Assembly: GCA_005889495.1 (NCBI GenBank)
Contig: VBHA01000173.1
Location: forward strand, 1 to 35,372
Length of the DNA: 35,372 bases
Direction: 5' to 3'
Source: Chloroflexota bacterium
GTDB lineage: Bacteria; Chloroflexota; Dormibacteria; Dormibacterales; Dormibacteraceae
Shown: positions 1 to 35,372 of the stretch, in pieces
Layout of the letters: each line of letters starts with the position of its first letter
Numbering within the stretch: position 1 is the stretch's first letter
Program-made: the position numbers and the translations under genes
Notes under the pieces: generated by a model
Seen by the model: the letters and a program-made list of their open reading frames with translations, nothing else
Told to the model about the DNA's origin: nothing
Databases searched by the model: none

Positions 1-2969
<2,969 letters not shown>

Positions 2970-2975
2970 CCATCG

Positions 2976-2990
2976 AGCCCGGTTTGGGCT
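2976..2990 (+). repeat. Small hairpin just after rpoC
   Basis: AGCCC-GGTTT-GGGCT forms a perfect 5 bp stem seven bases after the rpoC stop. It has no T-run of its own and probably acts, if at all, together with the larger terminator 20 bases downstream. Confidence 0.35.
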
Positions 2991-3010
2991 AAAGTCACGT
3001 TTACGTGCAC

Positions 3011-3041
3011 AAGGGGGCGCCCGCCAGGGTGACCCCTTTTT
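3011..3041 (+). terminator. Rho-independent terminator after rpoC
   Basis: AAGGGG at 3011-3016 pairs with CCCCTT at 3033-3038 and runs directly into five T residues (3037-3041). The 16-base loop is GC-rich and can pair further. This is a normal intrinsic terminator shape and separates the rpoBC transcript from the transporter genes. Confidence 0.65.
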
Positions 3042-3047
3042 GCTGCC

Positions 3048-3053
3048 TATGAT
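3048..3053 (+). promoter_or_regulatory. Possible -10 element (TATGAT) for a leaderless oppA1 transcript
   Basis: TATGAT differs from the sigma-A -10 consensus by one base and ends six bases before the GTG at 3060. No Shine-Dalgarno sequence precedes that start, so transcription would begin at or next to the start codon. No convincing -35 box is seen; the expected place falls inside the rpoC terminator. Confidence 0.4.
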
Positions 3054-3056
3054 GTC

Positions 3057-4706
3057 TTGGTGACTCTAAGCCGCAGGCTGGTCTGCGCCTTCGCCGCCCT
3101 TCTCGTCCTCGTGGGCGCTTGCGATACCGGCGTCACGACCGGCCCCAAGCTCGCCAAGGACCAGGTCCTGCGCGTGCTCCTCGAAGACCAGCCCGCGTCG
3201 CTCGACCCCGGGCAGACGCAGTACACGTACGAGACGGCGGTGCTGCGCGCGGTCTCCGAACCGCTGATGAGGCCCACGCCGGACCTCGGCGGGGTCGTGG
3301 CCGCCGCCGCGCAGAGCTACGAGGTTAACGGCGCCGGCACTGCATACGTCTTTCACCTGCGGGCCACGGGCAGGTACTGGGACGGGACGCCGGTCAAGGC
3401 GCAGGACTTCGTCTACGCCTGGCAGCGGCTCGTCGACCCCCGTCTCGCGGCGCCCGACGAGACGCTGTTCGCCGGCGCGGTGCTCAACGGCGAGAAGGTC
3501 TCGCTGATGGATCCTCAGAGGGACAAGGCGAGCATCGACGGCGCTCTCGGCACGCTCGGTCTCAAGGCGATCGACGACTTCACTTTCCAGGTCCAGCTCG
3601 CCCGTCCCGACCCGGCGTTCCTGTGGCTTGCGGCGATGCCCGCGGCGGGTCCGATCCGCAAAGACGTCGTCACCCAGAACGGCGACAAGTGGGCGACCTC
3701 GCCCGCGACGTTCGTCACCAACGGGCCGTTCAAGGTCACCGAGATGGTCCAGAACGACCACATCAGCGTCGAGCGCAACCCTGATTACTGGGGCCCGAAG
3801 CCGGCTCTGACCCGGATCGATTTCGCGATCGTCCACGACGGGGCCGCGGCGCTGAGCAAGTACAAGAGCGGAGACCTCGACGTGGTCACTGTGCAGCCGG
3901 CGCAGGCGGCGTCGGTGTCCCAGGACAGCACGCTCGGCCACCAGGTCGTGAAGACGCCGAACCTGACTGTGTTCTGGCTCGTCTTCCGGGTCAACTCACC
4001 GCCCCTGGACAACGTGAGGCTGCGCCAGGCGATCGCCCAGGCCATCGATCGCAACGCCTTCGTCGACCAGATCTTCCAGGGCGAGGCGATGGCTGCGACG
4101 ACCTTCATCCCGAAGGGCATGCACGGGTACGCATCGACCCTCGCCACGCAGAGATTCGACGTCGCGCAGGCGCGCGCCTCGCTGGCCGCGTCCGGCCTGT
4201 CGAGCAAGCAGCTCTCGCTGACCTATTCCTACGACCAGACCTCCGACTTCGCGAAGGCGACCGCGAAGTTCGTCCACGACCAGCTCAAGATCAACCTCGG
4301 CATCGAGGTGAACCTGCAAGGCCTCGACGCCAACACGCTCGCCTCCAGGGTGGAGGCGGGTGAGTTTCAGATCACCGGGGCGCGTGGCTGGACGGCCGAC
4401 TATCCCGACCCCTCCGACTGGTACGACATCTTCCTGACCACGAGCTCGAACGACCTGCCCTTCTGGCAAAGCCAGCAGTACGACAACTTCGTCAGCGTCG
4501 CGCGCACCGACGTGCAGCCGTCGCGGCGCGACCAGGAGTACCTGCAGGCCCAGTCGATGCTCGTCAACGAGGCGCCGGTCGCGTTTCTCGCCCAGACCGT
4601 GAGCTGGTACCTGGTCCAGCCTTACGTGCGTGGGGTCGTGACGTCACCCCTGGACGAGTGGCCGGGCGCGCTGCAGCCCTCCCAGCTGTCGATTTCACCC
4701 CACTGA
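3057..4706 (+). CDS. Peptide/oligopeptide ABC transporter substrate-binding lipoprotein (first of two)
   Basis: Extracytoplasmic solute-binding protein of family 5 (OppA/DppA type), 549 residues. It captures peptides or similar solutes for the permease encoded downstream. The N-terminus has a basic start, a hydrophobic stretch and a lipobox ending LVGAC, so it should be lipid-anchored at Cys. The mature part opens with LRVLLEDQPASLDP and holds family landmarks such as FHLRATGRYWDGTPVKAQDF and VERNPDYWGPKP. Start is TTG 3057 or, more likely, GTG 3060 on a leaderless message. It is a diverged tandem paralogue of the next gene, sharing the TYTYE..AV signature. The substrate cannot be read from the sequence. 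Confidence 0.9.
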   Translation: MVTLSRRLVCAFAALLVLVGACDTGVTTGPKLAKDQVLRVLLEDQPASLDPGQTQYTYETAVLRAVSEPLMRPTPDLGGVVAAAAQSYEVNGAGTAYVFHLRATGRYWDGTPVKAQDFVYAWQRLVDPRLAAPDETLFAGAVLNGEKVSLMDPQRDKASIDGALGTLGLKAIDDFTFQVQLARPDPAFLWLAAMPAAGPIRKDVVTQNGDKWATSPATFVTNGPFKVTEMVQNDHISVERNPDYWGPKPALTRIDFAIVHDGAAALSKYKSGDLDVVTVQPAQAASVSQDSTLGHQVVKTPNLTVFWLVFRVNSPPLDNVRLRQAIAQAIDRNAFVDQIFQGEAMAATTFIPKGMHGYASTLATQRFDVAQARASLAASGLSSKQLSLTYSYDQTSDFAKATAKFVHDQLKINLGIEVNLQGLDANTLASRVEAGEFQITGARGWTADYPDPSDWYDIFLTTSSNDLPFWQSQQYDNFVSVARTDVQPSRRDQEYLQAQSMLVNEAPVAFLAQTVSWYLVQPYVRGVVTSPLDEWPGALQPSQLSISPH

Positions 4707-4764
4707 AATCAGGATGTTAAGGGCGTAGGCGAACGGCTGTTCGGACCGATAGTCTGTCCATAAC

Positions 4765-4794
4765 TTGACACTTGTGATCCAACCACAACAGAAT
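4765..4794 (+). promoter_or_regulatory. Sigma-A type promoter for oppA2
   Basis: A perfect -35 box TTGACA (4765-4770), an 18-base spacer and a -10 like CAGAAT (4789-4794) lie in the 196-base gap between the two binding-protein genes. The start of transcription would be near 4801, giving a leader of about 100 bases. A small inverted repeat CGAAC-GGCT-GTTCG (4731-4744) lies just upstream and could be an operator or the end of the previous transcript. Confidence 0.5.
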
Positions 4795-4902
4795 TGCCTA
4801 CTGGCCGAAGAGGCTGTGAGTAAGACCTGCTGCCGGCGCACTCTCGCCCCGGTCGCCAGCCGGGAAGAAGGCCGCAGGATCAGTCTGAGAGGTAAGACGC
4901 GT

Positions 4903-6606
4903 ATGCATATAGGTGCTTGGAGTCGGGCGTTGACGCTCGCCACCGCTGGCGTGTTCATCGCCGCGTGTGGTCCCGGGGGTACGACCACCGAGAATCTCGC
5001 CTCGCCCGACAAACAGATCCTGCGTGCGAACAACGGCACCGAGCCGAACAGCTTCGACCCCACGCAGCAGACATACACGTACGAGCGCGCGGTCGGCATC
5101 CAGACGTTCGACAGCCTGTTCCGCGCGAAGGCGGACGGCAGCGACGTCGAGCCGGTAGGCGCGACGAGCTACAACGTTTCGCCGGACGGCCTGACCTACA
5201 CGTTCCACCTGCGCCAGAACGAGAAGTGGAGCGACGGCAAGCCGGTCGTGGCGGGTGACTGGGTCTATGGATGGAAGCACTTCCTCAACCCCGCGCTGGC
5301 CGCGGGCTACGTGGACCCGTTCTTCGACCAGACCATCAAGGGCGCGAGCGGCTACGGCAACGTGGACGTCTCGAGCGCCAGCGCGGTCGACGCCTACCTC
5401 AACGGACTCGGGCTGTCGGCGCCTGACGACCACACGTTCGTGGTCCAGCTCGACCACCCGGCCGCTTACTTCAAGTGGGTCGCGACCCTGTGGATGGCCG
5501 TGCCTTTGCGCAAGGACATCATCGAGCAGGCCGCGGGCGGGGCGTTCGCCTCGACCGACGCGACCAAGGCGGAAGCGTGGGCCAACAACGCGGCGACGAT
5601 CGTCGGCAATGGGCCGTACAAGATCAAGGAGATCGCCTCCAAGGACCACGTGACGCTGGTGCCGAACCCGAACTACTGGGCCCCGGCGCCTCACCTGCAG
5701 CAGATCATCTACTACGAGATCGCCGACGGCAACACCGCCTACTCGCAGTACCAGACCGGCGCCCTCGACGTCATCGGGGTGCCCCTGGCCGACGTGACAG
5801 TTGTCCGCAGCGACCCCAAGCTGAGCAAGGAAGCGATCCTGATCCCGACCCTCAGCCAGTACTGGATCTCGATGAACACCACGAGAGCCCCGCTCGACGA
5901 CAAGAACGTGCGCATGGCGCTGGCCAAGTCGGTCGACCGTGACAAGCTTGTCAACGACATCGAGCACGGCAACGGCAAGTCGCTCTCGACCTTCATTCCG
6001 AAGGGCATGAGCGGCTACGACACTTCGGACAACGCGCAGAGCTTCGACCCGGCGGCCGCCAAGCAGCTGCTTGCGACCTCAGGCAAGAAGGACGCGCTGG
6101 CGAAGATGAAGCTGCTCACCCGCAACACGACGGCGAGCAAGACCCTCAACCAGTTCCTGGCCGACCAGTGGAGCACCAACCTCGGGGTGAACATCCAGCT
6201 GGACGTCATCGACAGCAAGACCGTGACGCGGGACATCCGCAAGGGCCAGTTCGACATCTACGGCCTCGACGGATGGATCGGCGACTATCCCGACCAGCAG
6301 GACTGGTTCGACATCTTCGTGACGGGCTCGTGCCACAACCTCAACTGGGGCTGTCTTAGCGACCCGTCGTACGACGACCTGGTGACCAAGGCAGACGCAG
6401 AGTCCGACAAGACCAAGCGAGCGAGCATGTACTCGCAGGCGCAGAAGAAGCTGATCGACAACGCGGTCGTCGCTTTCATGTACCAGCCGTACGAGTACGA
6501 TCTCGTCAAGTCCTACGTCAAGGGCCTGACTGTCACCACCACCGACGACCAGAACCTTCCCGGCGATGGCCGGTACAACACGGCATTCATCACCCAGCAC
6601 ACGTAA
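4903..6606 (+). CDS. oppA: Peptide/oligopeptide ABC transporter substrate-binding lipoprotein (second of two)
   Basis: Family 5 solute-binding protein, 567 residues from ATG 4903. That start is chosen because GAGAGG lies ten bases upstream and the protein then begins with a proper lipoprotein signal: MHIGAWSRAL, a hydrophobic run, then a lipobox ending IAAC. The frame stays open 46 codons further upstream, but that would bury the signal peptide. Landmarks include DPTQQTYTYERAVG near the mature start, FHLRQNEKWSDGKPVVAGDW and LVPNPNYWAP. It has its own TTGACA promoter and lies 14 bases before oppB, so it should supply the binding component of this importer. Confidence 0.92.
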   Translation: MHIGAWSRALTLATAGVFIAACGPGGTTTENLASPDKQILRANNGTEPNSFDPTQQTYTYERAVGIQTFDSLFRAKADGSDVEPVGATSYNVSPDGLTYTFHLRQNEKWSDGKPVVAGDWVYGWKHFLNPALAAGYVDPFFDQTIKGASGYGNVDVSSASAVDAYLNGLGLSAPDDHTFVVQLDHPAAYFKWVATLWMAVPLRKDIIEQAAGGAFASTDATKAEAWANNAATIVGNGPYKIKEIASKDHVTLVPNPNYWAPAPHLQQIIYYEIADGNTAYSQYQTGALDVIGVPLADVTVVRSDPKLSKEAILIPTLSQYWISMNTTRAPLDDKNVRMALAKSVDRDKLVNDIEHGNGKSLSTFIPKGMSGYDTSDNAQSFDPAAAKQLLATSGKKDALAKMKLLTRNTTASKTLNQFLADQWSTNLGVNIQLDVIDSKTVTRDIRKGQFDIYGLDGWIGDYPDQQDWFDIFVTGSCHNLNWGCLSDPSYDDLVTKADAESDKTKRASMYSQAQKKLIDNAVVAFMYQPYEYDLVKSYVKGLTVTTTDDQNLPGDGRYNTAFITQHT

Positions 6607-6620
6607 AGGACAAGTAGGAG

Positions 6621-7700
6621 TTGGCAGTAATAGCAGGGCGTCCCGCGCGGGGCGCCCTGCTGCCTCCGCAGCTGCGGGCGCTGACCGGCACCCGCAGCGG
6701 CGCGCTGGCCATCTTCGTCGTCCGGCGGATCCTGTGGATGGTGCCGATCGTCTTTTTCGTCATCGTCATCACCTTCACCCTGATGCACCTGGCGCCGGGC
6801 AGCCCCTGGGACAAGGGGGGCGGGCGGCAGCTGTCCGACACGGTGGTCAACAACCTGAACATCCGCTACGGCCTGAACAAGCCTGTGTTCACGCCGTGGT
6901 TCGACTTCTCGACGGGCCACTTCATCCCGTTCCGGTGGGACGACCAGTTCAAGCTCTACATCTGGAACGTCGCGCACTTCGACTTCGGGCTGTCGTACCA
7001 GTACCAGGGCAAGACGGTGTCCACCCTGCTGCTCGAGAGCTGGCCCTACACGGCGACCATCGGCGTGCTGGCCTTCCTGCTCATCATCCCGATCGGCGTC
7101 GGCCTCGGCGTCGTGGCCGCCCTCCGCCAGAACACCCGGATCGACTACATCACGATGGGTTTCGCGACGATCGCCGCCTCGTTTCCGAACTTCGTGATCG
7201 GGGCGCTCATGGTGGTGGCGTTCTCGGTCCTCGCCTACAGGGCGACGGGCGGGAACTTCTACCTCCCGGCCGCCGGCTTCGCGATGGACGACTCCCTGAT
7301 CATGCCCGTGGTCACGCTCGCGCTGCTTCCGATCGCCTACACCGCGCGGCTCACCCGCGCGAGCACGCTGGAGACGATCCGGCAGGACTTCGTGCGCACG
7401 GCCTGGGCGAAGGGCCTGCCTGAGCGGCTGGTCGTGGTGAGGCACGTGTTGAAGAACTCGCTGATCCCCGTCGTCACCACCCTGGGACCGACGTTTGCGT
7501 TCCTGGTGACCGGGTCGGTGATCGTGGAGACGGTGTTCGCCATCCCCGGGATCGGACGGGCGTTTGTGGTCGCCATCGAGTCGCGCGACTACCCGATGAT
7601 TCTCGGCACCACGATCCTGTTCTCGCTCGTCGTCGCCATCGCCAACCTGGTGGTCGACGTCCTGTACGTCTTCATCGACCCGCGGGTCAGGCTGACCTGA
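6621..7700 (+). CDS. oppB: Peptide ABC transporter permease, OppB/DppB type
   Basis: First membrane subunit of the importer, 359 residues. TM1 is the hydrophobic stretch after VVRRILWMVP, followed by the family FTLMHLAPGSPWDKGG. Further membrane segments cover about residues 140-345, and the ATPase-contact EAA loop reads TAWAKGLPERLVVVRHVLKN. The only plausible start is TTG 6621: the next in-frame start codon falls inside TM1. AAAGGA at 6605-6610 can serve as ribosome site; the closer AGGAG touches the start codon. The first codons form a very strong hairpin (6632-6661). There is an extra loop of about 35 residues after TM1 (FDFSTGHFIPFRWDDQF), as in some Gram-positive homologues. Confidence 0.93.
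   Translation: MAVIAGRPARGALLPPQLRALTGTRSGALAIFVVRRILWMVPIVFFVIVITFTLMHLAPGSPWDKGGGRQLSDTVVNNLNIRYGLNKPVFTPWFDFSTGHFIPFRWDDQFKLYIWNVAHFDFGLSYQYQGKTVSTLLLESWPYTATIGVLAFLLIIPIGVGLGVVAALRQNTRIDYITMGFATIAASFPNFVIGALMVVAFSVLAYRATGGNFYLPAAGFAMDDSLIMPVVTLALLPIAYTARLTRASTLETIRQDFVRTAWAKGLPERLVVVRHVLKNSLIPVVTTLGPTFAFLVTGSVIVETVFAIPGIGRAFVVAIESRDYPMILGTTILFSLVVAIANLVVDVLYVFIDPRVRLT
6632..6661 (+). promoter_or_regulatory. Strong intercistronic hairpin at the start of oppB
   Basis: AGCAGGGCG (6632-6640) pairs perfectly with CGCCCTGCT (6653-6661). The stem continues inward with a T-G pair and three C-G pairs around a GCGC loop, 13 pairs in all. No T-run follows, so it is not an intrinsic terminator. Its place between the binding protein and the permease suggests a 3'-end stabiliser or translational brake that keeps binding protein in excess. 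That role is inferred. Confidence 0.6.
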
Positions 7701-8614
7701 TGGCGATCCCCGCCACCACCGTCGAGCAGCTGGTCGATTGGGAAGTCCCCGAGCAGCAGATCGGGCTCTGGAGCGACGCGCTGCAGCGCTTCCGCCGCAA
7801 CCGGCTTGCGATCGCCGGCGCCGTCCTGATCGCCGTGCTGGTCCTGATCGCTTTCGGCTCGCCGCTGCTCGTGCACCTGGGGATCATTCAGGATCCAATC
7901 AAGCAGCACGTCGAATTCATCGAATCGTCGCCGGGCCAGAACGGCTTCGCCATCGGCTCGGACGAGCTGGGTCGCGACACCTTCGCCCGGCTCCTGTTCG
8001 GCAGCCGGGTCTCCCTGGCCGTGGGCATCCTGGTCCAGGCGATCATCCTGCCGATCGGGCTGGCGATCGGGCTCGCCGCCGGCTACTTCGGGGGCCGGAT
8101 CGACAACCTGCTGATGCGGTTCACGGACATCTGGTACGCGTTCCCGGACCTGCTGTTCGTGCTGGTGGTCGTCTCCGTGTTCGGTCCGAGCCTGCTGACG
8201 ATCTTCGGAGCCATCGCCCTGGTGAACTGGGTGGGCCTGGCCCGCCTGGTCCGCGGTCAGGTGCTGTCGATCAAGGAGAAGGAGTTCATCGAGGCGGCGC
8301 GCTCGTCGGGCTCTCCGCCGCTCAAGCTGATCCTCAAGCACCTCCTGCCGAACTCGCTTGGGCCGATCATCGTGACCCTGACGTTCGGGATCCCTAACGC
8401 CATCTTCCTCGAGGCCGTGCTGAGCTTCCTGGGCGTCGGCATCCAGCCGCCCACGCCGACGTGGGGCCAGATGGTCTTCGACGGTTACGAGGCGATCTAC
8501 GCCAACCCGACCTCGGTCGTGTTCCCCGCGCTGGCCATCGGCTTCACGCTGCTGGCGTTCACCTTCGTCGGCGACGGGCTGCGCGACGCCCTCGACCCGC
8601 GAATGCGTCGCTAG
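7700..8614 (+). CDS. oppC: Peptide ABC transporter permease, OppC/DppC type
   Basis: Second membrane subunit, 304 residues, pairing with OppB to form the channel. The N-terminal cytoplasmic segment ends in FRRNRLAIAGAVLIAVLVLI (TM1). The periplasmic part carries the family GSDELGRDTFARLLFGSRVS, and the EAA loop reads EAARSSGSPPLKLILKHLLPN. The C-terminus GDGLRDALDPRMRR is typical of the family. Its ATG overlaps the oppB stop by one base (TGATG), so the two are translationally coupled. Length is normal. Confidence 0.95.
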   Translation: MAIPATTVEQLVDWEVPEQQIGLWSDALQRFRRNRLAIAGAVLIAVLVLIAFGSPLLVHLGIIQDPIKQHVEFIESSPGQNGFAIGSDELGRDTFARLLFGSRVSLAVGILVQAIILPIGLAIGLAAGYFGGRIDNLLMRFTDIWYAFPDLLFVLVVVSVFGPSLLTIFGAIALVNWVGLARLVRGQVLSIKEKEFIEAARSSGSPPLKLILKHLLPNSLGPIIVTLTFGIPNAIFLEAVLSFLGVGIQPPTPTWGQMVFDGYEAIYANPTSVVFPALAIGFTLLAFTFVGDGLRDALDPRMRR

Positions 8615-8638
8615 TTCGTTTAGAGTTCTGCAGCCAAG

Positions 8639-9721
8639 TTGGCCCAAACGCTGCTGCAGGTCGAAGACCTACACACCCAATTCTTCACGTCGCGGGGCGT
8701 CGTTCGGGCGGTTGACGGGGTAAATTTCCACGTCGACGCTGGCGAGACCCTCGGCGTCGTCGGCGAGTCGGGCTGCGGCAAGACGATGACCGCGCTCTCG
8801 ATCCTGCGCCTCGTACCCGACCCCGGAAGGATCACCTCGGGCCGGATCCTGTTTCGCGGCAAAGAAGTGACCAGGATGACCGACGAGGAGATCCGCGACT
8901 TTCGCGGCAACGACGTGGCGATGATCTTCCAGGACCCGATGACGTCGTTGAACCCCGTCACCAAGGTCGGGAACCAGATCGAAGAGGCGATGACCGCCCA
9001 CGAGCGCTTCACCAAGGTGCTGGCGCGTGGGCGGGTGGTCGAGCTGCTCAAGCGGGTCCGCGTGCCGGCGGCCGAAGCGCGCGTCAAGGACTACCCGCAC
9101 CAGTTCTCGGGTGGCATGCGGCAGCGGGCGATGATCGCGATGGGCCTGTCCAACGAGCCGTCGCTCCTGATCGCCGACGAGCCGACGACGGCGCTGGACG
9201 TAACGGTCCAGGCCCAGATCATCCAGCTCATGAAGCAGCTCAACCGCGAGCTCGGCACGGCGATGATGCTGATCACGCACAACATGGCGCTGGTGGCGTC
9301 GCTGTGTGAGCGCGTCGTGGTCATGTACGCGGGGCGGATCGTCGAGGAGGGCCCGGTCGAGCAGATCTTCCGCAGCCCCCAGCACCCGTACACGTGGTCG
9401 CTGCTCCGCTCGGTGCCTCGGGTCGACGAGGCGCGCAAGGAGCGCCTGGTCTCGATCAAGGGCCTGCCGCCGGACCTGTCGCACTCGCCGCCAGGCTGCA
9501 AATTCCACCCGCGCTGCCCGTTTGTGATCGAGCGGTGCAAGACCGACCCGGAGCCGCCGCTTGGGGAGGTCGGCGTCAACCAGGTCGCGCGGTGCTGGGT
9601 GCTGATGCGCAACGTGAAGGAAGAAGACCTCGAGGTCGCCAAGACAAGCGCCCTGTCGAAGGAGGCCGCCGAGAGGCTGAAGGCGCCGGCCGCCGAGGTG
9701 GGGGGCAATGCAGGCAGCTGA
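8639..9721 (+). CDS. oppD: Peptide ABC transporter ATP-binding protein, OppD/DppD type
   Basis: First ATPase subunit, 360 residues. Walker A GESGCGKT is at about 42-49, the ABC signature FSGGMRQR near 160, Walker [13 protein letters not shown] shortly after. The C-terminal oligopeptide/dipeptide domain has [17 protein letters not shown] and a later ARCW, four cysteines of the kind that bind an iron-sulfur cluster in some DppD proteins. A non-conserved tail of about 35 residues follows. Start is TTG 8639, 24 bases after oppC, with only a weak ribosome site. The end overlaps oppF by 14 bases. Confidence 0.94.
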
Positions 9722-10724
9722 GCGCGCGCCGGTCACGGCGCTCAAGGCCGACCCAGTCCTGGTCCGAATCCATGGCGTCTACAAATACTTTCCCGTCGCC
9801 GGCCTGGCGGGGCTGTCGGTGAAGGCGGTGGACGGGGTCGACCTCGAGATCAGGCGGGGCGAGACGCTGGGCCTGGTCGGGGAGTCAGGGTGCGGCAAGT
9901 CGACGCTGGCGAGGCTCGTGACCGGGCTGCTGCCGGTGACCCGGGGCACCGTCGACTTCGACGGCCAGACGATCACCAAGCTCCGCGGCGCACGCCTGCG
10001 CCGGGTGCGCCGAAAGATGCAGATGATCTTCCAGGACCCGTTCGCCTCGCTCGACCCCCGGATGACGGTGGGCGACATCCTGCAGGAGCCGCTCGACAAC
10101 TTCGGGATCGGCTCGGTCCGCGAACGGCGGCGACGCGTCCAGGAGCTCCTGCGCCTGGTCGGCCTGAACCCGAACTTCACCAACCGCTACCCGCACGAAT
10201 TTTCGGGCGGCCAGCGGCAGCGCATCGGCATCGCCCGGGCGCTGGCGGTCAACCCGTCGTTCATCGTCTGCGACGAGCCGGTCTCGGCGCTCGACGTCTC
10301 GATCCAGGCGCAGATCATCAACCTGCTCCAGGACCTGCAGCGCGAGTTCAACCTGACCTACCTCTTCATCGCCCACGACTTGGCCGTGGTGCGCCACCTC
10401 TCGGACCGGATCGCGGTCATGTACCTCGGCAAGGTGGTCGAGACCGCGGACCGTAACGACATCTACGACCGGCCGCAGCACCCGTACACGAAGGCGCTGC
10501 TTTCCTCGATCCCCGTCCCGGACCCGGCGGTCGAGAAGGTGCGCGCCCCGATCACGTTGAAGGGTGAGATCCCATCGCCGGTCAACCCGCCGTCAGGGTG
10601 CCGGTTTCACCCCCGTTGCCCGATCGCCCGGGTGCCGGGAATCTGCAACGAGCAGGAGCCGGCGCTGGAGCCGCACGGCGCGGCGGACCAGGTCGCCGCG
10701 TGCCATTTCGCGGGACAGGCTTAG
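9708..10724 (+). CDS. oppF: Peptide ABC transporter ATP-binding protein, OppF/DppF type
   Basis: Second ATPase subunit, 338 residues, forming a heterodimer with OppD. Walker [10 protein letters not shown], signature [15 protein letters not shown] and Walker [15 protein letters not shown] are all intact, and the C-terminal oligopeptide domain keeps [14 protein letters not shown] with a late AACHF. ATG 9708 lies inside the end of oppD and has the strong ribosome site GAGGTGGGGGG just upstream. It closes the transporter operon, so the cassette is complete (two binding proteins, two permeases, two ATPases). Confidence 0.95.
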
Positions 10725-10764
10725 GGAGAGCAGGCGATCGCCGGGCGGAATGCCAATCGTGCCA

Positions 10765-10811
10765 GGCCGGGGGCCCTCCCTTCTTCTTTGCCGGGCCCTC
10801 CCCCGCCGGCC
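10765..10811. repeat. GC-rich imperfect inverted repeat between the convergent oppF and methyltransferase genes
   Basis: GGCCGGGGGCCC (10765-10776) can pair with GGGCCCTCCCCCGCCGGCC (10793-10811) with small bulges. It lies between the ends of two convergent genes, where a bidirectional terminator is expected. A run of six T (10831-10836) follows 20 bases later on the plus strand, not directly after the stem, so the terminator call is weak. Confidence 0.4.
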
Positions 10812-10861
10812 AAACCTCCGCCGATCTTGATTTTTTCGATAACTGGAGTCAACCCAGCCTG

Positions 10862-11347
10862 TTAAGGCGCCGGCCGGACCTCCAGCACCCGATAGCCTTT
10901 CTTGGACTTGAGCCGGGTCACGTTCCAGCCCTGCTCCTTGCGCATCCAGCCGGCGAGCGAGTCTGAGCCGAGGTTCCGCTGCACGACCAGGTAAGCCGCG
11001 CCGCCGGGCTTGAGGCGTGGAAGCCAGGCCATCAGCAGCTCGTGAAGGGGCGCCTTCCCCACCTCATTGACGTCGACCGCCCAGACCTTCGCCTGGGGGG
11101 CGCGCCGGGCAAGGACGAGCGCGATCGGGCCGTAGCCGGAACCGGGGTCGAGCAGGTCGCCGGTGACGGGCGGAGGTGGCGCCTCCTTCAGAAGGACGAG
11201 GGTCCCGGGATCGATACCTCTGGAGCCGAAAACCCCACGGTCGGCCTGGAGCTCGAGCTGGATGTCGCCCATGTGCAGCTTCACGGTGCGCGGCCGGGAG
11301 GCGACCGCCGGGCGAGCTTCGAAGTAGTGGGATTTGGGTATACTCAT
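10862..11347 (-). CDS. RsmC/MTS-type methyltransferase with an internal deletion
   Basis: The 161-residue product aligns by eye with the actinobacterial-type small-subunit rRNA (guanine-N2) methyltransferase family: [16 protein letters not shown] at the start, [14 protein letters not shown], the SAM-binding loop DPGSGYGP (68-75), and a C-terminal block from GKAPLHELL through [14 protein letters not shown] to GYRVLEV. After VDVNE (91-95) the protein jumps straight into [10 protein letters not shown]. Family members have about 45 residues here, including the catalytic NPPxR motif, and these are absent although the frame is kept (junction near 11062). ATG 11347 is chosen by homology; the frame extends 22 codons upstream into rpsL. 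Probably inactive, or an assembly deletion. Confidence 0.7.
11317..11344 (+). promoter_or_regulatory. Promoter for the rpsL-rpsG-fusA-tuf genes
   Basis: TATACT (11339-11344) is a good -10 box; TTCGAA (11317-11322), 16 bases upstream, is a weak -35. Transcription would start near 11351, giving a leader of about 55 bases before rpsL. The same GGTATACTC core occurs before infA (28187-28195). The promoter lies inside the first codons of the divergent methyltransferase gene. Confidence 0.55.
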
Positions 11348-11406
11348 CGCTTGTCGCCCAATCGGCCGTTGCCGCCTGGGAATTCCGCCCTCATTCGGAG
11401 AAACGT

Positions 11407-11793
11407 TTGCCAACCATCCAGCAGTTGGTCCGCCTTGGGCGCAAGGCGGCCAGAGCGAAGTCTAAGGCGCCGGCGCTCAGGGGCTCGCCCCAGCGGCGCG
11501 GCGTCTGCGTGCGCGTCTACACCCAGACCCCGAAGAAGCCGAACTCGGCCCTCCGGAAGGTCGCCCGCGTCCGCCTGACGACCGGGATCGAGGTCACCGC
11601 CTACATCCCGGGAATCGGCCACAACCTGCAGGAGCACTCGGTCGTGCTCATCCGCGGCGGCCGCGTCAAGGACCTGCCGGGCGTCCGCTACCACATCATC
11701 CGCGGAACGCTGGACACCGCGGGCACCAAGAACCGCAAGAAGGCTCGGTCGAAGTACGGAGCGAAGCGGGAAAAGGGCAAGGCGGCAGCCTGA
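11407..11793 (+). CDS. rpsL: 30S ribosomal protein S12
   Basis: Decoding-centre protein of the small subunit, 128 residues. [20 protein letters not shown] starts the protein; [12 protein letters not shown] and [11 protein letters not shown] hold the two loops at the A site, both with the ordinary lysines seen in streptomycin-sensitive strains. Start is TTG 11407 with GGAG at 11397-11400. A longer frame runs upstream but has no S12 homology. It heads the str operon and its TGA overlaps the rpsG ATG by one base. Confidence 0.97.
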
Positions 11794-12263
11794 TGCCTCG
11801 CCGCAACCGTCCCGTCAAGCGTGTCGTCGCGCCCGACCCGGTCTACCAGTCCGAGGCGATCGCCAAATTCGTCAACGTGGTCATGAGCCGGGGCAAGCGC
11901 TCGACCGCCGAGAAGGTGGTCTACGACGCGTTGGCCCGTGCCTCCAAGCAGGCGAAGAAGGAGCCTCTGGAAGTATTCGACCTGGCTTTGCGCAACGCCA
12001 CGCCGCTGCTCGAGGTCAAGCCCCGGCGCGTCGGCGGCGCGACGTACCAGGTGCCGATCGAGATCCGGCCGGACCGCCGGCTGGCGCTCGCGCGGCGCTG
12101 GATCGTCCGTTTCGCACGCCAGCGGGGCGGGAAGAGTATGAGCGAGAAGCTCGCGTTCGAGATTCTCGATGCTGCGCAGAACACCGGCGGTGCGGTGAAG
12201 CGCAAAGAGGAGACCCACCGGATGGCCGAAAGCAACAAAGCTTTTTCGCACTTCCGGTACTAA
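11793..12263 (+). CDS. rpsG: 30S ribosomal protein S7
   Basis: Primary 16S-binding protein that nucleates the small-subunit head, 156 residues, the standard length. [34 protein letters not shown] and the C-terminal [13 protein letters not shown] are diagnostic. The ATG overlaps the rpsL stop (TGATG), so translation is coupled. In E. coli S7 represses its own operon; nothing here shows whether that holds. Confidence 0.97.
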
Positions 12264-12268
12264 GAGAT

Positions 12269-14377
<2,109 letters not shown>

Positions 14378-14386
14378 GAGGAGACA

Positions 14387-15574
<1,188 letters not shown>

Positions 15575-15619
15575 GCAGAAACTGAGACATAGATAAGGAA
15601 TAGGGGAAAGGGCTTAACA
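15575..15619 (+). other. Purine-rich tuf-rpsJ spacer
   Basis: This 45-base gap is the largest in the ribosomal cluster and is much richer in A than its surroundings. It ends in the ribosome site AGGGGAAAGGG for rpsJ. Candidate -10 like sequences (TAGATA) occur, but I see no convincing promoter or terminator. Confidence 0.3.
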
Positions 15620-15925
15620 GTGGCGCAGAAGATTCGGATCCGGCTCAAGGCCTACGACCACCGCGTGTTGGACCAGGCGGCGGACAAGATCGTGGACACC
15701 GCCCGCCGGACGAACGCGCGCACCGCCGGCCCGATCCCGCTCCCGACCGAGATCTCCAAGCTCACCGTGATCCGGTCACCTTTCATCGACAAGGACTCGC
15801 GTGAGCAGTTCGAGATGCGCACACACAAGCGCATCGTCGACATCCTCGATCCCAACCCGCGCGTCGTCGACGCGCTCATGCGTCTTTCCCTTCCCGCCGG
15901 CGTGAGCATCGAGATCAAGTCATGA
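15620..15925 (+). CDS. rpsJ: 30S ribosomal protein S10
   Basis: Small-subunit head protein, also NusE in antitermination complexes, 101 residues. [17 protein letters not shown], the GPIPLPTEI loop and RTHKRIVDI are diagnostic. Start is GTG 15620 with AGGGGAAAGGG upstream. The TGA overlaps the rplC ATG (ATGA). Confidence 0.97.
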
Positions 15926-16584
15926 AAGGTCTCCTGGCCAAGAAGCTGGGCATGACCCAGCTTTTCAACCCCGACGGGACGACCTCCGCCGTGACCGTGC
16001 TCGAAGCCGGGCCGTGCAAGGTCCTCGGCCTGCGCACCGCGGAGAAGGACGGTTACAGCGCCGTGCGCATCGCGTTCTGGCCGGCGAAGGAAGGCAAGCT
16101 CAACAACCCCCAGCTCGGCGAGTTCAAAAAGGCGGGCCTCGATGGATACCGGCATATCGTCGAGATCCGCGGCTACGACGGCGTCGAGACCGGCCAGGAG
16201 CTGAAGGCCGAGATCTTCGCGGCCGGCGAGCTCGTCGACGTGACATCGACCAGCAAGGGCAAGGGGTTCCAGGGCCTCATCAAGAGACACAAGTTCAGCC
16301 GCGGCCCCGAAAGCCATGGCTCGATGAACGTTCGCCAACCTGGCGCGATCGGCGCCACCGACGCGGCACGCGTCTTCAAGGGCGTGCGGATGGCGGGCCA
16401 GATGGGCAACGTGCGGACCACGTCCCGCGCGTACCGGGTGGTGCGCGTCGACGCCGAAAGGAACCTGCTCCTCGTCAGGGGTGGCGTCCCCGGCGCGAAA
16501 GGCGCACTCGTCCTGGTTCGACAATCGACCAAGAAGGTCAAGCCGAAGGGTCCGTCCGGCAAGCCGAACCCGAGGAAGGTGTAG
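15922..16584 (+). CDS. rplC: 50S ribosomal protein L3
   Basis: Early-assembly 23S-binding protein near the peptidyl-transferase centre, 220 residues. [15 protein letters not shown] begins the protein; the extended loop reads [20 protein letters not shown], with QMGN shortly after. The ATG overlaps the rpsJ stop by four bases; the TAG shares one base with the rplD GTG. Confidence 0.96.
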
Positions 16585-17261
16585 TGCCAGTGCAAGCTCC
16601 GTTCTTCGACGCTCTCGGCGAGCGCAACGGCGAGGTCGATCTGCCGAGCGCGATCTTCGAGGAGACGCCGAACATGCCGGTCATGCACCAGGCATACCTG
16701 CGCCAGATGGCCAACGCCCGCCAGGGCACGGCGAGCACCAAGACGCGGGCGACAGTCCGCGGCGGCGGCGCCAAGCCGTACCGGCAGAAGGGCACCGGCC
16801 GCGCCCGCCACGGCAGCACGCGAGAGCCCAGCATGAAAGGCGGCGCCACCGTCTTCGGCCCTAAGCCGCGCGACTACGCGCAGCGCATGCCGAAGCAGAT
16901 GCGGCGCCTCGCCCTGCGCAGCGCGCTGAGCCAGAAGGCCATCGAGGAAAGGATCCGAGTCATCGAGAGCTTTGTCTTCGACGAACCCAAGACGAAGCAG
17001 GCGCAGGAGCTGATGGACGCGATCGGCGTCGACAGCACGACGCTCATCGTCCTTCCCGCACCGAACTACACCGTCAGCCGCTCGTTCGAGAACCTCGGCC
17101 ACGCCAAGATCGTGCTGGCCCGAAACCTGAACCTCCGCGACATCTTCTCTCACACGTACGTCCTCCTGGCGAAGGATTCGATCGAGCTGCTGGAGGAGAA
17201 CTTCAGCCCGCGCGGCAAGCGCGGCGCCGAAGCAGAGGAAGCAGAGGAAACAGAGCAATGA
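16584..17261 (+). CDS. rplD: 50S ribosomal protein L4 (L1e)
   Basis: L4 lines the nascent-peptide exit tunnel; 225 residues from GTG 16584. The tunnel loop [20 protein letters not shown] is present, then [20 protein letters not shown]. The frame is open far upstream through rplC, but L4 homology starts only here, and GAGGAAGG in the rplC end supplies the ribosome site. A short acidic tail ([10 protein letters not shown]) is added at the C-terminus. The stop overlaps rplW by four bases. Confidence 0.95.
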
Positions 17262-17578
17262 CGACGCGAGCAGCGAGCGAGATCGTGATCGGGCCGCTCA
17301 TCACCGAGCGCACGTATCAGCTCTACACGCAGGGCCGGTACACCTTCAAGGTGTCCGCGCGCGCCTCGAAGACGGAGATCAAGAAGGCGCTCGAGGAGCA
17401 GTACGAGTCCCAGAGCATCCAGGTCAAGAAGATCAACACCGTCCACATGCGCGGCAAAACGCGGCGCAGCTTCCGGCGCGTCGGCTCCGGGACTGTCGGC
17501 AAGTCGACCGACTGGAAGAAGGCCATCGTCACGCTGGGAGAGGGGCAGAAGATCGAAGGCCTCTTCGGGAGCGTATAG
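17258..17578 (+). CDS. rplW: 50S ribosomal protein L23
   Basis: Exit-tunnel rim protein that docks trigger factor and SRP, 106 residues. [20 protein letters not shown] and the later [15 protein letters not shown] are the family motifs. Its ATG overlaps rplD (ATGA). Length and ends are normal. Confidence 0.95.
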
Positions 17579-17586
17579 AGCGAACC

Positions 17587-18429
<843 letters not shown>

Positions 18430-18714
18430 TTGAGCAGATCAACCAAGAAGGGCCCTTTCATCAGCCCTTCGCTCCGCGACAAGATCGAGAAGATGAACCA
18501 GACGCGCGACAAAAAGGTGATCCGCACCTGGGCCCGCGCGTCCGTGATCTACCCCGACATGGTCGGGCACACGATCGCGGTCCACGACGGCCGCAAGCAC
18601 GTGCCCGTGTTCATCAGCGAGAACATGGTCGGACACCGGCTCGGCGAGTTCGCGCCGACCCGGCATTTCCGCGGCCATGGAACCCACACCGAAAAGACGA
18701 CGACGGTCAAGTAG
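18430..18714 (+). CDS. rpsS: 30S ribosomal protein S19
   Basis: Small-subunit head protein contacting the A-site finger, 94 residues. [10 protein letters not shown], the INMxxGH-like [19 protein letters not shown], and [15 protein letters not shown] identify it. It starts with TTG immediately after the rplB stop; AAAGGA at the end of rplB is the likely ribosome site. Confidence 0.96.
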
Positions 18715-18730
18715 AGAAGTAGAGAAGTAG
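18709..18730 (+). repeat. Short tandem repeat AAGTAGAG at the rpsS-rplV junction
   Basis: AAGTAGAG at 18709-18716 is repeated at 18717-18724 and begun again at 18725-18730. Each unit contains TAG (18712, 18720, 18728), and these fall in three different frames, so ribosomes in any frame stop before rplV. The first is the rpsS stop codon. Confidence 0.6.
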
Positions 18731-19083
18731 TGGCAACGATGGAAGTCTCAGCGGTTCAGAAGTTTGTTCGCCGGACGCCACGAAAGGCGCGGCTGGTGGC
18801 CGACTCCGTCCAGGGCATGAAGGTGTCCGATGCCCTCGCGTACCTCGAGTTCTCGCCCAAGCACGCGGCCCGCGACGTCGCCAAGGCGATCAAGTCCGCG
18901 GCGGCAAACGCCGAGCACAACTTCAACCTCAACCGCGACGACCTCGTGCTCAAGCAGCTGCTCATCGACGAGGGCCCGACGTACAAGCGCAGGCGACCGG
19001 TGAGCCGCAGCATGGCGCACGAGTACTTCCACCGCACCTGCCACATCACGGCGGTCGTCGAAGACCGAACTGAGGAAAAGTAA
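18730..19083 (+). CDS. rplV: 50S ribosomal protein L22
   Basis: Protein of the exit-tunnel constriction, 117 residues. VRRTPRKARLVADSVQGMKV opens the domain, AAANAEHNFNL lies in the middle, and the tunnel beta-hairpin YKRRRPVSRSMAHEYFHRTC is complete. GTG 18730 is taken as start, with ATG 18739 as an alternative; both precede the conserved region. GAGAAG repeats upstream can serve as ribosome sites. Confidence 0.95.
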   Translation: MATMEVSAVQKFVRRTPRKARLVADSVQGMKVSDALAYLEFSPKHAARDVAKAIKSAAANAEHNFNLNRDDLVLKQLLIDEGPTYKRRRPVSRSMAHEYFHRTCHITAVVEDRTEEK

Positions 19084-19084
19084 C

Positions 19085-20059
19085 TTGGGTCATAAAGTCC
19101 ATCCGAACGCATTCCGCCTGGGTGTCTTCCGTCCGTGGGAGGCGAACTGGTTCGCCAACCCCAAGGACTACACCAACATGCTGCACGAGGACCTCGAGAT
19201 GCGGCGCATCATCCTCGCCCGCCTGCGCAACGCCGGCATCGCCAAGATCGAGACCGAGCGCAGCTCCAACGCGCAGCTCACGGTCACGATCCACACCGCC
19301 AAGCCCGGCATCGTCATCGGCAAGGGCGGCTCGAGCGTCGACCAGCTGCGGGAAGACCTCGAGAAGCGTTTCGGCAACCGGGTCCGAATCTCGATCCAGG
19401 AGATCAAGCAGCCCGAGCTCGACGCTCAGCTGGTGGCGGAGAACATCGCCTCCCAGATCGAGCGCCGCATCAGCTACAAGCGCGCCATGAAGCAGTCCAT
19501 CCTGCGCACCATGCGCGCCGGCGCCAAGGGCATCCGGCTCTACGCCGGAGGCCGCCTGCGTGGCGCCGAGATGGCTCGCCGTGAGCAGGACCGCGAGGGC
19601 CGCGTCCCGCTCCACACCCTGCGCGCGGACATCGACTTCGGTCGCGCCACCGCCAAGACGACGTTCGGCGCGATCGGCATCAAGGTCTGGATCTACAAGG
19701 ACCAGATGTCCCCGGCCCAGCGCCGCCTGCCGCCCACGCCCGAGGCGGAACCGCTGCCGAACCCGCCCGAGCCGGTGACACCGCAGGCCGAGCTCATCGA
19801 GGCGATCCCGGAGCCGCAGGCCGCGCAGATCGAGGTCGCCACCCCCGAAGCCGCGGCCGCGGTCGCGCCGCGCCGGACTCGAACCGCGACCGCCAAGGTC
19901 GAGGAAAAGGCTGCCGCGCCGGCACGGCCCAAGGCCGCGCCCAAGCCGAAGGCGGAAGCCAAGACCGAGGTCAAGAAGACGGCGGTGCGGACGAAGTCGA
20001 CTCCGGCCGAGGTCAAGAAGACCGGCACGACCCGAAACACCAAGAAGGCGGACAGCTAG
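19085..20059 (+). CDS. rpsC: 30S ribosomal protein S3 with a long C-terminal tail
   Basis: Head protein at the mRNA entry channel, 324 residues against the usual 210-240. The start [12 protein letters not shown], the KH motif [18 protein letters not shown] and the C-terminal domain [13 protein letters not shown] followed by TLRADIDFG are normal up to about residue 210. The remaining about 115 residues are a low-complexity Ala/Pro/Glu then Lys/Ala-rich tail with no domain I recognise, probably disordered. Start is TTG 19085, one base after rplV, with GAGGAAAAG upstream. Confidence 0.95.
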
Positions 20060-20094
20060 TGGGTGGCAAGCCACGCAAGGATGGGACCAACTGA

Positions 20095-20520
20095 ATGCTC
20101 CTCCCCAAGCGAGTCAAGTACCGCAAGATGCACCGCGGCCGCCGCACCGGCATCGCCACCCGCGGCGCCACGGTCGCGTTCGGCGACTTCGGCCTCCAGG
20201 CGATGGAGGCCGCGTGGATGTCGAACCGGCAGATCGAGGCCGCCCGGCGCGCCATGACCCGTCACGTCAAGCGCGGCGGGCAGATCTGGATCCGCGTCTT
20301 CCCCGACAAGTCGATCACCAAGAAGCCCGCCGAGACCCGCATGGGCTCGGGCAAGGGCAACCCCGAAGGCTGGGTCGCGGTCATCAAGCCGGGCCGCGTG
20401 CTGTTCGAGATGGGCGGCGTCACGCCCCAGGTCGCCAAGGAGGCGATGAAGCTCGCGGCCGCCAAGCTGCCGATGAAGACCCGATTTGTGACGTCGGAAG
20501 AGACCGGAGGCCGGTCATGA
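20095..20520 (+). CDS. rplP: 50S ribosomal protein L16
   Basis: Protein of the 50S A-site region, 141 residues, normal length. [19 protein letters not shown] and [20 protein letters not shown] are diagnostic; the latter holds the arginine region that is hydroxylated in some bacteria. ATG 20095 is 35 bases after rpsC, with AAGGATGGG as a possible ribosome site. The TGA overlaps the rpmC ATG. Confidence 0.96.
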
Positions 20521-20861
20521 AGGTCGACGAGCTCCGAGTCCTCGAACCCGATGAGCTCGGCGTCCGCCTGCGCACCGCGCGCCGCGAGCTCTACGAGCTG
20601 CGCTTCAAGCACGCGGTCGGCCAGCTGGAGAACTCGAGCCAGATCTCGAAGGTCCGGCATGACATCGCCCGCATCATGACCGTGCTTCGCGAGCGCGACT
20701 TCGGGATCTTCCCCGCGGTCGAGGAGCCCTCCGCCCCAGAGACTGGGGAGGTGGCCGCGGTAGCGGCCGGCGGGGCTGTGGCTGTTCAGCCAGACGCCGA
20801 GGCTGAAGAAGAGCCGAAACCAAAGCGCCGCGGGCGCGCCAAGAAGGAGGAGGCTGAGTGA
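20517..20861 (+). CDS. rpmC: 50S ribosomal protein L29 with an extension containing a palindromic element
   Basis: L29 sits beside L23 at the exit tunnel. The product has 114 residues, of which about 1-66 are the normal two-helix L29 ([52 protein letters not shown]). The remaining 48 residues are Ala/Glu/Lys-rich. Residues 73-87 ([15 protein letters not shown]) are encoded by a copy of the double-hairpin repeat at 20734-20777. Start ATG 20517 overlaps the rplP stop (ATGA) and the stop overlaps rpsQ (GTGA). Confidence 0.93.
20734..20777 (+). repeat. Double-hairpin palindromic element, copy 1 (in rpmC)
   Basis: Hairpin 1: CCCCA (20734-20738) with TGGGG (20744-20748). Linker AGGT. Hairpin 2: GGCCGC (20753-20758), loop GGTA, GCGGCC (20763-20768). 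Tail GGCGGGGCT. It shares layout and core sequence with copies at 24681, 26731 and 31387; stem bases differ from those copies but remain paired. Confidence 0.75.
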
Positions 20862-21157
20862 GCGACACCGCCACAGCGACGCCCACGACCTCTACGGAGA
20901 CGGAGACACGCGGCCGGCGCAAGGTCCGCCTCGGCACCGTGATCAGCGACAAGATGGACAAGACCGTCATCGTCCAGGTCGGCTCCTCGAAGGCCCACCG
21001 CCTGTACCGCAAGACGGTCCAGCAGCGCGCGCGTTTCAAGGTCCACGACCCCAAGAACGAGTGCGGTGTCGGCGACCTCGTCCGCATCACCGAGACGCGG
21101 CCCATCTCCAAGGAGAAGCGCTGGCGCGTGCTCGAGATCGTGGAAAAGGCGCGATAG
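20858..21157 (+). CDS. rpsQ: 30S ribosomal protein S17
   Basis: Primary 16S-binding protein with an OB fold, 99 residues. [20 protein letters not shown] and [20 protein letters not shown] are the family motifs. The first 17 residues are a Thr-rich extension. GTG 20858 overlaps the rpmC stop and follows the strong site AAGGAGGAGG. Confidence 0.95.
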
Positions 21158-21158
21158 C

Positions 21159-21527
21159 GTGGTCCAGCAAGAGACCCGGGTCAAGGTCGCGGACAACTCA
21201 GGAGCGAAGGAGCTCCTGGTCATCCGCGTGGCCGGCGGCCACTACCGCAAGTACGCCTACGTCGGCGACATCATCACCGCCACGGTCAAGTCCGCCCAGC
21301 CGGGTGGGCAGGTGAAGAAGGGTGAGGTCGTCAAGGCCGTCGTGGTCCGGGTCAACAAGGAGTACAAGCGTCCGGACGGCTCGCTGATCCGCTTCGACGA
21401 GAACGCCGCCGTCCTCCTCGCCGCCGCCAACAACCCGCGCGGCACCCGTATCTTCGGACCGGTCGCCCGCGAGCTGCGCGAGCGCAACTTCATGAAGATC
21501 ATCTCGCTCGCCCCGGAGGTCCTGTAA
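21159..21527 (+). CDS. rplN: 50S ribosomal protein L14
   Basis: Protein at the intersubunit bridge region, 122 residues, the exact family length from GTG 21159. [20 protein letters not shown] starts it and [20 protein letters not shown] precedes the ISLAPEVL end. A longer upstream frame overlaps rpsQ and has no L14 homology. One base separates it from rpsQ. Confidence 0.97.
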
Positions 21528-21534
21528 CCGAAAG

Positions 21535-21921
21535 ATGCTTAGAAACAAACCCGAGCTGAAGCGCCGCTGGCTCGACCTCGCCCCTGGCGATCCCGTGATC
21601 GTCATCGCGGGCAAGGACAAGGGCAAGCAGGGCGAAGTTCTGCGCACCATCCCCGACCAGCACCGGATCGTGGTCAAGGGCGTCAACATCCTCAAGCGCC
21701 ACAGCAAGGCCGGTCAGCGCCGCGGCGGCGTCCAGGTCGCGCAGGGCGGGATCGTCGACTTCGAGGCGCCCCTCGACTACTCCAACGTGATGCTCGTCTG
21801 CCCGTCCTGCGGGCGGCCCACGCGCACCAAGCACATCGTGCTCGAGTCCGGCGCGCGCGCGCTGGTCTGCCGCCACTGCGGCGAACCGTACGAGCGCGTG
21901 CGCAAGACGGAGGCGCAGTAG
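21535..21921 (+). CDS. rplX: 50S ribosomal protein L24
   Basis: Assembly-initiating 23S-binding protein, 128 residues. The KOW motif [17 protein letters not shown] and [11 protein letters not shown] are present. The C-terminus has CPSCGRPTR and CRHCGEPYE, two CxxC pairs that probably bind zinc as in many Gram-positive L24 proteins. ATG 21535 is seven bases after rplN; the TAG shares one base with the rplE GTG. Confidence 0.95.
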
Positions 21922-22532
21922 TGGCCAAAGCCAAGCAGCAGCCCAAGAAGGAGGCCGCCCCGAAGGCTCCCGGCACGAGGTCGGAGGCACCCCCGCGCAT
22001 GCTCCAGACCTACCGGGACACCATCACGGCGCAGCTGACCAAGGAGTTCGACTACGCCAACGTCATGCAGGTGCCCCGCGTCGACAAGGTCGTCGTCAAC
22101 GTCGGCATCGGCGAGGCCAAGGACAGCGACAAGGCCCTCGACGCCGCGGTCGGCGACATCACCACGATCACCGGGCAGAAGCCGCAGCTGATCAAGGCGA
22201 AGAAGTCGGTGGCCGCGTTCAAGCTTCGGGCCGGCCAGACGGTCGGCATCAAGACGACGCTGCGCGGCCGGCGCATGTGGTACTTCCTGGACAAGCTGCT
22301 GAACATCGCCCTGCCTCGCATCCGCGACTTTCGCGGCGTGAGCCCGGACGGATTCGATGGCCGCGGCAACTACTCGCTCGGACTGCGCGAGCAGGTCGTG
22401 TTCCCGGAGATCGACTACGACAAGATCGACAAGCTTCGCGGGCTCGAGGTGAGCATCATCACGACCGCCCGCTCCGACGACGAGGCACGCAGCCTCCTGA
22501 CCCGGCTCGGGATGCCGTTTAGAAAGAGATGA
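21921..22532 (+). CDS. rplE: 50S ribosomal protein L5
   Basis: 5S rRNA-binding protein of the central protuberance, 203 residues. The family body starts at [20 protein letters not shown] and continues with [38 protein letters not shown] and [19 protein letters not shown]. Before it lie 26 Lys/Ala/Pro-rich residues when GTG 21921 is used; an internal ATG near 21999 would give a normal-length protein. GTG 21921 is preferred for its coupling to rplX. Confidence 0.95.
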
Positions 22533-22544
22533 AGAGGTAGGAGT

Positions 22545-22739
22545 TTGGCCAAGAAATCATCGATCGAGCGCTGGAAGCGAGACCTTGCCGCGCCCAAGTT
22601 CAAGGTGCGTTTTCACAATCGCTGCCGCATCTGCGGGCGTTCTCGCGCGTACCTGCGCAAGTTCGGCATGTGCCGCATCTGCTTCAGAACCAACGCCGCC
22701 GAGGGTCGCATCCCGGGTGTGACGAAGTCGAGCTGGTGA
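22545..22739 (+). CDS. rpsN: 30S ribosomal protein S14, zinc-binding type Z
   Basis: Short zinc-type S14 of the 30S head, 64 residues. [20 protein letters not shown] provides the two CxxC zinc pairs, followed by the family end GVTKSSW. The type-Z form is usual in Gram-positive and thermophilic lineages. TTG 22545 follows AGGTAGGAG. The TGA overlaps the rpsH ATG by one base. Confidence 0.96.
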
Positions 22740-23194
22740 TGATGATGGCCACAGCAGTGAAGACACCGACCAAAACCGCCAGGAAGGCGCCCGCCGGCAT
22801 CGTCAGCGACCCCATCGCCGACATGCTGACGCGGATCCGCAACGCCAACGCCGCGCGCCACGCCGAGGTTAAGGTGCCGGCCTCCAGGCTCAAGCTCGAG
22901 ATCGCCCGCGTCCTCAAGGACGAGGGCTACATCGCCGGCTACGACGTCGAGGCCGACGGCACGACGCAGACGATGCGTATCATCTTCAAGTCCCGCCCTG
23001 ATCGCACCCGCGTGATCTCGGGCGTGAAGAGGATCAGCCGCCCCGGACTGCGCGTCTACGCGCGCAAGACCGAGATCCCGAGGGTCCTCGGCGGCCTCGG
23101 CATCGCCATCCTCAGCACGGCTGAGGGAGTCATGAGCGGAAGGCAGGCGCAGCGCCAGGGCTTCGGCGGCGAAGTGCTGGCGTACGTCTGGTAG
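22739..23194 (+). CDS. rpsH: 30S ribosomal protein S8
   Basis: 16S-binding protein of the platform, 151 residues. [19 protein letters not shown] begins the domain and [20 protein letters not shown], then VLAYVW, ends it. Three consecutive ATG codons (22739, 22742, 22745) start the gene; the first overlaps the rpsN stop. About 20 Thr/Ala/Lys residues precede the conserved part. The frame open further upstream belongs to no S8 sequence. Confidence 0.95.
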
Positions 23195-23205
23195 GAGCAG
23201 AAGAG

Positions 23206-23760
23206 TTGTCGCGAATCGGAAAGCTGCCGGTCCAGGTGCCCAAGAACGTGAAGGTCACCCTGGCGCCGGGAAAGGTCGCGGTCGAGGGGCCAAGGGGCCG
23301 GCTGGAACGCACCCTGCCGGCGGACATCACGGTCAAGCAGTCCGACGGCGAGCTCGTGTTCGAGCGGCCGTCCGACGACTTCCGCCACCGGGCGCTCCAC
23401 GGCCTGGTCCGCAGCCTGGTCGCGAACATGGTCGAAGGCGTGGACAAGGGCTTCACGAAGAACCTCGAGCTGGTCGGCGTCGGCTACCGCGTCGCCAAGC
23501 AGGGCGAGGAGCTCGTGCTGAACCTCGGCTTCTCGCACCCGATCCGTTTCAAGCCACCCCAGGGGGTCTCGATCGAGGTCCAGGACCCGACCAAGTTCTC
23601 GGTCAACGGCATCTCGATCGAGGACGTCGGCCAGGTCGCCGCCAACATCCGCGGCATGCGGCCACCCGAGCCCTACAAGGGCAAAGGCGTCAGGTACCGG
23701 GATGAAAAGGTCCGGCGCAAGGCGGGCAAGGCCGGCAAGGGCGCAAAGGCCACCGCATGA
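23206..23760 (+). CDS. rplF: 50S ribosomal protein L6
   Basis: Two-domain protein near the factor-binding site, 184 residues. [29 protein letters not shown] and the C-terminal [20 protein letters not shown] are diagnostic. Start is TTG 23206 after TAGGAG. The TGA overlaps the rplR ATG by four bases. Confidence 0.96.
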
Positions 23761-24110
23761 TCAAGCGACAGGACCGGAAGGTGAACCGCAGCAAGCGTCA
23801 CAGGCGAGTGCGAGTGCATGTCGCCGGCACGCCCGAGCGGCCTCGCCTCGCCGTGTTCCGCAGCCTCAACCACGTGTACGCGCAGCTCATCGACGACGGT
23901 GCGATGCGCACGCTTGCCGCCGCGTCGACGGTGGAGATGAAGGCGAAAGGCAACGGCGTGGCCCAGGCGGCGGAGGTAGGCAAGGCGATCGCCGCCAAGG
24001 CCAAAGCAGCCGGGGTCAACAGCGTGGTGTTCGACCGCGGCGGCTTTCTCTACCACGGAAGGATCAAGGCGCTGGCCGATGCCGCGCGCGAAGCTGGATT
24101 GGAGTTTTAA
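23757..24110 (+). CDS. rplR: 50S ribosomal protein L18
   Basis: 5S rRNA-binding protein, 117 residues. [20 protein letters not shown], then YAQLIDD, and the C-terminal [20 protein letters not shown], then EAGLEF, are typical. The TAA is followed directly by the rpsE GTG with no gap. Confidence 0.96.
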
Positions 24111-24731
24111 GTGTCTAGAAACATGGGCGGCCGATATGGCGGCGATCGTGGCGAGCGCTCCGAGCTCGCCGACCGCGTCGTCCGCGTCAACCGCGTGGCC
24201 AAGGTGGTCAAGGGCGGACGCAAGTTCTCGTTCAGCGCGCTCATCGTGGTCGGCGACATGAACGGCCGCGTCGGCGCCGGCATCGGCAAGGCGCGCGAGG
24301 TGACCGAGGCCATCCGCAAAGGGATGGAGGTCGCGAAGCGAAACATGATCACCGTGCCGATGGTCGGAACCACGATCCCGCACGCGGTCGAGTACAAGTG
24401 GGGCGCCGCGCGGATCATGCTCAAGCCCGCCGCGCCGGGCACGGGCGTCATCTCCGGCGGCGCGATGCGGGCCGTGATCGAGACCGCCGGGATCAAGGAC
24501 ATCCTCACCAAGTCGCACGGCACCAACAACCCCATCAACACCGTGCGCGCGACGCTCGCCGCCTTGCAGACCTTGAAGACCGCGTCCCAGGTCGCGGAGC
24601 TGCGAGGCAAGGAAGTCGAGCAGATGGTCGGCAAGCGGCTGGCCGCGGCCTACAGAGGGCAAGAGCCGGTGGCCTCCGCACCGCAGAGTGGGGAAGTGGC
24701 GCCGGTAGGCGCCGGAGGGGCTCGTGCCTGA
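24111..24731 (+). CDS. rpsE: 30S ribosomal protein S5 ending in a palindromic-element peptide
   Basis: Fidelity and assembly protein of the 30S body, 206 residues. The RNA-binding domain has [18 protein letters not shown] and [18 protein letters not shown], then [19 protein letters not shown]; the second domain ends near [10 protein letters not shown]. The last 17 residues ([17 protein letters not shown]) come from the double-hairpin element at 24681-24722 and are not part of the family. GTG 24111 abuts the rplR stop. The end overlaps rpmD by eight bases. Confidence 0.95.
24681..24722 (+). repeat. Double-hairpin palindromic element, copy 2 (end of rpsE)
   Basis: Hairpin 1: CCGCA (24681-24685) with TGGGG (24689-24693), one mismatch. 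Linker AAGT. Hairpin 2: GGCGCC (24698-24703), loop GGTA, GGCGCC (24708-24713). Tail GGAGGGGCT (24714-24722). The tail's GGAGG lies five bases before the rpmD GTG and appears to be its ribosome site. Confidence 0.75.
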
Positions 24732-24984
24732 CAAAACCCTCAAGGCCACTCTGATGAAAAGCGCGATCGGCGCCCGGCCGGAGATCCGCGCCACCGTCGA
24801 ATCGCTTGGCTTCCGGCGCATGAACCAGACGCGCGAGCTGCCGGACAACGACGCGGTGCGCGGCATGCTCCGGCGCGTGAGCTTCCTCGTCGCGGTCGAA
24901 GGCGAGCCGTGGGAGCGGCCGAAGCGCAGCCAGTACAAGATCTGGCGCGCTCGCAGCAACAAGAAGCACCAGAGGGGCCACTAG
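24724..24984 (+). CDS. rpmD: 50S ribosomal protein L30 with C-terminal extension
   Basis: 86 residues; the first about 58 are a normal L30 ([49 protein letters not shown]). About 28 basic and aromatic residues follow ([18 protein letters not shown]). Bacterial L30 is usually near 60 residues. GTG 24724 overlaps rpsE; the ribosome site GGAGG comes from the palindromic element. Confidence 0.93.
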
Positions 24985-24988
24985 CTCG

Positions 24989-25507
24989 ATGCAGCTCCAC
25001 GACCTGAAGCCCGCACCCGGCTCGCGGCGCCGTCCCCAGCGCATCGGCCGCGGCACCGGGTCCGGCCGGGGCAAGACGTCCGGCCGCGGCCAGAAGGGCC
25101 AGAACGCGCGCAGCGAGGGCTTTCGACTCGGCTTCGAAGGCGGGCAGATGCCGCTGTCTCAGCGCCTCCCCAAGCTGCCCGGCTTCAAGAACCCGTTCAA
25201 GAAGATCTACACGGTGGTCAACGTCTCCAAGCTCAGCCGCTTCCAGGACGGCGCGAAGGTCGACGCCGAGGCGCTGGTCCAGGCCGGCCTGGCGCGAGGA
25301 GGCGTCCAGATCAAGATTTTGGGCGCCGGCAAGATCAAGCGCAAACTGGCCGTGGAGACGCATGCGATCAGCAACAGCGCGCGTGAGGCGATCGAGAAGG
25401 CCGGCGGGTCGGTGACCGTGCTGAACCAGAAGCCAGAACAAGAAGAACAGGAAGAAGAAACGAAGCCTGACAGCGAGTCTCCCCCAAAGGATCAGGAAAT
25501 CGAGTAA
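24989..25507 (+). CDS. rplO: 50S ribosomal protein L15
   Basis: Late-assembly 50S protein, 172 residues. MQLHDLKPAPGSRRRPQRIG, TSGRGQKGQNARS and GFEGGQMPLSQRLPKLPGFK are diagnostic. The last 25 residues form an extra Glu/Gln-rich acidic tail. ATG 24989 lies four bases after rpmD; secY follows after three bases. Confidence 0.96.
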   Translation: MQLHDLKPAPGSRRRPQRIGRGTGSGRGKTSGRGQKGQNARSEGFRLGFEGGQMPLSQRLPKLPGFKNPFKKIYTVVNVSKLSRFQDGAKVDAEALVQAGLARGGVQIKILGAGKIKRKLAVETHAISNSAREAIEKAGGSVTVLNQKPEQEEQEEETKPDSESPPKDQEIE

Positions 25508-25510
25508 CCG

Positions 25511-26706
25511 ATGAACCTCCTCGAGGCGCTCATCAACGCGATCCGGCTGCCGGAGCTCCGCAACAAGATCCTGTTCACGGGCGGCATCCTCGTCGTGTTC
25601 CGCTTGTTCGCCAACATCGCCATCCCCGAGGCCAACAAGACCGCGCTCGGCCTCCTCTTCAACCAGCAGGCCCTGCTCGGTCTGCTCGACCTCTTCTCGG
25701 GCGGCGGCCTGTCGCGGTTCAGCATCGTCGCGATGGGCATGAACCCCTACATCAACGCCACCATCATCATGCAGCTCATGACCGTGATCTCCGAGCGCAT
25801 CAAGGAGATCCAGAAAGAGGGCGAGATGGGTCGCCGGCGCATCCAGCGATGGAGCCGCTACCTCACGGTGGCCCTCGGGGCCGGCCAGGCGTACGGGTTC
25901 ACGGTCACGGTGTCTCGTTGATCATCTTCGCGGGCATCATCGGCCGCGGACCGCAGGGCGTCACGGCCGTGTTCGGCGCCCACACCACCGGCGGCGGTCT
26001 GGCCGACTACGTCCCCTTCATCATCTTCGGCCTCATCGCGCTGGGCATGACCGCGGTGATCATCGAGGTCCAGCAGGCCGTGAGGAAGATCCCGATCCAG
26101 TCGGCGCAGCGTGTCGCGGGCGGGCGCGAGGTGGGGCGGAGGGCGAGCTTCCTGCCGCTGCGCGTCAACCACGCGGGCGTGATCCCGATCATCTTCGCGA
26201 TCTCGGTGATGTTCTTACCGACCATCATCGCCAACTACTTCACCGGCGCGCCGCCGAACACCTGGTACTACAACGCCGCCGCGTGGGTGCGAGGCAACTT
26301 CTCGCCGAGCACGCCCAACGTCCCCATGGCGATCACTTACAACGCGCTCTACTTCCTCTTCACGTTCGGCTTCACGTACTTCTACACGGCGATCACGTTC
26401 GACGTGAACGACGTGGCCGACAACCTTAAACGCTATTCCAGCTTCATCCCGGGAATCCGCCCGGGACGTCCGACCGCGGACTACCTGCAGGCGGTGATGA
26501 ACCGGGTCACGTTCGTGGGCGCGATCTTCCTCGGGTTCATAACTGTCATCCTGCCCATCGCCACGTCCAAGATCTCCGGGATCAACCAGCAGCAGATGTA
26601 CCTGGGTGGCACCGCCATCCTGATCGTCGTCGGCGTCGCGCTGGACACGATGAAGCAGCTGCAGACGCAGCTGGTAATGCGCCAGTACCGCGGCTTCATC
26701 AAATGA
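25511..26706 (+). pseudogene. secY: secY, frameshifted with loss of the fourth transmembrane region
   Basis: SecY is the channel subunit of the Sec translocon. Here it is in two frames. 25511-25921 encodes the N-terminal part: MNLLEALINAIRLPELRNKI, GLLDLFSGGGLSRFSIVAMG, NPYINATIIMQLMTVI, then GQAYGFTVTV followed by SR and a stop. The rest, from SLIIFAGIIGRGP to the end RQYRGFIK, continues from about 25915 in another frame. Family members have about 45-60 residues between these parts, including the TM4 segment with (M)WLGExITxRGIGNG; these are missing, and the net loss is 3n+1 bases. Upstream ACGGTG at 25906-25911 matches the bases expected in the lost GNGVS codons, suggesting a microhomology deletion. 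Either an assembly error or a dead copy, since secY is essential. Confidence 0.88.
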
Positions 26707-26783
26707 ACCTGGTGTTGTACAGCTCTTCCTCTTCCCCATTCATGGGGAAGTACCCGGCGAAGCCGGGGGATGGGGCCCGATGA
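26703..26783 (+). CDS. 26-codon ORF before adk, remnant of the original adk start
   Basis: ATG 26703 overlaps the secY stop (ATGA), the usual spacing in this operon, and encodes MNLVLYS, nearly the first residues of Adk (MNLLLYG). After seven codons the reading runs into the palindromic element in another phase and ends at TGA 26781-26783, which overlaps the real adk ATG (ATGA). It may be translated and carry ribosomes from secY to adk. I infer it is the displaced 5' end of adk, not a functional peptide gene. Confidence 0.45.
   Translation: MNLVLYSSSSSPFMGKYPAKPGDGAR
26731..26776 (+). repeat. Double-hairpin palindromic element, copy 3 (before adk)
   Basis: Hairpin 1: CTTCCCC (26731-26737), loop ATTCAT, GGGGAAG (26744-26750). 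Hairpin 2: CCCGGC (26753-26758), loop GAA, GCCGGG (26762-26767). Tail GGATGGGGC. Both stems are perfect. It lies between imperfect 21-base direct repeats of the adk start (26703-26723 and 26780-26800, 16 of 21 identical). Confidence 0.8.
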
Positions 26784-27418
26784 ACCTCCTCCTGTACGGC
26801 GCCCCCGGTAGTGGCAAGGGGACCCAGGCCAACATGCTGCGCTCGCACTTCGGCATCCCGCACATCGCCACCGGCGACATGCTGCGCGCCGAGATCGCGG
26901 CCGGCACGCCGCTTGGCAGGCAGGCGCAGCCCATCCTCGCGGCCGGCAAGTACGTCTCCGACGACATCATGATCGAGGTCGTCCGCGGCCGCCTCGGCCG
27001 GCCCGACTGCGAACCAGGCTTCATCATGGACGGCTTCCCGCGCACCGTTCCCCAGGCCGTGGCCCTCGACGGCCTGATGGCCGACCTTGGCAAGCGCTTT
27101 GACCGGGTCATCTACCTCGAAGTACCGGTCGATGAGCTCCTGCACCGCCTCTCGGGCCGCCTGGTCTGCCCCCAGTGCCAGCGCACGTACCCGCCTCAGA
27201 CGAGCGCGTGCGAGGCCGACGGCAGCGAGCTTGCGCAGCGCGAGGACGACAAGCCGGAGGCCGTGCGGCCGAGGATCGAGATCTACCTCGAGAAGACGGT
27301 CCCGGTCCTCGACCACTACCGAGGCGGGGGCCTGGTTTCCGAGATCGACGGCCGGGGGACAATCGAAGACATAAGCCGCCAGGTGCTGGCGGCCGCCAAC
27401 GGGAAAGTCAGAGCATGA
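26780..27418 (+). CDS. adk: Adenylate kinase
   Basis: Interconverts ATP + AMP and 2 ADP, 212 residues. The P-loop GAPGSGKGTQ is at 7-16, the AMP-binding ATGDMLRAEI at 30-39 and DGFPRT at 84-89. The long LID domain carries a zinc site C130, C133, C144 and D147, the three-Cys/one-Asp pattern of Gram-positive enzymes. The frame is open upstream through the palindromic element but has no start codon there, so ATG 26780 is used. The tail GGATGGGG is a weak ribosome site. The stop overlaps the map ATG (ATGA). Confidence 0.96.
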   Translation: MNLLLYGAPGSGKGTQANMLRSHFGIPHIATGDMLRAEIAAGTPLGRQAQPILAAGKYVSDDIMIEVVRGRLGRPDCEPGFIMDGFPRTVPQAVALDGLMADLGKRFDRVIYLEVPVDELLHRLSGRLVCPQCQRTYPPQTSACEADGSELAQREDDKPEAVRPRIEIYLEKTVPVLDHYRGGGLVSEIDGRGTIEDISRQVLAAANGKVRA

Positions 27419-28170
27419 TCAACCTCAAAACCGCCCATGAGATAGACCTGATGGCTCGTGCCGGAACGCTGCTCGCGTCGGTGCTCCCTCCTCTCAAGGA
27501 GGCGTGCCGGCCAGGGGTCAAGACGGCCGAGCTCGACCGCATCGCCGACAGGCTGATCCGGGCCGGCGGGGCCACCCCCGGCTTCCTGGGCTACCACGGC
27601 TTCCCCAAATCGATCTGCGTGTCCATCAACGACGAAGCGGTGCACGGGATCCCGGGGAGCCGGAAGATCGCCGAGGGCGACCTGGTGAGCCTCGACCTCG
27701 GGTTGGTCCTGGAGGGTTTCTGGGCCGACGTCGGGATCACGGTCGGGGTGGGCAAGATCACTCCGGAGGCCGCCCGCCTGCTGAAGGTCACCGAGCAGGC
27801 CCTGTACATCGGCATCGACAAGGCCCGGCCGGGCGGCCACCTGGGCGACATCTCGGCCGCGATCCAGAAGCACGTCGAGAGCAACGGCTTCTCGGTCATC
27901 CGCCAGTTCGTGGGCCACGGCATCGGCCGCCAGATGCACGAGGACCCCCAGGTGCCCAACTTCGGCACCCCCGGGACCCCGCCCAGGCTCAAGCCCGGGA
28001 TGACCCTGGCGATCGAGCCCATGGTCAACGCCGGCACCCACGACGTGTACATGAAGCCGGACGGGTGGACGATCTGCACCGCCGACGGTGCCCTGTCCGC
28101 CTATTTTGAGCACACCGTCGCTATCACGGAAAAGGGGCCTGTCGTGCTCACCAAAGGGGCCCTGGACTGA
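27415..28170 (+). CDS. map: Methionine aminopeptidase, type I
   Basis: Removes the initiator methionine from nascent proteins, 251 residues. The five metal ligands are present: D94, D105, H168, E201 and E232, along with substrate-pocket H77 and H175. Motifs: [39 protein letters not shown] and FEHTVAI. No N-terminal SH3-binding zinc extension, so subclass Ia. Coupled to adk by a four-base overlap. Confidence 0.96.
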
Positions 28171-28188
28171 ACTCGAGCCAGCCTTTGG

Positions 28189-28194
28189 TATACT
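28189..28194 (+). promoter_or_regulatory. -10 element TATACT for a leaderless infA transcript
   Basis: TATACT ends eight bases before the GTG start at 28203, so the message would begin at or next to that codon. No Shine-Dalgarno sequence is seen. The surrounding TTTGGTATACTCGC closely matches the rpsL promoter (TTGGGTATACTCAT at 11334-11347). A weak CTGAAC at 28167-28172 is the best -35 candidate. Confidence 0.45.
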
Positions 28195-28202
28195 CGCGTT
28201 TC

Positions 28203-28418
28203 GTGCCCCAACGCCCCCCACTCGTGAAGGGGGTCGTGGTGGAGCCTCTTCCCAATGGTGTCTATCGGGTCGAGCTCGAGAACGGGGCCAAGGTCCTCGC
28301 TCACGTCGCCGATCGTGCGGGCACCCATTTCACCCGGCTTCTGGCCGGAGACAAGGTGGGGGTCGAGCTCGCGACCAGCGACCGATCGCGGGGACGAATT
28401 CGAGAGATTTGGAGATGA
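28203..28418 (+). CDS. infA: Translation initiation factor IF-1
   Basis: OB-fold factor that occupies the 30S A site during initiation, 71 residues. [40 protein letters not shown], then [19 protein letters not shown], follow the family. The usual SGKMR before the H(Y/F)xRxL segment is replaced by DRAGT, a small divergence in the rRNA-binding loop. GTG 28203 gives the family length; a TTG at 28185 in the same frame lies inside the promoter. The stop overlaps rpmJ. Confidence 0.92.
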
Positions 28419-28531
28419 AGGTACGTCCGTCGGTCAAGAAGATGTGTCCGAGCTGCCGTGTGATCAAGCGCAACGGGGTGGTCCGCGTGATCTGCTCCAA
28501 GACGCCAAAGCACAAGCAGCGCCAGGGTTAG
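28415..28531 (+). CDS. rpmJ: 50S ribosomal protein L36
   Basis: Smallest 50S protein, 38 residues. [20 protein letters not shown] and [14 protein letters not shown] contain the zinc ligands C11, C14, C27 and H33. ATG 28415 overlaps the infA stop (ATGA) and follows TTTGGAG. The zinc-binding form agrees with the zinc-type S14. Confidence 0.95.
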
Positions 28532-28539
28532 GAGAGTAG

Positions 28540-28938
28540 ATGGCGAGAATCGCCGGCGTCGACATACCTCCGTCCAAGCGCGTCATCGTGTCGCTGACGT
28601 ACATCCACGGCATCGGCGACACGACCGCGAAAAAGATCCTCAAGCTGGCCAACATCGACGGCAACAAGCGGACCAAGGACCTGCCGGAAGACGAGGTCGC
28701 CCGGCTCCGCCAGGCCATCGACCGCCTCGCCAGCGCCAAGGACATCCTGATCGAAGGCGACCTCCGACGCGAGGTCGCGATGAACATCAAGCGGCTGACC
28801 GAGATCGGCTCGTACCGCGGCCAGCGGCACCGCCGCGGCCTCCCCGTCCGTGGCCAGCGCACGCGCACCAACGCGCGCAGCCGGCGCGGGCCCAAGCGCG
28901 CGGTCGCGGGCAAGAAGAAGGTCAAGGCGGGCAAGTAG
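28540..28938 (+). CDS. rpsM: 30S ribosomal protein S13
   Basis: Head protein forming bridges to the 50S subunit, 132 residues. [20 protein letters not shown], then GIG, and the C-terminal [20 protein letters not shown] are typical. ATG 28540 follows TTAGGAGAG. The TAG shares one base with the rpsK GTG. Confidence 0.97.
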
Positions 28939-29330
28939 TGACCAAGAAGAAGGTCGTCCGCACCCGGCGCCGCGAGCGCAAGAACGTGGTCAACGGGCAG
29001 GCTCACATCCAGAGCACGTTCAACAACACGATCATCTCGATCAGCGACGTCGACGGCAACGTCATCGCCTGGGGCTCCGCGGGCGCGCAGGGCTTCAAGG
29101 GCAGCCGGAAGTCGACGCCGTTCGCCGCGCAGACGACCGCCGAGACGACCGCCAAGAAGGCGCTCGAGCACGGCATGCGCTCGATCGAGGTGTTCGTCCG
29201 TGGGCCCGGCGCAGGCCGGGAGGCGGCGATCCGCTCGCTGCAGGCCACCGGGCTGGAGGTCAGCGCGATCACCGACGTGACCCCGATCCCGCACAACGGG
29301 TGCCGCCCACCCAAGCGGCGGAGGGTTTAG
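28938..29330 (+). CDS. rpsK: 30S ribosomal protein S11
   Basis: Platform protein lining the E-site mRNA path, 130 residues. [20 protein letters not shown], then [10 protein letters not shown], and [18 protein letters not shown] are diagnostic. GTG 28938 overlaps the rpsM stop by one base. Confidence 0.97.
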
Positions 29331-29333
29331 CGC

Positions 29334-29954
29334 ATGGCCAACTACAGCGGCCCGGTCTGCCGCTTCTGCCGCCGCGAGGGCGCCAAGCTCTACCTCAAGG
29401 GCGAGCGCTGCTACACGCCGAAGTGCGCCATCGAGCGCCGCGCGTTCGCGCCCGGCATGCACGGCCAGGCGCGGAAGCGCAAGACGTCGGACTACGGCCT
29501 GCAGCTGCGCGCGAAGCAGAAGGCTCGCCGCATCTACGGCCTGCTCGAGAAGCAGTTCCGCAACTACTTCGACCAGGCGTCCAACGAACCGGGCGTGACA
29601 GGACTGAACCTGCTCCGCCACCTCGAGCTGCGCCTCGACAACGTGGTCTACCGGATCGGGCTGGGCAGCTCGCGCAAGCAGGCTCGCCAGCTCGTGACGC
29701 ACCGCCACTTCGAGGTGAACGGCAAGCTCGTGAACGTACCGTCCTTCCAGGTGAAGCCCGGCGACGAGCTCAAGGTGAAGGGTTCGGACGGCGTTTTCGA
29801 CGTGGTGCTGGAGGCGTCCAAGGTGCGCCCGGTGCCCTCATGGCTTTCCTTCAACACGGACGAAAAGTCCGCCAAGATCCTCGCCCGCCCCGAGCGCCAC
29901 GAGATGGAGTCCGGGGTCGAGGAACAGTTGATCGTCGAGTTCTATTCACGGTAG
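29334..29954 (+). CDS. rpsD: 30S ribosomal protein S4, zinc-containing form
   Basis: 16S assembly initiator, 206 residues. The N-terminus has a four-Cys zinc site: VCRFCRR and RCYTPKCAIERR. The S4 RNA-binding domain reads RLDNVVYRIGLGSSRKQARQ, then LVTHRHFEVNGKLV. Ends with the common VEEQLIVEFYSR. ATG 29334 is three bases after rpsK. Confidence 0.97.
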   Translation: MANYSGPVCRFCRREGAKLYLKGERCYTPKCAIERRAFAPGMHGQARKRKTSDYGLQLRAKQKARRIYGLLEKQFRNYFDQASNEPGVTGLNLLRHLELRLDNVVYRIGLGSSRKQARQLVTHRHFEVNGKLVNVPSFQVKPGDELKVKGSDGVFDVVLEASKVRPVPSWLSFNTDEKSAKILARPERHEMESGVEEQLIVEFYSR

Positions 29955-29974
29955 TCGGAGGTAATTGATCCCAG

Positions 29975-30943
29975 TTGGCAATTGACACGCAGATGACTGT
30001 GACCCCCCAGGTCCGCAAGCTCGAGACGAGCGCGAACTACGGCAAGTTCGACATCGAGCCCCTCGACCCGGGGTTTGGCACGACGCTCGGCAACACGCTG
30101 CGCCGCGTGCTGCTGTCTTCGCTGTGGGGCGCGGCGGTCACCTCGATCCAGATCGACGGTGTCGCCCACGAGTTCACCGCGATCCCGCACGTCAAGGAAG
30201 ACGTGACCGAGGTGATCCTCAACCTGAAGAAGCTTCGCTTGAAGGCCTTCACGGACGACCCGATCACGCTCACGCTCGACGTCAAGGGGCCCGCCGACGT
30301 GCGCGCGTCGCACATCCAGGCCACCTCCGACGTGGAGATCGTCAACCCTGACCTGTACATCTGCACGCTCGCGGCCAAGGGCCACCTGCGGATGGAGCTC
30401 AACGTCGAGAAGGGCAAGGGCTACGTCCCGGCCGAGCGCAACAAGCGCGAGGGCCAGCCGATCGGGGTGATCCCGATCGACTCGATCTTCTCCCCCGTGG
30501 AGAAGGCGAACTTCGTCGTCGAGAAGACCCGTGTCGGCCAGTCGACGGACTACGACAAGCTCATCATCGAGGTCTGGACCGACGGGACGATGTCGCCCGA
30601 GGAGGCGGTCAGCCACTCGGCCGAGCTCTTCACGCAGCACCTCAGCCTGTTCGTCGGCTTCAACGCGGCGATCCAGAAGCACGAGCAGGAGTTGCGCGGC
30701 GAGAAGACAGGCCAGAACCGGCTGATGGACACGCCCATCGAGGAGCTGGACCTGTCGGTCCGGGCGTTCAACTGCCTCAAGGCGAACGAGATCCAGACTG
30801 TCGGCCAGCTCCTGCAGAAGCGCGAGGAAGAGCTCCTGGCGCTGCGCAACTTCGGCCGCAAGTCGCTGGATGAGATCAAGGAGAAGCTCGTCGAGAAGGG
30901 CTTCATCAAGCCCGAAGAGATGGGCACGGTCCTGCGCGGCTAG
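29975..30943 (+). CDS. rpoA: DNA-directed RNA polymerase subunit alpha
   Basis: Scaffold subunit of RNA polymerase, 322 residues. The N-terminal dimer domain has LDPGFGTTLGNTLRRVLLSS; the C-terminal DNA-binding domain has LSVRAFNCLKANEIQTVGQL and LRNFGRKSLDEIKEKL. TTG 29975 is chosen as start with GGAGG about 13 bases upstream; ATG 29993 is the alternative. Length is normal. rplQ follows after nine bases. Confidence 0.97.
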   Translation: MAIDTQMTVTPQVRKLETSANYGKFDIEPLDPGFGTTLGNTLRRVLLSSLWGAAVTSIQIDGVAHEFTAIPHVKEDVTEVILNLKKLRLKAFTDDPITLTLDVKGPADVRASHIQATSDVEIVNPDLYICTLAAKGHLRMELNVEKGKGYVPAERNKREGQPIGVIPIDSIFSPVEKANFVVEKTRVGQSTDYDKLIIEVWTDGTMSPEEAVSHSAELFTQHLSLFVGFNAAIQKHEQELRGEKTGQNRLMDTPIEELDLSVRAFNCLKANEIQTVGQLLQKREEELLALRNFGRKSLDEIKEKLVEKGFIKPEEMGTVLRG

Positions 30944-30952
30944 AGGGACCGA

Positions 30953-31312
30953 TTGCGACATCAGAAGAGCGGCCGCCACTTCAACCGCGACACCGACGCC
31001 CGCAAGGCGTTGATGCGCAACCTCTGCACGTCGCTGCTCGAGAGCCCGAGCGGACGAATCACCACGACCGAGGCGCGCGCCAAGGAGCTTCGGCGATGGG
31101 TCGAGAGGCTGATCACGACGGCCAAGGACGGCGACGTCAACGCCCGGCGCCGCGTGAGCCAGGAGATCTCGAAGCCGGAGGTGGTGGAGAGGCTGTTCGC
31201 CAACCTCGTGCCGCGCCTGGCGGAGCGGCCGGGCGGCTACACGCGAATCATCCACAAGGGCCCGCGATTGGGCGACGCGGCGCCGATGGTGATCATCGAA
31301 CTCGTCGATTAA
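30953..31312 (+). CDS. rplQ: 50S ribosomal protein L17
   Basis: Exit-tunnel rim protein, 119 residues. RHQKSGRHFNRDTDARKALM, then RNL, and GRITTTEARAKELRRWVERL are diagnostic; the end GGYTRIIHKGPRLGDAAPMV, then IIELVD, is complete. TTG 30953 follows the AGAGGG at the rpoA stop. Confidence 0.96.
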   Translation: MRHQKSGRHFNRDTDARKALMRNLCTSLLESPSGRITTTEARAKELRRWVERLITTAKDGDVNARRRVSQEISKPEVVERLFANLVPRLAERPGGYTRIIHKGPRLGDAAPMVIIELVD

Positions 31313-31330
31313 CAACTGAATATAAAAGTC

Positions 31331-32113
31331 GTGCTGGAGTACGACGGGTCGAGCTTCGCCGGCTGGCAGCTTCAACGGAAAAAGGTCCTCCCCATTCATG
31401 GGGAGGTGGCCCGAAGGGCCGGAGGGGCTGGGCCGGAGGAACAGGGGCTGCGGACGGTGGAGGGAGAGCTTCGGAACGCCTTGCGCTCGATCACCGGCCA
31501 GGAGCTCGTGGTCTACGCCGCGGGCCGCACCGACGCGGGCGCGCACGCTGAAGGCCAGGTGGCGAGCTTCCACACTGACGGGCGCATAGCGCCTCGCCGC
31601 CTGGTGGCGGCGCTCAACGCCCGCCTCCCGGCGGACGTCGCCGTGCTCTCGGCTGAAGAGGTGCCGGAAGGATTCCACGCCCGTTACTCGGCTCGCTGGC
31701 GGCGGTACCGGTACCGCTACCTGGACCGCCCGGCCAGGCCGGCCCTCGACCGGGGGCGGTGCTGGCACGTGCGGTCGGCCCTGGACGTGGAGGCGATGGC
31801 GGCGGCGGCGGGCGCCTTGGTCGGCAAGCACGACTGGACCAGCTACTGCTCGGCCTCCGAGCCGGAGCGCGATCGGGTGCGCGAGATGCGCTCCGCCCGC
31901 GTCGCGCGGCGAGGGGAGTTCGTCGAGCTGGAGCTGGTCGCGGAGGGCTTCCTGCGGGGCCTGGTGCGCAGCCTCGCGGGCGCACTGGCCGAGGTGGGCC
32001 GCGGTGAGCGGCCGCCGGAGTGGGTGGGAAAGGTCCTTCGAGCGCGGGACCGCCGGCAGGCGCCGCGCACGGCGCCCGCGGGAGGGCTGACCTTGATGGA
32101 AGTGATTTACTAG
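31331..32113 (+). CDS. truA: tRNA pseudouridine(38-40) synthase with an inserted palindromic element
   Basis: Modifies U38-U40 of tRNA anticodon arms. GTG 31331 gives 260 residues; the catalytic Asp is D68 in AGRTDAGAHA. Other landmarks: VLEYDGSSFAGWQLQ at the start, FHARYSARWRRYRYRYLD, FLRGLVRSLAGAL. After WQLQ (11-15) about 22 residues (RKKVLPIHGEVARRAGGAGP and the next two) interrupt the family sequence before QGLRTVEGEL; 15 of them are the double-hairpin element. The family usually has about five more residues at the N-terminus (NIKVV is encoded upstream in frame), so a CTG at 31316 may be the true start. Confidence 0.93.
   Translation: MLEYDGSSFAGWQLQRKKVLPIHGEVARRAGGAGPEEQGLRTVEGELRNALRSITGQELVVYAAGRTDAGAHAEGQVASFHTDGRIAPRRLVAALNARLPADVAVLSAEEVPEGFHARYSARWRRYRYRYLDRPARPALDRGRCWHVRSALDVEAMAAAAGALVGKHDWTSYCSASEPERDRVREMRSARVARRGEFVELELVAEGFLRGLVRSLAGALAEVGRGERPPEWVGKVLRARDRRQAPRTAPAGGLTLMEVIY
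31387..31429 (+). repeat. Double-hairpin palindromic element, copy 4 (inside truA)
   Basis: Hairpin 1: CCTCCCC (31387-31393), loop ATTCAT, GGGGAGG (31400-31406). Hairpin 2: GGCCC (31408-31412), loop GAA, GGGCC (31416-31420). Tail GGAGGGGCT (31421-31429). It shares the 14-base core CCCCATTCATGGGG exactly with copy 3. Inserted in frame, so truA stays open. Confidence 0.85.
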
Positions 32114-32124
32114 GACATTCGAAT

Positions 32125-32589
32125 TTGAGCAAACAGAAGACGTGGACCGCGAAAGCGGCGGATCTGAAGAGCGACTGGTTTGTCGTCGATGCGACAGACC
32201 AGGTCCTCGGCCGCCTGGCGTCAGGCGTGGCCGCGATCCTGCGCGGCAAGCACAAGCCCACGTACACACCCCACCTCAACACCGGCGACCACGTGGTCGT
32301 GATCAACGCCGCGAAGGTGAAAGTCACCGGAAGCAAGCTGCAGACCAAGACCTACACCCGCTACACCGGCTACCCCGGCGGTCTGCGCAAGCGCAGCCTG
32401 GAAAAGGCGCAGGAGCTCGACCCGACGTTCCCGGTGACGACCGCGGTCCGCGGCATGCTGCAGAGGAACACCCTGGGCGCCGACATGCTCAAGCGCCTCC
32501 GCGTCTACGCCGGCGCGGAACACGGCCATGCGGCGCAGAAACCGAAGGTTCTGTCCTTCGACGCAAAAGGAAACTTGAAGATTGGCTGA
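32125..32589 (+). CDS. rplM: 50S ribosomal protein L13
   Basis: Early 50S assembly protein, 154 residues from TTG 32125. [20 protein letters not shown], then [20 protein letters not shown], and the [12 protein letters not shown] motif are diagnostic. AGGA at 32112-32115, in the truA stop region, is a suitable ribosome site. A frame open upstream through truA is spurious. The end overlaps rpsI by eight bases. Confidence 0.96.
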
Positions 32590-32974
32590 CAACCTCAACC
32601 ACGCCACGGGCCGCCGCAAGAACGCGATCGCCCGCGTCCGTCTGACCCCGGGCGAAGGCCGGGTCACCGTCAACGACAAAGACCCGCTGGCCTACCTGGG
32701 CCGCCGTGTGCTGGAGATGGCCGCGCTTGCGCCCCTCCGGGTCACCGGCACCCAGCGCAAGTTCGACGTCACGGTGAAGGTCGTCGGCGGCGGGAGCAGC
32801 GGCCAGGCGGGAGCGATCGCCCACGGCATCGCGCGCGCGCTCTGTCGCTACGACCCGGATTTCCGCCCCCCGCTCAAGAAGGCGGGCCTGCTCACGCGCG
32901 ACGCGCGCATGAAGGAGCGCAAGAAGTACGGACTGAAGAGGGCGAGGAAGGCTCCCCAGTACACCAAGCGCTAG
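32582..32974 (+). CDS. rpsI: 30S ribosomal protein S9
   Basis: Head protein whose C-terminal tail reaches the P-site tRNA, 130 residues. [34 protein letters not shown] and the end [16 protein letters not shown] (final basic KR) are all present. TTG 32582 lies within the rplM end after AAAGGAA. This is the last ribosomal gene of the cluster; no clear terminator follows. Confidence 0.97.
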
Positions 32975-33042
32975 ACCGGACCCTGGTCTGGCCCGACTGC
33001 CAGAACACACGCGACCTGGGCGGCCTTCCGCTGCGCGGAGGC

Positions 33043-33705
33043 GTGACGCGTAGCCGCGTCCTGGTCCGTTCCGACAACGTCGGCCACCTCAACGCGACCG
33101 GCGTCGAAGCGATGCGCGCCTACGGGGTGACGACCGTCCTCGACCTTCGCAGCCGAGGCGAGACCATCAGCAAGCCAAGCCCGTTCGCCGGCGGCTCCGG
33201 CGCCACCTACGTCAATCGCGAGTTGATCGACGACGCGAACATGACCCGCATCGGCGACCCGCAGAGCATGTTCGAGCGGTATCTGTTCATCGTCGACAAC
33301 CGGCGCCAGGCGTTCGCGGCCATCTTCGGCGCGATCGCGGAGGCGGAGGGCTGCGTGCTCTTCCACTGCTTCGCGGGCAAGGACCGGACGGGCCTGGTGG
33401 CCGCGATGCTGCTTTCGCTCGCCGGGGTGGAGGCGAAGCACATCGGGTCCGATTACAGCGAGACGGACGTGCAGCTCGCGCAGCAGTATGAGGTGTGGAT
33501 CGGCGAGGCCACCCCGGAGGACCAGGCCGCGACCCGCGAAGAGCTGCGCTGCCCACCGGAGCGAATCCTCGGCGTCCTCGACCACATCGAGAGGGGATGG
33601 GGCGGAGTCGCGGGCTACCTCGATGCTGCGGGCCTGGCCCCGCAGGCGATTGACCGGCTCAGCTCGAAGCTGAGCACGTCAGGCGAGCAGGCTCTCGACC
33701 GATGA
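33043..33705 (+). CDS. Tyrosine-protein phosphatase family protein
   Basis: The active-site P-loop HCFAGKDRTGL (general HCxxGKDRTG) places it in the bacterial tyrosine phosphatase group that also acts on phosphoinositides (Y_phosphatase3 type). GTG 33043 is the first ordinary start codon, giving 220 residues. However, the frame is open upstream and encodes LVWPDCQNTRDLGGLPLRGG, with the family N-terminal (N)xRDLGG motif. The only start-like codon that would include it is CTG 32983, nine bases after rpsI. The true protein is therefore probably about 240 residues. Substrate unknown; no link to ribosome genes is evident besides position. Confidence 0.8.
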   Translation: MTRSRVLVRSDNVGHLNATGVEAMRAYGVTTVLDLRSRGETISKPSPFAGGSGATYVNRELIDDANMTRIGDPQSMFERYLFIVDNRRQAFAAIFGAIAEAEGCVLFHCFAGKDRTGLVAAMLLSLAGVEAKHIGSDYSETDVQLAQQYEVWIGEATPEDQAATREELRCPPERILGVLDHIERGWGGVAGYLDAAGLAPQAIDRLSSKLSTSGEQALDR

Positions 33706-33764
33706 TCCCAGCGCGCTGAGCGCCACGCGGTAGGGGTCGAGCCGCCGGTGCCGCCCGCCGCCGG

Positions 33765-33787
33765 GGGCGAGCTCGAGCCACTCGCCC
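33765..33787. repeat. Inverted repeat between convergent genes
   Basis: GGGCGAG (33765-33771) and CTCGCCC (33781-33787) form a 7 bp stem with a nine-base loop, between the ends of the phosphatase and zinc-ribbon genes. It could end transcription from both sides, but has no T-run on either strand. Confidence 0.35.
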
Positions 33788-33821
33788 TCAGCACTCCGTC
33801 TTTACCCTGCACCGGCCGTCT

Positions 33822-34028
33822 CTAGCTCTGGCGCGGTACGCGCAGCTCGACCTTCATGCACTGCGGGCAGGCGAGAACCTCCAGAGCGAGCATCTCTTCG
33901 CCGACCTCCGCCCACTCGCCGACAAGCAGCTTCCAGCCACCTGAGGTGCCGCCGACTCGAAACTGCTCGACTCCGATCTCCTTCAACTGAAATCCGCATC
34001 GCAAGCACGCGTTGGGGTCGGCCGTCAT
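33822..34028 (-). CDS. Small zinc-ribbon protein of unknown function
   Basis: 68 residues with two CxxC knuckles about 40 residues apart: CLRCG at 8-12 and CPQC near 54-57, a zinc-ribbon layout. Between them is a conserved-looking FRVGGTSGGWKLLVGEWAEV. No catalytic motif is visible. The ribosome site AGGAGGAG three bases before ATG 34028 is excellent, which supports a real gene. A longer overlapping frame on this strand is a shadow. Divergent from the exported-protein gene. Confidence 0.75.
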   Translation of the reverse strand: MTADPNACLRCGFQLKEIGVEQFRVGGTSGGWKLLVGEWAEVGEEMLALEVLACPQCMKVELRVPRQS

Positions 34029-34066
34029 CTGCTCCTCCTGCTAGACGCCTGGTTGGATGCGGGACA

Positions 34067-34095
34067 TTGTCGGGACACGGATGCCGGCCTACACT
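34067..34095 (+). promoter_or_regulatory. Sigma-A type promoter for the exported-protein gene
   Basis: TTGTCG (34067-34072), exactly 17 bases, then TACACT (34090-34095): four of six matches in each box with ideal spacing. Transcription would start near 34102, leaving a leader of about 54 bases before ATG 34156. Confidence 0.5.
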
Positions 34096-34155
34096 TCTCG
34101 CAGCCGTTTTCAGCAGGGCAGCTTCCAGCAACTGAAGGTATTGGAGGGTTGGGGC

Positions 34156-35316
34156 ATGAACCGAAGGCGGATCACTATCTCGATCGCGGGCGCTGTCGCG
34201 CTCATCGCGTCTTTGTTCGGGCTCCCAGCGACCGGTCTTGCGGCGGGCGCCAGCGACAACGCCCAATCGCTCTGCATCGCCCACCACCCCCAGGACTTCG
34301 TCTGGTACACGCACAGCTGCACCGGCCACGACGAGCCCGAGATCGACCCGCTATCGAACCGCGCAGGCTCGGCCCAGGACCTGACCTGGACCATCGTCCT
34401 GCCGACCGACGGCACGATCAACGTCGACGCGGTCGGTCCCACCTTCTGGATCGGGGGCACCGTGACCGACCCTCACAGCCTCTTTGGCCAGGCGTTCCTT
34501 GAGCTGCAGTTCTACCCGAACAGCATCACGACCGGCTGCACGTCGGGCGGTGGGTACAACGTGCGGTTCTCGCTCAACACGTACACGGTGTGCTCGCCCG
34601 TCTGGGAGGTCTCGCAGCACGGCAACTCGGAATCGGCGGCGTTCAACGCGATGCTGACCGACAGCGCCACCGGCGGCCCGCTGACCATGCACGCCGGTGA
34701 CACCATCACCGACCACCAGTACGTCACCGCCGCCAGGGACGGCATGCACATCACGGTCACCGACCTGACCACCGGCCACACGGGCACGATCGTCTTGAAC
34801 AGCAAGGTCGACGGGCCGCTCATGCCCGCGTTCGACACCCAGAAGCTTGGCAATGCGCTCAGCTGGGGCCTGGTGAACGACGCGCCGAACTCGCTCGTGT
34901 GGGAGATCGGACACACGGGCAGCTACACCACGCCCGCGGGACAGTTCTGCCTGCCCGGCAGTGCCACCAAGCCACCCTGCTACTCCTACGACGCGCCCAG
35001 CTGGCTCAAGTTCTCGCCGCTGCAGATCAAGGGCGTGACCTTCGGCGATGGCAGCAGCGCCAAGCACTGGTCGGTGATCAGTGACTTCGGCGGCAAAGCC
35101 GAGATCAACAACTACTGCGGTGCCGCGAACTACGGCACGCCGTTCTGCTCGTACCCGTGGTACGCGTTCAACGGCGCCGACAACGCCTTCACCTATGGAG
35201 CCGACTACCCGGGCACCACCAACGACTTCGGGCAGGCCGACCAGTTCCAGCAAACCAGGGGATGCACGAGCCCGATGGGAGGCTTCGCCCAGTACTGCTC
35301 GACCGTCATCACATAG
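34156..35316 (+). CDS. Exported protein of unknown function
   Basis: 386 residues. I do not recognise the family. MNRRRITISI, a hydrophobic core and a small-residue site near GLAAGASDN (about residue 30) form a clear Sec signal peptide without lipobox. The mature part is rich in Gly, Thr, Ser, Asn and aromatic residues, poor in charge, and has about ten Cys, suggesting a disulfide-bonded, mostly beta extracellular protein. It contains FVWYTHSCTGHDEPEIDP early, and near the end SYPWYAFNGADNAFTYGADY. ATG 34156 has GGAGGG upstream; a longer frame from 34057 would start before the promoter's transcript and is rejected. Ends before a strong hairpin. Confidence 0.8.
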   Translation: MNRRRITISIAGAVALIASLFGLPATGLAAGASDNAQSLCIAHHPQDFVWYTHSCTGHDEPEIDPLSNRAGSAQDLTWTIVLPTDGTINVDAVGPTFWIGGTVTDPHSLFGQAFLELQFYPNSITTGCTSGGGYNVRFSLNTYTVCSPVWEVSQHGNSESAAFNAMLTDSATGGPLTMHAGDTITDHQYVTAARDGMHITVTDLTTGHTGTIVLNSKVDGPLMPAFDTQKLGNALSWGLVNDAPNSLVWEIGHTGSYTTPAGQFCLPGSATKPPCYSYDAPSWLKFSPLQIKGVTFGDGSSAKHWSVISDFGGKAEINNYCGAANYGTPFCSYPWYAFNGADNAFTYGADYPGTTNDFGQADQFQQTRGCTSPMGGFAQYCSTVIT

Positions 35317-35327
35317 GCCGTCTTAAC

Positions 35328-35352
35328 AGGCGGGGTAGTCGCTACCCCGCCT
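35328..35352 (+). terminator. Strong hairpin after the exported-protein gene
   Basis: AGGCGGGGTAG (35328-35338), loop TCG, CTACCCCGCCT (35342-35352): a perfect 11 bp GC-rich stem eleven bases after the stop. No T-run follows, so it may act as a Rho-assisted or high-GC type terminator. Confidence 0.6.
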
Positions 35353-35372
35353 GCCCAACGACACTCGTCGGC

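Follow-up and report, generated by a model that had tools for sequence, protein, structure and literature searches.

Short structured repeats of bacterial genomes include triplex motifs, palindromic elements inserted in genes, and hairpin-based REPs. The class II triplex motifs (PIT, TM-ECO), as presented in the available text of PMC4666352, have Y-R-R blocks with the third, purine block mirrored, G placed on G and A or T on A, seven triplets, and many copies. These features are shared by the element described here, which was recognized in the genome of a soil bacterium (Chloroflexota, Dormibacteraceae). The second loop of the element, composed of a T and a hairpin (hairpin 2), is 14–20 nt, in contrast to 1–6 nt in the class II motif (ITxF) according to the same text, and it exceeds the 0–10 nt limit of Hoyne as reported there. 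Because the second loop is beyond published limits, the element is filed as a variant of the triplex motif, not as a member of the published set. TM-ECO is described in that text as always intergenic in E. coli, whereas the element is also intragenic. The canonical short-loop triplex form was found at 1–25 copies in 15 of 16 genus relatives, with 0 exact copies in the own genome.

Rickettsia palindromic elements (RPEs) are similar to the element in behaviour: both insert in frame in conserved, essential genes, and one phase is preferred. RPEs are about 84–150 bp in the available descriptions while the element is about 45 bp, and unlike Rickettsia RPEs the element has two hairpins and a mirror-image tail and resides in a different phylum. 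The GTAG/CGTC REPs (Di Nocera et al. 2013, PMC3733652) are, in the available text, short, hairpin-based and cross-phylum, and sometimes found in genes and inside other palindromes, as is the element; unlike these REPs, the element lacks both the GTAG and the CGTC tag, and no Y1 transposase was found in the genus. The Caulobacter CIR, from Alphaproteobacteria (PMC2229807), also consists of two hairpin arms and a linker. The accessible part of that report gives about 110 bp, a GANTC motif, stops in all frames and no intragenic location for CIR. Identity with CIR was rejected on the length of the element, its intragenic copies and the absence of GANTC from its consensus.

The window is the whole stretch of 35,372 nucleotides of contig VBHA01000173.1 (assembly GCA_005889495.1). 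The original prediction had placed four copies of a double-hairpin palindrome in it, and the four copies, with their stem-2 pairs and loops, were confirmed, all on the + strand and all with the order Y arm, loop, R arm, T, hairpin 2, and tail. Copy 1 (20730..20776) is located in the 3′ tail of rpmC (ribosomal protein L29; 20517..20861, +), with the Y arm at 20731–20737, the R arm at 20745–20751 followed by T, hairpin 2 at 20753–20768 (GGCCGC GGTA GCGGCC), and the tail GGCGGGG at 20769–20775. It codes for residues 72–88, in the C-terminal tail past the L29 domain (Pfam PF00831, residues 5–60). Copy 2 (24675..24721) lies in the C-terminal tail of rpsE (ribosomal protein S5; 24111..24731, +; Pfam PF00333 and PF03719, with the end of PF03719 at residue 165) and codes for residues 189–205, with the Y arm at 24676–24682, the R arm at 24690–24696, hairpin 2 at 24698–24713 (GGCGCC GGTA GGCGCC), and the tail GGAGGGG at 24714–24720. 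This tail stops 3 nt upstream of the GTG (24724) of the next ORF, for which it could be a candidate ribosome-binding site. Copy 3 (26730..26776), at the secY-adk junction and inside neither gene, has the Y arm CTTCCCC (26731–26737), the R arm GGGGAAG (26744–26750), hairpin 2 at 26753–26767 (CCCGGC GAA GCCGGG), and the tail GGATGGGG at 26768–26775. Copy 4 (31386..31430), near the truA N-terminus, has the Y arm CCTCCCC (31387–31393), the loop ATTCAT, the R arm GGGGAGG (31400–31406) and T, hairpin 2 at 31408–31420 (GGCCC GAA GGGCC), and the tail GGAGGGG (31421–31427), next to which is CTG. It belongs to a 22-codon insertion in truA (31385..31450, +), which by eye comprises the element and a ragged second copy of its right half.

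A covariance model was built from 32 sequences, among them all four window copies. It scored these copies at 73 (truA), 49.7 (rpmC), 42.1 and 40.3 bits, and the corresponding window E-values (2e-17, 2.4e-11, 2.4e-9 and 7e-9) are partly by construction, since the copies are in the training set. Two further patterns each matched one window copy (secY-adk and truA, respectively) and had 0 matches in 100 shuffles. The proposal of one shared design holds in that all four copies are of one family, but the secY-adk copy is a distinct subtype, B (GGGGAAGTA...GGATGGGG), and the proposed common tail varies among copies 1–4 (GGCGGGG, GGAGGGG, GGATGGGG, GGAGGGG). The three coding copies share one phase (GGG GAG GTG), as predicted. 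Only over the part running from GGGG arm to tail do they differ in length by multiples of three (24, 24 and 21 nt); over the whole element they differ by 4, since their 5′ loops measure 7, 7 and 6 nt. Stem 1 is perfect in the truA copy and mismatched in the rpsE (CCGCACC/GGGGAAG) and rpmC (CCGCCCC/GGGGAGG) copies, which to judge from sequence are old, decaying, and partly common to relatives.

The element is probably mobile and non-coding, a repeat some 45 nt long with the layout T-CCTCCCC-loop-GGGGAGG-T-(palindromic hairpin)-GGAGGGG-C(A/T)G. In agreement with the expectation of further copies in the genome, a strict pattern, which picks up only the rpsE and truA copies among the four in the window, had 66 matches in the draft genome versus 2 for the reversed pattern. 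The covariance model gave at least 146 matches at E ≤ 0.1 (150 of 5873 candidates scored), and in 72 own-genome stretches chosen for their matches, 123 non-overlapping model matches formed 98 clusters, which hold direct and partial copies. The element ends are uniform across copies: T 5′ of CCTCCCC and C 3′ of the tail, neither being part of the search pattern, are present in 62/62 copies. The bases 3′ of GT vary (GTGGC, GTGTC, GTGCC, GTACC). The predicted compensated stem changes were recovered as a covariation of stem pairs of 0.223 against 0.063 in shuffles; the Y arm stays complementary to the R arm, and stem 2 is compensated yet highly variable. Since these compensations occur between copies, the element appears to be copied as a structure. 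This was one half of the earlier explanation; the other half, selection on the fold, is not supported for genes, where stem 1 is being lost from the copies in rpsE and rpmC. Reading frames are open in 5 of 6 cases in the consensus and in 4–6 in each of 62 copies, and the element is tolerable in genes because most frames across it are open.

The pattern was present in all 16 genus relatives searched, at 1–95 copies, of which the lowest value, 1, is the control level. All genus genomes are incomplete draft MAGs, and the own genome is 86.7% complete. Close forms of the element were found in Alphaproteobacteria, where similar repeats had been suggested in the original prediction, and in Bacillota and Deinococcota, while the truA copy had no match in E. 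coli genomes at E ≤ 0.01.

The element occupies orthologous sites which are empty in relatives, in line with the predicted RPE-like in-frame insertion. In alignment and DNA, the TruA insertion is missing in 18 of 19 aligned relatives, and the remaining one, G005, carries a different copy. The own genome and G005 are sisters in a tree whose supports are not shown, and a single event may therefore underlie both of their TruA inserts. In the Ffh GTPase domain, 19 of 20 aligned relatives have no clear element, and G016 carries another copy at this loop. Element-like inserts, recognized by eye and differing in sequence and frame, are present in the Fpg loop of the own genome and 7 of 15 relatives, and absent in 8. 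The secY-adk junction, also compared by eye, contains four kinds of element in 9 of 13 genus relatives, and in the remaining 4 the stop and start codons overlap. The rpmC C-terminal tail is element-free by eye in 9 of the 12 genus relatives having rpmC, and the covariance model detected an element in the other 3.

Flank codon bias alone called only 5 of 98 clusters "inside" and missed TruA; this criterion being too strict, ORF scores and Pfam were used on 20 chosen ORFs, which give examples of intragenic copies and not their count. In-frame ORFs with Pfam matches were GltB, AddA-like, prolyl oligopeptidase (two copies), Ffh, DnaX, E2, Fpg, LysE-like, PHP-like, TruA, RpsE and RpmC, and element peptides were seen in the translations of all of them except LysE-like, such as VLPIHGEVARR in TruA and VLPIHGEVARSAGG in Ffh. 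Pfam gave no match for one ORF of the 20 (L104). The GEV phase is used by 8 of 10 same-strand copies among these ORFs.

Copies are also nested in the hairpin-2 apex of another copy, in 9 unique cases. In the own genome, 6 of 59 have both outer halves, compared with 2.2 expected for independent halves (p 0.0015). Beyond the own genome nesting is rare: it was found in 1 of 131 elements, to which comes the secY-adk case of G004 and G013, where a second element splits the copy at hairpin 2, while the copy in G011 is uninterrupted. The outer stems are reduced to only 2–3 pairs in 2 of the 9 nested cases.

The reading as a double hairpin stands for the two hairpins, but it missed the tail, whose mirror symmetry suggests a fold of three strands. 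The tail reads GGAGGGG, the purine arm GGGGAGG in mirror order, and over 339 elements the mean tail match is 0.887 to mirror(R), 0.709 to R and 0.211 to Y. Among copies at loci fetched by rpsE or ffh, independent of the element, 24 of 28 have a mirror tail, defined as a 60% match at the best of five offsets. In these 24 tails, and conditioned on passing, G is faced by G in 137/137 positions and A by A or T in 30/31 (A 14, T 16, C 1). Elements with the R arm GGGGAAG behave similarly (53/55 pass; G faces G in 259/265, and A or T faces A in 104/106), while 37/48 of those with other R arms pass, C facing 13/73 A positions. Permuting tails among elements still gives a mean match of 0.832 against the observed 0.887 (0.722 against 0.779 for arms other than GGGGAGG), since the set consists of few subfamilies, which perhaps share an ancestor; the observed values were reached by 0/1000 permutations. 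The rpsE and rpmC copies depart in places from the mirror rule. The facing-base rule, G on G and A/T on A, reads as the code of an antiparallel purine triplex, and with the mirror tail it makes the element look like a class II intrastrand triplex motif. We infer that the single-stranded element would fold as a class II (Y-R-R) fold-back triplex. In the available text of PMC4666352, the short-loop relative TM formed a triplex in vitro, and Holder et al. 2015 describe the short-loop motif as being without support for a stable triplex in vivo.

The four G-tracts flanking hairpin 2 could instead form a two-tetrad G-quadruplex, but this is unlikely: a quadruplex needs neither a tail mirroring the arm nor A/T opposite A, the tails match mirror(R) better than R itself, and the Y arm is maintained complementary to R. 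That the element is ordinary conserved, G+C-rich protein sequence is hardly conceivable; its peptides are Gly/Ala/Pro-rich, like these ribosomal protein tails, but orthologues without the insert refute this explanation, and the same DNA is present outside genes.

The transposase families searched were Y1 (PF01797) and IS110 (PF01548), and no mobilising gene was found in these searches of draft MAGs, which can lose multi-copy transposons. The RAYT-like transposase sought in the original prediction was not recovered: PF01797 was found in 0 of 17 genus genomes (all incomplete drafts), 2 of 61 genomes searched and 5 of 14 control genomes. A REP/REPIN-type repeat mobilized in trans by a Y1 tyrosine transposase (RAYT or TIRYT) would share the size, the hairpin, the GT before the second stem, the many copies and the lack of visible target duplication, and known REPs are also inside genes (available text of PMC3733652). 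It is nevertheless an improbable identity, given the absence of PF01797 from these drafts, the missing GTAG and CGTC tags and the varying bases after GT. G027 has 11 Y1 matches, yet its five fetched Y1 loci contain no element, and in this genome the loose pattern had 2 matches (control 1) and the tighter pattern none. A weak element-like match adjoining an IS200/IS605 tnpA on a Streptomyces plasmid is a 33-nt partial match without Y arm or tail and was judged coincidental. The uniform ends would suit a MITE derived from a conventional DDE or DEDD (IS110-like) transposon, and insertion in apices recalls insertion sequences targeting REPs (accessible part of PMC1525189). This origin is unlikely as well. 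No terminal inverted repeats or target duplications were seen by eye, among few clean filled/empty pairs with ends uncertain by 2–3 bases. IS110 was rejected as mover because its presence fails to track copy number: PF01548 was found in only 4 of 17 genus genomes, including the element-poorest G003 and G014, and not in the own genome. Spread without any transposase, by template switching or slippage at stalled forks with the triplex itself causal, is a possible but rather doubtful route. The sequence is structure-prone, clusters hold direct and partial copies, and stem 2 is compensated but highly variable, as palindrome correction by template switching would make it; triplex motifs are also tied to instability in the available text of PMC4666352. 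The uniform ends and the spread of copies over unrelated genes speak for a precise event, which slippage would not readily produce.

In the fold-back triplex reading, the element exposed as a single strand would fold with the mirror tail lying along the purine arm of stem 1 in antiparallel orientation and hairpin 2 as connector. The folded strand would be the form copied and inserted, without target duplication, probably at single-stranded DNA in replication or repair, and a Y1/RAYT or IS110 enzyme encoded in the same genome is an unlikely mobilising factor. Where the element lies at an operon junction, its GGAGGGG tail could also serve for ribosome binding. It is tentatively proposed, as a view that may well prove wrong, that fold-back triplexes capped by a hairpin form a cross-phylum class of transposable DNA in their own right, in which a three-stranded single-strand fold is recognized and moved without a dedicated host transposase, its own apex is a preferred target, and in-frame entry repeatedly builds loops into core proteins (Ffh, Fpg, TruA, S5).

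The element links in-frame protein palindromes, known chiefly from Rickettsia and as REPs in some genes elsewhere, with intrastrand triplex motifs. In the open-access literature searched, the two fields were not found joined, the spread of triplex motifs is left unexplained, and neither six consensus strings nor a hairpin-loop triplex repeat was found. The triplex as unit of mobility, if true, would be a concrete reason for the high copy numbers of these motifs. With sites that are empty, filled or decayed, the genes ffh, fpg, truA, rpsE and rpmC offer a natural series on loop uptake by essential proteins, for which the element would supply ready-made in-frame loops and tails. In structure models, the inserts of TruA (residues 15–38) and Ffh (163–176) have pLDDT below 50, and other segments are also low; such low-confidence inserts in otherwise largely folded models are compatible with flexible loops.

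The four copies of a palindromic element proposed in the window, in rpmC (20730..20776), rpsE (24675..24721), at the secY-adk junction (26730..26776, subtype B) and in truA (31386..31430), all on the forward strand, were borne out by direct reading of the sequence and by scores of 73, 49.7, 42.1 and 40.3 bits with a covariance model trained on 32 copies, these four among them. The draft genome, in which the window is contig C42, comprises 2.73 Mb in 201 contigs and is 86.7% complete. Further copies were found in it: the strict, model-free pattern GGGGARGT-N8-22-GGAGGGG gives 66 matches versus 2 for the reversed pattern, and the model gives at least 146 matches at E ≤ 0.1 (150 of 5873 candidates scored). 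From 72 stretches of this genome selected for holding hits (586 kb, window included), 137 matches were obtained at E ≤ 0.001, or 123 without overlaps, in 98 clusters. The compensated stems were also confirmed; covariation of both stems across copies is 0.223 versus 0.063 in shuffles and 0.021–0.059 with partners slid, and the second hairpin (stem 2) keeps 5–7 pairs (G-T allowed) and a 3-nt loop in 56/62 copies despite high sequence variability. The 3′ trinucleotide is CAG in 32/62 and CTG in 19/62 own-genome copies. Locus L089:4069-4395, with four model matches within about 330 bp and the identical 17-nt stem GTCGGGC-GTA-GCCCGAC in three of them, is a local burst of one subtype.

The tail GGAGGGG is the mirror image of the purine arm (R, GGGGAGG) and is not complementary to the 5′ pyrimidine arm (Y). 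A scan blind to the tail, based on the Y arm, the complementary R arm and the adjacent hairpin, returned 339 elements, whose tails agree with the mirror of R to 0.887, with R itself to 0.709 and with Y to 0.211 (highest of five offsets in each case). Permuting the tails between elements still left a mirror match of 0.832, and the observed value was reached in 0/1000 permutations; the 91 elements whose arm is not GGGGAGG gave 0.779 observed versus 0.722 permuted, reached in 0/1000. As the tail was part of the patterns used to fetch many of the loci, the analysis was repeated on loci fetched solely by rpsE or ffh, where 24/28 elements show a mirror match of ≥60%. Within those 24, selected by this cut, G is faced by G at 137/137 positions, and A is faced by A at 14, T at 16 and C at 1. 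Elements with the R arm GGGGAAG pass in 53/55 cases (G 259/265, A or T 104/106); their usual tail, GATGGGG, was in no fetch pattern, though the model weighed tails. Other R arms follow the rule more weakly, with 37/48 passing and C facing 13/73 A positions. No double hairpin arose in five 2-base block shuffles of the unbiased rpsE/ffh loci. The mirror rule holds in the main subfamilies. In the purine-motif triplex code, G is placed on G-C and A or T on A-T, antiparallel. The Y, R, R order of the element is that of class II, and its base pattern suggests that it would form a triplex.

A related design has been described. Class II intrastrand triplex motifs rich in G/C were reported from more than 260 genomes by Holder et al. 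2015 (PMC4666352), with the Escherichia coli consensus CCCTCNCCC-N3-6-GGGNGAGGG-N3-GGGNGAGGG. According to that study, the short-loop motifs fold into triplexes in vitro, a stable triplex in vivo is without support, and the motifs of E. coli K-12 are always intergenic; loops are 1–6 nt by search design, and the authors found no link to mobile elements. The present element shares this design, whereas its second loop is itself a palindromic hairpin, so the published loop limits would not return it. The short-loop motif (type D here) is present in 1 to 25 copies in 15/16 genus relatives, and exact matches number 0 in the own genome and 0 in G001, as though it had given way there to the hairpin-loop form. 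The GTAG and CGTC REPs, some within genes, were described by Di Nocera et al. 2013, where RPE-4 and RPE-6 of Rickettsia conorii are equated with CGTC REPs (PMC3733652); neither tag is present in the element. The closest in behaviour are the Rickettsia palindromic elements (PMC10969869, PMC3767692, PMC2229807).

Insertion of the element is shown by orthologous sites that are empty in relatives. In an alignment of 20 TruA proteins, leaving out G023, whose TruA was found in two pieces, the window protein carries a 22-residue insert; 18/19 relatives have no insert, and in G005 the site is taken by a different copy. A 12-protein tree places the own genome and G005 as sisters, so the two inserts may stem from a single ancestral event with later change or from two insertions. 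The own Ffh (SRP54 GTPase) contains VLPIHGEVARSAGGAAGGPAGGAAGRA within its GTPase domain, and G016 has VLPIHGDVARSAGG in the same loop; PEGRWGSAGG in G011 may be a remnant, and no element was seen in the others of the 20 aligned relatives (the alignment leaves out G002, class-level genomes and G004, in which the sole match was an element peptide elsewhere). The own Fpg carries an insert of about 41 residues; in the same loop, by eye, 7/15 relatives have element-like inserts that differ in sequence, orientation and frame, and 8 have none.

At the secY-adk junction, an element was recognized by eye in 9/13 genus relatives having both genes, of four kinds: A (CCTCCCC/GGGGAGG), B (CTTCCCC/GGGGAAG), C (GGTGGGG tail) and D (short-loop). 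In 4/13 the secY stop overlaps the adk start. The subtype B copy of the window is whole in G011, but in G004 and G013 a type A element interrupts its hairpin 2. The secY gene of the window (25511-26706) looks frameshifted in the assembly, with two overlapping ORFs (25511-25921 and 25849-26706), likely an assembly error. The rpsE and rpmC tail copies are older: element-like tails in various states of decay are seen by eye at rpsE in roughly ten of 16 genus relatives (8/16 confirmed by the model), and at rpmC in three of 12 by eye and by the model.

In-frame copies were judged by open frames, codon scores and Pfam in 20 chosen ORFs of the own genome. Among them are copies in GltB, an AddA-like helicase-nuclease, Ffh, Fpg, a LysE-like transporter, a PHP-like protein, TruA, RpsE and RpmC, and between domains of DnaX. 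In a prolyl oligopeptidase, two tandem copies make a 22-residue repeat between its domains, and in an E2 acyltransferase a head-to-head pair (L061:4975-5100) is the in-frame linker between the lipoyl and E3-binding domains. The element is not confined to genes, as many clusters are intergenic or uncertain; 53/98 have no coding signal on either side in a strict test. The GEV phase (GGG GAG GTG) is used by 8/10 same-strand copies found by pattern in the chosen ORFs (p 0.003 at one in three), and by 5/7 without the window copies (p 0.045). In the consensus none of the three same-strand frames contains a stop and one opposite frame does, and 4–6 frames are open in individual copies; open frames alone therefore do not dictate this phase. 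The tail GGAGGGG of the rpsE copy ends 3 nt before the GTG of the next ORF, L30-like by eye (region 24714-24726), and similar tails precede the adk starts in G005 and G009. Through its tail the element may supply ribosome-binding sites.

In nine unique cases a full element sits where a second element would have its stem-2 loop. Six of them are from the own genome, G004 and G013 each contribute one at the secY-adk junction, and the ninth is from another MAG. The outer half-stems are clearly complementary in seven (two by eye), with 2–3 pairs left in two. Both outer halves occur in 6/59 own-genome elements versus 2.2 expected from independent halves (p 0.0015), and they pair better than shuffled partners (31 versus 23.5 pairs, p 0.02); among elements from other loci, only 1/131 has both. 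The 3′ end is CAG in 8/9 nested cases, and no target duplication was seen at them.

The element is thus dispersed and inserted, tolerated in frame, and nested in some genomes. For its movement, an undetected transposase is one of two rival explanations; the original prediction had suggested looking for a RAYT-like enzyme, and no Y1 gene (PF01797) was found in 17 genus genomes, while an IS110 enzyme does not fit as the mover. Slippage at stalled forks is the other. The uniform ends, the lack of visible target duplications and the insertion at hairpin apices fit a single-strand intermediate, and these traits, together with the missing Y1 gene and the IS110 misfit, favour a structure-recognised, single-strand route. 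By this route the element would move through some factor, probably without a dedicated enzyme.

The strict pattern is present in 16/16 genus relatives searched, from 1 (G014) to 95 (G016) matches; G014 and G003 (7) are near the control counts of 0–2. The rest of the family is patchy (G022 37, G023 38, G033 18, G035 10, others 0–3). Beyond the family, numbers stay near the control level, G045 having two clear copies. In a sample of 301 genomes from across the phylum, which includes the own genome, 32 match a tighter pattern. The extended form was found, among the matches listed (80 loci), in MAGs named 'Chloroflexi bacterium isolate CF_...' and one 'Candidatus Dormiibacterota'. The similar repeats that the original prediction placed in some Alphaproteobacteria do exist as close forms in Hyphomicrobiales, Azospirillum, Pleomorphomonas and Rhizobium. 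A Hyphomicrobiales plasmid carries CCTCCCCATTCATGGGGAGGTGGCGCGCAGCGCCGGTGGGG, 93% identical over 44 of the 45 nt of the consensus, with two model matches only in its 802 kb. Azospirillum (17 records), Pleomorphomonas and Rhizobium plasmids, a Vescimonas (Bacillota) record and a Deinococcus plasmid hold forms 86–91% like related queries. The mirror relation is kept in the Pleomorphomonas (GGGGAAGG, tail GGAAGGGG), Rhizobium (GGGGAGGG, tail GGGAGGGG) and Deinococcus forms, and is only partial in those of Azospirillum and Vescimonas. The core pattern occurs in 31 IMG/VR stretches. One of the viral contigs, L300 (IMG/VR 2643221584, 8 kb), has four elements between ORFs that look, by eye, like the terminase, portal and capsid genes of a gene transfer agent.
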